NCBI RefSeq assembly: GCF_016904885.1
Contig: NZ_JADWYI010000001.1
Location: 4,836,001 to 4,900,000, forward strand
DNA length: 64,000 nt
Source: Archangium primigenium
GTDB lineage: Bacteria; Myxococcota; Myxococcia; Myxococcales; Myxococcaceae
Direction: 5' to 3'
Positions 1 through 64,000 of the stretch are shown here, in pieces. The notes below the pieces were generated by a model. That model was given only the letters and a program-made list of their open reading frames with translations. It was not told the origin of the DNA and did no database searches. Positions within the stretch are counted from its first letter, which is position 1, and each line of letters opens with the position of its first letter. A program made the position numbers and the translations under genes.

Positions 1-1
1 C

Positions 2-178
2 ACCACGCCGGATGGCGCCGAGTCCGTGCGCACCGTCACTTACGTGGGCTGCGACGGCAAGACGACCTGGTCGCTCGTGTTCCACATGGACCAGAAGCAG
101 CAGGAGCGCTTCGAGCCCCTCGCGGAGAAGGTGGCCCAGAGCGTCGCGTACGCCAAGGCCCCCAGGAAGGGGAAGTAG
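2..178 (+). CDS. C-terminal end of an unrecognised protein (5' partial)
   Basis: An open frame runs in from the left edge and stops at TAG 176-178. Only about 58 residues are visible: a hydrophilic, Lys-rich tail with a WSLVF stretch. It ends 5 bases before kamE, so it is probably in the same operon. The residues do not look like the end of KamD, the large lysine 5,6-aminomutase subunit that often precedes kamE. I do not recognise the family. Confidence 0.6.
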   Translation, partial: TTPDGAESVRTVTYVGCDGKTTWSLVFHMDQKQQERFEPLAEKVAQSVAYAKAPRKGK

Positions 179-183
179 GCGCC

Positions 184-972
184 ATGGCGGTCAAGCCCAC
201 CAAACAGCTCATCCGCCCCTACGGTGACCGGCGGGACGACGGCGTGGTGCAGCTGTCGTTCACGCTGCCCGTGCCCCTGTCGGAGAAGGCCAAGGAAGCG
301 GCCGCCGTCTACACGCGCAAGCTGGGGTTCACCGACGTGAAGGTGGCCGCCGCCGAGCGCGCCGCCGACGCCTACACCTTCTTCATCGTCTACGCGCACT
401 CGCCCGTGGTCCTCGACTACGCGGAGATCGACGTGCCCGAGGTGGTGGTCAAGAAGCTCGGCTACGACGACCTCAACGTCCTCATCAAGGACAAGGTGGG
501 CCGGCGCATCGTGGTGTTCGGCGCCTGCACCGGCACCGACACCCACACGGTGGGCATCGACGCCATCCTCAACATGAAGGGCTACGCGGGCGACTACGGC
601 CTGGAGCGCTACCCGTGGTTCGAGGCCTTCAACCTCGGCAGCCAGGTGCCCAACGAGGACCTGCTCGCCAAGGCCATGGCGCGCAACGCCGACGCCATCC
701 TCGTGTCCCAGGTGGTGACCCAGCGCGACGTGCACAAGGACAACTCGCGCCAGTTCATCGAGGCGGCCAAGGCGGTGGGCGTGCACGGCAAGACGCTGCT
801 CCTGCTCGGCGGGCCCCGTGTGGACCACAAGCTCGCGCTGGAGCTGGGCTTCGACGCGGGCTTCGGCCCGGGCACCAAGCCCTCCGACGTGGCCAACTAC
901 ATCGTGCACCAGGTCCTCCAGAAGGAAGGCAAGGAGGCGAAGAACGTGCACTGGGAAGGGGAGCCGCAATGA
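184..972 (+). CDS. kamE: Lysine 5,6-aminomutase, beta (B12-binding) subunit
   Basis: 262 residues. KamE is the small subunit of the adenosylcobalamin- and PLP-dependent lysine 5,6-aminomutase, which moves the terminal amino group of beta-lysine (or D-lysine) to the adjacent carbon. The cobalamin-binding signature DxHxxG is visible as DTHTVG (residues 119-124, His121 the expected axial cobalt ligand), followed downstream by a LLLLGG stretch typical of the Rossmann-like B12 domain. ATG 184 lies 5 bases after the previous stop, with an AGGAAGGGG-like ribosome site inside the preceding gene. Its stop overlaps the next start (ATGA), and the next two genes belong to the same lysine catabolic pathway, which supports the call. 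The partner alpha subunit KamD is not in the window. Confidence 0.93.
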
Positions 973-1388
973 GCGACGTGAAGACGGGCGAGAAGGCCCC
1001 GGTGCGGGCCGTCATCCGCTTGCGCATGAGCAGCCATGACGCCCACTACGGCGGCAACCTGGTGGACGGCGCGCGCATGCTCGGCCTGTTCGGCGACGTG
1101 GCCACCGAGCTGTGCATCCGCCTGGATGGCGACGAGGGCCTGTTCCGGGCCTACGACTCGGTGGAGTTCCTCGCGCCCGTGTACGCCGGGGACTTCATCG
1201 AGGCCGAAGGGGAGATCATCAGCATGGGCAACACCTCGCGCAAGATGCGCTTCGAGGCGCGCAAGGTCATCCGTCCGCGCGCGGACGTGAACGACTCGGC
1301 GGCGGACCTGCTCGCCGAGCCGGTGGTGGTGTGCCGCGCGGCCGGCACCTGCGTGGTCCCCAAGGACAAGCAGCGAGGTCAGCGATGA
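969..1388 (+). CDS. kal: 3-aminobutyryl-CoA ammonia-lyase (hotdog-fold)
   Basis: 139 residues. The sequence is of the hotdog-fold type, with the [14 protein letters not shown] stretch near residues 20-33 that resembles thioesterase/dehydratase-like folds. In lysine fermentation, Kal deaminates L-3-aminobutyryl-CoA to crotonyl-CoA. The call rests on size, on the hotdog-like pattern and on the position between kamE and kce, where kal is found in known lysine clusters. It overlaps both neighbours by ATGA (969-972 and 1385-1388), so translation is probably coupled. A generic acyl-CoA thioesterase is the main alternative. Confidence 0.8.
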
Positions 1389-2218
1389 GCACGCCCATGG
1401 TCCTCACCGCCGCGATGGTCGGCGCGGAGACGACGCGCGAGCAGACGCCCCATCTGCCCATCTCCGCCGAGGAGATCGCCGAGGACGCGGTGAAGTGCCG
1501 CGAGGCCGGGGCCGCCATGGTGCACTTGCACGTGCGCACGCCGGACGGCAAGCCCTCGCAGGACACGGAGCTGTTCCGGGCGGCCATCCGCGCCATCCGC
1601 GCGCGCACGGACGTGCTCATCCAGGTGTCCACTGGCGGCGCCGTGGGCATGGGCGTGGACGAGCGCTGCGGCGGTCTCAAGCTCACGGGCGCGGACCGGC
1701 CGGACATGGCCACGCTGTCCACGGGCACGGTGAACTTCGGGGACGACGTCTTCTGGAATCCCCGGCCGCTCGTGCGCGACATCGCCCGGCGCATCCGCGA
1801 CCTGGGCATCCGCCCGGAGCTGGAGTGCTTCGACGTGGGCATGGTGGACGAGGTGCGCGCCCTGGCCAAGGAGGGGCTCGTGTCCCTACCGGCGCACTTC
1901 GACTTCGTGCTCGGCGTGCCCGGTGCCCTGACGGCCCGCGAGGACGCGCTGGACTTCATGATCGCCTCGCTGCCCGAGGGCTGCTCGTGGACGGTGGCCG
2001 CGGTGGGCCGCCACCAGTTGCCCTTCGTGGAGCTGGCGGCGGTGCGCGGTGGCAACGCCCGTGTGGGGCTCGAGGACAACATCTACGTGTCCAAGGGCGT
2101 GCTGGCCCAGGGCAACTGGGAGCTGGTGGCCGAGGCGGCCAGGCGGGCCACGGCCAAGGGCCGCACGCTCGCCACGCCCCAGCAGGCCCGTCAGCTCCTG
2201 CGCCTGGACACGGTGTAG
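1385..2218 (+). CDS. kce: 3-keto-5-aminohexanoate cleavage enzyme (BKACE family)
   Basis: 277 residues, the usual size for the BKACE (DUF849) family. Kce condenses 3-keto-5-aminohexanoate with acetyl-CoA and splits it into acetoacetate and 3-aminobutyryl-CoA, the substrate of the preceding gene product. The zinc-binding HLH motif is present (VHLHVR, His47 and His49), as is a late conserved GLEDNIYV stretch with the expected acidic metal ligand. BKACE members use varied beta-keto acids; the lysine substrate is inferred from kamE and kal in the same operon. ATG 1385 overlaps the kal stop. Confidence 0.9.
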
Positions 2219-2225
2219 CCGGCGC

Positions 2226-3002
2226 ATGGACACGGGGCTCGGCGGCAAGGGCGTGCTCGTCACCGGGGGCGCGGGCGGCATCGGAAGCGCCGTGGTGCGC
2301 GCCTTCGCCGAGGAGGGCGCGCGGGTGGCGGTGCACTACCACCGGAGCGAGGACAACGCGCGGGCGCTCGCCGCGGAGGTCGCCGGCGTGGCGCTGCGCG
2401 CGGACCTCACCGCCGAGGCGGACGTGGACGCGCTCGTGCCCGAGGCGGTGAAGGCCCTGGGCCGGCTGGACGTGCTGGTGGCCAACGCGGGCGTGTGGCC
2501 GGCGCCCGACGAGCCCGTATGGAGCATGTCGCTCGCGCGCTGGCGCCAGACGCTGGCGGAGAACCTGGACAGCGTCTTCCTGTGCTGCCGCGCCTTCCTG
2601 CGCCACGTGGAGTCCACGGGCACGGGCAACATCGTCCTCATCGCCTCCACCGCGGGCCTCTTCGGCGAGGCGGGACACGCGGACTACGCCGCGGCCAAGG
2701 GCGCGCTCGCGAGCGGCTTCCTCAAGAGCCTCAAGAACGAGATCGCGCGCATCGCGCCACAGGGCCGGGTGAACACCGTGTGCCCGGGCTGGACGGCGGT
2801 GCCGCGCAACCAGGACAAGCTCGGGGACACCGCGTTCGTCCACCGGGTGACGCGCACCATGCCCCTGCGCAAGCTGGGCCGCCCCGAGGACGTCGCGCGC
2901 ACCGTGGTGTCGCTCGCGTCCGATCGCGTCTCGGGCCACGTCACCGGCGAGGTCATCACCGTCGCCGGGGGCATGGAAGGCCGCGTGCTCAACGAGGCCT
3001 GA
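2226..3002 (+). CDS. Short-chain dehydrogenase/reductase (SDR)
   Basis: 258 residues, a classical SDR. It has the Rossmann cofactor motif TGGAGGIG (residues 13-20), an NAG motif in VANAGVW, and the catalytic Ser141-Tyr154-Lys158 (YAAAK). It starts 7 bases after kce and is probably cotranscribed. It resembles FabG/acetoacetyl-CoA-reductase-like oxidoreductases. In this context it might reduce a keto intermediate of lysine catabolism or a beta-ketoacyl-CoA made from its products; the sequence alone does not fix the substrate. It is not of the 3,5-diaminohexanoate dehydrogenase (Kdd) size or type. Confidence 0.85.
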   Translation: MDTGLGGKGVLVTGGAGGIGSAVVRAFAEEGARVAVHYHRSEDNARALAAEVAGVALRADLTAEADVDALVPEAVKALGRLDVLVANAGVWPAPDEPVWSMSLARWRQTLAENLDSVFLCCRAFLRHVESTGTGNIVLIASTAGLFGEAGHADYAAAKGALASGFLKSLKNEIARIAPQGRVNTVCPGWTAVPRNQDKLGDTAFVHRVTRTMPLRKLGRPEDVARTVVSLASDRVSGHVTGEVITVAGGMEGRVLNEA

Positions 3003-3018
3003 GCCGCGCGCTCAGGCC
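2996..3018. terminator. Bidirectional hairpin spanning both convergent stop codons
   Basis: Perfect 9-base arms, GGCCTGAGC (2996-3004) and GCTCAGGCC (3010-3018), around a CGCGC loop. The left arm contains the TGA of the plus-strand SDR gene and the right arm contains the TCA (stop) of the minus-strand transporter. There is no T-tract, so intrinsic termination is only suggested. Confidence 0.45.
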
Positions 3019-4277
3019 GCGGGTCCGACGGCGGCGGGCACGGCCTCGGGCGCCGTGCGGGTGGCGCGCAGGGACAGGCCCAGCGCGAGCACCAGCAGCA
3101 TCGACGCGAACAGGAAGGGCGCGCCCGGCTGGTGCACGCCGTGCTGGGGCGCGATGGCCGCCGCGAAGGTCTGCGTGAAGAGGCCGGGGCCGATCATCCC
3201 CGCGATGCCCATGAGGCTCGAGAGCGTGCCCTGGAACTGCCCCTGCTCCGAGGGCGGCACCCGGCGCGTCATCAGCCCCTGGGACGCCGGGGAGAACAGC
3301 CCCCACAGGCCCATCACCGGCAGGCCCACCGCGAGGAACACGACCGGGTTGTCGGCGAGGCCGTAGGTGGCGAAGCCGAGGATGCCGCACGACAGGCCCA
3401 GCATGAGCGTGCGCCGCTCGCCCAGCCGCTTGACGATGGGCTTCACCAGGCCGCCTTGGATGAGCAGGGTGAACACCCCCGAGCCGCCCAGGGCGAGGCC
3501 CACCGCGCGCGCGTCCCAGCCGAAGCGGTAGCCCACGTAGAGCACGAAGACACTGGGCAGCGCGGTGTGCGCCAGGTTGTGCAGGAAGTGCACGGTGGCC
3601 AGGCCCAGCACCTCGCGGTTGGCGCGCAGGCGCAACAGCGCGGCCACCGGGTTGGCGCGCCGCCACTCGAAGGGCCGGCGCCGCTCGGGGGGCAGGGACT
3701 CCGGCAGCACGAACAGGCCATACAGCGCGTTGCCCAGGCTCAGCACCGCCGACACCCAGAAGGGCAGGCGGGGATCCACGCCGCCCAGCAGGCCGCCCAT
3801 CGCCGGCCCGAGCACGAAGCCCACGCCGATCGCCGCCCCCAGCATGCCGAAGCTCGCGGCGCGCTTGTCCACGGGCGTCACGTCCGCGATGTACGCGCTC
3901 GCCGTGCTGATGCTCGCCGAGGTGATGCCCGACACGACGCGGCCCACGATCAGCCAGCCCAGGGACGGCGCCAGCGCCAGCAGGATGTAGTTGAGCCCCA
4001 TGCACGTGTTGGAGATCAACACCACCCGGCGCCGGCCGTACCGGTCCGACAGCGCCCCGAGCACCGGCGCGAAGATGAACTGCATGAGCGCCCAGAGGGT
4101 GGAGACGAGCCCGAAGACCTCGGCGCCTCGCGCGGAGTCGCCGCCCACGAAGCCCACCACGAGCTGGGGCAGCACGGGGAAGATCATCCCCAGCGCCAGG
4201 ATGTCGAGCAGCACGGTGACGAAGATGAAGACCAGCGCGGCACGGCGCGGAGTCACGGGCGGAGTCGGATCGGGCAT
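3012..4277 (-). CDS. MFS transporter, TetA-like drug exporter
   Basis: 421 residues with about 12 hydrophobic segments, inner-membrane. The major facilitator motif A is visible after the second helix (GALSDRYGRRRVV), and the start region (LDILALGMIFPVLPQL) is typical of the TetA/DHA1 family of proton-coupled exporters. The start at 4277 (MPDPTPP) is chosen because the upstream extension is hydrophilic and unlike the family. Tetracycline-type efflux is a family expectation, not shown here. The gene is convergent with the SDR gene, with only 9 bases between the two stops. Confidence 0.88.
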   Translation of the reverse strand: MPDPTPPVTPRRAALVFIFVTVLLDILALGMIFPVLPQLVVGFVGGDSARGAEVFGLVSTLWALMQFIFAPVLGALSDRYGRRRVVLISNTCMGLNYILLALAPSLGWLIVGRVVSGITSASISTASAYIADVTPVDKRAASFGMLGAAIGVGFVLGPAMGGLLGGVDPRLPFWVSAVLSLGNALYGLFVLPESLPPERRRPFEWRRANPVAALLRLRANREVLGLATVHFLHNLAHTALPSVFVLYVGYRFGWDARAVGLALGGSGVFTLLIQGGLVKPIVKRLGERRTLMLGLSCGILGFATYGLADNPVVFLAVGLPVMGLWGLFSPASQGLMTRRVPPSEQGQFQGTLSSLMGIAGMIGPGLFTQTFAAAIAPQHGVHQPGAPFLFASMLLVLALGLSLRATRTAPEAVPAAVGPAA

Positions 4278-4372
4278 GGCGTGATGCAGTCCTAGCACCT
4301 TCCGGGAGCGGCCGTCCGGAGGGGCGCCCGGGAGCGACACACTTGCAGGTCCATCCAAGGACGCGATACTTC

Positions 4373-4759
4373 ATGACCGTGCCGATGCGCCTCGCCGCCC
4401 TCGTCTTCGCCCTGCTCGTCTGGGTGCAGGCCGCCCTGCCGGGCGGAGTGGTGCGGGTGTGCCGCTTCACCGGGAAGCGCGCGGCGCCCTGCGTGGCCTG
4501 TCCGGAGAAGCAGGAGCCTCGGGACGCTCGGCTGCTCGCTCAGGACTGCTGCGAGCTGCGCCAGGGCCACACCGGGGATGTCGGTGGGGTGCCCCCCTCC
4601 CTGGATGTGTCGCCCCAGGTCCACTGGGTGCTCCTGCCCGGCGAGGCCGAGTGGTCCGTGCCCGTGTTGTCGGCGCGCGCGACCCCTCGCATCCGCGCCG
4701 GACATGACCCGCCGCCTCGCTCACGGCGCTACCTCGCCCTGCGTCAGCTGCTGATTTGA
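4373..4759 (+). CDS. Small exported Cys-rich protein of the copper cluster
   Basis: Up to 128 residues, or 124 if translation starts at ATG 4385. It begins with a hydrophobic signal-like segment (LAALVFALLVWVQAALPGG) followed by a mature part with several cysteines (VRVCRF, APCVACPEK, DCCEL) and histidines, suggesting periplasmic metal binding. No family recognised. It lies 57 bases upstream of a heavy-metal-binding lipoprotein and the outer-membrane channel, so a role in copper handling is inferred from context and composition only. Confidence 0.55.
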   Translation: MTVPMRLAALVFALLVWVQAALPGGVVRVCRFTGKRAAPCVACPEKQEPRDARLLAQDCCELRQGHTGDVGGVPPSLDVSPQVHWVLLPGEAEWSVPVLSARATPRIRAGHDPPPRSRRYLALRQLLI

Positions 4760-4816
4760 GCCGGCCCCCGCTTCCGGGTCCGTGACTCTCATCCTCCTCT
4801 TCGCAGAGCGACCACC

Positions 4817-5155
4817 ATGTCTTTTCCCCTGAAGTTCGCGGCGGGCGCGTGCGCGCTCGGTCTGTCCGCGTGCGCCGTCCATGGCGCTGACCGTGTCCTT
4901 TTTTCGTTGGATCCCTCGAATCCGGACGCGCCCGCCTCCGCGGTCCGGCCGATGACGGCCCTGGCGCCTCCCATGCCGGCGGACGCGCCCCCCTCCACGC
5001 CCAAGCCCGTGTCCTCCCCGAAGGGCTTCGTGTGCCCCATGCACCCGGACGTCACCTCCGACGCGCCCGCGCGCTGCCCCCGGTGCGGCATGAAGCTCGT
5101 CGCGCATGCGCACGGGGCGCAATCCACCAGCGGGCATGGGGGACACGCCCCATGA
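4817..5155 (+). CDS. Lipoprotein with heavy-metal-binding domain
   Basis: 112 residues. The N-terminus is a lipoprotein signal with a lipobox-like GLSAC (cleavage before Cys19). A Pro/Ala-rich spacer follows, then residues of the form YVCPMHPxVxxxxPxxCPxCGMxL (here FVCPMHPDV and CPRCGMKL). This is the short heavy-metal-binding domain (HMBD) found in CusB-type adaptors and copper ATPases. A His-rich tail (HGGHAP) ends the protein. The stop overlaps the start of the TolC-family gene (ATGA, 5152-5155). It probably holds Cu/Ag in the envelope and may hand it to the channel encoded next. Confidence 0.78.
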   Translation: MSFPLKFAAGACALGLSACAVHGADRVLFSLDPSNPDAPASAVRPMTALAPPMPADAPPSTPKPVSSPKGFVCPMHPDVTSDAPARCPRCGMKLVAHAHGAQSTSGHGGHAP

Positions 5156-6510
5156 AACGCCTCGTGTGGCTGTGGGTCCTGGCGTTGGGCGCCGGGGGGT
5201 GCGCGACGATGTCGCCCGAGCGGGGCCATGCGGAGCTCGGGGCGCTCGTGCACGAGCGGGTCGCGGTCTCCACGGGCTGGGAGCGGGGCCCCCCCGCGAA
5301 CGAGGCCGTGCGGGAGCAGGTGCGCGCGCTGCTGCGCGATGGCCTCTCGTCCGAGGAGGCGGTGCGCATCGCGCTCGTGAACAGCCCGGGCCTCCAGGGG
5401 GCCTACGAGTCCCTGGGCATCTCCCAGGCGGAGCTGGTGGAGGCGGGACTGTTGAGCAATCCCGCGCTGGGCGTGTCCGTGGGGGTGCCGGGGCTCGGGG
5501 TGGAGCTGTCGCTCGTGCAGGGGCTGTTCGATCTCTTCGTGCTTCCGGCGCGCCGGGGCATCGCCCAGCAGCGCTTCGACGCGGACGTCCAGCGCACGGC
5601 GCACGAGGCCCTGGCGGTGGTGGCCCAGACACGTGAAGCGTACGCCTCCGTGCAGGCGGCGCAGATGCTCTTGCGCTACCAGGCGCAGCTGGTGGCCGTC
5701 TTCGAGGCCTCGGCCGAGCTGGCGCGCATGCAGTACGAGGCGGGCAACATCCCCGAGCTGGACCTGTCCATCCTGCGCACGGCCTGGCAGGAGGCGAGGG
5801 TGGGGCTCGCGCGCGAGGAGCTGGCGCTCGTCCAGCAGCGCGAGCGGATGAACCGGCTGTTGGGCCTGTGGGGTGACAACACGGAGTGGACGGTGGGCGA
5901 GCCGCTGCCGGAGCCCGCGGGCGCGGCGCCCGAGTTCACGCGCCTCGAGCGGCTGGCGATGCGGCGTCGCCTGGACCTCGACGCCGCGCGCAAGGACGTG
6001 GCGCTGCTCGAGCGGTCCGTGGCTTTGGCTCGAAGCACCCGTTTCATCGGGACCGTGGACGTGGGGGTGGGCGCGGAGCGGGAGGGCGGGGGCCTGCGCG
6101 TCACCGGCCCGAGCCTCGTGCTGGAGCTGCCCGTCTTCAACCAGCGCCAGGCGCTCATCGGCGGGCTGGAGGCACGGCAACGGCAGGCGGAGCGGCGGCT
6201 CACCCAGCTCGCGGTGGACGCGCGCTCCGAGGTGCGCCAGCACGGCGCGGAGCTGCGCACGGCGCGCCATCTGGTGGAGCACTACGCGAAGGTGCTGCTG
6301 CCCTTGAGGCGGCGGGTCCTGGAGCAATCGCAGCTCCAGTACAACGCCATGGTGCTCAGCCCCTTCCAGCTCCTGGAAGCGCGGCGGGACGAGGTGCGCA
6401 CCTACCGCGAGTACGTGGAGACGCTGCGCGATTACTGGACCGCCCACATCGCGCTGGAGAACGCGGTGGGGGGACGACTGACGGACGACGACACGGAGGC
6501 GGCACGATGA
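5152..6510 (+). CDS. TolC/CusC-family outer-membrane efflux lipoprotein
   Basis: 452 residues. It has a lipoprotein signal (LALGAGGC, lipid-modified Cys near residue 18) and two halves rich in long amphipathic helices (for example AHEALAVVAQTREAYASVQAAQ and QRQAERRLTQLAVDARSEVRQH). This is the two-repeat organisation of outer-membrane efflux proteins. The start ATG 5152 overlaps the previous stop, and its own stop overlaps the oxidase start (6507-6510), so the three genes form one coupled unit. A heavy-metal (Cu/Ag) channel role is inferred from the neighbours. No RND pump or adaptor is encoded beside it. Confidence 0.85.
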   Translation: MKRLVWLWVLALGAGGCATMSPERGHAELGALVHERVAVSTGWERGPPANEAVREQVRALLRDGLSSEEAVRIALVNSPGLQGAYESLGISQAELVEAGLLSNPALGVSVGVPGLGVELSLVQGLFDLFVLPARRGIAQQRFDADVQRTAHEALAVVAQTREAYASVQAAQMLLRYQAQLVAVFEASAELARMQYEAGNIPELDLSILRTAWQEARVGLAREELALVQQRERMNRLLGLWGDNTEWTVGEPLPEPAGAAPEFTRLERLAMRRRLDLDAARKDVALLERSVALARSTRFIGTVDVGVGAEREGGGLRVTGPSLVLELPVFNQRQALIGGLEARQRQAERRLTQLAVDARSEVRQHGAELRTARHLVEHYAKVLLPLRRRVLEQSQLQYNAMVLSPFQLLEARRDEVRTYREYVETLRDYWTAHIALENAVGGRLTDDDTEAAR

Positions 6511-7853
6511 GCGCGGACACGAAGGGATGGAGCCGGCGGCGGTTGCTCGTCGCCAGTGGACTGGGCGTCGCGGGGGGCTCGTTGCTCGCGGCGGCGGAGG
6601 CGCGGGCGCGGCCGGACACGGAGCGCGCGCTGCCGCCAGGACGCCCCGGGCAGGACTACACGCCGGTGGTGGTGCCCAACGGCTCGAAGCTGCCGTGGAA
6701 GCTGGTGGACGGCGTGAAGGTCTTCCACCTGGTGGCCGAGGAGGTGGAGCACACGTTCGCGCCCGGCCTCCAGGCGCGCTGCTGGGGCTACAACGGCCGG
6801 GTGCACGGCCCGCTCATCGAGGCGGTGGAGGGGGACCGGGTGCGCTTCTACGTCACCAACCGGCTGCCCGCGCCCACCACGGTGCACTGGCACGGGCTGC
6901 TGCTGCCCAACGGGATGGATGGCGTGGGCGGCCTCAACCAGCGCGCCATCGCGCCGGGCGAGACGTTCCAGTACGAGTTCACCCTGCGGCAGTCCGGCAC
7001 GCTCATGTACCACTCGCACCATGACGAGATGACGCAGATCGCGCTCGGCATGGTGGGCCTCTTCATCGTGCACCCGCGCGAGGCGCCCCGGGGGCCCAAG
7101 GTGGACCGGGACTTCGCCTTCATGCTGCACGAGTGGAAGCTGGACCCGGGGGCGAAGCGGCCCAACCCGAACGAGATGACGGACTTCAACCTGCTCACGC
7201 TCAACGGCAAGGCGTTTCCGGGCACGGCGCCCATGGTGGTGCGCACGGGCCAGCGGGTGCGCATCCGTTTGGGCAACCTGGGGCCCATGGATCACCACCC
7301 CATCCACCTGCACGGCTACCAGTTTCGCATCACCGAGACGGACGGGGGCCGGGTGCCCGAGTCCGCCCAGTGGCGGGACACCACGGTGCTGGTGCCGGTG
7401 GGCAGCACGCGCACGGTGGAGTTCGTGGCGGACGTGCCGGGGGACTGGGCCATGCACTGCCACATGACCCACCACGTGATGAACCAGATGGGCCACGGCA
7501 TGCCGAACCTCATCGGCCTCAAGCCCGAGGGCTTCGACGAGAAGGTGCGCGCGCTGCTGCCGGACTACATGACCATGGGCCACACGGGCATGGGCGAGAT
7601 GGAGGAGATGGGCATGCCGGTGCCCGCCAACAGCATCCCCATGGTGGGCGGCCAGGGCCGCTACGGAGGCATCACCATGGGCGGCATGTTCACCGTGCTC
7701 AAGGTGCGCGACGGGCTCACCAGCTACAATGACCCGGGCTGGTACGAGAATCCTTCGAGCACGCTGTCCCAGCTCGCCGAGCGTGCCGCGCTCACCCGTG
7801 ACGGCATCGACGTGGACGCCAATCCCGGCGTCGTTGATGACGTTGACGCCTGA
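6507..7853 (+). CDS. Multicopper oxidase, Tat-exported (copper resistance)
   Basis: 448 residues. A twin-arginine signal is present (SRRRLLVA near residues 9-16, then a hydrophobic stretch). The four copper-ligand clusters of multicopper oxidases are all visible: HWHG (127-130), YHSH (168-171), HHPIHLHG (263-270) and HCHMTHHVMNQM (317-328, with the Cys and axial Met of the type 1 site). The C-terminal part is Met-rich (GHTGMGEMEEMGMPV), as in cuprous oxidases that detoxify Cu(I) in the periplasm. It is the last gene of the lipoprotein-channel-oxidase unit. Laccase-like activity on organic substrates cannot be excluded. Confidence 0.92.
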   Translation: MSADTKGWSRRRLLVASGLGVAGGSLLAAAEARARPDTERALPPGRPGQDYTPVVVPNGSKLPWKLVDGVKVFHLVAEEVEHTFAPGLQARCWGYNGRVHGPLIEAVEGDRVRFYVTNRLPAPTTVHWHGLLLPNGMDGVGGLNQRAIAPGETFQYEFTLRQSGTLMYHSHHDEMTQIALGMVGLFIVHPREAPRGPKVDRDFAFMLHEWKLDPGAKRPNPNEMTDFNLLTLNGKAFPGTAPMVVRTGQRVRIRLGNLGPMDHHPIHLHGYQFRITETDGGRVPESAQWRDTTVLVPVGSTRTVEFVADVPGDWAMHCHMTHHVMNQMGHGMPNLIGLKPEGFDEKVRALLPDYMTMGHTGMGEMEEMGMPVPANSIPMVGGQGRYGGITMGGMFTVLKVRDGLTSYNDPGWYENPSSTLSQLAERAALTRDGIDVDANPGVVDDVDA

Positions 7854-7971
7854 GCGGCGTCACGCGTTGTCCAGGATGGAGCGGAACCCGGCTCGCTCCC
7901 GTTCTGGCGGGAACTGTAGACCCGTCTGCTTCAGTCAGGACGCGCGTGGTCCGAGGTCTCCTGATGGGGTG

Positions 7972-8000
7972 GCGCGAGGCCCGGAAAAAAGGCCTCGCGC
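7972..8000. terminator. Hairpin between convergent oxidase and sodC genes
   Basis: Perfect 10-base arms GCGCGAGGCC (7972-7981) and GGCCTCGCGC (7991-8000) around a 9-base A-rich loop, ending 10 bases before the sodC stop. It sits between two convergent genes, as expected for a bidirectional terminator. A T-tract is lacking. Confidence 0.55.
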
Positions 8001-8009
8001 GGAGTGCTG

Positions 8010-8561
8010 CTACTTCTCCACCACGCCGCACGCGATGCGGCCGCCCGCGTCACCGGCGGGATCCGAGTGGTAGTCGTCCTGCTTGGCGTGCACCACCACG
8101 GCCGAGCCGTCCTTGTCGAACATCGCCTTCACCTTCGAGCCCGTCGCGAAGAAATCGAACTTCACGTTGCCGTCCTGCTCGACGTGCAGGTTGGGCAGGT
8201 CGCCCTCGTGCTTGCCCTTGGGCGACAGGATGCCGTGCGCCTTCTTCGTGGGGTTGAAGTGGCCGCCGGCCGTCTTGAACTCCGGGGCCTCGCACTTGCC
8301 GGTCTCGTGGATGTGAATGGCGTGCTCGCCCGCGGGCAGACCCATCAAGGAGCCCTTCACCAGCACACCCGTGGGCGCCTGCTCGAAGGTCACCTCTCCC
8401 ACGTCCTTGCCCTGGGCGTCCTTGAGCATGGCCTTGGCCATCTCGCCCTGCTTGGGCGCGGGCTTGGTCTCCGCCTTCGGAGGAATCGCCTTCTCCGGCA
8501 TCTGCGCGAGGGCGGGCGTGGTGGTGAGGGCGGTGGCGAGCAGCAGGGCGCGAATCATCAT
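8010..8561 (-). CDS. sodC: Periplasmic Cu/Zn superoxide dismutase
   Basis: 183 residues with a cleavable signal peptide (LLLATALTTTPALA). The copper and zinc ligands expected of SodC are visible: HAIHIHE, GGHFNP, KKAHG, and VVVHAKQDDYHSDPAGDAGGRIACGVV at the C-terminus with the conserved Arg and disulfide Cys. It dismutates superoxide in the periplasm, in line with the adjoining copper-handling genes. An alternative start 3 bases inside (8558) is equally possible. Confidence 0.95.
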   Translation of the reverse strand: MMIRALLLATALTTTPALAQMPEKAIPPKAETKPAPKQGEMAKAMLKDAQGKDVGEVTFEQAPTGVLVKGSLMGLPAGEHAIHIHETGKCEAPEFKTAGGHFNPTKKAHGILSPKGKHEGDLPNLHVEQDGNVKFDFFATGSKVKAMFDKDGSAVVVHAKQDDYHSDPAGDAGGRIACGVVEK

Positions 8562-8939
8562 GAGGTCAGGCTCCGGTCAGTGGGGTGAGTGTGGCGAAGC
8601 GGTGGCGACACTAGTGCCGCCCTCCCTCGGGAGGCGTCGAAAGTCGAGTTCCCTCCGCCATCTGCCGGGCAGTCACCACTCCGTCCGCGATCATGGACCG
8701 TGGACGCACGCGCGCACGACGCGCTAAGTCACTTCGTCACCATGACTCACGGGAAGCGTCGGCAGTGGGCCCAGGTCTTCATCGGGGCCCGGAACCATGG
8801 ACTCCGCAGGTCGGACCTCGTTTTCTTTTCCATCGCTTGCGCGTGGCGGATGGGCCACCTGGCGCCCTTTGTCGTGGCCCTCCAGGTGCTCGCGCGGAGC
8901 GCGTCGGGCGGAGGCCGGAGGTCGCACCCGGGCGGGCTC
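8562..8939. other. Intergenic stretch, nothing recognised
   Basis: About 380 bases between sodC and the next plus-strand gene. A frame is open through it, but its translation (Arg/Ser-rich, without a domain) looks non-coding. I see no convincing promoter, repeat or RNA in it. It must contain the promoters of the two divergent genes. Confidence 0.4.
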
Positions 8940-9311
8940 ATGTCGGCCACGTGGCGCCCAATCGCCTTGGGGGCGCTCGCCGTGGGCATCGCCCTCGGGG
9001 GACTGCTCGTGCCTCGCTCCGAGCCCCTTCGCCCGGACTGCCCGCCGATGCCGCTGCTCTCCGAGGACGTCACCACGGACTGGCTGTCACGAGCCGGCGG
9101 CGCCATCGCTGTGCCCATTCCACCGAAGCGCCTGGAGCGTCAGCAGGCCCCGCCGTGCGTGCCTCCCCCGGGCGAACAGGAGGAGCTCAACGGCGGGTGC
9201 TGGTCCGAGATGCGCATGAAGCCTCCCTGCGGTCAGTTCTACGAGCACGCGGGGAAGTGCTACGTGCCCATCCGCGAGACGCCCAGACCGCCGACCTCGG
9301 TCCAGCCGTAG
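8940..9311 (+). CDS. Membrane-anchored Cys-rich protein resembling myxobacterial kinase tails
   Basis: 123 residues. One N-terminal transmembrane segment (IALGALAVGIALGGLLV) is followed by an extracytoplasmic part containing PPCVPPPGEQEELNGGCW, PPCGQFYEHAGKCYVP and a PRPPTSVQP end. As I recall it, this pattern (N-G-G-C-W, then C-x-x-x-Y-E-x-x-G-x-C-Y-x-P) is the extracellular tail of many myxobacterial Ser/Thr protein kinases. No kinase domain is encoded upstream here, so this is a tail-only protein. The start at ATG 8940 is chosen because it directly precedes the membrane segment. Function unknown. Confidence 0.6.
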   Translation: MSATWRPIALGALAVGIALGGLLVPRSEPLRPDCPPMPLLSEDVTTDWLSRAGGAIAVPIPPKRLERQQAPPCVPPPGEQEELNGGCWSEMRMKPPCGQFYEHAGKCYVPIRETPRPPTSVQP

Positions 9312-9317
9312 TCGACC

Positions 9318-10583
9318 TCAGAAGCTCGCGTCGAGCTGGAGCCGGGCGGTGTGCCGGGGCGTGCCCTCGGGGCCGAAGATGTAGAAGTAATCGCCCTGCA
9401 CCTTGAAGGCGTGGCCGTTGAGGTACACGTTGAGGCCTCCACCCAGCTGCTTGCCCTGGGTGCGCGCCAGCTGCACGAACTGTGGATCCGTGCCCCGGAG
9501 CGTGAAGAGTTCCTCCCAGCGCGCGGTGAGCTCCACCTTCGGGCTCACCAGCAGGCCGCCCTGCACGAGGTAGCCATAGCCCGAGCGGGTCGGCTCCAGG
9601 ACCCGGGCGCCATTCACGAGGCCCTCCAGCTCATTCTCCCGCGCCTTGCGCCACAGGGCCTCGGCGAGCAGCGAGAAGCCCCGGTACTTGAACACCACGT
9701 CCGCGGCCAGGTGGCTGTAGCTCGTCGTCCCGGCGGTGAAGGGCGTGCCGTAGGTGCTGTTGCGGCGCGAGGTCCTCGCGTTGTAGGCGGCGCCGACGCC
9801 CACGGCCAGCCGGGGTCGGGGCGCGCGCGTCACGTCGCCTTCCTGATCGTCGTCGAACGCGCCGAAGGGCCGCAGGGTGAGCCGCAGGACGGAGAGGGCG
9901 CCCGACTCGTAGCCCTGGTAGCGGTTGCGTCCGTCGCCGCCGCCGATGAAGACCTGGTAGGCCAGCCGCTCGCCCAGGCCGAGGAAGTCACTGGACGAGA
10001 GCATCACGCCCACGTCGCGATCGAGCGTCAGCTCGCGCACCACGAGCTGCCGATCGACGAACTGGAGCGCGAACTCGCGGATGGTGCGCGCCCGGTCGAA
10101 GGGCACGAAGAACTGGCCCACGCGCAGGTTGAGATCGCGCCAGCGGGTGTAGTCCACGTAGGCGTCGAAGATGGGCGAGCTGCTGCCCGCCTCGAAGTCC
10201 GGGCCGCCGAAGGCCAGCTGGATGGTGTAGCGCAGCTCGGGGGCCAGCACGTTGCCGTGCACGATCAGGCGCAGCGTCTTGACGTTGGTCTCGCTGGTGT
10301 CACGCCCGTCGGCGCGCAGGTACGTCTCGCGCAGCTGGATGCGCGCGCGCAGGCCCAGCGAGTAGCGCTCCCCGGCCTTGACGACGATGCCGCGGCCGGG
10401 CTCGGCGGTGACCACGACCGGCGGCGGGGCGGGCTTCTCCGGCGGCGGCTCCTGGGCGGGCGTGGCCTCGACGGCGGGGGGCGCGGCGGGGCTCTGCGCC
10501 TGGACGGCGCTGCCCAGCGCCAGCCACGACAGGGCGAGGAGCTTCAAGGCGCGAGCGGCTCGCGCGGACGAGAACAGGGGCAT
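9318..10583 (-). CDS. Phosphate-selective porin (OprP/OprO family)
   Basis: 421 residues. A signal peptide (LKLLALSWLALGSAVQA) and a Pro-rich linker precede a body of alternating hydrophobic strands ending in a C-terminal Phe (LQLDASF), as in outer-membrane barrels. The segments with FDAYVDYTRWRDLNLRVGQFFVPFDRART are typical of the Porin_O_P family, which includes the trimeric anion-selective OprP. Substrate (phosphate, polyphosphate or other anion) is not determined. The start 10583 gives a standard signal peptide. Two near-identical palindromes lie 63-119 bases upstream of the start and are likely regulatory. Confidence 0.82.
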   Translation of the reverse strand: MPLFSSARAARALKLLALSWLALGSAVQAQSPAAPPAVEATPAQEPPPEKPAPPPVVVTAEPGRGIVVKAGERYSLGLRARIQLRETYLRADGRDTSETNVKTLRLIVHGNVLAPELRYTIQLAFGGPDFEAGSSSPIFDAYVDYTRWRDLNLRVGQFFVPFDRARTIREFALQFVDRQLVVRELTLDRDVGVMLSSSDFLGLGERLAYQVFIGGGDGRNRYQGYESGALSVLRLTLRPFGAFDDDQEGDVTRAPRPRLAVGVGAAYNARTSRRNSTYGTPFTAGTTSYSHLAADVVFKYRGFSLLAEALWRKARENELEGLVNGARVLEPTRSGYGYLVQGGLLVSPKVELTARWEELFTLRGTDPQFVQLARTQGKQLGGGLNVYLNGHAFKVQGDYFYIFGPEGTPRHTARLQLDASF

Positions 10584-10645
10584 GACGGGTGTGAGGGGGG
10601 CATCCCGCCAGGTCGACACGGAGCTCGTGAACGGGGGGACGCGCG

Positions 10646-10659
10646 TCCGTTATAACGGA
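10646..10659. promoter_or_regulatory. Palindromic operator candidate, copy 1
   Basis: Perfect 14-base palindrome TCCGTTATAACGGA in the porin upstream region. AT-rich centre, GC arms, no loop: the form of a dimeric regulator site rather than a terminator. Confidence 0.5.
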
Positions 10660-10688
10660 GAGGCACTCGGGCAGGCAAGCGCTCATCC

Positions 10689-10702
10689 TCCGCTATAACG
10701 GA
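10689..10702. promoter_or_regulatory. Palindromic operator candidate, copy 2
   Basis: TCCGCTATAACGGA, one base different from copy 1 and centred 43 bases from it (about four helical turns), so a regulator could bind both sites on the same DNA face. It lies between the stop of the hydrolase gene and the porin start, so regulation of the porin is the simplest reading. Confidence 0.48.
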
Positions 10703-10732
10703 CACGGCGCGGGCCGTTCCTTGGAGCCGCGA

Positions 10733-11734
10733 CTACTTGCCGAGGAAGCCGAGCAGCGCCTCGTGCCACTTCCCGGGCGCCTCGACGTGGGGGATGTGCC
10801 CCACGTTGGGCAGCTCCACCAGGGTGGCCTTGGGGAAGGCCCGCGCGGCGCGCTTGCCCAGCTCCGGGTACTGGCCGAGCTTGGCGAGCGCCTCGGGGGA
10901 CACGCGCGCGCGGCCGAGGGTGGTCCGGTCCGCCTGCCCGATGACGAGCAGCACGGGCGCCGTCACCCGGGGGAACTCGTGCACCACGGGCTGCTGGTAG
11001 ATCATCTGCTCGGTGGCCGCGGACACCCAGGCGAGCCGCGGGTACTCGGCGCTCAGGGACTGGCGGAAGTGGACCCGCACCCACTCTTCGTACTCGGGGC
11101 GCCACGTCACGTAGTACGTCTTGTGGTACGCGCGCACGCCCTCCTCGCTCACCTCGAGCTGGCCCTTGTACAGCGCCTCGGTGGAGCGCCACGGTACGAG
11201 CTCGCGGTAGTCCTCCAGGCCGATGGGGTTCTCCAGCACCAGGTGCGTGGTGGCCTCGGGGTACTGGCGCGCGAAGCGCGTGGCCAGCATGCCGCCCATG
11301 GAGTGGCCCACCACCACGACCTCCGGCACGCCGAGTTGCTCGAGCAGCCGCTTCGTCTGCGCGGCCAGCACGTAGAAGCTGTAGTCGAGGGCCGGCTTGG
11401 ACGAGTGGCCGAAGCCCAGCTGATCCGGCACGACGACGCGGTAGCCCGCCTGGGAGAGGGCGCGAATCGTGTCGCGCCAGTAGGCGCCGAAGAAGTTCTT
11501 GCCGTGCAAGAGCAGGACGGTGCGGCCGTTGGCCTTGCCGGTGGCGGGCACGTCCATGTAGGCCATGCGCAGGTCCTGCCCCTGGAGCGTCACGGGCAGG
11601 TAGCTCAGGGGCGCGGGCGAGGGGTAGCCCTCGAGCGCGATGCCGAGGGGCTCGGGCGGCTGGGGCGCCTGGGCGAGGGCGGGGGGCGCGAACGACAGCG
11701 CCGCGAGCAGGGGCAGGGTGCGGGACAGGGACAT
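10733..11734 (-). CDS. Secreted alpha/beta hydrolase
   Basis: 333 residues. It has a signal peptide ([15 protein letters not shown]), an oxyanion-hole HG motif ([14 protein letters not shown]), the nucleophile elbow GHSMGG, and a late GQADRTTLG plus GHIPHVEAP pair carrying the presumed acid and His. This is the alpha/beta hydrolase fold, esterase/epoxide-hydrolase-like, acting in the periplasm or outside. The start could also be ATG 11746, four residues upstream. It is probably separate from the porin gene, 149 bases apart with operator-like palindromes between. Confidence 0.85.
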
Positions 11735-11824
11735 GTCCCGAGTCATAAACCGCCGTCGGGCCGCGCGCGGTGTCAGGCGGGGGACTCCCCGGCGTCTGGC
11801 TTGCCGGTCCAACAAGGAGTCGTC

Positions 11825-12619
11825 ATGGGAACGGACGCGAAGCGCGGCATCGACCTGAGGCAGTACAACCGCGAGGCCTGGAACCGCCAGGTGGCCACGG
11901 GCAACCGGTGGACACGGCCGGTGGAGCCCGAGACGATCGCGGCCGCGCGCCGGGGAGAATGGAGCGTGGTGCTCACGCCGAACAAGCCCGTGCCCCGCGA
12001 CTGGTTCGGTCCGCTCGCGGGCAAGGACGTCCTGGGCCTGGCGAGCGCGGGGGGACAGCAGGGGCCGGTGCTCGCCGCCGCGGGGGCGCGGGTGACGATG
12101 TTCGACAACTCGCCCGCCCAGCTTGGACAGGACCGCCAGGTGGCCGAGCGCGAGGGCCTGTCGCTGCGGCTGGTGGAGGGCGACATGCGGGACCTGTCGG
12201 TGTTCCCCGACGGCAGCTTCGATCTCGTCTTCCACCCTTGTTCCAACGGCTTCGTGTCGGAGATCCGCCCCGTGTGGCGCGAGGCGTTCCGCGTCCTGCG
12301 GCCCGGGGGTACGCTGCTCGCGGGCTTCTCCAACCCCATCGTCTACCTGTTCGATCCGGACGCGGAGAAGCGGGGCGAGCTGCGGCTCAAGTACCGCATG
12401 CCCTACTCGGACCTGACGAGCCTGAGCGACGAGGAGCGCCGCCGCTACACCGACGTGGACGAGCCGTTGTGCGTGGGCCATTCACTGGAGGAGCAGATCG
12501 GCGGACAGCTCGACGCGGGGTTCCTGCTGGCGGGCTTCTACGAGGACAAGGGCGGGGCGGAGGATGTGCTGTCCGGGTACCTCTCCGCCTACTGCGCCAC
12601 CCGGGCGGTGAAGCGCTGA
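11825..12619 (+). CDS. Class I SAM-dependent methyltransferase
   Basis: 264 residues. A good ribosome site (AAGGAG) lies 6 bases before ATG 11825. The Methyltransf_11-like core is present: [13 protein letters not shown] for motif I (usually GxGxG; here the Gly are shifted), [11 protein letters not shown] with the acidic residue binding ribose, [20 protein letters not shown], and [14 protein letters not shown] after it. The C-terminal third carries a substrate-binding insertion. The methyl acceptor is unknown. It is divergent from the hydrolase gene and stands alone. Confidence 0.82.
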
Positions 12620-12708
12620 CGGCGGCGCCACGCCGCTCCCTCGCCTGGTGAGAGGGCCGCGCGGCACGATTCTCAAGGCCCCTCCGGGCGAGGTAGCGTG
12701 CGCCGCGA

Positions 12709-13539
12709 ATGCAGACCCCCCTCGTCCGCGTGCTCATGTGTCTGGCCCTGCTGTCTCCCGCCGCGCTCCGGGCCGAGGAGACGCCGCCCGAGGCGCCTGT
12801 CTCCAGGTCGCGGACGGTGCTGTTGCTGGGGGACAGCCTGATCGTCACCAGCTTCGGCGAGGCGCTCGAGGAGCGGTTGAACGGGCAGCCGGGCGTGCGC
12901 GCGGTGCGGCGCGCGAAGTCCTCCACGGGCCTGGCCCGGCCGGACTTCTTCGATTGGATGCAGGTGGGGCGCGAGGAGGTGGAGAAGCACCAGCCCGATG
13001 TCGTCGTCGTCATCATGGGCGGCAATGACGGGCAGGGGCTCACGGACGGCCAGGGCAAGGCCATGGCCCAGTGGGGCGCCTCGCACTGGACGGCCACCTA
13101 CCGCCAGCGGGTCGAGGACTTCCTCGGGGTGCTCGAGGCCCCGGGCCGCCGCGTGTTGTGGGTGGCCCTGCCCATCACCGGACTGCCGCGCTTCGAGCGC
13201 AAGCTGGGCATCATCCGCGCGGTGCTGCGCGAGGCGGTGTCGGCCCGGGGAGGCGCCGTGCACCTGGACACCCGGCCATTCTTCACCGACCCCCGGGGGA
13301 CGTTGTTGAAGGAGGCGCCCGTGGACGGCTTCCGCAAGCCCATGCGGCTGCGGATGGAGGACGGGGTCCACTTCACCCTCGCGGGGGGTCGCTACTTCGC
13401 GGGCAAGGTCCACCCGGAGGTGGTGCGACTGCTCGAGGCACCCGCGCCCGCCGCTCCGGCCGAGCCCGAGGCGCCCGCCGTCTGCCGCGAGCCCGAGGCG
13501 GACCTGTCGCTGGTGCCGCTCGTGTTCACCCGGCCCTGA
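12709..13539 (+). CDS. Secreted SGNH-hydrolase-like protein
   Basis: 276 residues. A signal peptide (VLMCLALLSPAALRA) precedes the SGNH elements: block I LLLGDSLI with the presumed catalytic Ser, a Gly/Asn block III (VIMGGNDGQG) and a late D-x-V-H (EDGVHFTLAG) with the acid-His pair. This resembles the DUF459/SGNH group, often linked to cell-wall or polysaccharide deacetylation. The tail is Ala/Pro-rich with a single Cys. It is convergent with the small membrane protein that follows. Confidence 0.75.
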   Translation: MQTPLVRVLMCLALLSPAALRAEETPPEAPVSRSRTVLLLGDSLIVTSFGEALEERLNGQPGVRAVRRAKSSTGLARPDFFDWMQVGREEVEKHQPDVVVVIMGGNDGQGLTDGQGKAMAQWGASHWTATYRQRVEDFLGVLEAPGRRVLWVALPITGLPRFERKLGIIRAVLREAVSARGGAVHLDTRPFFTDPRGTLLKEAPVDGFRKPMRLRMEDGVHFTLAGGRYFAGKVHPEVVRLLEAPAPAAPAEPEAPAVCREPEADLSLVPLVFTRP

Positions 13540-13543
13540 GGGC

Positions 13544-13753
13544 TCAGGTGCCGGGAGCGATGGGCGCGGGAGGGGACTTGCGCTTGGGCAGCAGGGAGCG
13601 GCGAGGACCGCGCACCGCGTAGCCCAGCAGCATGCCGCCCGGCAGCAGCATGCCCAGGCCCTGGGTGAAGTCCTGCGGGGGATGGGCCACCGCGCCGAGC
13701 ACCATCGCGAGGAAGAGCAGACCACAGACCAGACGGATGAGAAGAGCGCTCAC
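13544..13753 (-). CDS. Small membrane protein, unknown function
   Basis: 69 residues with two hydrophobic segments (LLIRLVCGLLFLAMVLGAVA and LGMLLPGGMLLGYAV) and a basic Pro-rich tail. No family recognised. Its stop is 5 bases from that of the convergent SGNH gene. The two TGA stops lie inside a short inverted repeat, CCTGAG (13535-13540) and CTCAGG (13543-13548). Confidence 0.55.
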   Translation of the reverse strand: MSALLIRLVCGLLFLAMVLGAVAHPPQDFTQGLGMLLPGGMLLGYAVRGPRRSLLPKRKSPPAPIAPGT

Positions 13754-13947
13754 GGAGGGGGTTCCTGGGGACGGGGTGAAACCAGCCTAACCAGGGTTTT
13801 GTTCCATGCACGTCCGGGGACGAACACCGCGTCAGGTTTGACGCGCGAAGTCATGCGCGGACGCCCGGGAAAACGAGGGGTGGGGTGGGCGAGGGCCCCT
13901 CGTCTTTCTGGTAAACCCGAGGGCCCCCCAATCCCTGGAGGTTCTTC

Positions 13948-15330
13948 ATGCACGTATTTCAAAGGACAGGTCTGGCGCTCGCCACCGCCTGGGCCGCGCT
14001 CTTCTGTCCCATCAGTCAGGCGCAGACCACCGTCCCCGGCGTGGTGTTCATCCACGGCACGGGAGACCAGACGGTGAGCTCGGCGACCACGGGCTACTGG
14101 ACGCAGAGCTCCATCGACACCATGCGCGGGGGCCGTCCCTACCTCATCGTGGGCTACCCGGGCGCCACGTGCGCGGGCTTCAGCCAGTGCAGCTGGGGCC
14201 CCATCGTGGATCAGATCGTCCCCTGGGCCACGGCCAACAAGATCACCAGCCTCACGCTCATCACCCACTCCAACGGCTCGAGCCCCGTGCGCTACATGCT
14301 GGGCCACACGGGCGCCATCAGCGCCAAGGGCAACAGCGTCAGCGCGGTGACGAGCAAGATTTCCCAGGTCATCTTCTCGGCGCCGGATCTGACGGGCACG
14401 CCCCTGGCGGACAAGGTGACCACCAGCGGCTCGTTCCTCAACATCGCCAACAGCGTGGTCGAGTTCTTTGGCGGGGGCAGCTACAACAACCCGGCCGTGT
14501 TGCAGCAGCGCCAGGACAACATGCGCGTGTACAACTCGGACGGGACCTTCGCGGGCACCCGGGGCGCCACCTCGGTGGGCGGCAAGCCCATCTCCGTGGT
14601 GCGCGGCAGCAAGGTGTACGCGAACCTCTTCTCCAGTGACGCGCACTGCGCGGGCTACCTCTACTCGGTGGGCCTCAAGGCGGCGGCGCTGCTCGGCTGG
14701 GGCAGCTTCAACGCCAGCACGGACGGCTTCATCGGCTCGGACAGCTCGGGCTACTTCGGCAACATCATCATCGACGACGAGCGCCTCAACCACCACCAGT
14801 CGCGCCGCAGCTGCCACAACAGCGGCGTCATCATCGGCAAGAAGGTGCTCAACACGTCCATCCCCGCGCCGTCCGAGCAGACCTGGACCCCCGAGACGAA
14901 CGTGCAGGCCGCGGGCCTCGCCTGCAACAACTACGCGTCCGGCTGGGCCCTGGACTACATGAAGAACTACAACGTCTGGAAGTACGGCTGCTCGGACGCG
15001 CAGGCCCGGGGCACCGCGCTCGAGCCGGACTGCCTCATCTCCTACGGCAAGTCGGCCGGCTACAGCATTCCGAGCACGGCGAGCTGGAACCCCTTCCTCA
15101 ACCGCGCCTACTACCCCTCGTGGACGGAAGTCTGCCCGGACTCGTGGCACGGCGACGGCATCTGCGATGCGTGTCTGGTGGCCAAGTATGGCTTCGACGC
15201 GGCCGTGGGCTCCACGGGCGCGGATGACTGCGTGATGGCGCCCCGCGGCGGCTCCAACTTCTGCGGCAGCCTCGCCTGGGACGACATCTACCAGCGCCAT
15301 GACTACTCGGTCGTCGAAGCGCTCCACTGA
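13948..15330 (+). CDS. Secreted lipase-like alpha/beta hydrolase, disulfide-rich
   Basis: 460 residues. A signal peptide ends at ISQAQ. The mature part starts with VVFIHGTGDQT (oxyanion-hole HG) and has a nucleophile elbow LITHSNGSSPVRY, in which H-S-N-G replaces the usual G-x-S-x-G with Thr at the first Gly. About a dozen cysteines are spread over the protein (for example CAGFSQC, EVCPDSWHGDGICDAC), implying disulfides and extracellular stability. A ribosome site (CTGGAGG) precedes ATG 13948. Likely a lipase or esterase; a non-catalytic relative is possible. It lies 28 bases upstream of a lipoprotein gene and is probably cotranscribed with it. Confidence 0.72.
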   Translation: MHVFQRTGLALATAWAALFCPISQAQTTVPGVVFIHGTGDQTVSSATTGYWTQSSIDTMRGGRPYLIVGYPGATCAGFSQCSWGPIVDQIVPWATANKITSLTLITHSNGSSPVRYMLGHTGAISAKGNSVSAVTSKISQVIFSAPDLTGTPLADKVTTSGSFLNIANSVVEFFGGGSYNNPAVLQQRQDNMRVYNSDGTFAGTRGATSVGGKPISVVRGSKVYANLFSSDAHCAGYLYSVGLKAAALLGWGSFNASTDGFIGSDSSGYFGNIIIDDERLNHHQSRRSCHNSGVIIGKKVLNTSIPAPSEQTWTPETNVQAAGLACNNYASGWALDYMKNYNVWKYGCSDAQARGTALEPDCLISYGKSAGYSIPSTASWNPFLNRAYYPSWTEVCPDSWHGDGICDACLVAKYGFDAAVGSTGADDCVMAPRGGSNFCGSLAWDDIYQRHDYSVVEALH

Positions 15331-15358
15331 TCCTGGCCCCCCACAAGGACCTCACACC

Positions 15359-16783
15359 ATGAACTTCCCTCGTTCCTTCGTTCAGTCCTCCGGACTGGCC
15401 CTGGCGGTGGCCCTGCTCGGCGGTTGCACTTCCCAGCCCGCCGCGTCCACGCCCGCGCCCGCGTCCACGCCCTCGTCGATGACCTCCGCCACCGCGGCCC
15501 TGAGCGCGCCGGGTGACGTCGCGCCGGGTCGGCTCTTCTCCCGGCAGGTGCGCGCGGACATGCGCCAGGCCATCGCGCCGGGCCTCGTGTCCGTGTCCAA
15601 CCCCGTCTCGCCCCGTCTGCCGCTCGAGGCGCCGCTCGCGCCGGAGACGTGGCGCTCCAAGTCCACCACGCTGCACGTGGCGCCGGGCTCCGCGCCCACC
15701 GAGATCGTGCTGCCCGTGGACGTCCCCGAGGACGCCTGGGTGTTCTTCATCCCCAAGGGCAGCGACGCCAAGGTGGGCGAGGAGGTCCGCAAGGACGTGG
15801 CGCTCTACACCCCGCGCGGCCAGCGCGTGGACCCGTGGGCCGAGCGCGCCGCGAACCTCCAGCTCGGCATGGATCCGGCGCAGATGCGCGAGAAGGTGGC
15901 GCGTCCCATCTCCATGCTGTCGCTCAACCGCGAGATGGGCGCGGGGGCCTACAAGGTGCTCGTGGGCGCCCGGGCGGCCCAGGTCGGCCTGGCCATCGAG
16001 ATCCGCCTGCCCGCGTCTCCCGTGGAGCTGGCGCTCACGTCCTCGGCGATGCAGTTCTTCCCGGGCGAGGACAGCGACGTGACCGTGGGCCTCACGCACC
16101 CGGGCACGCTCGACACCGTGCGCTTCGAGGCCTCGCTCTACAACCCGCGCTTCGAGCGCGACCGCGTGGTGCCCGTGGAGCAGGTCGGTGGCGAGTGGCG
16201 CGCGCGGGTGTCGCGCGTGCTGACCGAGCAGGACGAGTCCGGCGTCTGGGTGCTCGAGGTCCGGGCGGTGGGCACCGCGGACGGCAAGCCCTTCGACCGG
16301 CTCGCGCAGACGGCGGTGGGCTTCGTCATCCCCACGGCGCGCATCACCGCCGCGGGCGGGGCGCGCGCGGTGCGCGACGGCTCGGGCAAGGTGTCCGCCT
16401 TCGAGGTGGACGTGACCGTGGAGAGCCAGGCGCGTGACCGCTACGAGGTCACGGGCACGCTCGTGGCCATGGATCGCCGGGGCCTGGAGCGCGTGGAGCG
16501 GCCGGTGGCCGAGGCCCAGGTGACCGACCAGCTCGGCGAGGGCTCCCACACCCTGACGCTGCGCTTCGACGCCGGCCACGTCGGCCTGTCCGGACTGGAC
16601 GGGACCTACACGCTGCGCGGCCTGCGCCTGTACTCGCTCGGAAACAACGCCCTCTACCACCGGCTCGGCAAGGGGCTGGAGGTCCGGATGCCGGCGGTGA
16701 GCCCCTCGGAGTTCGCCACGCCGGAGCTCACCCCCGCGCTCGAGCAGATGATGCAAGCAGGGGACTTCGCGCTCGCCCGGTAA
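15359..16783 (+). CDS. DUF4785-like lipoprotein
   Basis: 474 residues. The lipoprotein signal LALAVALLGGC places the lipidated Cys near residue 23, followed by a Ser/Thr/Pro/Ala-rich linker. The rest is beta-rich, with segments such as VPEDAWVFFIPKG, DVTVGLTHPGTLDTVRFEASLYNP and LSGLDGTYTLRGLRLYSL, suggesting tandem immunoglobulin-like domains. This agrees with what I remember of the DUF4785 family, often next to secreted hydrolases. Its partner here is the preceding lipase-like protein; a chaperone or inhibitor role is possible but unproven. Confidence 0.6.
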   Translation: MNFPRSFVQSSGLALAVALLGGCTSQPAASTPAPASTPSSMTSATAALSAPGDVAPGRLFSRQVRADMRQAIAPGLVSVSNPVSPRLPLEAPLAPETWRSKSTTLHVAPGSAPTEIVLPVDVPEDAWVFFIPKGSDAKVGEEVRKDVALYTPRGQRVDPWAERAANLQLGMDPAQMREKVARPISMLSLNREMGAGAYKVLVGARAAQVGLAIEIRLPASPVELALTSSAMQFFPGEDSDVTVGLTHPGTLDTVRFEASLYNPRFERDRVVPVEQVGGEWRARVSRVLTEQDESGVWVLEVRAVGTADGKPFDRLAQTAVGFVIPTARITAAGGARAVRDGSGKVSAFEVDVTVESQARDRYEVTGTLVAMDRRGLERVERPVAEAQVTDQLGEGSHTLTLRFDAGHVGLSGLDGTYTLRGLRLYSLGNNALYHRLGKGLEVRMPAVSPSEFATPELTPALEQMMQAGDFALAR

Positions 16784-16804
16784 TTCCCTTCCACGGTGAC
16801 GCGG

Positions 16805-16841
16805 ACGACGCCCCTCTCCCCGCGTGGGAGGGGGGCGTCGT
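16805..16841 (+). terminator. Strong terminator hairpin after the DUF4785-like gene
   Basis: Sixteen-base arms (16805-16820 and 16826-16841, ACGACGCCCC... pairing with ...GGGGCGTCGT), with one G-T wobble and a 5-base loop. They begin 21 bases after the stop and are followed by GTTTGG. This also argues that the next gene cannot start within this stretch. Confidence 0.75.
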
Positions 16842-16955
16842 GTTTGGGCGGACGCGGTGGCGCGTGCCCGGGTTTTCTTCGCGCGTTTCGGGGACGTGAC
16901 CGATAGGCTTGGGGCCGAGACTCGCCCGGGCTGGAGTCTCGTCGAGAGGTCCGTG

Positions 16956-19016
16956 GTGGAGCATGAGGTCGCGCGTGCCAGCGTGCTGGTGGTGGGGGAA
17001 GCGGAGACCCGCCTCGCCCTGAGTGCCGCTCTCGCGCCGCTCGGGGTGGACTGTGTGCTCACCGGCTCCGTGGACGAGGCCCTCCGCCAGCACCTCCACG
17101 AGGACTTCGCCCTGTTGCTGCTGGTGCCTGCGGCGTGGGACGAGGGTCGTCACGAGGCGCGGCGGCTGGTGGCGGGCTGGCACGGCCGCGCCACGCCGCT
17201 CATCGTCCTGCTGGCCGAGCCGCGCACGGACTGGGTGCGCGAGGCCCATGCGCTCGGCGCGGTGGACTGTCTGGGCCGCGAGCTGGAACCCGACCTGCTG
17301 CGCGCCAAGGTGTCCGCCTTCGTCTCGCTCCACTCGCGCCATCTGGCCGCGCGTCGCGTCCAGGAGGCGCTGGACGAGCGCGAGGCGCCCCTGCACTTCG
17401 CGCTCGAGGCGGCGGGCCTGGGGCACTGGCGGTTGGATCTCGCCAGCCTGCGCCTGGAGTGCTCCTCCGGCTGCAAGCTCAACTTCGGGCTGTCCCCCGA
17501 GGACGACCTGTCGTCCTACGCGGTGATGCGCTCGTACATCCACCCCGAGGACCGGGACGCCATGGGCCAGTCCGTGGAGCGGGCCCTGGCCACCCGGGGG
17601 GGCTATGCGTCGGACTACCGGGTCATCGCGCCCGGGGGCCGCATGCGGTGGGTCGCGGCGCGGGGCCGCGTGGTGTGCGACGCGTCCGGCACGCCCGTGT
17701 CCATGGTGGGCATCACCCTGGACATCACCGAGCGGATGCGGGGGGCGCAGAAGCTGGCCTTCCTCGCCGAGGCGAGCCGGTTGTTGAGCGCGTCGCTGGA
17801 GCCCGAGGATGTCCTGCGGCGCGTGGCCCGGTTCGCCTCGGGGTCCATCGCCGCGTATTGCCTGGTGGATCTGCTCGAGGAGGAGGGTGGGCTCAGGCGC
17901 GTGGCGATGGCGCACCGCGATCCCGCGCAGGAGCAGCGGATCGCGCGGATGTGGGACGCCATCCCCGGCAGGCACGAGGCCCGGCTCCCGCTCGAGGCGC
18001 TGCGTCAGGATTGCACGACGCTCTACGCGGACTTCTCCGACGCGCAGCGCCAGCGCGCCGCCATGAACCCCGCGCACCTGGCGCTCATCGAGGCCATCGC
18101 GCCCCGCTCGTTGATCATCGTGCCCCTGCGCGGCCATGCGCGGCCCTGGGGGGTCATCACCCTGGCGCGCACGGAGGGGGAGTGCCCGTTCGACGAAGAG
18201 GACGTGGAGCTGGCCGAGGAGCTGGCGCGCCGCGCGGTGGTGGCGCTGGAGAACGCGCGACTGCTGCGCACCACGCGCGCCGCGGTCCAGCTGCGCGACG
18301 AGTTCCTGTCCGTGGCCAGCCACGAGCTCAAGACGCCGCTCACCTCCCTGAGCCTGCGCCTGCAGGGCCTGGCCCGCGCGGCGCGCAGGGACGGGAGTGA
18401 GTCCGTGCCGCGGCGCCTGCCCCAGGAGGTCGAGGCGATGCGCCTCCAGGTCAAGCGGCTGTCGGGGCTGATGGACGCGCTGCTCGACGTGTCGCGCCTG
18501 GACGCGGAGGCCCTCCGGCTCGAACGGGAGCCGGTGGACCTGGCCGCGCTGGTGCGCCGGAGCGTGGACCACTTCGCCGCCGAGGCCGCGCGGGCCCACT
18601 GCCTCTTGGAGTGCGTGGGGAATGGGCCCATCGAGGGGTGGTGGGACCGCGCCCGGCTCGAGCAGGTGCTGGAGCAGTTGCTCACCAACGCCTTCAAGTA
18701 CGGAGCCGGCCACCCCGTGCACGTCGCCGTGGGGACCGAGGGGCCGAGGGCGTGGCTTCGGGTGCGCGACGAGGGCATCGGCATCGACGCGGACGCGCTG
18801 CCTCGCTTGTTCGACAAGTTCGAGCGGGCGGTCTCGGTGCGCAATTACGGAGGGCTGGGGCTCGGGCTCTATCTGGTGCGGCGCATCCTGCAGTCCCACC
18901 AGGGCTCCATCCACGTGGAAAGCTCGCCTGGTCAGGGAGCGACCTTCACCGCGTGGCTGCCTTGGAATACGGCGGCTCGCACCGCTCCGACGCAGGACAC
19001 GCCTCCGGCGATTTGA
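16956..19016 (+). CDS. Sensor histidine kinase: pseudo-receiver, PAS, GAF, HisKA, HATPase
   Basis: About 686 residues, cytoplasmic, no membrane segment. Order: receiver-like domain (about 5-125), PAS/PAC (about 140-270, ending VSMVGITLDITERM), GAF (about 285-435), HisKA with phospho-acceptor His456 (ASHELKTPL), then HATPase_c with DEGIGID (about 606) and GLGLGLYLV (about 633). The receiver lacks the acidic pair (VVGEAE) and the phospho-Asp (LLLLVPAAWDEG), so it cannot be phosphorylated in the usual way. GTG 16956 is preferred because a GAGAGG site lies 6 bases upstream; GTG 16953 and GTG 16896 are alternatives. The response regulator partner is not adjacent. Confidence 0.85.
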   Translation: MEHEVARASVLVVGEAETRLALSAALAPLGVDCVLTGSVDEALRQHLHEDFALLLLVPAAWDEGRHEARRLVAGWHGRATPLIVLLAEPRTDWVREAHALGAVDCLGRELEPDLLRAKVSAFVSLHSRHLAARRVQEALDEREAPLHFALEAAGLGHWRLDLASLRLECSSGCKLNFGLSPEDDLSSYAVMRSYIHPEDRDAMGQSVERALATRGGYASDYRVIAPGGRMRWVAARGRVVCDASGTPVSMVGITLDITERMRGAQKLAFLAEASRLLSASLEPEDVLRRVARFASGSIAAYCLVDLLEEEGGLRRVAMAHRDPAQEQRIARMWDAIPGRHEARLPLEALRQDCTTLYADFSDAQRQRAAMNPAHLALIEAIAPRSLIIVPLRGHARPWGVITLARTEGECPFDEEDVELAEELARRAVVALENARLLRTTRAAVQLRDEFLSVASHELKTPLTSLSLRLQGLARAARRDGSESVPRRLPQEVEAMRLQVKRLSGLMDALLDVSRLDAEALRLEREPVDLAALVRRSVDHFAAEAARAHCLLECVGNGPIEGWWDRARLEQVLEQLLTNAFKYGAGHPVHVAVGTEGPRAWLRVRDEGIGIDADALPRLFDKFERAVSVRNYGGLGLGLYLVRRILQSHQGSIHVESSPGQGATFTAWLPWNTAARTAPTQDTPPAI

Positions 19017-19184
19017 GTTCACGGAAGCCGGAACACTTCAGCCCCCCGATGCGGTTCATGTTCACTCATGAACGCCGGGCGGGATCTCTAGAGGTTGTGG
19101 AGCGGTGACATTCCGTTTGTGTAAAAGGCCAGGGGCCGCGTCGGCGCGGGCGGCCTCGAAGGGACGGGAGGGCCCTCGGCTCCC

Positions 19185-21788
19185 ATGGAACGCATGGCTG
19201 ACACCCTTGATTACAGCAGGCTCTTCGCCTCCTCACCCAATCCCTACATGGTGCTGGATCGTGGGTTGCGCTACGTCGCCGCGAACGAGGCGTACCTCCT
19301 TGTGACGGCGAGCCGCTGGGAGGACCTGGCGGGTCGGCGCATCCTGGAGGTGTTTCCGCACGACCCCGCCGATCCCGGCAACGTCAGCGCGCGCATGTTG
19401 CTCGATTCGTTCCAGCGGGTGTTGTCGCGGCGGGTGCCGGACACGCTGGCGCTCATTCCCTACCGGGTGCCCCTGCAGACGCCCGAGGGCGTCGTCATCC
19501 AGGAGCGCTACTGGAGCGCCACGCACACGCCGCTCTTGGATGAGCGGGGCGAGGTGGCCTTCATCCTCCAGCACACCGTGGACGTGACGGAGGTGCAGCA
19601 GCTCAAGCGTGACGCGCGCGCGGCCCGCCTCGCTCGCGACGAGGGGCATCCGTCGGAGGAGCAGGTCCAGGCGGGCATCCTCCGCCGCGCGCGGGACGTG
19701 CAGGAGGCCAATCGCACCCTGGACGAGGAGCGCCGCCACCTGCGTCGGCTGTTCGAGCAGGCCCCGGGCATGGTGGCCATCCTGCGGGGCCGCGACCTGG
19801 TGTTCGAGCTGACCAACCCCGCCTATGACCAGGGCATCGGCTTTCGCGATGTGCTCGGCAAGCGGGTCCAGGATGCGCTGCCGGAGGTGGTGGGCCAGGG
19901 CTTCGTGGAGCTGATGCACCGGGTGATGGACACCGGCGAGGCGTACATCGGGCGGGGGGTGCTCGTGCGCCTGCAGCGGGCGCCGGACGCGCCCGTGAAG
20001 GAGCTGTACCTGGACTTCGTGTACCAGCCCATCGTCGCGCCCGACGGCAACGTCATCGGCGTGTTCATGCAGGGCAACGACATCACCGAGCAGAAGCGGG
20101 TCGAGCAGGAGCTGCGCCGCTACCAGGAGCATCTGGAGGAGCTGGTGCGCGAGCGCACGCGCGCGCTCGAGGAGAGCGAGGCCGAGCGGCGTCAGGCCGA
20201 GACCGCCCTGCGCCAGTCCCAGAAGATGGAGGCGGTGGGCAAGCTCACCGGCGGCGTGGCGCACGACTTCAACAACCTGCTCCAGGTCATCTCCGGCAAT
20301 CTCCAGCTGCTGCAGCGCGAGGTGGTGGGCAACGAGCGGGGTCAGCGTCGGCTGCACCTGGCCATTGGCGCCGTGGACCGCGGGGCCAAGCTGGCCGCCC
20401 AGCTGCTCGCGTTCGCCCGGCGGCAGCCGCTCGAGCCCACCGTCATCAACCTGGGTCGCCTGGTGCGCGGCATGGACGAGATGTTGCGGCGCACCCTGGG
20501 CGAGAGCATCGAGGTGGAGACGGTCATCTCCGGGGGGTTGTGGAACACGTTCGCGGACGCCAACCAGCTTGAGAACGTCATCCTCAACCTGGCCATCAAC
20601 GCGCGTGACGCGATGGCGGGCAGTGGCAAGCTCACCATCGAGGTGATCAACGCCGCGCTGGATGATCACTACGCCCAGGCGCACCCGGAGGTGGTGGCCG
20701 GCCAGTACGTGCTCGTGGCCATCTCCGACACGGGCAGTGGCATGCCGCCCGAGGTGATGGAGCGCGCCTTCGAGCCGTTCTTCACCACCAAGCCGGAAGG
20801 GCAGGGCACGGGCCTGGGCCTGAGCATGGTGTACGGCTTCGTGAAGCAGACGGGCGGCCACGTGAAGATCTACAGCGAGCTGGGCAATGGCACGACGCTG
20901 AAGATCTACCTGCCGCGCGCCTTCCAGGCCGAGACGGCGACGGCCGAGGTGGTGACGGGTCCCGTCGAGGGCGGCAGCGAGACCCTGCTGGTGGTGGAGG
21001 ACGACGCGGAGGTGCGCGCCACGGCGGTGGAGCTGCTCTCGGAGCTGGGCTACCGGGTGCTCAAGGCGCAGGACGGGCAGAGCGCGCTGGCCATCCTCCA
21101 GAGCGGGGTGGCGGTGGACCTGCTCTTCACCGACGTGGTGATGCCCGGCCCGGTGCGCAGCCCGGAACTGGCGCGGCAGGCCAAGGCGCTGTTGCCGGAG
21201 CTCGAGGTGCTCTTCACCTCGGGCTACACGGAGAACGCCATCGTGCACGGGGGCCGGCTCGACCCCGGCGTCAACCTGCTGGGCAAGCCGTACCGGCGCG
21301 AGGATCTGGCGCGCAAGCTGCGGCAGTTGCTCAACCAGCGCGCGCAGCGGATCGCGCGCAAGGAGCAGCAGGCCCAGCGGCAGCGGGCCCGGGCCGAGCG
21401 CGAGCCTGCGCCCCTCAAGAAGGAGCGCCTGCACGTGCTGCTCGTGGAGGACGACGAGGACATCCGCACCTCCGCCTACGAGCTGCTGGGCATCCTCGGG
21501 CACGACGTGCTGGCGGTGTCGAGCGCCGAGGAGGCCCGCTCGGCGCTGATGGTGGACGAGTTCGACGTGCTGTTCACCGACGTGAGCCTGCCGGGCATGT
21601 CGGGCGTGGAGCTGGCGCGCGAGGCCGTGCGCCGGCGCCCCGGCCTGCGGGTCATCGTCGCCTCGGGCTACGGCAACGCCACCGAGGGCCTGGATCAGCT
21701 CAAGGGCGTGGTGGTGCTGCCCAAGCCCTACGCGCTGCCGCAGATCGAACGGGCCATGACGCAGGTGGCGGCCCGTCCCGAGCGGTGA
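19185..21788 (+). CDS. Hybrid sensor histidine kinase with two PAS and two receiver domains
   Basis: 867 residues. Order: PAS with PAC (about 8-140, ending [13 protein letters not shown]), a coiled linker, a second PAS (about 185-310, ending [11 protein letters not shown]), a coiled coil, HisKA with His360 in GGVAHDFNN, HATPase_c ([28 protein letters not shown]), receiver 1 (LLVVEDDAE, phospho-Asp650 in [14 protein letters not shown]) and receiver 2 ([10 protein letters not shown], phospho-Asp799 in [14 protein letters not shown]). Both receivers look intact, which implies a branched or sequential phosphorelay. No transmembrane segment, so it senses in the cytoplasm. ATG 19194 is an alternative start. 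It follows the other kinase by 168 bases, and both may act in one signalling route. Confidence 0.9.
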
Positions 21789-21795
21789 GGGGACG

Positions 21796-23379
21796 CTAGA
21801 CGGGGGAGATTTCCCGGCGACGGAAGGGGCGCTCCACCTTCTTGTTCGCGGTGCGCTTGAGGGCGCGCGCGAGCAGCCGCCGGGTGTCGCGGGGGTCCAC
21901 CACGTCGTCCACCAGGGCCATGGCCGCGGTGCGCTCGATGCGGATGTGCTGGCGCAGGCCGTCCGCCAGCTCCTTCTTCAGGGCCTCGGCGGCCTCGGGG
22001 CTGCCCGCGGCCTGCAACTGCTTGCGCGCCGCGATGGACACCATGCCCTCGGGGCCCATGACGCCAATCTCCGCGCCCGGCCACGCCACGAGCAGATCCG
22101 GCTCGAAGGCGCGCCCGTTCATCACGTAGTAGCCCGCGCCATAGCCCTTGCGCACCACCACGGTGAACTTGGGCACGGTGGCGCTCGCCGCCGCGTACAT
22201 CATCTTCGCGCCGTGCCGGATGATGCCCTGCTGCTCCACCTTGGAGCCCACCATGAAGCCCGGCACGTCCTGCAGGAAGAGCAGCGGCACCTGGAAGGCG
22301 TCGCACAGGTTGATGAAGCGCGCGGCCTTGTCCGCCGCGTTCACGTCCAGGATGCCGCCCAGGAACATGGAGTTGTTGGCCACCACGCCCACCGGGTAGC
22401 CGTCGATGCGCGCCAGGCCCGTGATGAGGTTGCGCGCGAAGCGGGGCTTGAGGGGGAAGAACTTCCGGTCATCCACGAGCGACAGGATGACCTTGTGCAT
22501 GTCGAACGCCTGCCGGGGGCTCTCGGGCACCACCGTGAGCAGCGCCTCGTCGCGCCGGTCGAAGGGGTCCGCCGAGGGCCGACGGGGCGGGCGCTCCTCG
22601 CAGTGCGCGGGGAAGAAGGACAGGTACTCGCGGATGGCGTTGAGGCACGTGGCGTCATCCGCGTACTCGGCGTCCGCCACGCCCGACACCTCGTTGTGCA
22701 CCTTGGAGCCGCCCAGCTCCTCCTCGGTCACCTTCTCGCCCACCACGGACTCCACGAGGTAGGGGCCGCCGATGGCGATGGAGCTCGTGCCCTTCACCAT
22801 GGGCAGGAAGTCCGCCAGCGCGGGGATGTAGGCCGTGCCCGCGGCGCCGGGGCCCACCATGGCGGCCACCTGGGGCACCACGCCGCTCATCACCACCTGC
22901 TCGCGGAACAGGTAGCCCGTGTCCGCGAAGCCCGCCAGGCGCCGGGGATCGATGTCGCCGCCCGCCTCCAGGCGCGCGCCCGCCGAGTCCACCAGCCACA
23001 CCAGGGGGATGCGGTTCTTGAGCGCCAGGTCCCGCATGCGCGCCACCTTGCGCTCGCCCACCGTGCCGATGGAGCCGCCGAACACCGTGAAGTCGTAGGC
23101 GGCTACCGCCACGGGCCGACCGTCGATCTCCCCCACACCGGTGATGACGCCGTCCGCGGGCGAGGGCCGGCCCGGGTCCTCCTCCTCGGGCAGCGCGCCC
23201 TCGGCGCCCGCGAGCAGGCCCATCTCCTCGAAGGTGTTGGCGTCGAAGAGCAGCCGGAGACGCTCGCGTGCCGTCAACTTGCCCTTGGCGTGCTGGCGCT
23301 CGATGCGCTCGGGGCCTCCCAGGCCCTCGTTGCGGCGGCGCTGCTCGTCCAGCTTCTCCACGCGATCCTTCATCTTCAT
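21796..23379 (-). CDS. Acyl-CoA carboxylase, carboxyltransferase (beta) subunit
   Basis: 527 residues, the normal size of propionyl-/methylcrotonyl-CoA carboxylase beta subunits. Both crotonase-like halves are visible: VAAYDFTVFGGSIGTVGERKVARM and VDSAGARLEAGGDI in the first, then FLQDVPGFMVGSKVEQQGIIRHGAKM and KGYGAGYYVMNGRAFEPDLLVAWPGAEIGVMGPEGM in the second. It transfers CO2 from carboxybiotin to an acyl-CoA (propionyl-CoA likely). The start at 23379 (MKMKDRVEK) has a GGTGGAGA ribosome site. The biotin carboxylase/BCCP partner is not in the window. The exact acyl-CoA is uncertain. Confidence 0.88.
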   Translation of the reverse strand: MKMKDRVEKLDEQRRRNEGLGGPERIERQHAKGKLTARERLRLLFDANTFEEMGLLAGAEGALPEEEDPGRPSPADGVITGVGEIDGRPVAVAAYDFTVFGGSIGTVGERKVARMRDLALKNRIPLVWLVDSAGARLEAGGDIDPRRLAGFADTGYLFREQVVMSGVVPQVAAMVGPGAAGTAYIPALADFLPMVKGTSSIAIGGPYLVESVVGEKVTEEELGGSKVHNEVSGVADAEYADDATCLNAIREYLSFFPAHCEERPPRRPSADPFDRRDEALLTVVPESPRQAFDMHKVILSLVDDRKFFPLKPRFARNLITGLARIDGYPVGVVANNSMFLGGILDVNAADKAARFINLCDAFQVPLLFLQDVPGFMVGSKVEQQGIIRHGAKMMYAAASATVPKFTVVVRKGYGAGYYVMNGRAFEPDLLVAWPGAEIGVMGPEGMVSIAARKQLQAAGSPEAAEALKKELADGLRQHIRIERTAAMALVDDVVDPRDTRRLLARALKRTANKKVERPFRRREISPV

Positions 23380-23546
23380 GGTGCGGTCTCCACCGGTCGG
23401 GTCGGTCCCCCACCTTGGCAGAGCGGCGCGCGCCACCGGAAGCCTGGAGTCTCGAACTCCCAAAAAGCGCGACCCGGCAGGCAACTCCCGCCGCCCCGGC
23501 CCGATAACTGGAACGCGTCTCACCTCCCGAGAAACCTGGATCGCCC

Positions 23547-24587
23547 ATGACCACCCTCGCTCCCGTTCGCGCCCCGCAGCCCACGTTCCTCGCCGCGGCC
23601 GCGGCTCCCGCCACCCTCAAGGAAGGCTCGCGGGGCCCCCAGGTGGCGGACGTGCAGCGCAAGCTGACGGCGGCGGGGTTCAACCCGGGCCCGGCGGATG
23701 GGGTCTTCGGCGCGAAGACGACGGCGGCGGTGAAGGCGTTCCAGCGCGCCAAGGGCCTGGTGGCCGACGGCGTGGTGGGCCCCAAGACTCACGCCGCGCT
23801 GAACGCGAAGCCGACGGGCTCCACGGGCGGCCTCAAGGAAGGGGCCCGGGGTCCGGCGGTGGCGGACGCGCAGCGCCGGCTCGCCGCCCATGGCTTCAAC
23901 CCGGGCCCGGCGGACGGCGTCTTCGGGCCGCAGACGACTGCGGCGGTGAAGGCGTTCCAGCGCGCCAAGGGCTTGGTGGCCGACGGCGTGGTGGGGCCGA
24001 AGACGCAGGCGGCGCTGGCGGCGGCGCCGGTGTCGCAGCCCCCGCCGGCGACGCCCGCGGGCGGCGTGTCGCTGCAGCAGCTGCGCTCCATCATGCCGCA
24101 CCTGTCGGATGCGCGGGCGCGCGAGTGCCTGCCGCACCTCAACCGCGCCATGGCCGAGGCGGGCATCAACACCCCCAAGCGTCAGGCGGCCTTCCTCGCG
24201 CAGCTCGCGCACGAGAGCGGTGAGTTCCGCTACTTCGAGGAGCTGGCGTCCGGCGCCGCCTACGAGGGCCGCAAGGACCTGGGCAACACCCAGCCGGGCG
24301 ATGGCGTGCGCTTCAAGGGCCGCGGCCCCATCCAGCTCACCGGCCGCGCCAACTACCGCGCCGCGGGCCAGGCGCTGGGGATCGATCTGGAGAACAACCC
24401 CAAGCGCGCCGCCGACGTGGACGTGGGCTTCCGCACCGCCGCCTGGTTCTGGAACAGCCGCAACCTCAACAGCTACGCGGACGCGGGCAACTTCGACGCC
24501 ATCACCAAGCGCGTCAACGGCGGCTACAACGGCAAGGCCAGCCGCGATGCCTACTACGCCCGGGCGCGGAGCGTGCTCGGCGCGTAG
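23547..24587 (+). CDS. GH19-type hydrolase with two peptidoglycan-binding repeats
   Basis: 346 residues. Two PG_binding_1 domains (about residues 24-95 and 96-167; each LKEGxRGPxVADxQRxL...NPGPADGVFG...TTAAVKAFQRAKGLVADGVVGPKT) are followed by a GH19 chitinase/lysozyme-like domain. That domain has AFLAQLAHESGEFRYFEE (Glu of HES as presumed acid catalyst) and RFKGRGPIQLTGRANY. The architecture matches endolysins and muralytic enzymes. There is no clear signal peptide; the N-terminus is Ala/Pro-rich. It could lyse prey or remodel the cell's own wall. The surrounding genes give no sign of a prophage. Confidence 0.85.
   Translation: MTTLAPVRAPQPTFLAAAAAPATLKEGSRGPQVADVQRKLTAAGFNPGPADGVFGAKTTAAVKAFQRAKGLVADGVVGPKTHAALNAKPTGSTGGLKEGARGPAVADAQRRLAAHGFNPGPADGVFGPQTTAAVKAFQRAKGLVADGVVGPKTQAALAAAPVSQPPPATPAGGVSLQQLRSIMPHLSDARARECLPHLNRAMAEAGINTPKRQAAFLAQLAHESGEFRYFEELASGAAYEGRKDLGNTQPGDGVRFKGRGPIQLTGRANYRAAGQALGIDLENNPKRAADVDVGFRTAAWFWNSRNLNSYADAGNFDAITKRVNGGYNGKASRDAYYARARSVLGA
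23610..24041 (+). repeat. 216-base tandem duplication encoding the two PG-binding domains
   Basis: Two units at a 216-base offset (72 codons). Within them, stretches such as the run coding for TTAAVKAFQRAKGLVADGVVGPKT are almost base-for-base identical, including codon choice (23721-23790 versus 23937-24006). This indicates recent internal duplication or gene conversion. Edges are approximate. Confidence 0.7.
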
Positions 24588-24600
24588 CCGGGCCCGAGGT

Positions 24601-25059
24601 TCAGGGCCGCGCCTTGAGCAGGCGCGTGAGCTCGCGGTCCAGGGCCGCGGCGAACTGCTGCCGGTCCTGGGCGGAGAAGCCGCTGGGGCCGCCGGTGTTC
24701 ACGCCGCTGTCGCGCAGCTCCTGCATGAAGTCGCGCACGGACAGGCGCTCGGAGATGTTCTCCTCGCTGAAGAGCTCGCCGCGCGGGTCGATGACGACGA
24801 CGCCCTTGGGCACGAGCAGGGCGGCCAGGGGAATGTCCTGGGTGACGGCCAGGTCGCCGGCCTGGGCGGACGCGGCGATGTGCCGGTCCGCCACGTCGAG
24901 TCCAGCCCCCACCTGCACGCTGGAGACGAGCTCCGAGCGGGGCAGGGTGAGGCGCTTGTTGGCCACGAAGACCACGGGGACCCGCAGGCGCTGCGAGGCG
25001 CGCAGGAGGATGTCCCGCACGGGTCCGGGACAGGCATCGGCGTCCACCCAGAGCTTCAT
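24601..25059 (-). CDS. UPF0178/DUF188 (YaiI-like) protein
   Basis: 152 residues, matching the usual length of the YaiI/YqxD family. The start MKLWVDADACPGPVRDILLRA carries the conserved DADACP motif, and QDIPLAALLVPKGVVVIDPRGE and NTGGPSGFSAQDRQQF match family hallmarks (PIN/NYN-nuclease-like fold). The molecular function of the family is not established. Its start overlaps the stop of the ChaN-like gene (ATGA, 25056-25059), so it is coupled to that gene. Confidence 0.88.
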   Translation of the reverse strand: MKLWVDADACPGPVRDILLRASQRLRVPVVFVANKRLTLPRSELVSSVQVGAGLDVADRHIAASAQAGDLAVTQDIPLAALLVPKGVVVIDPRGELFSEENISERLSVRDFMQELRDSGVNTGGPSGFSAQDRQQFAAALDRELTRLLKARP

Positions 25060-26591
25060 GACAGGCGCCTCACCCAGTCGAAATAGGCCTGGCGCGGCTC
25101 CTCCAGTGGATCGCGGAACAGGGCCCGCACCTCGGCGCGGTCCACCTGTCCCTGATCGAAGCCCTGGTAGAGCGCGTCCCCGAGCAGGTAGCCCAGCGCG
25201 TGGCTGACACCGTGAAAGAGCCGATCCTTGCGCAGGGGCAGGAGCTTCACCGCCTCCTCGGGCACCTCCAGTTCGGCGGCCTTGTGCGCGAGCACGAAGG
25301 CGGCGATCTGCCGCTCCACGCCCCGGGCCTGGCCAAAGCGCAGCGCCCACTCGCCGGTGCCCACGCAGTGGCGCCGGGGGTTGACCAGCTTGGAGCCGAA
25401 GAAGCCCAGGGCCTCCTCCACGCAGCGCGCGTAGAAGGCGTCCGAGGCACGGCGGGGCGCGTCCATGGCGTCCCCCACGGCCAGGTGCCGCACGAAGTGC
25501 GCCGCTTCCTCGGCGGCGTGGTTGAGCGACCGCGAGGCCAGGTAGGCGGTGCGCGCCCGGGGGATGTAGCAGCTCTCGCGCGAGAGGATGTGCCGGCGCA
25601 GTTGGGTGAGCTCGCCCTGGGTGAAACGGCCCCGCCGCTGGATGCGCTCCAGTGCGTCCTCGTCCGCGGCCGTCACCACCTCGACGTCGTCCAGTCCGCG
25701 GCCCACGGGCACGCCGGCCAGACGGCCGATGAGGCTCGCCATGTCCCGGAAGCGCTCCGGGGCGCCACGCTCCTTGAAGGGGGCCTCACCCGACTCGGCC
25801 TCCAGGTAGTCGAGGAAGCTTTGCTGGCACACCACGGGCGAGGCGTTGAGCAGGCACAGCGCCCCGTCGGGCAGCTCCACCGCCTGGGCCGTGCCCACCT
25901 TGCCCTCGCGCGCCAGGCGCCAGTAGACGCCCTCGGCGTTCTGGTACACCACGAGCGAGCGGGTGGGGGAGGCCGAAGCCAGGGCGTGCTCCACCTGGGC
26001 GGGCAGATGGCAGGGCGCCACGTGGTACTGGCCCACGAGCACGAGCACCCGGGGCTTGTCCTCGGCCCGCAGGGCCCGGGCGATGCGCTCGGCGGCGTAG
26101 GCGTCGCGCAGCGCCAGGGAGCGCTCGCCCTGGGCGCGCCGGTCGATGCCCACCACCTGGAGGCGGTGGCGCTTCGCGTAGGCGAGCAGGGCGCGGGGGC
26201 TGGACTCCAGCGGGTGTCCCAGCCGGGAGAGCAGGGCGCGCTCGGCGAGCCGGCCCGCCAGGTAGGCGTCCACCGCGGCCTGGTGTCGGCCCTCCACGCA
26301 CTCGAGCGCGAGCACGACACGACGTCCCGACGTGCGCGCGTCCTCGACGAGCTCCAGGTACGTCTCCTGGGCGAGCGGCAGCGTGTGGTAGTCGCCCACG
26401 TACACCACGTCCGAGGCGCGCAGGCGCTGGGACACGGCCTGCGCGGGCACGAGGCACGTGTACTCGGAGGTGCGGCGGCGGTAGCGGGCCTCGTAGGCGC
26501 GAAAGGCCGCCGTCTGCCCTTCGACGACCCGGGCGATCTGGGCCTTCTGGCGACGGAACAGGGCGAGGTGGAGAGCGAGCGACGCGCGCAT
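25056..26591 (-). CDS. ChaN-like (DUF399) haem-binding-type protein
   Basis: 511 residues. The N-terminal half has the ChaN/EreA-like pattern: VVYVGDYHTLPLAQETYLELV, RVVLALECVEGRHQAAVDAYLAG, and later VLVLVGQYHVAPCHLP with conserved His. ChaN proteins bind haem and are usually iron-regulated outer-membrane lipoproteins; here no signal peptide is evident (start MRASLALHLALFRRQK). The C-terminal half (from about residue 290) is a separate, helical region I do not recognise. It is divergent from the TonB-receptor gene with only 103 bases between, so a shared regulatory region is plausible. Confidence 0.7.
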   Translation of the reverse strand: MRASLALHLALFRRQKAQIARVVEGQTAAFRAYEARYRRRTSEYTCLVPAQAVSQRLRASDVVYVGDYHTLPLAQETYLELVEDARTSGRRVVLALECVEGRHQAAVDAYLAGRLAERALLSRLGHPLESSPRALLAYAKRHRLQVVGIDRRAQGERSLALRDAYAAERIARALRAEDKPRVLVLVGQYHVAPCHLPAQVEHALASASPTRSLVVYQNAEGVYWRLAREGKVGTAQAVELPDGALCLLNASPVVCQQSFLDYLEAESGEAPFKERGAPERFRDMASLIGRLAGVPVGRGLDDVEVVTAADEDALERIQRRGRFTQGELTQLRRHILSRESCYIPRARTAYLASRSLNHAAEEAAHFVRHLAVGDAMDAPRRASDAFYARCVEEALGFFGSKLVNPRRHCVGTGEWALRFGQARGVERQIAAFVLAHKAAELEVPEEAVKLLPLRKDRLFHGVSHALGYLLGDALYQGFDQGQVDRAEVRALFRDPLEEPRQAYFDWVRRLS

Positions 26592-26694
26592 GGGGACGCA
26601 CCAGTCGCACGCACCCGGGGAGGCGGCAAAAATTCGGCGGCCCCGCCCCCCTTCCTTGACGCGCGAATCCTCCCGGAGGACCATCGGCTTCCCC

Positions 26695-29511
26695 GTGAAG
26701 TTTTCCCTCTCGCGCTCCCCGTCCTTCCTCCTGCTCGCGTTCGTGCTGCTGGTGCTGGCACGTCCCGTTCTCGCGCAGGACTCGTCGCTGCTCCACTCCC
26801 CGCCCACGGAGGCGAAGGCCGGAGAGGCCCTCGTGCTCGATGGCGTGCTCTCCGGGTCGCAGCGCATCACGCGCGTGGTGCTGCGCTACCGCGGCTCGGG
26901 CGAGCCCTACACGGAGGTGCCCATGGAGCTGGAGTATGGCGACCTCTACCGGGGCTCCATTCCGGCGTCGAGCATGGCCGCGCCCGGGGTCGAGTACTAC
27001 ATGGAGGGCTTCACGGCGGGCGGCGAGCGGGTGCCCCTGTTCAAGAGCGCCACGCGTCCGGCCCGCGTGAACATCGCGGGTGAGGCCTCGGCCCGGACGC
27101 CCGCCGTGGTGCAGGCACCCGAGCCGCCTCCGCCGCCCTCCCGCCCGAGCCGGTCCTCGCGCTCGGGACGGGGTGAGCGCCACAAGCCGGAGCCCGTGGC
27201 CGAGCCGACCCCGGCGCCCGCGCCGCCGCCCGCGCGCGTGGCCGAGCCCCCGCGCCGCTCGAGCGACGACGACATGGCGGCCCTGACCGCGGAGCTGCCC
27301 CCCGGTGACGACGTGCCCGCGCCCCGCGCGAGCCCGTCGACCCGGCGTCCGCTCGAGCCCGCCGCCCCCGTCGCGTCCGACCGCTCCCAGATGGAGGAAG
27401 ACCTGGCGCTCTACAGCGCCGAGGACACGCTGGCGCTCGCCACCCGTCAGGAGCAGTCGGTGAAGAAGGTGCCCGCCATCGCCGCCTCCTTCGGCCGCGA
27501 GCAGATCCGCTCGCTCGGGGCGCGCACGGTGGCGGACGTGCTGGACGTGGTGCCCGGCGTGACCATCAGCCGCGACGTGCAGGGCTCCTACCGCACGGCC
27601 ATCCGCGGACTGCGCAACGACGCCGAGGTGCTCTTCCTGCTCAACGGCCACCGGCTCAACAGCTTCTTCGATGGCAAGGCGCTCATGAACCTGCCGGTGG
27701 AGAACCTGGAGCGCATCGAGGTCATCCGCGGCCCGGGCTCGTCGCTGTACGGCGCGGGTGCCTTCCTGGGCGTGGTGAACCTCGTCACCCAGCGCACCGA
27801 GGGCGTGACGTCCGCCATCTCCGCGGGTGGCTTCCCCAAGGAGGGCGGCGGGCTGTCGCCCACGTTGGACGGACACCTCTCGGGTGCCTACAAGCTGGAG
27901 CGGCTGGAGTTCTTCGGCGACGCGGACGTCTGGTACCAGCAGGGTGACTCCATGGCGGTGCGCGAGGACGCGCTCGACACGGAGACGGTGGACCTGGGGC
28001 TGCGTGATCCGCTCGATCCCGCGGGCTACACGAAGGACGACCGCTTCCTCGTCAACGTGGGGGTGGGGGGCCGCCTCAACCTGTCGAGCGACCGCCACCT
28101 CACCGCGTCCGCGCGGTTGATGTCCGAGAACCGCTCCGCGCTGCTGGGTCTGTTCGACACGGTGGGCCCGGACTCGCGGCTCAAGTGGTTGGTGCTCCTG
28201 GGCGACCTCACCTACGAGCAGGACGTGAGCGAGGGGGTGCACGTGCGCGCGCGCCTCTATGGAGACCGACAGAGCACGGACCGGCTCTTCCAGATCTCCC
28301 CCCGCGACTTCGCCACCGGCTCGGATCCGGCCACCCAGCTGTTCGCCCAGGGCCTGCTCGAGCAGACGCTCGTGACCGTGAGCACCCTGGGGGCGAGCCT
28401 GGATTCGGACCTGACGCTCTTCGAGGGCAACCGGCTGACACTGGGCGCCGTGGCGGAGCTGCAGTCCATCGACGACTACAGCTACCAGACGAACTACACC
28501 GCCGACAGTCGGCTGCGCGACCGGCTGACCGCGCCCGAGGGCCTCACGAACATCCTGGAGCTGGCGGGAGGCGCGGCCGCGCGGCGCCTGACGTTCGGCG
28601 TCTTCGCGCAGGATCAATGGACGGTGGTGGAGCCGCTCACCCTCACCCTGGGCGTGCGCGTGGATGCGACCCAGCTGCCCTCGGTGGACTCCAACAACGT
28701 CATCACCGGCACCCAGCTCGTGCCCAGCGTCAACCCGCGCGTGGGGCTCGTGTTCTCGGCCACCGACTCGCTCGTGCTCAAGCTGCTGTATGGCCGCGCC
28801 TTCCGGCCGCCCACGATGCAGGAGCTGCTCGAGAAGATTCCCAACACCTACTACAACCAGGGCCGCTACGAGGGGAACCCGACCCTGCAGCCCGCCGTGG
28901 TGAACACCCTGGAGGCGGGCGTGGACCTCATCCGCACGTCGGGCGAGTCGCGCGTGCGGCTGCGCGCCAATGCCTTCTTCGAGAGCTTCAGCTCGCCCAT
29001 CGCCGCGGTGGACACCACGGGCAACATCGTCCCGGTGCGCAACCGCGACCTGGGCGTGAACGTGTACGGCGTGGAGGGCGAGGCCCGGCTCGAGGCCAGC
29101 CGCCGCGCCACCGCCTGGGTCAACGCGAGCCTCTTCCGCGCGGAGGACCTGGAGCTGCCCACGACCCAGCGCTACCTCACCGACACGCCCCAGGCGCGCT
29201 TCAACGCGGGCCTGTCCATGCCCATCGGGGACCTGGTGAACTTCGATCTCGTGGTGCGCACGGGCGCCGAGCGGCGCAACAACACGCGCTCCATCCTCGA
29301 GCTCATCCGCCGCTACAACATCCCCGCCTACAGCACCATCACCGCCCAGGTGCGCAGCGAGCCCATCGCGGACCACTTCGAGCTGGCGCTGGTCATCCAG
29401 AACGCCTTCGACTCCGACCAGCGCGACGACGTGCCCCGGCCGGATCGCGTGCCCGGTCTGCTTCCCCGCGAGGGCGTCTCCGCCTTCCTCACCCTGAGAG
29501 CCCACAATTGA
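26695..29511 (+). CDS. TonB-dependent outer-membrane receptor with extra N-terminal domain
   Basis: About 938 residues. A signal peptide (FLLLAFVLLVLARPVLAQ) is followed by an N-terminal beta-sandwich-like domain (about 30-125), a long Pro/Ala/Arg linker (about 130-235), the plug domain (about 245-365: LGARTVADVLDVVPGV, IRGLRNDAEVLFLLNGHRLN, IEVIRGPGSSLYGAGAFLGVVNLVT) and a 22-strand-type barrel with YGRAFRPPTMQELL near the end. It imports a bulky ligand using TonB energy. The proposed start is GTG 26695; GGAGGA lies 14 bases upstream, rather far, and an in-frame ATC at 26683 is the alternative. The stop overlaps the next start, coupling it to a 5'-nucleotidase C-domain lipoprotein. Confidence 0.85.
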   Translation: MKFSLSRSPSFLLLAFVLLVLARPVLAQDSSLLHSPPTEAKAGEALVLDGVLSGSQRITRVVLRYRGSGEPYTEVPMELEYGDLYRGSIPASSMAAPGVEYYMEGFTAGGERVPLFKSATRPARVNIAGEASARTPAVVQAPEPPPPPSRPSRSSRSGRGERHKPEPVAEPTPAPAPPPARVAEPPRRSSDDDMAALTAELPPGDDVPAPRASPSTRRPLEPAAPVASDRSQMEEDLALYSAEDTLALATRQEQSVKKVPAIAASFGREQIRSLGARTVADVLDVVPGVTISRDVQGSYRTAIRGLRNDAEVLFLLNGHRLNSFFDGKALMNLPVENLERIEVIRGPGSSLYGAGAFLGVVNLVTQRTEGVTSAISAGGFPKEGGGLSPTLDGHLSGAYKLERLEFFGDADVWYQQGDSMAVREDALDTETVDLGLRDPLDPAGYTKDDRFLVNVGVGGRLNLSSDRHLTASARLMSENRSALLGLFDTVGPDSRLKWLVLLGDLTYEQDVSEGVHVRARLYGDRQSTDRLFQISPRDFATGSDPATQLFAQGLLEQTLVTVSTLGASLDSDLTLFEGNRLTLGAVAELQSIDDYSYQTNYTADSRLRDRLTAPEGLTNILELAGGAAARRLTFGVFAQDQWTVVEPLTLTLGVRVDATQLPSVDSNNVITGTQLVPSVNPRVGLVFSATDSLVLKLLYGRAFRPPTMQELLEKIPNTYYNQGRYEGNPTLQPAVVNTLEAGVDLIRTSGESRVRLRANAFFESFSSPIAAVDTTGNIVPVRNRDLGVNVYGVEGEARLEASRRATAWVNASLFRAEDLELPTTQRYLTDTPQARFNAGLSMPIGDLVNFDLVVRTGAERRNNTRSILELIRRYNIPAYSTITAQVRSEPIADHFELALVIQNAFDSDQRDDVPRPDRVPGLLPREGVSAFLTLRAHN

Positions 29512-30344
29512 TGCCCCGCCTGCTTCGCACCGCCCTCCTGGCCCTCGCGCTCGCTCCGAGCGCGGGCTGCCTGCAGTACAACGAGCAGTGTCAGCCGCTC
29601 ATCGCGGACCCGGACACCGTCCTGGGCTACCTGGGCAGCGACGTCTTCCTCGATCGCACGCACACCCGGCATGACAACCACGCGCTCGGCCAACTGAGCG
29701 CGGATGCCCTGCTGCACGCCGAGGACAACAACAGCCCGGCGACCCCCACCGAGCTCGCCGTGGTCAACGGCGGCGCGCTGCGCTCCGAGGGGCTGTGCGT
29801 GACGCGGGTGTCCATCCCCAAGGGCCCGCTCAAGAACGGCCTCCTGCACGAGGTGATGCTCTTCGAGAACTCGGTGGTGACGGTGGACCTCACCGAGAAG
29901 CAGGTGGTGGACATGTTCGAGCGCTCGGTGTCGGCGCTCTTCCCGGCCAACCAGTCCATCATCTCGCCGCCCGGCACCTTCCTGCAGGTGTCCGACGGCG
30001 TGTCCCTGCGCGTGGATTGCGCGCGTCCCCCAGGGCAGCGCGTGCAGGAGCTGACGATCGGACGGCGCACGGTGTCGCTGCCGCCGAGCAGCAGTGCCTC
30101 CATCCGCTACCGCGTGGCCATGTCCGGCTACCTCGCCCAGGGCGGTGACGGCTACGGCGCCATCTTCAAGGACGCGGCCTCGGACGTGAGCCGCAATCCC
30201 GTCACCGCGCGCGGGGAGACGGGCAGGGCCACGGACGTGTCCCTCTCGGAGGCCTATATGAAGTCGCGCTATGGCTCGGAAGACAGGCCCCTGGTGGCCC
30301 AGGGCCGCATCATCTTCCAGAACTGCGCCCGGCCCACTCGCTAG
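29511..30344 (+). CDS. Lipoprotein consisting of a 5'-nucleotidase C-terminal domain
   Basis: 277 residues. A lipobox (LALAPSAGC) places the lipidated Cys near residue 20. The rest matches the substrate-binding C-terminal domain of periplasmic 5'-nucleotidases: NHALGQLSADALLHA, LAVVNGGALRSEG, EVMLFENSVVTVDLTEKQVVDMFE, GTFLQVSDGVSLRVD and YLAQGGDGYGAIF. The N-terminal metallophosphatase domain that carries the dinuclear metal site is absent, so hydrolysis is not expected. It starts on the last base of the receptor gene's stop (TGATG), so the two are translationally coupled. It may bind nucleosides/nucleotides for the receptor. Confidence 0.8.
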   Translation: MPRLLRTALLALALAPSAGCLQYNEQCQPLIADPDTVLGYLGSDVFLDRTHTRHDNHALGQLSADALLHAEDNNSPATPTELAVVNGGALRSEGLCVTRVSIPKGPLKNGLLHEVMLFENSVVTVDLTEKQVVDMFERSVSALFPANQSIISPPGTFLQVSDGVSLRVDCARPPGQRVQELTIGRRTVSLPPSSSASIRYRVAMSGYLAQGGDGYGAIFKDAASDVSRNPVTARGETGRATDVSLSEAYMKSRYGSEDRPLVAQGRIIFQNCARPTR

Positions 30345-30345
30345 T

Positions 30346-30363
30346 CCCTCCTGGCAAGGAGGG
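30346..30363. terminator. Short hairpin after the nucleotidase-like gene
   Basis: CCCTCCT (30346-30352) and AGGAGGG (30357-30363) around a GGCA loop, directly after the TAG stop and between convergent genes. No T-tract. Confidence 0.4.
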
Positions 30364-30392
30364 GCGAGGGGCCGGAGGGGTTCGGCGTCGGA

Positions 30393-30605
30393 CTAGGCTC
30401 CGTCCGAGCCGTCGGGGCGTGGAGGCGTGGCGCCGAAGACGTCGTTGGGCGAGGGCATCTTGCGCAGATCCCCCCGTGCCACCTTCCACGCCTGCTGGAC
30501 GATCCACGAGAGCGACCGATCCTGCCGGGTCGCCTCGCGTTGGATTTCATCCAGCATGTCTTCGGGGAAGTAGAGACTCTGTTTGCGATGATCTGTAGCG
30601 GCCAT
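30393..30605 (-). CDS. Small ribbon-helix-helix-like protein, copy 2
   Basis: 70 residues. The core KQSLYFPEDMLDEIQREATRQ then DRSLSWIVQQAWKVAR has the strand-helix-helix shape of MetJ/Arc-type regulators. I recall a family of such small proteins confined to Myxococcota and relatives (TIGR04563-like), of unknown role. It starts 5 bases after the stop of its paralogue and is cotranscribed with it. The tail (after residue 50) differs from the paralogue. Confidence 0.72.
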   Translation of the reverse strand: MAATDHRKQSLYFPEDMLDEIQREATRQDRSLSWIVQQAWKVARGDLRKMPSPNDVFGATPPRPDGSDGA

Positions 30606-30610
30606 GACTC

Positions 30611-30823
30611 CTAGGACCTTCCTTCCTCACGCGGGTCCTGCCGCTCGTCTCCCGTGACGTCATTGACGGCAGGGAAAGACTTGATGCGGTCACGAGCGAT
30701 CTTCCAGGCCTGCTGGACGACCCACGAGAGCGAACGGTCCTGGCGGTTGGCTTCCTCCTGGATCTCCTTGAGCATCTCCTCGGGGAAGTAGAGGGACTGC
30801 TTGCGCTTGTCGGTGCCTGCCAT
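30611..30823 (-). CDS. Small ribbon-helix-helix-like protein, copy 1
   Basis: 70 residues, a paralogue of the following gene. KRKQSLYFPEEMLKEIQEEA and RQDRSLSWVVQQAWKIARD are nearly the same, with conservative exchanges only. A GGAGAG ribosome site precedes ATG 30823. DNA binding as a homo- or heterodimer is inferred from the predicted fold; no target is known. Divergent tails after residue 48 suggest the two have specialised. Confidence 0.72.
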   Translation of the reverse strand: MAGTDKRKQSLYFPEEMLKEIQEEANRQDRSLSWVVQQAWKIARDRIKSFPAVNDVTGDERQDPREEGRS

Positions 30824-31280
30824 CCTGGCTCTCCGGATCGGATACGAGGTGACGACCTGAACACACCGGAGCCGTTATCCGACAGACGCCCTGACGGGTC
30901 AACGGTTTCCGGGTGCTTCCCGCTGGTTTGCCGTCGGGCTGCCGCGAGTGTGGAAAATGCCCGCAAAAGCGAACGCCCCGGCCCCTCTCGCGAGAGGAAC
31001 CGGGGCGCTCCAGAAAGAAGGACCGCCAGGGTTCAGCCCGGCGGCCCCGTGGGCCCAGAGGGGGAGGGGGGGGACCCCTAGGCCCAACTCCGTCAAAAAG
31101 TCATCTCATCAACCGTATCCACCGTGACATCTATTCCCCGCCGCCCTTTTTTCCTTGCTCCTCGGGGCTCTCGTGAGCCTCCCGAAGATCATAAGAACCG
31201 ACCTGTCCCGCTTCAACCGGCCGCATTGGATGTAACCGCTGTCGCTGGATTCCCATTCCTTCCATACTGATAGGCCCTGA
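30824..31280. other. Intergenic region with two stable hairpins, possible small RNA
   Basis: About 457 bases with no convincing protein gene. It contains an inverted repeat at 30974-31007 and a second hairpin at 31020-31047, then a G-run and a stretch of lower GC (about 31086-31280) leading to tilS. On the minus strand the two hairpins come in tandem and are followed by TTTT, as in a small RNA with its terminator. Confidence 0.4.
30974..31007 (-). terminator. Hairpin followed by a T-run on the minus strand
   Basis: Arms CGCCCCGG (30974-30981) and CCGGGGCG (31000-31007) enclose a CC/AA internal mismatch and a perfect CCTCTCG/CGAGAGG inner palindrome (30984-30997). Reading minus, TTTT follows at 30968-30965. 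No protein gene ends into it from the right, so it would terminate an unidentified minus transcript. Confidence 0.4.
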
Positions 31281-32648
31281 ATGTCGGCCCTGGGCGATTC
31301 GAATCAGCGGATGTGCACCACCCTGCGCGATGCCTACCGGGCGCTCGGTCTCGAGGGGGGCTCGGTGCTGCTGGCGGTCTCGGGCGGCGCGGACTCGTGC
31401 GCGCTGCTCGTGGGCACGGCCCTGGTCCGCGAGGCACTGCGCCTCCAGGTGGAAGTGGCCACCCTGGACCATGGCTTGCGCCCAGAGGCCAGGCAGGAAG
31501 TGGAGTCGGTTGTCCGGTTGGCTGCCCGATGGGGGCTGACCTGCCATGTCCGCCACCTGGGCGTGCCACCAGGCGTGGCCCTGGAAGCCCGGGCGCGGGA
31601 GGCCCGGTATGGGGCGCTGGAGGCCCTGCGCCAGGAGCGCGGCCTGGCGGCGGTGGCCACGGCGCACACGGCCTCGGACCAGGCGGAGACGGTGCTGATG
31701 CGCCTCGCGCGCGGCTCGGCGCTGAAGGGGGCCGCGGGCATCCAGGGGCGCCGGGAGGGCCTGGTCCGGCCCCTGCTCACGCGCTCCCGGGAAGAGGTGG
31801 AGGCCTTCCTGGCCGCGCACGACATCCCCTTCGTCACGGACCCCATGAACCTGGACCGGGCCTTCCTCCGCACGCGCATCCGCCAGGAGGTGGTACCGGC
31901 CCTCTCGGCCGCCGTGGGCTACCCGGTCACCCCCCATCTGGCGTCCTTCGCTCAGTGCGCGGCCGAGGACGAAGCCCTGCTCACCACCCTGGCCGACGGC
32001 GCGTGGACCCGGCTGCGCCACGCCGATGGGTCCCTGGACGCGGGGGGCCTGCGGGCCCTGGAGCGGCCCTTGCGCCGACGGGTCCTCGTCCGGCTGCTGA
32101 CCGAGGCGGGGGCTCGCATCGATGGGCCCTCGCTCGCCCGGGTGCTGGAGGCGGTGGACACGGGGGGCGCCGTGAGCCTGGGCGGGAGCTCCGTCCGGGG
32201 CGGCCTGCACCTGTGGGCCATGGGCGGGCGGGTCCGGTGCGTCCGTCCGGAGGTGCCGCGTCCTCCCGAGCCGCCCTCGCGCTTGGAGGAGGGGACGGCG
32301 CTCCAGGTGGCATTGGGGTGGGGCTTCCGGGTGGAGCGGGAGGCACCTCCCCGCGGCGTCCTGGGACTGCCGCTCGGCGAGGGGGTGGCGTGGCCCCTCT
32401 GGGTGCGTCCGCGACAGAAGGGCGACCGGATTCGCGGCCCCGCCGGCTCGCGCAAGCTGCAGGATTTCCTCGTGGACCGTCGCGTTCCGAGGGAGGCCCG
32501 GGACTCGCTTCCCGTGGTGACCGACGCGGCGGGGGTGCTCCTTTGGATCCCCGGTCTCTGGAATTCGCCGGTCGCGGGCGTTGTAGGAGGACGCTTTCTC
32601 TGGGCCAGCCCGCCAGGCACGAGCATGCCCGGTGTGCTGCCGTTATAG
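31281..32648 (+). CDS. tilS: tRNA(Ile)-lysidine synthetase
   Basis: 455 residues. The PP-loop ATP-binding motif SGGADS (residues 34-39) and the family motifs TLDHGLRPEA and HTASDQAETVLMRLARG are present, with the C-terminal TilS domain (RPRQKGDRIRGPAGSRKLQDFLVDRRVPR). It modifies the wobble cytidine of the AUA-reading isoleucine tRNA to lysidine, an essential step. ATG 31281 is the start; MCTTL at residue 11 is an alternative. tilS followed by ftsH is a widespread gene order. Confidence 0.95.
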   Translation: MSALGDSNQRMCTTLRDAYRALGLEGGSVLLAVSGGADSCALLVGTALVREALRLQVEVATLDHGLRPEARQEVESVVRLAARWGLTCHVRHLGVPPGVALEARAREARYGALEALRQERGLAAVATAHTASDQAETVLMRLARGSALKGAAGIQGRREGLVRPLLTRSREEVEAFLAAHDIPFVTDPMNLDRAFLRTRIRQEVVPALSAAVGYPVTPHLASFAQCAAEDEALLTTLADGAWTRLRHADGSLDAGGLRALERPLRRRVLVRLLTEAGARIDGPSLARVLEAVDTGGAVSLGGSSVRGGLHLWAMGGRVRCVRPEVPRPPEPPSRLEEGTALQVALGWGFRVEREAPPRGVLGLPLGEGVAWPLWVRPRQKGDRIRGPAGSRKLQDFLVDRRVPREARDSLPVVTDAAGVLLWIPGLWNSPVAGVVGGRFLWASPPGTSMPGVLPL

Positions 32649-32672
32649 AGTTCACCATTCGGAGATGGAGTC

Positions 32673-32720
32673 TTGGGGAACCCCCAAAATAGTTGAGGCG
32701 TTTTTGCTGTTGCTGATACC
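32673..32720 (+). promoter_or_regulatory. Candidate ftsH promoter with adjacent dyad
   Basis: TTGAGG (32693-32698), 16 bases, then GATACC (32715-32720) resembles a sigma-70-type promoter. Just upstream lies a dyad TTGGGG-AAC-CCCCAA (32673-32687), which could be an operator or the end signal of tilS. The 179-base gap between tilS and ftsH is long for this block, which fits a separate promoter. Confidence 0.3.
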
Positions 32721-32827
32721 GTCAGACAAAAGGGCAATACGCCTGGTGTCGTGACAACCGACCGGAAGTGCTGGTGTTTTCCGGCCGAGCCCTCCATCCA
32801 GCCGAGCACCGAAAGGGCAGCTGACAC

Positions 32828-34747
<1,920 letters not shown>

Positions 34748-34776
34748 GGCCTTGGCCGTGACGGCTCGGTAGACTC

Positions 34777-34819
34777 AAGGGCCCCCTCCACCGCGCGTGG
34801 AGGGGGCCCTTCTTCTTTT
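34777..34819 (+). terminator. Intrinsic terminator after ftsH
   Basis: Perfect 14-base stem AAGGGCCCCCTCCA (34777-34790) with TGGAGGGGGCCCTT (34798-34811), a 7-base loop and CTTCTTTT after it. The folP start is only 20 bases further on, so folP needs its own promoter or read-through. Confidence 0.9.
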
Positions 34820-34838
34820 CCCCGCGCCCCCCACGCCC

Positions 34839-36089
34839 ATGCTCCGCGCCCGCCCGCTCCGCCTCGATCGTCCCGCCGACCTCGCGCCGGCCTTCCTCCG
34901 GCTGGGCCTGCCCACGCCCGCGCGCGACTACCTCCTGGAGAAGCTGCCGCTCGTGCACGTGCTGCTCACGGGGCTCGAGCGCGAGCAGGGGCGCTTCCTG
35001 GCGGGGCTCTTCGCCGACAGCGAGCATCCCGGGCGCGAGGAGTACCCCACGTGGGTGGCGGGCGATCCGCGCACCCGTCCGGGCACGGGCCTGCTCTCCG
35101 GACGCAAGGAGCAGTTCGAGCGGGTGGTGGCGCGGGCCCGGGCCCTGCCGGAGCAGGGCGCCCTGGCCGAGGCGCTCGCGCGCGTCTGGGCCGCCGCGGG
35201 TCCGCCCGCGCCCCTGGGGCTGGGGGGCCGCACGCTCCACTTCGGCGCGCGCACCCACGTCATGGGCGTGGTGAACGTGACGCCGGACAGCTTCTCCGAC
35301 GGGGGGCGCTACCTCGACCCCGAGGCCGCCGTGGCCCAGGGCCTGCGGCTCGCCGAGGCGGGCGCGGACCTGTTGGACCTGGGCGCCGAGTCCACCCGGC
35401 CCGGCGCGCGCCCGGTGCCCGCGGAGGCGCAACTGGCCCGGCTGCTGCCCGTCATCGAGGGGCTGCGCGCGCGCACCGACGTGCCCCTGTCCGTGGACAC
35501 CACCCTGGCGGAAGTGGCGCGCGGCACGCTCGCGGCGGGGGCGGTGCTCATCAACGACATCAGCGGAGGGCACTTCGATCCGGCCCTGTTCGGCGCGGTG
35601 GCCGAGGCGGGCGCGGCCTGCTGCCTCATGCACATCCAGGGCACGCCCGAGACGATGCAGCGCGCGCCGCACTACGAGGACGTGGTGGAGGACGTGCTGG
35701 CCTTCCTGGAGGAGGGCGTGGCGCGCGCGGTGGCCGCGGGGGTGGCGCGCGAGCGGCTGCTCGTGGATCCCGGCATCGGCTTTGGCAAGACGGCGGGCCA
35801 CAACCTCTTCCTGCTGCGGCGCCTGGACGAGCTGCGGGTGCTGGGCCTGCCGGTGCTCGTGGGCACCAGCCGCAAGGGCTTCCTCGGCGGGCTCACGGGC
35901 GGGCGCCCCGTCGACCAGCGGCTGGCGGCGTCCTTGGGCTCGGTGGCCGCGCTGGCGGCGCTGGGCAGCGTGGACATCGTCCGGGTGCACGATGTGGCCG
36001 AGACGCGGGATGCCCTCGCCGTGGCCGACGCCCTGCGCGAGGCCCTGGAGGGTGGCGCCCGCTATGGCGGGAGAGGGGCGCCCAGGTGA
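34839..36089 (+). CDS. folP: Dihydropteroate synthase with N-terminal extension
   Basis: 416 residues; the E. coli enzyme is about 280. The catalytic TIM barrel starts near residue 140 with VVNVTPDSFSDGG (about 144-156), then LDLGAESTRPGA, INDISGG, CCLMHIQGTPETMQ, DPGIGFGKT and GTSRKGF, all family hallmarks for pterin and p-aminobenzoate binding. The first 130 residues are an Arg/Leu-rich domain absent from short FolP proteins, and I do not recognise its role. ATG 34839 is chosen because frames starting earlier run into the ftsH terminator. Confidence 0.93.
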   Translation: MLRARPLRLDRPADLAPAFLRLGLPTPARDYLLEKLPLVHVLLTGLEREQGRFLAGLFADSEHPGREEYPTWVAGDPRTRPGTGLLSGRKEQFERVVARARALPEQGALAEALARVWAAAGPPAPLGLGGRTLHFGARTHVMGVVNVTPDSFSDGGRYLDPEAAVAQGLRLAEAGADLLDLGAESTRPGARPVPAEAQLARLLPVIEGLRARTDVPLSVDTTLAEVARGTLAAGAVLINDISGGHFDPALFGAVAEAGAACCLMHIQGTPETMQRAPHYEDVVEDVLAFLEEGVARAVAAGVARERLLVDPGIGFGKTAGHNLFLLRRLDELRVLGLPVLVGTSRKGFLGGLTGGRPVDQRLAASLGSVAALAALGSVDIVRVHDVAETRDALAVADALREALEGGARYGGRGAPR

Positions 36090-36140
36090 GACGCACACCG
36101 ACCCACCGCGGGGCACGGGGAGTGTTGGCTGGCCGCCCGC

Positions 36141-36196
36141 TTGTCCAGGGGACTTCCACTCCCTAACTTCGGCCCCTGTGGAGGGCACGGTATAAG
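36141..36196 (+). promoter_or_regulatory. Candidate promoters for glmM
   Basis: Two overlapping sigma-70-like elements: TTGTCC (36141-36146), 17 bases, TAACTT (36164-36169); and TTCGGC (36168-36173), 17 bases, TATAAG (36191-36196). The 168-base gap between folP and glmM supports a promoter here. Only spacing and consensus resemblance are seen. Confidence 0.35.
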
Positions 36197-36257
36197 CCCT
36201 CTGGCGTCGGTGGCCCGGTCTCGTGGCCGGCCCAGGGAAAGGTGGAGCGGTACTTTT

Positions 36258-37652
36258 ATGGCGTACAGGATGAACATGCCCCCCAAGGAAGAGCGGGCCT
36301 CCCAGCGGTTGTTCGGCACGGACGGCGTCCGGGGTGTTGCCAACGTCTACCCGATGACGGCGGAGGTGGCGATGCAGCTGGGTCGCGCGCTCGCGCACCT
36401 CATCCGCAACGGCCCGCACCGCCACCGCGTCATCATCGGCAAGGACACGCGTCTGTCCGGCTACATGCTCGAGCAGGCGCTCGCCGCGGGCCTCATCTCC
36501 ATGGGCGTGGACGTGGACCTGGTGGGTCCGCTGCCCACGCCGGGCATCGCCAACCTCACCACCTCCATGCGCGCGGACGCGGGCGCGGTCATCTCCGCCT
36601 CGCACAACCCCTACCAGGACAACGGCATCAAGTTCTTCTGGCGCGACGGCTTCAAGCTGCCGGACGAGACGGAGGCGAAGATCGAGGAGCTGGTGGCCAG
36701 CGGCGCCATCGACTCCATCCGCCCCACGGCCACGAAGATCGGCCGGGCCTTCCGCCTGGAGGACGCGCGCGGCCGCTACATCGTGTTCCTCAAGACGACC
36801 TTCCCGCGCGAGCTGACGCTCGAGGGGCTCACGGTCGTCGTGGATTGCGCCAACGGCGCCGCCTACAAGACGGCCCCCGCGGTGCTCGAGGAGCTGGGCG
36901 CCAAGGTCATCACCCTGGGCGTGCAGCCGGACGGCAAGAACATCAACCACAAGTGCGGCGCGCTGCACCCGGAGAACCTCGCCAAGTGCGTGGTGAAGAA
37001 CGGGGCCCACCTGGGCATCGCGCTGGACGGTGACGCCGACCGCCTCATCGTCGTGGACGAGAAGGGCAAGGTCGTGGATGGCGACGCCATCATGGCCATC
37101 TGCACCGGCGAGCTCGTCACCCGCAAGGAGCTCAAGAAGAAGACGCTCGTGTCCACGGTGATGAGCAACATCGGCCTGGAGCGCGCCGTGGCCCGCTACG
37201 GCGTCAAGGTGGTGCGCACCAAGGTGGGTGACCGCTACGTCGTCGAGGAGATGCGCAAGAACGGCTACAACCTGGGCGGCGAGCAGAGCGGCCACCTCAT
37301 CTTCTCCGACCACACCACCACGGGCGACGGCACCCTCGCGGCGCTGCAGCTGCTCGCGGTCATGTGCCGCCAGCAGAAGCCCGTGAGCGAGCTGGCCTCC
37401 ATCTTCGAGCCCGTGCCCCAGACGCTGCTCAACGTGGTCGTCAAGAACAAGCGCGAGCTGGGCGAGCTGCCCACCGTCATGCGCGCCATCCAGGACGTGG
37501 AGAAGAAGCTGGGCAAGGACGGCCGGGTGCTCGTGCGCTTCTCCGGCACCGAGCCCAAGGCCCGCGTGCTCATCGAGGGCACGGACGCCGCGCGCAACGA
37601 GCAGTACGCCAAGCAGATCGCCGACGCGCTCACCCAGGCGCTCAACGGTTGA
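36258..37652 (+). CDS. glmM: Phosphoglucosamine mutase
   Basis: 464 residues. It converts glucosamine-6-phosphate to glucosamine-1-phosphate for peptidoglycan and polysaccharide precursors. [10 protein letters not shown], the phosphoserine loop [16 protein letters not shown] (active Ser115), the metal loop LDGDADR, the sugar loop GGEQSGH and the C-terminal [11 protein letters not shown] are all present. ATG 36258 has GGTGGAG 10 bases upstream; internal ATGs at 36270 and 36276 are alternatives. A strong hairpin separates it from pdxJ. Confidence 0.96.
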
Positions 37653-37681
37653 CAGGCAGTCCCGGGCCGCGAGTAGAAGGG

Positions 37682-37707
37682 CGCGCGGGGCGCAAGGGCC
37701 CCGCGCG
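37682..37707 (+). promoter_or_regulatory. Strong hairpin between glmM and pdxJ, next to the pdxJ ribosome site
   Basis: Perfect 10-base arms CGCGCGGGGC (37682-37691) and GCCCCGCGCG (37698-37707) with a GCAAGG loop. There is no T-tract. The stem ends two bases before the AGGGAG ribosome site of pdxJ (ATG 37722). It could be an attenuator, an mRNA-processing element or a translational control. Confidence 0.55.
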
Positions 37708-37721
37708 AGGGAGCGGCCGAC

Positions 37722-38447
37722 ATGGGACAGCGACTGGGTGTGAACGTGGATCACGTGGCGACGCTGCGGCAGGCGCGGCGCACCACCTATCCGGATCCGG
37801 TGACGGCCGCCGCCTTCGCGGAGCTGGCGGGCGCCGGGCAGATCACCATCCACCTGCGTGAGGACCGGCGGCACATCCAGGAGCGCGACCTGCGCATCCT
37901 GCGCCAGACGGTCCAGACGCTGCTCAACCTGGAGATGGCGGCCACCCAGGACATGGTGAAGATCGCCTACGAGCACAAGCCGGACGTGGTGACGCTCGTG
38001 CCCGAGCGGCGCGAGGAGCTCACCACCGAGGGTGGCCTGGACGTCAACGGCCAGCGCGAGGGGCTCGCGAAGATCATCAAGAACCTCAAGGACGGGGAGA
38101 TCGCCGTCTCGCTGTTCATCGATCCGGACCTGGACCAGGTGCGCGCGTCGCACAAGGTGAACGCGGACCGGCTCGAGCTGCACACCGGGCGCTACTGCGA
38201 GGCACGCAACGAGCGCGAGCGCGAGCGCGAGCTCAGCCGCATCGTGGACGCGGCCAAGGCGGGCGCGCGGCTGGGCATGGGCGTGGCCGCCGGCCACGGG
38301 CTCAACTACGACAACGTGCGGGCCATCGCGCGCATCCAGGAGATCGACGAGCTGAACATCGGCCACGCCATCGTCGGGCGCGCGGTATTGGTGGGTTTCG
38401 AGCGGGCCGTGCGCGAGATGCTGGAGTTGATGCGCGATCCGGGCTAG
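37722..38447 (+). CDS. pdxJ: Pyridoxine 5'-phosphate synthase
   Basis: 241 residues, the usual length. It condenses 1-deoxyxylulose-5-phosphate with 3-amino-2-oxopropyl phosphate to pyridoxine 5'-phosphate. Family motifs are visible: [17 protein letters not shown] at the start, [47 protein letters not shown] and [14 protein letters not shown]. It heads the run pdxJ-acpS-nnr-tsaE with short gaps, so these are probably one transcript. Confidence 0.97.
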
Positions 38448-38459
38448 CGCTTCCACTCC

Positions 38460-38837
38460 ATGGCGATCATCGGCCTGGGGTTGGACATCTGCTCGGTGGC
38501 GCGCATCCAGCGCATCCTGGACGGACCGCGCGCCGAGCGTTTCCTCGCGCGGGTGTACACGCCCGCGGAGCGCGCGTACTGCGGTGCCCGCTCGGACGCG
38601 GCCAACGCCTACGCCGCGCGCTTCGCCGCCAAGGAGGCGCTGGTCAAGGCGCTGGGCGCGCCCCCGGGCCTCACCTGGCATGACATGGAAGTGGTGCGCG
38701 AGGGCGGACCGCCGCGCTTCCGGCTGTCGGGCGTGGCGCTCCAGGAGATGGAGAAGCGGCGCGCGGAGTCCTTCCTCGCGCTCACCCATGACGCGGGGGT
38801 GGCCGCCGCCACGGTCGTCCTCCAGGAGAGGAGCTGA
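38460..38837 (+). CDS. acpS: Holo-(acyl-carrier-protein) synthase
   Basis: 125 residues. It transfers phosphopantetheine from CoA to apo-ACP. The conserved start IIGLGLDICSVARI (Asp9, metal ligand) and the second motif FAAKEALVKALG (Glu, metal ligand) are intact. The pdxJ-acpS-nnr order is common in proteobacteria and relatives. It ends 3 bases before nnr. Confidence 0.95.
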   Translation: MAIIGLGLDICSVARIQRILDGPRAERFLARVYTPAERAYCGARSDAANAYAARFAAKEALVKALGAPPGLTWHDMEVVREGGPPRFRLSGVALQEMEKRRAESFLALTHDAGVAAATVVLQERS

Positions 38838-38840
38838 GAC

Positions 38841-40364
38841 ATGCGCCGAGTCCTCACCGCCGAGCGGATGCGCGCGGCCGAGCAGGCCGCCGAGGCCCAC
38901 CACGGGCTGCCGTCCGCCCTGTTGATGGAGAACGCGGGCCGGGCGCTGGCGGACGTGGCGCACGCGCTCGCCGCCCCCGAGGGCCGCCACGTCGTCGTCT
39001 GCGGGCCGGGCAACAACGGGGGGGACGGGCTGGTGGCGGCGCGCGTCCTCCGGGAGCGCGGGGCGCGGGTGGCGCTCGTGCTCGTGGGGGACGCGGCGAA
39101 GCGGACCGCCGACGTCCAGCGCAACCTGCTCGCCGTGGGCCTCGAGCCCCAGGCCCTCGCGGCGGTGGCGACGCCCCGGCCCGGGGACGTGGTGGTGGAC
39201 GCGCTCTTCGGCACGGGGCTGTCCCGGGCGCCCGAGGGCCCGTTCGCCGAGGCGATCAATTACATGCGGCGCTGGCGCGAGGCGGGCGCGAAGGTGCTGG
39301 CCGCGGACGTGCCCTCGGGGCTCCAGTCGGACTCGGCCGAGCCCTTCGCGCCCTGCGTGGAGGCGGACGTCACCGTGAGCTTCGGCGAGCTCAAGCCCGC
39401 GCAGGTGCTCGAGCCCGGCGCCACCCTGTGCGGCGAGGTGCGGCGCGTGGACATCGGCCTGCCCGCGGCGGCCGTGGCGCCGCGCGCGGGCGAGGAGCTC
39501 TTCCTCGTGGAGGAGGCGGACGCGCGGCAGGCGCTCGCGCCCCGGCGCTCGGACACGCACAAGGGCACCTACGGGCACGTGCTGGTGGTGGCGGGCAGTC
39601 CGGGCAAGTCCGGCGCGGCGGCCCTGTCCGCGCTGGGCGCGCTGCGCGGCGGCGCGGGGCTCGTCACGGTGGCCACGCGCGCGGCGGTGGTGGAGTCGGT
39701 GCTCGGCCACGCGCCCGAGGTGATGGGCTGGCCCCTGGAGACGCCGGGCCCCCTGGGGCTCGCGGACCTGGAGCCGCTGCTCGCGGCGGCCGAGGGCAAG
39801 AGCGCGCTCGTGGTGGGGCCGGGCATCCCCCGGGGCGAGGAGACGGCGCGGCTGCTCGGCGAGCTCCTCGCGCGCACCGAGTCCCCGGTGGTGCTGGACG
39901 CGGACGCGCTCAACGCCGTCGCCCCGGACCTGGGCGTGCTGCGCCGGGCGAAGGGGCCGCTGGTGCTCACGCCCCACCCGGGCGAGATGTCCCGCCTGGC
40001 CGGCGTGTCCACGAAGGCCTTGCAGAAGGAGCGGGTGAAGGTGGCGCGGGACTTCGCGCGCACCCACGGGGTGACGCTCGTGCTCAAGGGCGCGCGCACG
40101 CTCGTGGCGCACCCGGACGGCACCGTGGACGTGAACCCCACGGGCAACCCCGGCATGTCCACGGGCGGCACCGGGGACGTGCTCAGTGGCCTGCTCGGCG
40201 CGCTGCTGGCCCAGGGCCTCGCGCCGCCCGAGGCCGCCCGGACGGCGGTGTTCGCCCATGGGCTCGCGGGAGACTTGATGATGGCGCGGCGCGGGAAGCT
40301 GGGGCTCATCGCCACGGACGTGGTGAAGGGCCTGTGCCAGGTGTGGACCCGGTGGGACCGATGA
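38841..40364 (+). CDS. nnr: Bifunctional NAD(P)H-hydrate epimerase/dehydratase
   Basis: 507 residues, a fusion of the YjeF N-terminal epimerase (about 1-215; GPGNNGGDGLVAARVL) and the C-terminal ADP/ATP-dependent dehydratase (about 230-500; KGTYGHVLVVAGSPGKSGAA, LTPHPGEMSRL, NPTGNPGMSTGGTGDVLSG). It repairs hydrated NADH and NADPH. The stop overlaps the tsaE start (ATGA, 40361-40364). Confidence 0.95.
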   Translation: MRRVLTAERMRAAEQAAEAHHGLPSALLMENAGRALADVAHALAAPEGRHVVVCGPGNNGGDGLVAARVLRERGARVALVLVGDAAKRTADVQRNLLAVGLEPQALAAVATPRPGDVVVDALFGTGLSRAPEGPFAEAINYMRRWREAGAKVLAADVPSGLQSDSAEPFAPCVEADVTVSFGELKPAQVLEPGATLCGEVRRVDIGLPAAAVAPRAGEELFLVEEADARQALAPRRSDTHKGTYGHVLVVAGSPGKSGAAALSALGALRGGAGLVTVATRAAVVESVLGHAPEVMGWPLETPGPLGLADLEPLLAAAEGKSALVVGPGIPRGEETARLLGELLARTESPVVLDADALNAVAPDLGVLRRAKGPLVLTPHPGEMSRLAGVSTKALQKERVKVARDFARTHGVTLVLKGARTLVAHPDGTVDVNPTGNPGMSTGGTGDVLSGLLGALLAQGLAPPEAARTAVFAHGLAGDLMMARRGKLGLIATDVVKGLCQVWTRWDR

Positions 40365-40846
40365 GCGCGCCCACGCGGACCCGGACGCTGCGCTCGGCGT
40401 CCCCGGAGGAAACCCATGCCTGGGGCGTGAAGCTCGGGCGGCTGTTGCGGCCCGGGGACTTCGTGGGCCTGGTGGGGGACCTGGGCGCGGGCAAGACGCA
40501 CCTGGTGCGCGGCGTGGCCGAGGGCGCCGAGGTGGCCCGCTCGGAAGTGGCCAGCCCCACCTTCGCCATCGTCTACCCCTACCGGGGCCGGATCCCGCTC
40601 TTCCACGCGGACCTCTACCGGCTGGAGGACTACGACGAGCTGTACGCCACGGGCTTCCTGGACCTGGTGGGCGGGGAGGGCGCGATGCTGGTGGAGTGGC
40701 TGGACAAGATTCCCCGGGCCGCGCCTCGCGAGTACCTGCGCGTGTCCCTGCGCGAGGTGGAGGAGGACGTGCGCGAGCTGCTCGTCGAGGCCTGGGGCGA
40801 GCGGCCCGCCGAGCTGCTGGAGGCCTGGCTGCCCGAGAACCGGTGA
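40361..40846 (+). CDS. tsaE: tRNA threonylcarbamoyladenosine biosynthesis ATPase TsaE
   Basis: 161 residues. A P-loop GDLGAGKT (39-46) lies in the TsaE context LRPGDFVGLVGDLGAGKTHLVRG, followed by VASPTFAIVYPY, FHADLYRLEDYDEL and MLVEWLDK. It assists TsaB/TsaD in forming the t6A base next to the anticodon. It is coupled to nnr by overlap, the same neighbour as in many genomes. Confidence 0.95.
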   Translation: MSAPTRTRTLRSASPEETHAWGVKLGRLLRPGDFVGLVGDLGAGKTHLVRGVAEGAEVARSEVASPTFAIVYPYRGRIPLFHADLYRLEDYDELYATGFLDLVGGEGAMLVEWLDKIPRAAPREYLRVSLREVEEDVRELLVEAWGERPAELLEAWLPENR

Positions 40847-40942
40847 ATGTCCGACACCGAGGCGGGCGGGCACTTTCCGGGGAGAACAGTCCGTCGGGAG
40901 GCGGCGCGAGGGGAGGCGCGGGGCGCGTTATCCTCGCGGCCC

Positions 40943-41371
40943 ATGAGCCCTGTCCACGCCCTGAAGTGGTTGTCGCTCATCCCGCTCGCCGGTGCGGTGC
41001 TGGGATGTGGCGCCATCGAGCCTCCGCCCCGCATCGTCCCGCACGCGAGCGTCACCTTCGACGTCACCGTGCCGCCCGACACGCCGGGCTCCACCTCCAT
41101 CACCGTGGTGGGCTCCGAGCCGGCCCTGGGCGGAGGCGCGGTGCCGGGCTTCTACCTGCGCCGGGGCCCGGACGGGCACTACCTGGGCATGGTGCGCCTG
41201 CCCGTCGACGCGGAGGTGTCCTACGAGGTGCGCAGCGCGGAGGGCGGCACGCCCGAGGTGTCCCTCCAGGGCGAGCCCATGCCCCGGCGCACCTTCGTGG
41301 TGCACGGGGACATGACGGAAGCGGCCAGCGTGGTCCGCTGGGGCGCGCCGGGAAGCGCCCGGGGCCCGTAA
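40943..41371 (+). CDS. Lipoprotein with a CBM20-like beta-sandwich
   Basis: 142 residues. The lipobox LAGAVLGC places the lipidated Cys near residue 22. The mature part (VTFDVTVPPDTPGSTSITVV, GSEPALGGG, DGHYLGMVRLPVDAEVSYEV, GEPMPRRTFVVHGD) resembles a starch-binding-type (CBM20) sandwich, but the aromatic ligand residues are not obvious, so sugar binding is uncertain. ATG 40943 is chosen because it begins the signal; an upstream ATG at 40847 would add 32 charged residues. Confidence 0.65.
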   Translation: MSPVHALKWLSLIPLAGAVLGCGAIEPPPRIVPHASVTFDVTVPPDTPGSTSITVVGSEPALGGGAVPGFYLRRGPDGHYLGMVRLPVDAEVSYEVRSAEGGTPEVSLQGEPMPRRTFVVHGDMTEAASVVRWGAPGSARGP

Positions 41372-41376
41372 CGGAC

Positions 41377-42216
41377 TCAGGTGGGAGTGGAGAGTTCCTG
41401 CAGCTTCCACTGGTGCAGCACGAGGTTGTTGTCCACGCCGATGATCTCGTCCTCACCCACCTGGTGCCAGTGGTCCTCGCCGGACAGCCGCTCGCTGGCG
41501 AGCACGAACTGCTCCAGCCGGGTGCCCGGCTTGGGCGGGCCCATGTCCGCGCGGTGCATGCACCGGCCGGTCTCGGGCGCCGTGTCCGAGAGGAAGAGGG
41601 TGCGGTTGCGCCGCGTGGCCACCATCACGTCCCCGTTGGTCACGAGGAAGTTCATGGACGAGCGCTCCTGCCCGGGCATGTCCGTGATGGCCGACACCAG
41701 GCTCATGGTCTCCGCCAGCGCCCGGGCCACCTTCTCCACGCACGCCGTGTCCACCAGGCACTGGCCCTGCTCGGACAGCCGCGTGAGGAAGAGGTAGAAG
41801 CAGCGCTCGGAGTCCGTGGCGCCCTGGATGAGCGAGCGCAGATCGTCCCGGATGAGCCCCTCCAGGGCGTTCTGGTGCAGCGCGAAGTTCTTGAGCGTGC
41901 CGTTGTGCACGAAGCACCACCGGCCATGGGTGAAGGGGTGGGCGTTGCGCCGCTCCACGCTCCCCACCGAGGCCAGGCGGATGTGGGCCACCACCGTGCG
42001 GGAGGACACCTGGCTGCTCACCCGCTCGAAGTCCGGATCACAGTGCGCCGGGCCGAGCCCATGGGCCACGGATGGCTGGCTGCCCACCTGGTAGGCGGCG
42101 ATGCCCCAGCCATCCTTGTGCTCCTTCGACTGGTGGAGAAGAGAGTTCTTCTCCGTCACGAGGGAAGGATGAACAGCAGACGGAATCGATGAGCGGAATC
42201 CAAAGAGTCGGCACAT
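41377..42216 (-). CDS. Class II glutamine amidotransferase (YafJ-like)
   Basis: 279 residues. The N-terminus MCRLFGFRSS exposes Cys2 as the expected Ntn nucleophile after Met removal. HKDGWGIAAY, VVAHIRLASVGSVERRNAHPF and FVHNGTLKNF are the glutaminase-fold motifs of the GATase_4 group (YafJ/DUF6-type). The domain hydrolyses glutamine or a gamma-glutamyl bond; no synthetase partner is encoded beside it, so the acceptor is unknown. Its stop is 6 bases from the convergent lipoprotein gene. Confidence 0.88.
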   Translation of the reverse strand: MCRLFGFRSSIPSAVHPSLVTEKNSLLHQSKEHKDGWGIAAYQVGSQPSVAHGLGPAHCDPDFERVSSQVSSRTVVAHIRLASVGSVERRNAHPFTHGRWCFVHNGTLKNFALHQNALEGLIRDDLRSLIQGATDSERCFYLFLTRLSEQGQCLVDTACVEKVARALAETMSLVSAITDMPGQERSSMNFLVTNGDVMVATRRNRTLFLSDTAPETGRCMHRADMGPPKPGTRLEQFVLASERLSGEDHWHQVGEDEIIGVDNNLVLHQWKLQELSTPT

Positions 42217-42288
42217 AGGCGTGGTTGTTTGATGCTAACGGCCGGCCCGACTGGGAAGTTCCTTCCAGCGCCCCTTGTGCGCTCGAAA

Positions 42289-43554
42289 TCACGCACACAG
42301 GGCCTTTTCTTGTTCTACCACCACGTGTCCATCCCGGATCACGATTCGCGCGTGATTGATTCCTAGATGATAGGGAAGGTGGCGGTAATTGGAGCACGAA
42401 AAGATGACAAGATTGGCCGGGTCCCCCACGGTGATGCGGCCGTATGTATTCAAACCGAGCGCGAGCGCCGCCCCTCGGGTGGCCGCCCAGTAGGCCTCGG
42501 CGGCCGTCAGCCCGTTCTCCAGGCAGGCGAGCCCCAGGGCCAGGGGCAGGTTCTCGCTCATGCCCGAGCCGGGGTTGAGGTTGGTGCCCAGCGCCACGTT
42601 GACGCCGGCGTCGCGCAGCTTGCGGCCCGGGGCGTAGGGGCGCACCCGGAGGAAGAGGGTGGAGGTGGGCACCAGCACCGCCGAGACGCCCGCCCGGGCC
42701 AGGGCCTCGATGCCCGCGTCGCTCACCTGCTCCAGGTGGTCCGCGGTGGCCGCGCCCACCTCCGCCGCCAGCTCCGCGCCGCCGCCGCTCGTGAGCTGAT
42801 CCACGTGCAGCCGGGGCTTGAGCCCCCGCTTCTGCGCCGCCGCGAGCACCCGGCGGGCCTCCGAGGGCGTGAAGGCGCCCTGCTCGACGAAGACATCACA
42901 GAAGCGCGCCAGGCCCTGCTCCGCCACCGCGGGGATGATCTCCTGCATGCACAGGTCCAGGTAGGGCTCGCGCCACTCGCGGTACTCCTCGGGCACGGCG
43001 TGCGCGCACATGAGCGTGGGGATGAGCTCCACGGGCTGCAGCGCCGAGAGCCGCTGCACCACCCGCAGCATCTTCAGCTCGTCCTGGAGCGACAGGCCAT
43101 AGCCGCTCTTCACCTCGGCGGTCGTCACCCCGTACTCGAGCATCAGCTGCAGCCGGGGCAGGGCGAGCCGGATGAGATCCTCCTCGCTGGCGAAGCGCGT
43201 GGCGCGCACCGTGTTGACGATGCCGCCGCCGGCCTGGGCGATCTGCAAGTAGGTGGCGCCCTGACACCGCAGGTCGAACTCCGCCGCGCGCTCGCCGGCG
43301 AACACGGCGTGGGTGTGGGGGTCCACGAAGCCCGGGCCCACGAATTGCCCGTGGGCGTCCAGCACGCGCGTGGAGGGGCCGATGGCGCCTGGGGGCAGGG
43401 CGCCCTCGGAGCCCACGTACCAGACCTTGCCCCGGCGCACGCCCACGCAGGCGTTGGGCTGGGGCGTGAGGGCGCGCTCCGCGGGCTCCTGGGGCGAGCC
43501 CTCCACGGTGAGCACCTCGGACGTGTTGCGGATGAGCAGCTCCAGGGTTTCCAT
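42289..43554 (-). CDS. hutI: Imidazolonepropionase
   Basis: 421 residues, amidohydrolase superfamily. It opens imidazolone-5-propionate to N-formimino-glutamate, the third step of histidine degradation. The metal site FVDPHTHAVFAG, the family stretches GGGIVNTVRATR and VTTAEVKSGYGL, and a late ALGTNLNPGSGMSENLPL are present. It starts 4 bases after the hutU stop, so the two form an operon in the order hutU-hutI. hutH (histidase) is not in the window. Confidence 0.95.
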   Translation of the reverse strand: METLELLIRNTSEVLTVEGSPQEPAERALTPQPNACVGVRRGKVWYVGSEGALPPGAIGPSTRVLDAHGQFVGPGFVDPHTHAVFAGERAAEFDLRCQGATYLQIAQAGGGIVNTVRATRFASEEDLIRLALPRLQLMLEYGVTTAEVKSGYGLSLQDELKMLRVVQRLSALQPVELIPTLMCAHAVPEEYREWREPYLDLCMQEIIPAVAEQGLARFCDVFVEQGAFTPSEARRVLAAAQKRGLKPRLHVDQLTSGGGAELAAEVGAATADHLEQVSDAGIEALARAGVSAVLVPTSTLFLRVRPYAPGRKLRDAGVNVALGTNLNPGSGMSENLPLALGLACLENGLTAAEAYWAATRGAALALGLNTYGRITVGDPANLVIFSCSNYRHLPYHLGINHARIVIRDGHVVVEQEKALCA

Positions 43555-43558
43555 CAGA

Positions 43559-45214
<1,656 letters not shown>

Positions 45215-45281
45215 GGTTGTTCCTCGAAGGTGTTTCGCCCGGAGGAGACTAGCCCATGGGGTGGGGCGATGCCCGTGCCGA

Positions 45282-45667
45282 TCAGGACGGAGCGCGCGGC
45301 CCTCGGCGTGATTCCCTGAATTCCTGGGCGAAATCGAGGAACTTCAGGGCCGCGCGCTCGTGGTCTCCGTCGCAGTCGCGCAGGTACTTCACGTGCCAGC
45401 CCTCGCCAGGGGCCTCGTGCTTCTCGTCCCGGAGCCAGTCCTGGAACTCCTCCCACTCCGGATCGCTCCGCTGGTTGAACTGGGTGTTGGAGGCCCACCC
45501 GGCGATGAACGACACGAGGGATTCCACGGTGTCGAAGTCCGTCACGAACCACAGTCCGCGCTTGTCGCGGATTTGTTGTCGGGCGTAAAGCAGCGCGTCC
45601 ACAAGCCCCACGGAGCGGCCCCTCCACTCCTCGGGGATGGGTTCTTCCTTGACGATGCGTTTGTCGG

Positions 45668-45671
<4 letters not shown>
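45282..45671 (-). CDS. Candidate immunity protein for the adjacent toxin-like protein
   Basis: 129 residues, cytoplasmic, acidic and Trp-rich ([41 protein letters not shown]). No signal or catalytic motif is visible, and I cannot assign a family. It is translationally coupled (ATGA, 45668-45671) directly downstream of a secreted protein with a papain-like domain, the standard arrangement of toxin and immunity genes. The immunity function is inferred from this arrangement, not from sequence similarity. Confidence 0.5.
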
Positions 45672-47661
<1,990 letters not shown>

Positions 47662-47685
47662 CCGTCCCGCCGCGGCGCGCCCCGC

Positions 47686-48813
47686 TCACTCGAGCGCGGG
47701 CGCCCGCGCGAAGGCCTCGCGGCCCGACACGACACTCACCGCCACCAAGCCCACCAGGAACAGCACGGGCCCCACGGTGAAGCCGAGCGTGAAGAGACAG
47801 AACAGCGTCCACACGAAGCCCAGCCCCACCACGCCCAGCGGCGCGAAGCGCAGCCAGTCCGGCCGGGGCACCTCGGGGTGCAGCGCCATGAGCCCCAGCA
47901 CCGCGAGCAGCAACAGCTCCAGCGTCACCGCCATGGGCTGATCCCACCCGGCGTTGGAGGGCAGGTCGAAGTCGTAGGTGGCCGGCACGGGCGACTCCTC
48001 CACGCGCAGCTCGGAGGGGCCCGCGCGCGGGGCCGCGCGGCTCGCCGCGCGCTGGGTGGGCACCCAGGCGAGGAACAGCGACAACAGGCAGAGCGCCACG
48101 CCCGCGAGCGCCACCGGCGTCACCCCTCGCACGAGCTGGCGCGGCTCGAAGAAGCGGTGCCACCCGTGCTCGTTCGCGTACACCTTGCGGTACTGGTCGT
48201 ACCCCACGAGCCCCGCGCCCGCGAGCCACAGCAGGGGCGTGAAGCCCAGGCTCACCATGCGCAGCGCCAGCGCCGCCACCAGCACCGCGTAGAGCGCGGG
48301 GACGGCCGGGTGCAGCAGCTGCTCGGGCACCCAGTCCACCAGCGGATGGCGCAGCCCGGCCTCGCGCCACTCGCGCGCCGCCACGCACCAGCCCCCGGCG
48401 ATGACCACCACGGACCAGAGCGGCCCCACGCCGGCGAAGAAGGGCAAGAACGACAGGAAGACGGCCAGCGCGAGCACGCCCAGGCCGAGCACCGTGGGGG
48501 AGTGGGCCGGCACGTGCGCGAGCCACGCGGGCCCGTCATACGCGGGCGCCGCCGGCAGGCCGGGATCCGTGTGCTCCTCCCGCGCCGGAGGGGCCACGAA
48601 GTGGGGGCTCTGCGACTGCTCCTGGGTGTCGTCGTCCGGGAGGGCGTCCTTGGCCGGAACGAAGGGCCGGGAGCGACCCGTGGTGGTGATGGCGGGCCGG
48701 GCACCCGTGCGGCGCGCCGTTCCAGGGGGCAGCGCGGGCATCTTCGCGCCACAGTTCTCGCAGTAGCGCAGGGTGTTGTCCCGTGCCACCTCACCGCATT
48801 CCTTGCACTCCAT
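47686..48813 (-). CDS. Zinc-ribbon membrane protein downstream of ccmG
   Basis: 375 residues. An N-terminal zinc ribbon with two CxxC pairs (CKEC at residues 3-6 and CENC at 18-21) is followed by a Pro-rich linker and about six to eight hydrophobic segments in the C-terminal two thirds. No family is recognised beyond the zinc ribbon. It begins 32 bases after the ccmG stop and is probably the last gene of the cytochrome c maturation operon. A direct role in that pathway is not shown. Confidence 0.6.
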   Translation of the reverse strand: MECKECGEVARDNTLRYCENCGAKMPALPPGTARRTGARPAITTTGRSRPFVPAKDALPDDDTQEQSQSPHFVAPPAREEHTDPGLPAAPAYDGPAWLAHVPAHSPTVLGLGVLALAVFLSFLPFFAGVGPLWSVVVIAGGWCVAAREWREAGLRHPLVDWVPEQLLHPAVPALYAVLVAALALRMVSLGFTPLLWLAGAGLVGYDQYRKVYANEHGWHRFFEPRQLVRGVTPVALAGVALCLLSLFLAWVPTQRAASRAAPRAGPSELRVEESPVPATYDFDLPSNAGWDQPMAVTLELLLLAVLGLMALHPEVPRPDWLRFAPLGVVGLGFVWTLFCLFTLGFTVGPVLFLVGLVAVSVVSGREAFARAPALE

Positions 48814-48845
48814 GGGCTGCGACCTCCGGACTCACTGCGGCGGAC

Positions 48846-49385
48846 TCACTGCTGGGCGGTGGGGGCTGCCGCGGACAGATCCTTGATCCATCCGGCGAGC
48901 GTCTGCGGATCGATGGGACCCACGTGCTTGCCACGGATGGTGCCCTGGGTGTCGATGAAGTACGTCTCGGGCACGCCCGCGACCCCGTAGTCCACGGCCA
49001 TGCGCGAGCGCGGATCGGACAGCTGCGGGAAGCTCGCGCCGAAGCGCGACAGGAAGGCGCGTGCGTTGTCGTCCGTGTCCTCGAACACCACGCCGAGGAA
49101 CTGCGCCTGGGTGCCGAACTGCTTGGCGCCCCACTCGAGCACCGGGTGCTCGCTCTGACAGGGGCCGCACCACGACGCCCAGAAATTGACGACCACCGGG
49201 CGGCCCTTGAGCTGCTCCAGGCTCACGCGCTGCCCGCTGTCGAGCGACTGCAGGGTGAAGCCGGGGGCCTTCTGGCCCTTGAGCATGAAGGGCACCTCGT
49301 GCGGATTGCGCCCGAAGCCCTTGTAGAGCACGCCCACCAGGGCCAGGCACATCACCCCGAAGAGCGCCGTGACACGCCAGTTCAT
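48846..49385 (-). CDS. ccmG: Periplasmic thiol-disulfide oxidoreductase CcmG/DsbE
   Basis: 179 residues. One N-terminal membrane anchor ([17 protein letters not shown]) is followed by a thioredoxin fold with the redox motif WCGPC in [22 protein letters not shown], and a GVPETYFID cis-Pro loop. It keeps the haem-binding cysteines of apocytochrome c reduced. Its ATG overlaps the ccmF stop (49382-49385). Confidence 0.93.
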
Positions 49386-51409
49386 GCCGCCCCCTGGTTC
49401 ATGCCGGCCCCGGGCTCGGGCGGAGCGCCCACCGCGGGCGTCACGCGCGGCTCGGCCACGGCGCGCGCCTTGCGCGCCGGCCACAGCGCGATGAGCGTGC
49501 CGAGCACCAGCAGGGGGATGCTCCACCAGATCCACCCCACCAGCGGGAAGATCCACGCGTTGAAGCTCGCCGTGCGCCGCTCCTCGGAGAAGGCCATGAG
49601 CGACAGGTAGAGATCCTCACGGGGCGTGGAGCGCACCGCGGGCGTGCCCACCGGATCCGTCATGGTCTCGTAGTAGTTCATCCGGGGGGACAGCTCACTC
49701 ACCGAGCCGTCCGGCGCGGTGACGCGCAGATGGGTCGCCACATAGGTGCGGTGCGGCTCGCGCCCGCTGGCCAGCCCCAGGTACTGCACCTGGTAGCCGC
49801 CGATCTTCAGCGACTCGCCCTCGCGCACCGTGCCCGAGGTGCGCGTCACGTAGGCGGACGAGGCGCCCACCGCCACCAGGATCATCACGATGCCCAGGTG
49901 CACGATGTAGCCGCCGAAGCGCCGCCGCGCCCGGGTGGCGCTGCCCACCAGCGCCGAGACGAAGCCCTCGCGGTGCTCCTGCATGCGCACCTTCACCGGC
50001 AGCGCCAGCTCGCGCAGGGTGATGACCGTCACGAAGCCCGCCAGCCCGAACGTGAGCAGCGGGTAGAAGCCCCTGAGGCCCCCCGCCAGACACGCGCCCA
50101 CCACCGCCACGCCCACGGCCGCCGGAATCCAGAAGCGCTCGCGCACCGTCTTGGGATCCGCGCTGCCCCAGGGAAGCATGGGGCCCACGCCCATGAGGAA
50201 GAGCACCATGACGCCGCCGGGCACCGCCATCTTGTTGAAGTACGGCTCGCCCACGCTCACCTTCACGTCGCGCACCGCCTCGGAGATGAGCGGGTAGAGC
50301 GTGCCGAGCAGCACCGTGAAGGTGATGGCCACGAACACCAGGTTGTTCACCAGGATGGTCGTCTCGCGCGACAGCAGCGACTTGATCTGACTCTCGGCCA
50401 CGAGCAGCGGGCCGCGCACGGCCAGGAGCGTGACGGACACGAAGAGCAGCACGGCGATGAAGACGAGGAACGTGGGCCCGATGTCCGACTGCGTGAAGCT
50501 GTGCACCGAGTTGAAGATGCCCGAGCGCGTCATGAACGTGCCCAGGATGGTGAGCACGAAGCTGGACAGCACGAGGCTCAGCGTCCACAGCTTGAGCATC
50601 TTCTTGCGCTCGTGCACGAGCGTGGAGTGCATGAACGCGGTGGCCGTCAGCCACGGCAGGAAGGACGCGTTCTCCACCGGGTCCCACGCCCAGTAGCCGC
50701 CCCAGCCGAGCACCGCGTACGCCCACCACGCGCCCAGGATGATGCCGATGCTCAGGAACAGCCAGGCGAAGAGCGTCCAGCGCCGCAGGGGCGCCATCCA
50801 CGCATCCCCCATCTCCCCGCGCAGCAGCGCCGCCACCGCGATGCCAAAGGGCACCGTCATGCCCACGTAGCCCAGGTACAGCATGGGCGGGTGGATGATC
50901 ATCAGGTAGTGGTTCTGTAGCAGCGCGTTGGGGCCCGGGCCGTCCGCGGGCACCGGCGACATCGCGTGGAAGGGGTTGGCCGGCCCCGCGATGAGGAAGG
51001 CGAAGAACACGCCCACCGCGAGCATGGTGCCGAGCGCCAGCGACATGTACCGCGCGTGCTCGCGGCGGTGCACCCACGCGAACGCCATCACGTAGCTGCC
51101 CATGATGAAGCCCCAGAAGAGGATGGAGCCTTCCAGGGCACTCCACAGCGACACGATTTTATAGGGCGTGGGCGTGGCGATGCTGCCCACCTGCGCCACG
51201 TACTTCACGCTGAAGTCATTGGAGAGCAGCGCCCACTCCATGACCCCGTTGGCGCCCAGCATGCAGGCGAAGAAGCCCACCACGCAGCGCATCACCCAGG
51301 GGAAGGCCGCGTCGTTGCGGCGCATGCCGCTGACCAGGCCCACCAGCGCGCCGAAGCTCGCGAACGCCAGGCCCGCGAGCACCAGTCCATAGCCGAGCGA
51401 GGACTTCAC
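49382..51409 (-). CDS. ccmF: Cytochrome c haem lyase subunit CcmF
   Basis: 675 residues with many membrane segments. The haem-handling Trp-rich motif WGGYWAWDPVENASFLPWL is intact, preceded by HPPMLYLGYVG and followed by TRSGIFNSVHSF, all conserved in CcmF/CcsA-type proteins. It ligates haem to apocytochrome c together with CcmH. The start is GTG 51409, overlapping the ccmE stop (GTGA). Confidence 0.96.
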   Translation of the reverse strand: MKSSLGYGLVLAGLAFASFGALVGLVSGMRRNDAAFPWVMRCVVGFFACMLGANGVMEWALLSNDFSVKYVAQVGSIATPTPYKIVSLWSALEGSILFWGFIMGSYVMAFAWVHRREHARYMSLALGTMLAVGVFFAFLIAGPANPFHAMSPVPADGPGPNALLQNHYLMIIHPPMLYLGYVGMTVPFGIAVAALLRGEMGDAWMAPLRRWTLFAWLFLSIGIILGAWWAYAVLGWGGYWAWDPVENASFLPWLTATAFMHSTLVHERKKMLKLWTLSLVLSSFVLTILGTFMTRSGIFNSVHSFTQSDIGPTFLVFIAVLLFVSVTLLAVRGPLLVAESQIKSLLSRETTILVNNLVFVAITFTVLLGTLYPLISEAVRDVKVSVGEPYFNKMAVPGGVMVLFLMGVGPMLPWGSADPKTVRERFWIPAAVGVAVVGACLAGGLRGFYPLLTFGLAGFVTVITLRELALPVKVRMQEHREGFVSALVGSATRARRRFGGYIVHLGIVMILVAVGASSAYVTRTSGTVREGESLKIGGYQVQYLGLASGREPHRTYVATHLRVTAPDGSVSELSPRMNYYETMTDPVGTPAVRSTPREDLYLSLMAFSEERRTASFNAWIFPLVGWIWWSIPLLVLGTLIALWPARKARAVAEPRVTPAVGAPPEPGAGMNQGAA

Positions 51410-51903
51410 GGGCTCCTCGCCGAGGCGGTGGTGGTCGTCTCCTGCTTCTGCATCTCCTCGAACATCTTCTTCACGTCCTCGTCCGTCTTGGGCGCGCGGT
51501 ACTCGTTGGAGTGGTTCACCATGAGCCGGCTGCCCTGGAACGTCTGGGACTTGTCGTAGGTGCCCTCCACCACCACGCCGATGCGCTCGCGGAACATCTG
51601 CGGCGGCACCTCGCTCGTGCGCACGAGCACGTGCGCCGCGTCGGGCTGCTCGCTGTCCATGACGCGGAAGTGCAGGGTGGTGTGCTGCTCGTCCCACTGG
51701 ATGCTGCCCGGCTGCACCTGGCCGCCCAGGCGGATGATGGGGCCGTAGGCCTTGTCGCCCTGGGCCAGCATCTCCGAGGGCCGCCAGTAGTAGACGAGGT
51801 TCTCGCCGATGTTGCCGAAGGCCACCAGGGCGAGGCCGGCACCGGCCACCAGCAGGGCCGCCACGGCGATGAGGCGGTTGCGCGTCTGCGGAGTCGTCGT
51901 CAT
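51406..51903 (-). CDS. ccmE: Haem chaperone CcmE
   Basis: 165 residues. One membrane anchor (LIAVAALLVAGAGLALVAF), then an OB-fold beta-barrel with the haem-attachment motif HSNEY (His131 and Tyr135) in the C-terminal region. The His covalently carries haem from CcmC to CcmF. Coupled to ccmF by a 4-base overlap. Confidence 0.93.
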   Translation of the reverse strand: MTTTPQTRNRLIAVAALLVAGAGLALVAFGNIGENLVYYWRPSEMLAQGDKAYGPIIRLGGQVQPGSIQWDEQHTTLHFRVMDSEQPDAAHVLVRTSEVPPQMFRERIGVVVEGTYDKSQTFQGSRLMVNHSNEYRAPKTDEDVKKMFEEMQKQETTTTASARSP

Positions 51904-51910
51904 GGGGGGC

Positions 51911-52087
51911 TCAGTCCTTGGAAGGGCGCGAAGAAGTGGGACGGCGCAGCCACAGCGACAGGCCGTAGAGCGCGAGCGAGCCCCAGGCGATGCCGTAGGA
52001 GCTCCAGATGTAGCCCCAGCCGCCCCGGATTCGACCCTCGCCCACCTGGGCGAGCACGGCGGTGGAGACCTCGTACAGGGCGGACAT
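51911..52087 (-). CDS. ccmD: CcmD-like small membrane protein
   Basis: 58 residues. One hydrophobic segment with the aromatic YIWSSYGIAWGSLALYGLSLW pattern, then a basic tail (LRRPTSSRPSKD). CcmD proteins have this shape and link CcmC-haem-CcmE to the CcmAB transporter. The position between ccmC and ccmE is decisive. The start overlaps the ccmC stop (TGATG). Confidence 0.8.
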   Translation of the reverse strand: MSALYEVSTAVLAQVGEGRIRGGWGYIWSSYGIAWGSLALYGLSLWLRRPTSSRPSKD

Positions 52088-52917
52088 CAGACGACCTCCG
52101 TGGGGGTGCCGCGCGGCGGGGAGACCTTGGGAGACCCGGACGCATCGGGGGGCAGGGCGTCGGGCAGGGCCACCTCGGCCTCGCGCGTGGCCAGGGCGAT
52201 GCGGTAGCGGTGCAGGAGGAAGAGCGTGAGCAGGATGAGCGAGGCCCAGGCGTTCACCCGCAGCGCGAGCACCATGTCCGGATCCACCGTCTTGGGCGTG
52301 GACTGCACCTGGTGCAGGCTGCGCCACCACTTCACCGACTGCCAGACGATGGGCGTGTTGATGCCCGAGATGATGCCCACCACGGCGCTCCACACCGCGC
52401 GCTTCTCCGGATCCTCCACGAAGCGGCGCAGCGCCGTGTAGCCCACGTACGTCACCAGCATGATGGCCATGGCCGTCAGCCGCGGATCCCAGTCCCAGTA
52501 CACGCCCCAGGTGGGCTTGCCCCAGATGGAGCCGAGCACCAGGCCATAGGTGCCGAACAGGAGGCCCACCTCGGCGGAGGCCTCGGCCATGGCGTCCTTC
52601 TTCCAGCTCGACTTGAAGAGGTACGCCACGCAGAAGCAGAAGTTGAGCACCAGCGCCAGGAGGCTCATCCACATGGCCGGCACGTGCACGTAGATGATGC
52701 GGTAGACTTGGCCCATCTCCCGCTCGGGCGGCGTCCAGGCCAGGCCCATCCACGAGCCGAGCGCCAGCAGGGCCAGGGCCACGCCCGTCATGCCCCAGAG
52801 CAGCGGCCGGCCGTTGTAGCGCGAGCCGGGGGGCGCCCATTTCACGCCCAGGAAGATTCCCAGACCGACCGACGCGAGCGCCGCCGCCGCCGAAAGCACC
52901 TGAAGCACCGTGTGCAT
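52087..52917 (-). CDS. ccmC: Haem exporter/handling protein CcmC
   Basis: 276 residues, about six membrane segments. The Trp-rich haem site is present as WGVYWDWDPRLTAM, with YIHVPAMWM-like VYRIIYVHVPAMWMS carrying a conserved His before it. It presents haem to CcmE. It begins 8 bases after the ccmB stop. The C-terminal 35 residues are a soluble Pro-rich tail. Confidence 0.95.
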   Translation of the reverse strand: MHTVLQVLSAAAALASVGLGIFLGVKWAPPGSRYNGRPLLWGMTGVALALLALGSWMGLAWTPPEREMGQVYRIIYVHVPAMWMSLLALVLNFCFCVAYLFKSSWKKDAMAEASAEVGLLFGTYGLVLGSIWGKPTWGVYWDWDPRLTAMAIMLVTYVGYTALRRFVEDPEKRAVWSAVVGIISGINTPIVWQSVKWWRSLHQVQSTPKTVDPDMVLALRVNAWASLILLTLFLLHRYRIALATREAEVALPDALPPDASGSPKVSPPRGTPTEVV

Positions 52918-52925
52918 GCCTACCT

Positions 52926-53621
52926 CTAGTCCTCGATGACGCGGGGGAAGAGCGCGAAGCCCAGTCCCCAGTAAATCAGATTGAATCCCGACAGGAGCCC
53001 GAACCATGAGCCCAGCTGCTGCATGGGGTCGCCTTGCAGCACGAGCTGGGTCGCCTTGGCCGCCGCCAGGAGCGCCGGGATGATGAGCGGGAACAGCAAC
53101 AACGGAAGCAGCACGTCCCGTGCCCGCGCGTTGCTCGCGATGGCCGAGTACACCGTGCCCGGCGCGCTGATTCCCATGCAGCCGAGCACCAGGGTGGTCG
53201 CCAGGGGGACAGGCCCCATGACCAGCTCCACCCCGTAGAGCGCCACCATGACGGGCACCAGCAAGACGCCCAGCGCCACGAGCAAGAGGGTGTTGCCCAG
53301 GGCCTTGGACAGGAAGATGGCCCGCGCGTCCGTCGGCGCGAGCCGCAGCCCGTCCAGGGTGAGGTTCTCCTGCTCCACCCGGAAGGACTCCCCCAGGGCG
53401 AGCACGCTGGCGAACAGGAGGGCGAGCCACAGGTAGCCCCCCGCGTTGCGCGCCAGCAGCCGTGTGTCCGGCCCCACCGCGAAGGAGAAGAGCAGCAGCG
53501 TGGCCAGGGCGAAGAAGATGAGCGCGTTGAGCCGGGCGCGCGTGCGCCACTCGATGAGCAGGTCCTTGGCGAGCAAAACACCCACGGCCCGCGGCAGGGA
53601 GATGCGCCGGAAGTCGCTCAT
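52926..53621 (-). CDS. ccmB: ABC transporter permease CcmB
   Basis: 231 residues with six hydrophobic segments. KDLLIEWRTRARLNALIFFA at the N-terminus and RVEQENLTLDGLRLAP are typical of CcmB. With CcmA it forms the ABC complex that releases holo-CcmE. Its start overlaps the ccmA stop (ATGA, 53618-53621). Confidence 0.94.
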   Translation of the reverse strand: MSDFRRISLPRAVGVLLAKDLLIEWRTRARLNALIFFALATLLLFSFAVGPDTRLLARNAGGYLWLALLFASVLALGESFRVEQENLTLDGLRLAPTDARAIFLSKALGNTLLLVALGVLLVPVMVALYGVELVMGPVPLATTLVLGCMGISAPGTVYSAIASNARARDVLLPLLLFPLIIPALLAAAKATQLVLQGDPMQQLGSWFGLLSGFNLIYWGLGFALFPRVIED

Positions 53622-54280
53622 GCCGCCACCGCCCGGCCGTCCGACAGGTGGAGGCGCTCCTCGCACAGGCTCAGGCCCTGTTCGATGAGGTGGGTGGCGA
53701 GCACCACGGTGACGCCCGATGTCTTCAGCTCGCCGATGATGGCCTCCATGGCCGCGATGCCGGCGGGATCCAGCTCCCCGAAGGGCTCGTCCAGCAGCGC
53801 CACCGCGGGCTTCTTGAGCAGCAGTCGCGCGATGGCCAGGCGCTTGCGCATGCCCGCGGAGAACTGCCGCACGGGGCGTTCCGTGCGCTGCGTCAGCCCC
53901 ACCTTGCCGAGCAGGCCCTCGGCCACGTCCGCCGGAGACGCCACGCCCAACAGCCGCGCCAGCACCACCAGGTTCTGCTGCGCCGTCAGGTCCTCATAAA
54001 GGAAGCTCGCGTGGGACAGCAGCGCCACCTCGCGGCGCACCTGCTCGCGCTCCTGCACACAGTCTCGCCCACGCACCTCCACCCGGCCATGGGTGGGGGA
54101 GAGCGCCGTGGCCACCAGCCGCAGGAGCGTCGTCTTCCCGGAGCCGTTGTGCCCGGTGAGCAGCAACGAGCGCCCCTGGGGCAGGGAGTAGCTCAAGCGC
54201 GCCAGGGCCCAATGGCGGCCATAGCGCTTGCTGACGTCATGGAAGGCGAGCGCGGGGGGCGGCGCGGGAGAAGCATCCAT
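53618..54280 (-). CDS. ccmA: ABC transporter ATP-binding protein CcmA
   Basis: 220 residues. Walker A GHNGSGKTT, the CcmA-type signature FSAGMRKRLAIARLLL, Walker B VALLDEPFGELD and the switch His in VVLATH are all present. It is the first gene of the minus-strand ccm operon; the promoter must lie in the region above 54280, shared with the divergent polysaccharide operon. Confidence 0.95.
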   Translation of the reverse strand: MDASPAPPPALAFHDVSKRYGRHWALARLSYSLPQGRSLLLTGHNGSGKTTLLRLVATALSPTHGRVEVRGRDCVQEREQVRREVALLSHASFLYEDLTAQQNLVVLARLLGVASPADVAEGLLGKVGLTQRTERPVRQFSAGMRKRLAIARLLLKKPAVALLDEPFGELDPAGIAAMEAIIGELKTSGVTVVLATHLIEQGLSLCEERLHLSDGRAVAA

Positions 54281-54738
54281 CGGCGGGAGCGTTCGTAACT
54301 GGAAACTTCTCCACACTCCAGCGAAAGCACCCGGGGCCGCCTGGGCGGCGAGGGGACACGGCGCCTCGGAGAAGGGCGGCAGGTGATCTCCCTCGGAGGG
54401 CAATTTTCCGTCCCGCCCCGGGACCGAGGGGGTGGACCGGGGGACAGAAGAGGAGAACTTTTTTCAGCCTCCGCTCGGCCGCCCGGCCGCCCTCTCCAGA
54501 ACGGACAGGCGGGGGTTGCCCGGATAACGGGGCACTTGTCAGCGGCGGAACGGTGACTGTTTCACCCCGTCAACACCTCCATTGCGGGGATCACCCCCCG
54601 TGGACGGCACGCCCTGGGCAAGGACTTACCCTATGCGAGGGTGCCCCTTTCCCGGAGGGGGCCTGGGAATCCGCTGGCATACCGGGTGCAAGGAAACGCC
54701 GCAGAAGCATGCGGAGTCACCTGGAGAGGAAAACAGCG
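54281..54738. other. Divergent regulatory region between ccmA and the polysaccharide operon
   Basis: About 458 bases with no convincing protein gene. It must hold the promoters for both operons. A sigma-54-type element lies at 54675-54690. The rest holds a T-run (about 54464) and a GC-rich stretch without other structure I can support. Confidence 0.5.
54675..54690 (+). promoter_or_regulatory. Sigma-54-like -24/-12 promoter element
   Basis: TGGCAT, 5 bases (ACCGG), then GTGCA: the invariant GG and GC are 10 bases apart, as in the consensus TGGCAC-N5-TTGCA. A start of transcription about 12 bases downstream would leave a leader of roughly 38 bases that carries the GGAGAGG ribosome site of the first gene. 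Confidence 0.5.
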
Positions 54739-55920
54739 ATGGACATGCGAGGCGTGGTGCGGCGGGCGATGAAGTCGGCGGCGGCGGGGGTGCTCCACCA
54801 CAGTGGATTGCGCAAGGCCCTGGCCTCCTACAGGCGGCACCAGTCGGGTGGCCGCCGGGTGCTCATCGTCAGTTATCACCGGGTGGTGGAGGACTTCTTC
54901 GGGGAGCTGCAGCGCTCCATCCCCGGCCTGCTCATCTCCCAGGAGACGTTCCGTCGGCACCTGGAGGGCCTGTCCGCGGCGGGCTACAAGTTCGCCACGA
55001 TCGGCGAGGCGCTGGACGTGATGTCCGGGGCGAAGACGGCCCACGACGACCTGTGCGTGGTGACGTTCGATGACGGCTACCGGGACGTGTACCGCTACGC
55101 CTACCCGGTCCTCAAGGAGATGGGCGTGCCGGCCATCACCTACCTGCCCTCGAACCTCATCGGCACGGACTTCCGCTTCAACCACGACCGGCTCTTCCAC
55201 CTGGTGCACCAGGTGCAGGCGCAGGGCTTCCAGCCGATGTTCGACGTGCTGGAGGAGCCCGCGGCCAGCCTGATGACGGAGGTGATGTCCGGGCGCAAGC
55301 GCCTGTCCGCCGCGCTCGACGACTTCATCGGCCATCACTCCTCGGCCACGCTCGTGGACACCATCCACGCGCTGGAGGCGCGCCTGGGCCCCGACGTGCC
55401 CAAGCTGCCCGAGCAGGGAGACCTGATGAACTGGGACGAGGTGCGCGAGATGGCCCGGGACGGGTTCGAGTTCGGCGCGCACACGCTCGGCCACGTGGTG
55501 CTCACCCACGAGCCCCTGGACGTGGTGGAGCGCGAGGTGCGTGAGTCCAAGGCCATCATCGAGCGCGAGCTGGGCACGCCCGTGCGCGACTTCGCCTACT
55601 GCAACGGCTGGTACTCGGACGACGTCATCGACGTGCTCATGCGCAACGGCTTCCGCTCGGCCGTCACCACCGAGGACATGTCCAACCGCATCGGCGGCAA
55701 CCCCTTCACCCTCAAGCGCAAGGTGCTCTGGGAGAACTTCAGCGTGGGGGTGACGGGCAGCTACTCGCCGAGCCTCACCGTGTGCCAGCTGGACGACTGC
55801 TTCGGCACCCTGGGCATGCGCGAGCCGGTGCTCGGCCGCCGCCCGCAGCGCACGGAGAAGGACAAGGACGCGCTCTCGCCGCCGCCCAGCCCCATCATCC
55901 AGGAAGGGGTCGCCTGGTGA
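54739..55920 (+). CDS. Polysaccharide deacetylase (NodB-type)
   Basis: 393 residues. The NodB homology domain is visible: VLIVSYHRV, VVTFDDGYRDVYRYAYPVLKE with the catalytic Asp pair, FGAHTLGHVVLTH with metal-binding His, and FAYCNGWYSDDV. It removes N-acetyl groups from a polysaccharide or its lipid-linked precursor. ATG 54739 is chosen for the GGAGAGG site 9 bases upstream. It heads a five-gene operon and corresponds, by order, to the exoL position of the M. xanthus spore-coat locus as I remember it. Confidence 0.85.
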   Translation: MDMRGVVRRAMKSAAAGVLHHSGLRKALASYRRHQSGGRRVLIVSYHRVVEDFFGELQRSIPGLLISQETFRRHLEGLSAAGYKFATIGEALDVMSGAKTAHDDLCVVTFDDGYRDVYRYAYPVLKEMGVPAITYLPSNLIGTDFRFNHDRLFHLVHQVQAQGFQPMFDVLEEPAASLMTEVMSGRKRLSAALDDFIGHHSSATLVDTIHALEARLGPDVPKLPEQGDLMNWDEVREMARDGFEFGAHTLGHVVLTHEPLDVVEREVRESKAIIERELGTPVRDFAYCNGWYSDDVIDVLMRNGFRSAVTTEDMSNRIGGNPFTLKRKVLWENFSVGVTGSYSPSLTVCQLDDCFGTLGMREPVLGRRPQRTEKDKDALSPPPSPIIQEGVAW

Positions 55921-57449
55921 GCGACGCTGTCCCCCCGAAGCCCGCCTCCTCCTTCATGGGGAAGGCGGGTCCCCTCGTGCTGGCCCGGCTGTTCACCGCC
56001 GGGCTCACGTTGTCCATTCCCCTCGTGCTCGCGCGGGTGTTGAGCCTCGCGGAGTACGGCACCTACTACCAGCTCTTCCTCATCGCCACGACGCTCTACT
56101 ACGTGCTGCCCTTCGGGGTGGTGCAGAGCCTCTATTACTTCCTGCCGCGCGCCGAGGAGAAGCGTCCCTGGCTCGGGCAGACGCTGTTGTTCATGTCCGC
56201 CGCGGGCGTGGTGGCCGCGGGCCTCGTGTGGGCCCTGCTGGGTCCCGTGGCGCGCCACTTCGACAACCCGGCGCTGCTCGAGCACCGGGGCACGCTCGCG
56301 CTCTACACCGCCTTCCTCCTGGGCTCCTTCCCGCTGGAGATCTCCCTCACCAGCCAGGGCAAGACGAAGCAGTCGGCGCTCGTCTACCTGGTGTCGGACG
56401 CGGTGCGCGCGGCCGCCATGGTGGTGCCGTGCCTCCTGGGCTTCGGGCTGCACGGGATGATGTGGGCGGTGGTGGGCTTCACCTTCCTGCGCTACGCGGC
56501 CACCTGGGTGGTGGCGCCGCGGGGCAGCACCGGTCCGCTCGTGCGGGCGGGGCTTTTGCGCGAGCAGCTCGTGTACGCGGCGCCCTTCGGCGCGGCCATG
56601 GCGCTCGCCATCCCCCAGCAGAACGCCCACCTCTATATGGTGGCGGGCGTGGTGAGCCCGGCCCTGTACGCGCTCTACCGGGTGGGCTGCTTCCAGCTGC
56701 CGGTGGTGGACCTGCTCTACACGCCCACGAGCGAGGTGCTCATGGTGCGGCTGGGCGAGCTGGAGAAGCAGGGCCGGCTGGAGGAGGGCGTGGAGGCGTT
56801 CCGCGAAGCCGCGGGCAAGCTCGCCTTCCTCTTCTTGCCCTTCAGCGCGTTCCTCTTCGCCGCCGCGCCCGAGTTCATCGGGGCGCTGTTCGGCGCGAAG
56901 TTCCTCGAGGCGGTGCCCATCTTCCGCGTCAGCGTGCTGGGCGTGGTGCTGGCGATCCTCCCCATGGACGGCGTGCTGCGCGCGCGGGGGCACACGCGGG
57001 CCATCTTCCTGTCCTACCTGGTGAAGGCGGCGGTGACGGTGCCGCTCGTGTGGGTGGGGGTCAAGCGCTTCGGGATGATGGGGGGCGTGGTGTCCTGGGC
57101 CGTGGCGGAGCTGGTGGGCAAGTGCACGCTGCTCGCGCGGGTGCCGGCGGCGCTGTCCACCCCCTCGCTGCGCCTGCGGGTGCGCGACCTCATCCCCTGG
57201 GGAGAGCTGGGCAAGGCGTCGCTGGCGGCCCTGGCGGCGGGGGGCGCGGTGTTCGCCCTGCGCGCCACCACCCACCAGGCGTGGAGCGGCCTGCCCGAGG
57301 GCTTCGTCTGGCGGGCGCTGCCCCTGGCCGTGGCGGGGGTCCTCTTCGTGCTGGGATATGTGGGTGTCTTGACGGCCACCGGGGTCCGGCCGCTGGGTTT
57401 CTTGACGGCACTGCGCTCGCGCCGGAACGCGGGGGCGGTGATCCGCTAG
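55917..57449 (+). CDS. wzx: Polysaccharide flippase (Wzx/MOP family)
   Basis: 510 residues with about 12-14 hydrophobic segments, inner membrane. The start VLARLFTAGLTLSIPLVLARVLSLAEYGTYYQLFL is the typical first-helix region of Wzx/oligosaccharidyl-lipid flippases. It moves undecaprenyl-linked repeat units across the membrane. The start is GTG 55917, overlapping the deacetylase stop (GTGA). No Wzy polymerase is encoded nearby. Confidence 0.87.
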   Translation: MSDAVPPKPASSFMGKAGPLVLARLFTAGLTLSIPLVLARVLSLAEYGTYYQLFLIATTLYYVLPFGVVQSLYYFLPRAEEKRPWLGQTLLFMSAAGVVAAGLVWALLGPVARHFDNPALLEHRGTLALYTAFLLGSFPLEISLTSQGKTKQSALVYLVSDAVRAAAMVVPCLLGFGLHGMMWAVVGFTFLRYAATWVVAPRGSTGPLVRAGLLREQLVYAAPFGAAMALAIPQQNAHLYMVAGVVSPALYALYRVGCFQLPVVDLLYTPTSEVLMVRLGELEKQGRLEEGVEAFREAAGKLAFLFLPFSAFLFAAAPEFIGALFGAKFLEAVPIFRVSVLGVVLAILPMDGVLRARGHTRAIFLSYLVKAAVTVPLVWVGVKRFGMMGGVVSWAVAELVGKCTLLARVPAALSTPSLRLRVRDLIPWGELGKASLAALAAGGAVFALRATTHQAWSGLPEGFVWRALPLAVAGVLFVLGYVGVLTATGVRPLGFLTALRSRRNAGAVIR

Positions 57450-57538
57450 CTGGTGAACGTTGAGCGGTCCAGGGGGACTCCCGCCCTTGGGGGTGGGTAC
57501 CTAGCTTGGCGTCACCGTTCAACAGGGGAGAGGGCGTG

Positions 57539-58069
57539 ATGGGGATCGACGCGATTGGGTTGTACCGGCTCGGACACAAGCTGCACCAGCGGGGCGTGCC
57601 CGTGCTGCCAGGAATGCTGCGCAAGGTCATCCACTTCCTGCATGGCTCGTATCTGCCGCCCGAGGCGGAGATCGGCGAGGGCACCCAGCTGGGCTACGGC
57701 GGCATGGGCATCGTCATCCACAAGGACGCGAAGATTGGCCGGCACTGCCTCATCTCCCACCAGGTGACGGTGGGCGGGCGCTCGGGCCTCAAGCAGCTGC
57801 CGGTGATCGGCGACTACGTGCGCATCGGCGCGGGGGCGAAGATCCTCGGCCCGGTGCACATCGGCGACTTCGCCATCATCGGCGCCAACGCCGTGGTGGT
57901 GAAGGACGTGGCGCCGGGCGCGGTGGTGGGGGGCATTCCCGCGCGGGAGATCCGCAAGGATCCGGATCCGCTGGCCACCTACGAGCGCGAGATGGGACTG
58001 CGTCCCCAGGTGGACCGGCGCAACGAGGTGAAGGCCGTGCCTCCGCCCCTGACCTCCGTCGCGCGCTAG
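57539..58069 (+). CDS. Hexapeptide-repeat acetyltransferase (serine acetyltransferase-like)
   Basis: 176 residues. The middle part is a left-handed beta-helix: IGEGTQLGYGGMGIVIHKDAKIGRHCLISHQVTVGG, IGDYVRIGAGAKILGPVHIGDFAIIGANAVVV and KDVAPGAVVGGIPAREI. This matches CysE/EpsC-type O-acetyltransferases without the N-terminal CysE domain, so sugar acetylation in polysaccharide synthesis is more likely than cysteine synthesis. GTG 57536 is an alternative start. It belongs to the polysaccharide operon. Confidence 0.85.
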   Translation: MGIDAIGLYRLGHKLHQRGVPVLPGMLRKVIHFLHGSYLPPEAEIGEGTQLGYGGMGIVIHKDAKIGRHCLISHQVTVGGRSGLKQLPVIGDYVRIGAGAKILGPVHIGDFAIIGANAVVVKDVAPGAVVGGIPAREIRKDPDPLATYEREMGLRPQVDRRNEVKAVPPPLTSVAR

Positions 58070-58087
58070 TCCGGAGGGCCTGCCGAC

Positions 58088-59146
58088 ATGAAAGTGCTCC
58101 TGGTGGGTGACTACCCGCCGCCCCATGGGGGTGTGGCGGTGCACGTGCAACAGCTCCACGGCTCGCTGCGCGAGGGTGGGGTGGAGACGGTGGTGCTGGA
58201 CATCGGCAAGGGCGGACGGCCCGCGCCGGACGTGCTGCCGGTACGAACCCCGGCCGCGTTCGGCCTGACGCTCGCGCGCTTCCTGCGCGAGGGCTGGACG
58301 GTGCACCTGCACACGAGCGGCAACAACCCGAAGTCCTGGCTGCTCGCCGCCGCCGCGTCCGTGCCCGCGCCTCGCTCGGGGCGGGTCATCACCCTGCACT
58401 CGGGGCTCATCCCGGACTACCTGGCGGGCTCCCTGTCCCGTCGGCTCCTGGCCCGGGCGGCCCTGGCGGGCTACGGACGGGTGGTGGCCGTGTCCGAGGC
58501 GGTGCGCACGGCGCTGGTGGACTGCGGCGTGCCCGCGGAGAAGGTGGTCGTCTACCCGGCCTTCTGCGGCTCGCAGGTGCGTCCGGGCGAGCCGACCCCG
58601 GCCATTCTCGAGGCGCGCGCGCGCAGGCAGACGCTGCTCGCCATGGCGCACCACCCCTCGCCCGTCTATGGCCGCGCGCTGATGTTCCGCGCGCTGCGGC
58701 GGATCGCGGACGGGCGGCCCGGAGTGGGGCTCGCCGTGTTCGGTCCGGGAACCCGTTCGGAGGACTTCATGCGCGATGCGCGCGAAGCCGGTGTCGAGTC
58801 GCTGTTGGAGAACCTGTGGGAGCTGGAGCACGCCCAGGCGCTCGCCCTCATGGCGCGCTGTGACGCGTTCATCCGTCCCACCACCCATGACGGAGACGCC
58901 ATCTCCGTGCGCGAGGCGCTCGCCCTGGGTGTTCCCTGTGTGGCCAGTGACGTGTGTGCCCGTCCTCAAGGCGCCCACACCTTCCGGGCAGGTGACGCGG
59001 AGGACCTGGCGGCCCAGGTTCACCACGCGCTCGATGCGGGGCCCGTGCAGGTGGTGTCGCCCGATGCCGGGCCCGTGTTGAAGAAACTTTATGGAGAGCT
59101 GACTCCATCCACGATTTTCGGAGGCGAGATACATGCGGCGCAGTGA
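58088..59146 (+). CDS. Glycosyltransferase, GT4-like (GT-B)
   Basis: 352 residues. The N-terminal half begins VLLVGDYPPPHGGVAVHVQQL, the usual Gly-rich acceptor loop of GT4 enzymes; the C-terminal half has FIRPTTHDGDAISVREALALGVPCVASDV, containing the E-x7-E-like nucleotide-sugar motif. No membrane segment. It adds a sugar to the lipid-linked unit. Its end overlaps the next gene by 14 bases (59133-59146). Confidence 0.88.
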   Translation: MKVLLVGDYPPPHGGVAVHVQQLHGSLREGGVETVVLDIGKGGRPAPDVLPVRTPAAFGLTLARFLREGWTVHLHTSGNNPKSWLLAAAASVPAPRSGRVITLHSGLIPDYLAGSLSRRLLARAALAGYGRVVAVSEAVRTALVDCGVPAEKVVVYPAFCGSQVRPGEPTPAILEARARRQTLLAMAHHPSPVYGRALMFRALRRIADGRPGVGLAVFGPGTRSEDFMRDAREAGVESLLENLWELEHAQALALMARCDAFIRPTTHDGDAISVREALALGVPCVASDVCARPQGAHTFRAGDAEDLAAQVHHALDAGPVQVVSPDAGPVLKKLYGELTPSTIFGGEIHAAQ

Positions 59147-60335
59147 GGAAATGGATCTGTCCCGACGTTCCCTGCGTGGCAGGGACCTGGTGGTTTTCTC
59201 CAATGACTGGGATGGGGATCCGCTCTCCAAGGTCCACATCATGCGGATCCTGTCGCGAGACAACCGCGTGCTGTGGGTGAACAGCATTGGCAACCGGGCG
59301 CCCAAGGCGAACGCCCACGACGTCAAGCGCATCTGGAACAAGCTGTCCAAGTTCACCGAGGGCGTGCGCGAGGTGGAGCCGAACCTGTTCGTGCTCGCGC
59401 CGCTGGCGGTGCCCTTCTACGGCTCGGAGGCGGTGCGCGCGTTCAACCGCACGCTCCTGCGCGCCCAGGTGCTGCGCGCCATGCGCCAGCTGCACTTCAA
59501 GCGGCCCATCTCCTGGTCGTTCCTGCCGGCCTCGGCGCCGGTGTCCGGGCGGCTCGGCGAGGAGTTCGTCGTCTACCACTGCGTGGACGAGTTCTCCGCG
59601 TTCAGCGACACGAACGGGCGGCACATCGCGGAGATGGAGGAGCAGCTGCTCAAACGCGCGGACGTGGTCATCACGTCGGCCGAGCGGCTGCGCGAGAACA
59701 AGGCGCGCATCAACCCGCGCACCTCGCTCGTGCGCCACGGCGTGGACTTCAACCACTTCGTGAAGGCGTGTGACGCGTCCACGCCCATCCCGGCGGACAT
59801 CGCCAACCTGCCCAAGCCCATCCTGGGCTTCTTCGGGCTGGTGGCGGACTGGGTGGACATGGAGGCCCTGGCCGCGGCGGCCAAGGCGCACCCCGAGGGC
59901 TCGGTGGTCATCATCGGCAAGGTGGCGCCGGACGTGGATCCGGCGGCGCTCAAGGCGCTGCCCAACGTGCACTTCCTCGGGCGCAAGTCCTACGCGGAGC
60001 TGCCCGGCTACTGCCGCGCCTTCGACGTGGCGCTCATGCCCTTCCGGGTCAACGAGCTCACGCTCAACGCCAACCCGCTCAAGGTGCGCGAGTACCTCGC
60101 GGCGGGCCTGCCGGTGGTGTCCTCGGACATCCCCGAGGTGCGCAAGGTGGGCCTGTGCAAGCTGGCCACGGACGAGGCGGACTTCGTGCGGAAGATCGAC
60201 GAGTGCCTGGCCGAGGGCGCCGGTCCCTCGCGCGAGCGCGCCGAGCGCATCCGCCACGAGAGCTGGGAGGCCAAGGTGGAGGAGATCCGCCAGCACGTGG
60301 GCGAGGCCATGCTCAAGGCGGGCCGCACCTTGTAG
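59133..60335 (+). CDS. Glycosyltransferase, GT-B fold
   Basis: 400 residues. DLVVFSNDWDGDPLSKVHIMRIL near the N-terminus and, in the C-terminal half, PILGFFGLVADWVDMEALAAAA, VHFLGRKSYAELPGYCRAFDVALMPFRVNELTLNANPLKVREYLAAGLPVVSSDIPEV. This is a GT1/GT4-like architecture with a conserved Glu-rich donor site. It is the last gene of the polysaccharide operon, followed by a terminator. ATG 59133 overlaps the previous gene; ATG 59151 is an alternative start. Confidence 0.87.
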   Translation: MRRSEEMDLSRRSLRGRDLVVFSNDWDGDPLSKVHIMRILSRDNRVLWVNSIGNRAPKANAHDVKRIWNKLSKFTEGVREVEPNLFVLAPLAVPFYGSEAVRAFNRTLLRAQVLRAMRQLHFKRPISWSFLPASAPVSGRLGEEFVVYHCVDEFSAFSDTNGRHIAEMEEQLLKRADVVITSAERLRENKARINPRTSLVRHGVDFNHFVKACDASTPIPADIANLPKPILGFFGLVADWVDMEALAAAAKAHPEGSVVIIGKVAPDVDPAALKALPNVHFLGRKSYAELPGYCRAFDVALMPFRVNELTLNANPLKVREYLAAGLPVVSSDIPEVRKVGLCKLATDEADFVRKIDECLAEGAGPSRERAERIRHESWEAKVEEIRQHVGEAMLKAGRTL

Positions 60336-60369
60336 GCCCGTCGTAGGCCCGGGCTTCTCCTGAAGGTCC

Positions 60370-60414
60370 ACGCCCCGCTTCCCTGGAATGCCAGGGGGGT
60401 GGGGCGTTTGTCTT
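60370..60414 (+). terminator. Intrinsic terminator of the polysaccharide operon
   Basis: ACGCCCC (60370-60376) pairs with GGGGCGT (60401-60407) and CCCTGG (60381-60386) pairs with CCAGGG (60391-60396), with a 4-base internal loop on each side. TTTGTCTT follows. It begins 35 bases after the last stop. Confidence 0.8.
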
Positions 60415-60458
60415 CGGGGGCCGCGCGCGGGCTAGAGTCGGGGGCCCAGGGGGTCCCC

Positions 60459-61805
60459 ATGCAGCCCGTCCGTCCGCTGTCGCCCGAAGCCGCCGCGCCC
60501 GTGTCTCCCCTCGCCGACGGGGTGCCACGGGCAGAGGCCGTGCCCGTGCGATGGAGCCTCGGGCGCCGGCTCGCCTTCCGGTTCTTCTTCGCCTACGTGG
60601 TCCTCTACGGCGTGCCCTTTCCCCTGGAGGCGCTGGGCTGGGACGCGGCGCAGACGGCGGTGGAGGCCTTCTGGCGGTCCGTGGTGCCCTGGCTGGGCGC
60701 ACACGTGCTGCGGCTGGACGCCCCCATCGCCGTCGTGCCCACGGGCAGCGGGGACACCCTGTACGACTGCGTGCGGATGGCGCTGATCGCGGTGCTCGCG
60801 GCGGGGGTGACGGGGGCGTGGTCCTGGGTGGATCGCATGCGGAGCGAGTACACGCGGGCCCATGACGTGCTGCGCGTCTACGTGCGCTACTACGTGGCCT
60901 CCGCGCTGCTGAGCTACGGCCTGTCCAAGGTGTTCCACCTCCAGTTCGCCGCCCCCGGCCCCGAGCGGATGCTCCAACCCCTGGGGCAGTTCTCGCCCAT
61001 GGGCCTGCTGTGGACCTTCATGGGCGTGTCGCCGGGCTACAACCTGTTCACCGGGGGCGCGGAGGTGCTGGGCGCGGTGCTGCTGTTCTGGCGCCGCACC
61101 ACCACGCTGGGCGCGATGGTGCTCGCGGTCGTCATGACCCACGTGGTGGCGCTCAACGTCTTCTATGACGTGCCCGTCAAGTTCTGGTCCTCGTACCTGC
61201 TCGGGCTGTGTGTCTTCCTGATGCTGCCGGACGTGAAGCGGCTCGCGCAGGTGCTGGTGCTGCACCAGACGGCGGTGGCGGCGCCGCCGCGCCCGTTCCT
61301 CGCCGTGTCGGGCTGGAAGCGCTGGGCGCTCGGGGGCGCCAAGTGGAGCGCGGTGGCGTGGCTCGTCTACGCCCCGGCCCACGCCCGGTGGGAGGTGCGC
61401 CAGGCGCACCAGGACTTCCCCCTGATGGGGCTCTACACGGTGGAGTCCTTCCAGCGGGACGGTCAGGCCCGGCCGCTCCTGGTGGGCGATCGCCTGGGCT
61501 GGCGCCACGTGACCATCAACGCGCGGGGGGTGATGCAGGTGCGCACGCTGGACGACGCGCGCGTGCACTACTTCCGTCTGACGGACGATCCCACCCGGCG
61601 GACGCTCACGCTCGGGGCGATGGGGGGCCCCCCGGTGGAGGCGCCCGTGTTCACCTACGAGCGGCCGGACGCGGCGCACCTCGTGCTCAAGGGACGGCTG
61701 TACGGGGCGGACATCGAGGCGCGCCTGCGCGGGGTGGACACGTCCCGGAGCGAGCTGCTCGGCCGGGGCTTCCGGTGGATCCAGGAGGTGCCCTACAACC
61801 GCTGA
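60459..61805 (+). CDS. DoxX-like polytopic membrane protein
   Basis: 448 residues with seven or more hydrophobic segments (for example FRFFFAYVVLYGVPFPLEAL, MALIAVLAAGVTGAWSW, VLGAVLLFWRRTTTLGAMVL), and a soluble C-terminal domain of about 120 residues ending RGFRWIQEVPYNR. The four-helix part with LLSYGLSKVF and FTGGAEVLGAVLLF recalls DoxX/SURF4 proteins. No catalytic motif seen. The start 60459 is chosen because the upstream extension overlaps the terminator of the previous operon. Confidence 0.6.
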   Translation: MQPVRPLSPEAAAPVSPLADGVPRAEAVPVRWSLGRRLAFRFFFAYVVLYGVPFPLEALGWDAAQTAVEAFWRSVVPWLGAHVLRLDAPIAVVPTGSGDTLYDCVRMALIAVLAAGVTGAWSWVDRMRSEYTRAHDVLRVYVRYYVASALLSYGLSKVFHLQFAAPGPERMLQPLGQFSPMGLLWTFMGVSPGYNLFTGGAEVLGAVLLFWRRTTTLGAMVLAVVMTHVVALNVFYDVPVKFWSSYLLGLCVFLMLPDVKRLAQVLVLHQTAVAAPPRPFLAVSGWKRWALGGAKWSAVAWLVYAPAHARWEVRQAHQDFPLMGLYTVESFQRDGQARPLLVGDRLGWRHVTINARGVMQVRTLDDARVHYFRLTDDPTRRTLTLGAMGGPPVEAPVFTYERPDAAHLVLKGRLYGADIEARLRGVDTSRSELLGRGFRWIQEVPYNR

Positions 61806-61887
61806 GGTCCGTTCGGGAGAGATGGCGGCCCGACGCGAGTCGGCCTATGGTTGGGCTTTACGCTCCGCGTCGAACGCCGAACCACGT

Positions 61888-62661
61888 ATGGGCCACGTCC
61901 ACATCCTCCGAGATTTCGCATCGCCCCAAGAGGGGTTCTCCCGCACCGTGCGCATCTACACCCCGGACGCGTATGACCATGCGCCCGGGCACCGCTTCCC
62001 CGTGCTCTACATGCACGACGGGCAGAACGTCTTCGCGCACGCCGAGTCGGCCATCTACGACACGTGGCGCGCGAACGACGCCCTGGAGTACCTGGTGGCC
62101 GAGGGCCGCACCGAGCCCTGGCTCATCGTCGCGGTGGACTCCACGCACAACCGGCTGTCCGAGTACTCGCCGTGGGACGAGCCGCGCAGCCACGTGCACG
62201 CCCAGGGCGACGCCTACGTGCGCTTCCTCACCGACACGCTCAAGCCCTATGTGGACGGGACGTACCGCACCCGCGGGGGCGCCGAGTGGACGGCCGTCAT
62301 GGGCTCGTCGCTCGGTGGGCTCATGTCCTTGTACATGGGCTGGCGCCGCCCGGACCTGTTCGGCCGGATTGGCGGCCTGTCGCCCTCGGTGATGTGGGGG
62401 TGGGACCGCTTCTTCTCCGAGTGGACGCACCACACCCGGCGCTGGTCGCGCATCTACCTGGACGCGGGCCTGCACGAGACGGTGGATCCGGTGGGCTACG
62501 TCATGCGCTACGGCGAGTCCACGCGTGACTTCTACCACCACCTCAAGGGCCTGGGGTACGGCGACCACGAGCTCGCGCTGGTGCTCGAGCCCGGGGGCCA
62601 TCACGACGAGAAGGCCTGGCAGCGCCGGCTGCCGAGCGCCATGCACTGGCTGCTCGGCTGA
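61888..62661 (+). CDS. Esterase D-like alpha/beta hydrolase
   Basis: 257 residues. The putative-esterase (Fes/EstA-like) pattern is visible: RTVRIYTPDAYDH, FPVLYMHDGQNVF (oxyanion region), the nucleophile elbow MGSSLGG, and a C-terminal LEPGGHHDEKAW with the His. No signal peptide, so cytoplasmic. Substrate unknown; relatives act on carbohydrate acetyl esters or siderophores. An upstream ATG at 61822 would add 22 residues without obvious conservation. Confidence 0.8.
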   Translation: MGHVHILRDFASPQEGFSRTVRIYTPDAYDHAPGHRFPVLYMHDGQNVFAHAESAIYDTWRANDALEYLVAEGRTEPWLIVAVDSTHNRLSEYSPWDEPRSHVHAQGDAYVRFLTDTLKPYVDGTYRTRGGAEWTAVMGSSLGGLMSLYMGWRRPDLFGRIGGLSPSVMWGWDRFFSEWTHHTRRWSRIYLDAGLHETVDPVGYVMRYGESTRDFYHHLKGLGYGDHELALVLEPGGHHDEKAWQRRLPSAMHWLLG

Positions 62662-62680
62662 GCGCGCGCCCCGCGCCGGG

Positions 62681-62704
62681 CCGCCCTCGGGAGCAGGAGG
62701 GCGG
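62681..62704. terminator. Hairpin between convergent esterase and ATP-grasp genes
   Basis: CCGCCCTC (62681-62688) and GAGGGCGG (62697-62704), 8-base loop, between the two convergent stops. No T-tract. Confidence 0.45.
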
Positions 62705-62726
62705 TGGCCGGGGCGGCGGGACGGAC

Positions 62727-63887
62727 TCAGGAGCGGGTCTGCACGATGCGCATGGCCTCGCGCATGGTCTCCAGGTCCGGGTGGCGCGTGAGGTACATCT
62801 CATCGCCCAGGGCGCTGGTGAACACGGAGGGCAGCTCGCGGTGCTGCAGCAGGTTCTCGCCCAGGCGCGCCACCACCTCCGAGTGTCCGTAGCGGTAGGT
62901 GTGGCCGGTGCGCCGGGCGATGTGACAGACGTGGTACTTGGGCACGTACTGAAATCCGCTCAGGTCATCGCCGGTGATGAGGCGGGCCCACAGCCGGTAC
63001 ACGTCCGTGTCCCCCGCGTAGTTCATCATGTCCGTGACGAAGGCGCCGGGTGGCCGCAGGTTGGCCTCGAGCGCCACGAAGCTGCCATCGGCCAGGCGGA
63101 AGAACTCCAGGTGGAACCAGCGCTCGCGCAGGCCCAGCGCCTCCACCATCTGGCGGCCCATGGCGTCCAGCGCGGGCGGCAGCTGCTTGTGGCTCCAGAT
63201 GCACAGGTCCTTCTTCTCCAGCACCGACTCCATGATGCCGTCGCTGTACTCGTGGCTCGTGGAGAAGACGATGCGGCCCTGGCCATCCACCAGGCCGTCG
63301 TAGGTGACGATGGTGCCGCGCACGAAGGCCTGGGCCACGTAGCCGGGCAGGGGGGTGGTGAAGGCCTCGTCCACCTCGGCGTCGCTGGACACCTTGAAGG
63401 TGCGCGCCGCGCCCACGCCCACGTCCGGCTTGAGCACGAGCGGGTAGCCGACCTGGCGGCCGAACGCCTTCACCTGTGCCGCGTCGCGCACGAGGATGGC
63501 GTCCGGGTGGGGCAGGCCCGCGCGCTTGAACACGTCGTGCATGCCGTGCTTGGAGCGCAGCCGGGCGATGTCCGCGGGCTGCAGGCCCGGCACGTTGAAG
63601 GCCTCGCGCAGGTGCGACTCCACCTCCAGCCACGTCTCGTTGAGCGAGTCGATGCGGTGGATGCGACCATGACGCCAGGTGAAGTAGCCCACCGCGCGCT
63701 GCAGCGCGTCCACGTCATTGAGATTGGGCGTGAAGAAGTACTCGGACATCGAGTCCCGCAGCTCCCGCCGCAGGGCGTCGTAGGGCGCGTCCCCGATGCC
63801 GAGCACGTTGACGCCGCGCTCACGCAGGGCGGACACGAAATGGAAGAACTGGGGCGGGAACTGGGGCGAGATGAAGACGACGTTCAT
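62727..63887 (-). CDS. ATP-grasp enzyme (carbamoyl-phosphate-synthase-like)
   Basis: 386 residues. The N-terminal Rossmann-like domain (NVVFISPQFPPQFFHFVSAL) is followed by an ATP-grasp fold: YPLVLKPDVGVGAARTFKV (Gly-rich ATP loop), YVAQAFVRGTIVTYDGLVD, and HLEFFRLADGSFVALEANLRPPGAFVTDM with the metal-binding Glu/Asn. It forms an amide or thioester bond between a carboxylate and an amine/thiol; the substrates are unknown. It stands alone on the minus strand; upstream to the right edge (63888-64000) I see no other gene. Confidence 0.87.
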   Translation of the reverse strand: MNVVFISPQFPPQFFHFVSALRERGVNVLGIGDAPYDALRRELRDSMSEYFFTPNLNDVDALQRAVGYFTWRHGRIHRIDSLNETWLEVESHLREAFNVPGLQPADIARLRSKHGMHDVFKRAGLPHPDAILVRDAAQVKAFGRQVGYPLVLKPDVGVGAARTFKVSSDAEVDEAFTTPLPGYVAQAFVRGTIVTYDGLVDGQGRIVFSTSHEYSDGIMESVLEKKDLCIWSHKQLPPALDAMGRQMVEALGLRERWFHLEFFRLADGSFVALEANLRPPGAFVTDMMNYAGDTDVYRLWARLITGDDLSGFQYVPKYHVCHIARRTGHTYRYGHSEVVARLGENLLQHRELPSVFTSALGDEMYLTRHPDLETMREAMRIVQTRS

Positions 63888-64000
63888 GGCGGGGCCTTCG
63901 ACGGCGACTCCTTCTGTGGGATGGGCGCGCGACGTTAGCTGACTTTCCAGGAGGGATCACGAACCCTTAACGCGAAGCGCCATCGCCTTTTACCAGCGAG

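Follow-up and report, generated by a model that had tools for sequence, protein, structure and literature searches.

We identified a -24/-12 element of the sigma-54 type in front of the exoL-P operon of Archangium primigenium, in a 64,000-nucleotide stretch of DNA which was analysed as a whole and which we refer to as the window, and we observe that this element is conserved upstream of nearly all exoL orthologs that we could read. We consider it highly probable (roughly 85%) that this element is the exoL-P core promoter, read by sigma-54 RNA polymerase, with an upstream dyad as the best candidate site for an enhancer-binding protein (EBP). At every sigma-54 promoter, the polymerase stays closed until an AAA+ EBP acts. 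Here, sigma-54 RNA polymerase would bind the -24/-12 element and wait in the closed state, and an AAA+ EBP would bind upstream, loop over and open the promoter with ATP. The dyad is the best candidate for the place where this EBP would dock, because exoA-I, a second spore-coat operon, and a few more genes have the same dyad upstream of their sigma-54 promoters. Since exoL-P and exoA-I carry the same kind of switch and a similar upstream site, they are probably turned on together, most likely by one EBP that would act from the dyad at sporulation. In M. xanthus, rpoN, nla6 and fdgA/exoA rise early during glycerol-induced sporulation (PMC2875238).

Table 1. Features of the exoL-P region, in window positions
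Feature	Position	Strand	Sequence, evidence and remarks
Divergent ABC-transporter ATPase gene	53618..54280	-	PF00005; common intergenic region with exoL
Dyad	54454..54467	.	AGAACTTTTTTCAG (other strand CTGAAAAAAGTTCT); candidate enhancer, 221 bases before the -24 box; 20.1 bits, dyad matrix
Conserved block	54537..54563	.	TGTCAGCGGCGGAACGGTGACTGTTTC; alignment; dyad score in the window 1.6 bits
Conserved block	54615..54630	.	TGGGCAAGGACTTACC; top 16-column block, 0.94, in 10 group g1/g3 regions
-24/-12 sigma-54 core promoter (predicted)	54675..54690	+	TGGCATACCGGGTGCA, TGGCAT-ACCGG-GTGCA; sequence, consensus, ortholog conservation
Predicted transcription start	54701	+	Usual spacing to the -12 GC
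Ribosome-binding site of the first gene	54723..54729	+	GGAGAGG; sequence
Gene 1, polysaccharide deacetylase, MXAN_3259 ortholog	54739..55920	+	PF01522, synteny
Gene 2, Wzx-type flippase, exoM/MXAN_3260 ortholog	55917..57449	+	PF13440, synteny
Gene 3, hexapeptide (serine O-acetyltransferase-like) acetyltransferase, exoN type	57539..58069	+	PF00132, synteny; start codon uncertain
Gene 4, glycosyltransferase	58088..59146	+	PF13439/PF13692, synteny
Gene 5, glycosyltransferase	59133..60335	+	PF13692, synteny

The element contains T-GG at 54675-54677 and GC at 54688-54689, i.e., GG-N10-GC, the GG and GC being 10 bases apart in a TGGCAC-N5-TTGCW-like context, and 11 of the 12 specified positions of the consensus TGGCAYRNNNNYTGCW are matched. 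The original prediction, made from this sequence, had described a GG-N10-GC core within TGGCAT-N5-GTGCA, and this core is present as it was described. It had also proposed a leader of about 38 bases ending at the ribosome-binding site of the first gene; the length is correct, and the endpoint is not, as this is the distance from the predicted start to the ATG at 54739.

Orthologs of exoL (49-100% identity) were listed in 69 genomes, and the upstream DNA was read for 66 of these, leaving out three (G019, G021 and G026) where the contig holds no upstream sequence. The pattern [T/C]GGCA-N7-TGCA is present in 65 of the 66 upstream regions, the window included (64 with T and one with C), in a count where related genomes are not independent, compared with 1 of 66 on the reverse strand and 15 of 1,320 shuffled sequences (1.1%). 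A lack of conservation in orthologous regions, named beforehand as evidence against a conserved -24/-12 promoter, was thus looked for and not found. In the 65 regions the element sits 33-106 bases before the nominal start codon, and both this distance and the bases between the two boxes vary among orthologs, with the element itself being kept. When 64 regions were aligned without anchoring on the motif, the element was the top conserved 16-column block (0.84, with the next at 0.71); within single genera it ranks second to sixth, with other blocks equal or better, because close relatives share much of their sequence. The single exception, L093 from genome G051, has an exoL gene at 62% identity and no element, and the best ExoA-like match in this genome has an E value of only 5e-29, one case that fits the loss of a spore-coat role.

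The operon downstream of the element was assigned using Pfam and NCBIfam models together with 29 named loci found via the deacetylase. Of these loci, 24 contain the five genes in order, including that of M. xanthus AM003; three more (L007, L023 and L028) are cut by contig ends, and in two from MAGs (L026 and L027) the fourth gene is not found at that place. The divergent ABC gene is located upstream in 24 of the 29, and the other five have little or no upstream sequence. The order that had been proposed to match M. xanthus (deacetylase, Wzx, acetyltransferase and two glycosyltransferases) is confirmed by both the protein family models and the named loci, AM003 included, and the window operon is supported as the ortholog of the M. 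xanthus operon holding exoM (MXAN_3260). Matches of gene 1 to PgaB/IcaB-type N-deacetylase models are partial, weak and below cut-off, and those of gene 3 to EpsC/CysE-type models are likewise below their cut-offs. We take gene 1 to be exoL, gene 4 to be exoO and gene 5 to be exoP, and the operon to correspond to MXAN_3259-3263. In M. xanthus, ExoM, the product of MXAN_3260, is the flippase that acts on spore-coat polysaccharide, which also requires the acetyltransferase gene exoN (PMC7484181); by analogy with ExoM function, the window operon probably makes spore-coat polysaccharide. Our survey of loci also included BNCN01000010.1, annotated as 'Comamonas sp. KCTC 72670', where the myxobacterial exoL-P locus is complete and the ABC gene adjoins it, and this record looks like a mislabelled Myxococcus-type genome.

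The second spore-coat operon, exoA-I (fdgA/exo), is MXAN_3225-3233 in M. xanthus (PMC2875238, PMC4320627), and we located it via the polysaccharide-export family and a search with ExoA. For example, in the M. xanthus-like genome G062 a polysaccharide-export gene occurs 40 kb before exoL, the place expected for exoA-I. It is absent from the ten large proteins of the window that were scanned, and in the genome from which the window derives we find exoA 2 Mb from exoL (G000:C1:6926101-6926676), adjoined by an ExoB homolog (51% identity). With 70 exoA orthologs listed and three at contig ends left out (G024, G026 and G080), upstream DNA was read for 67, and every one of these 67 regions contains TGGCAC-N6-TGCT, that of the window's own genome (TGGCACGGCGACTGCT) included; the reverse strand gave no match and shuffled sequences gave 5 of 1,340. 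The -12 box of exoA-I ends in TGCT, whereas that of exoL-P ends in TGCA. The conserved -24/-12 promoter of exoA-I is new here, and its presence at a separate operon, in all 67 regions examined, strengthens the proposal that the exoL-P element represents conserved control of spore-coat synthesis.

The regions upstream of both operons share a dyad. A de novo motif search by expectation-maximisation covered the 250 bases that precede the -24 box and was run once on the exoL set (26 dereplicated regions) and once on the exoA set (24 dereplicated regions), with two shuffled sets as controls for each run (25 seeds, versus 50 for the real data). Both runs returned an AT-rich dyad, GAAAAA-N1-2-TTCC (about GGAAA-N2-TTTCC), with log-likelihoods of 188.6 for exoL (49.0 and 64.0 in the shuffles) and 186.5 for exoA (52.2 and 52.9). 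The two separate matrices were then used for a cross-test: with the exoA matrix, 23 of 64 exoL regions scored above the 99th percentile of the shuffles and nine above the best shuffle, and with the exoL matrix, 16 of 67 exoA regions scored above the 99th percentile and none above the best shuffle. No positive came in this test from the 17 other strict sigma-54 sites that the genome contains, nor from 63 stretches lying further upstream, at -800 to -550. A joint matrix reached at least 12 bits in 61 of 64 exoL regions (shuffles 13 of 320) and in all 67 exoA regions (shuffles 17 of 335), although these counts, like the bit score of the window dyad, come from a matrix trained on the regions that it scored. 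The exoL counts leave out L051, which is short, and L093, and the dyad scoring found no good dyad in three exoL regions where the promoter is present (L041, L094 and L096).

The dyad has a nearly fixed place at exoA, where the distance from its first base to the -24 box is 85-89 bases in 64 of 67 regions, and a variable one at exoL, from -78 to -221 (about -97, -142, -175 or -218, depending on genus). In the window it differs at one position from GRAAAAMNTTYC, a degree of match reached twice in the window where 0.36 occurrences are expected, and it coincides with an aligned block in 10 Cystobacter/Archangium-type regions. The other one-mismatch dyad, GGAAGAACTTCC, is at 22455-22466, away from the operon. 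A conserved enhancer site upstream of the promoter, which the original prediction had suggested looking for, has a candidate at both exoL and exoA. At the place of the conserved block 54537-54563, the group g3 relatives L035, L036, L038 and L040 contain a second good dyad (14.8-15.4 bits), which has decayed in the window. Two counts speak against specificity. By itself, the dyad pattern is only mildly commoner than its control (65 versus 38 in six genomes). Among 61 distinct dyad places, we examined 55, leaving out the five known exo sites and one on G000:C3, and found a full 12-of-12 sigma-54 element within 350 bases of six, with 34 having no sigma-54-like element of at least 10 positions within this distance.

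We scanned 96 genomes for both parts together, i.e., for GGAA-N2-TTTTNC followed after 65-95 bases by TGGCAY-N6-TGC. This combined pattern occurs at 33 places in 23 genomes and its reversed control at none, and by our assignment 18 of these places belong to exoA, nine to exoL, five to a gene encoding a YHS-domain protein and one to a lytic transglycosylase gene. In the other orientation, it occurs at 26 places in 25 genomes (control 0), comprising 18 at exoA, three at RpoH-like sigma genes (in the window's own genome and two others of its genus) and five others, of which at least two look fortuitous. The YHS-domain protein (73 residues, PF04945) was found in 66 of the 96 genomes; all 23 of the 30 loci that were readable have 11-12 of the 12 promoter positions, and the dyad is at -85 to -91 in 17 of these 23 and at -66 or -67 in five M. 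xanthus-like ones, with L344 having none. At the RpoH-like sigma loci, 11-12 of the 12 promoter positions are present in all 18 of 19 that were readable, and a good dyad in L301, L302, L303 and L318 only, the others having a variant or a different palindrome. In several of L311-L318, a near-perfect sigma-54 element follows about 87 bases after the palindrome GTAAC-N1-2-GTTAC, to which another EBP may bind. We infer that these sigma genes are orthologous to sigB and sigC; SigB, SigC and SigE are sigma-32 homologs needed for differentiation (reference list of PMC4320627), and sigB and sigC rise strongly during sporulation (PMC2875238). In the window's own genome, three strict sigma-54 elements (L104, L108 and L109) with a common downstream run, CTGCAATAACCCTTCTCC, lie 86-87 bases before open frames, and these form what we class as a small promoter family.

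Another place where the dyad is retained lies between nfsE and nfsF, in four genomes (G062, G034, G006 and G037; loci L389:8966-8979 of G062, L213, L215, L225 and L237), with 9-10 of 12 sigma-54 positions 69-80 bases further on. The nfs assignment in G062 agrees with Table 3 of PMC2875238, where the reading frame lengths of nfsC, nfsE, nfsF and nfsH are exact and those of nfsB and nfsG are within two residues. We treat this site as a lead only, because the element is weak, transcription from it in G062 would begin about 3 bases ahead of the nfsF ATG, and a single nfs promoter, upstream of nfsA, is described (PMC2875238).

Two other explanations concern the promoter segment itself. The lone strict match in the window, TGGCAYN6TGCA, is weak evidence and could be chance, as 0.34 matches are expected, at least one occurs in 27 of 100 shuffled windows, and genome-wide the strict pattern is rarer than its reversed control (18 versus 64). 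That the element is a chance resemblance in a GC-rich genome, with the operon read from another promoter, is nevertheless highly improbable, because it persists in 65 of 66 orthologs despite changes in the bases between its boxes, where shuffling predicts 1.1% (15 of 1,320), and because it is the best block of an unanchored alignment. Still more improbable is that conservation of the segment reflects a folded RNA leader, with riboswitch-like hairpins from about 54682: although 54672-54745 folds at -25.4 kcal/mol (z -2.88, with 4 of 200 shuffles equally good), an Rfam search gave eight matches up to an E value of 5 and none near its gathering score, all seven pairs of the outer stem form in the window only (4-6 of 7 in nine close relatives, where the inner hairpin keeps 1-3 of 5), and a start at 54701 would exclude the 5′ side of the stem. 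An Rfam-type leader was rejected on both counts, family match and conserved pairing.

Which protein acts at the promoter is a separate matter. Nla6 is said to bind the exo and MXAN3259 promoters, reportedly through the half-site C(C/A)ACGNNGNC (attributed to Giglio et al., J Bacteriol, 2015), and it is possible, if somewhat doubtful, that Nla6 is the direct activator from such direct-repeat half-sites. Consistent with this, nla6 (MXAN_4042) is up 20.6-fold in glycerol sporulation (PMC2875238), and the one-mismatch half-site CCACGGAGGG occurs at -87 or -91 in the M. xanthus-like regions L052-L056, L058 and L059. Upstream of exoL, however, the half-site is not enriched: with up to one mismatch it gives 142 matches (shuffles average 163.2) in 58 of 64 regions (shuffles 58.0), and exact matches number six against 8.6; it has no single kept place across genera, and it does not resemble the conserved dyad. 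The Nla6 control that had been predicted thus does not follow from this half-site, although Nla6 may still bind the dyad. The Nla28 half-site, CT(C/G)CG(C/G)AG (PMC9765219, PMC7910581), is likewise not clearly enriched upstream of exoL (80 one-mismatch matches versus 69.3 in shuffles). It is rather unlikely that the dyad serves the divergent ABC gene or a regulator outside the EBP class, with the EBP of this promoter binding elsewhere, e.g., at 54537-54563 or 54615-54630. The exoL dyad does lie in the intergenic region shared with the ABC gene, the block 54615-54630 is more conserved in groups g1/g3 than the dyad block (0.94 versus 0.86), PMC4320627 mentions FruA binding upstream of the exo promoter, and in three genomes (L210, L220 and L226) the dyad occurs upstream of a GAF histidine kinase gene with no sigma-54 element nearby. 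Against this, exoA and the YHS gene are preceded by this dyad too, in most cases at a distance of 85-91 bases from the -24 box, and the consensus sites given for MrpC (TGTYN8RAC) and FruA (GGGYRN4-6YGGG) in PMC4320627 are unlike it. The GAF histidine kinase dyad (L220/L388 in the window's own genome, L210 and L226) is a strong one, located just 5′ of the gene, which is divergent from another gene.

We leave the activator unnamed, because no EBP is a conserved neighbour of the sites. In G062, there are 60 matches to PF00158 (53 with E below 1e-49), one EBP being about 11 kb from exoA and, by gene numbering, perhaps ActB, and an EBP is also found near exoA in L246. An EBP with a PocR domain is encoded about 3 kb past nfsH in G062 (L389:15301-16890) and in L392, and was not found by tblastn in the nfs-locus stretches L390 and L391; none was found that is tied by position to the sites in all the genomes looked at.

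Through spore-coat synthesis, whose operons are scattered, a myxobacterial rod becomes a resistant spore. Nla6 control of exo and MXAN3259 has reportedly been described already. A family-wide promoter, together with a site common to two unlinked operons, provides a concrete sequence with which to fish out the activator. We tentatively propose, at somewhat short of even odds, that GGAAA-N2-TTTCC is the enhancer of one EBP, as yet unnamed or wrongly modelled, and that it marks an ancient sporulation regulon of the family that would comprise exoA-I, exoL-P, the YHS gene, probably nfsF-H, the end of the nfs locus for spore-coat assembly, and, in some genera, RpoH-like sigma genes of the SigB/SigC type. 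If so, this site would differ from the published Nla6 half-site, and the YHS gene and the RpoH-like sigma genes would be predicted as further members. This dyad regulon is the more novel part of our findings than the promoter; our literature search found no description of the shared dyad, in a search that most subscription papers lay outside, so that its absence is not proven.

An in silico survey of sigma-54 regulons (PMC12316311) already predicted that genes for polysaccharide export in Myxococcia are under sigma-54 control, reporting an enrichment of such promoters at genes for export of polysaccharides (COG1596) and for glycosyltransferases; in the accessible part of that survey, the enhancer dyad and the exoL-P operon are not named. 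The window operon and exoL-P of M. xanthus AM003 agree in their five gene types and in gene order, their proteins are 67-78% identical, and AM003 has a promoter of its own, TGGCACCTCCCCTGCA. The two differ in that the window dyad is 221 bases before the -24 box, as opposed to 140-145 in most M. xanthus-like regions, and in that the exoL ATG is closer to the promoter in the window. The element under study is intergenic, whereas in M. xanthus many of the known sigma-54 promoters lie within genes. In its layout it is like the Nla28-type sigma-54 promoters of M. xanthus (PMC9765219, PMC7910581), which combine a -24/-12 element with an upstream EBP site, the latter being represented here by the candidate dyad.
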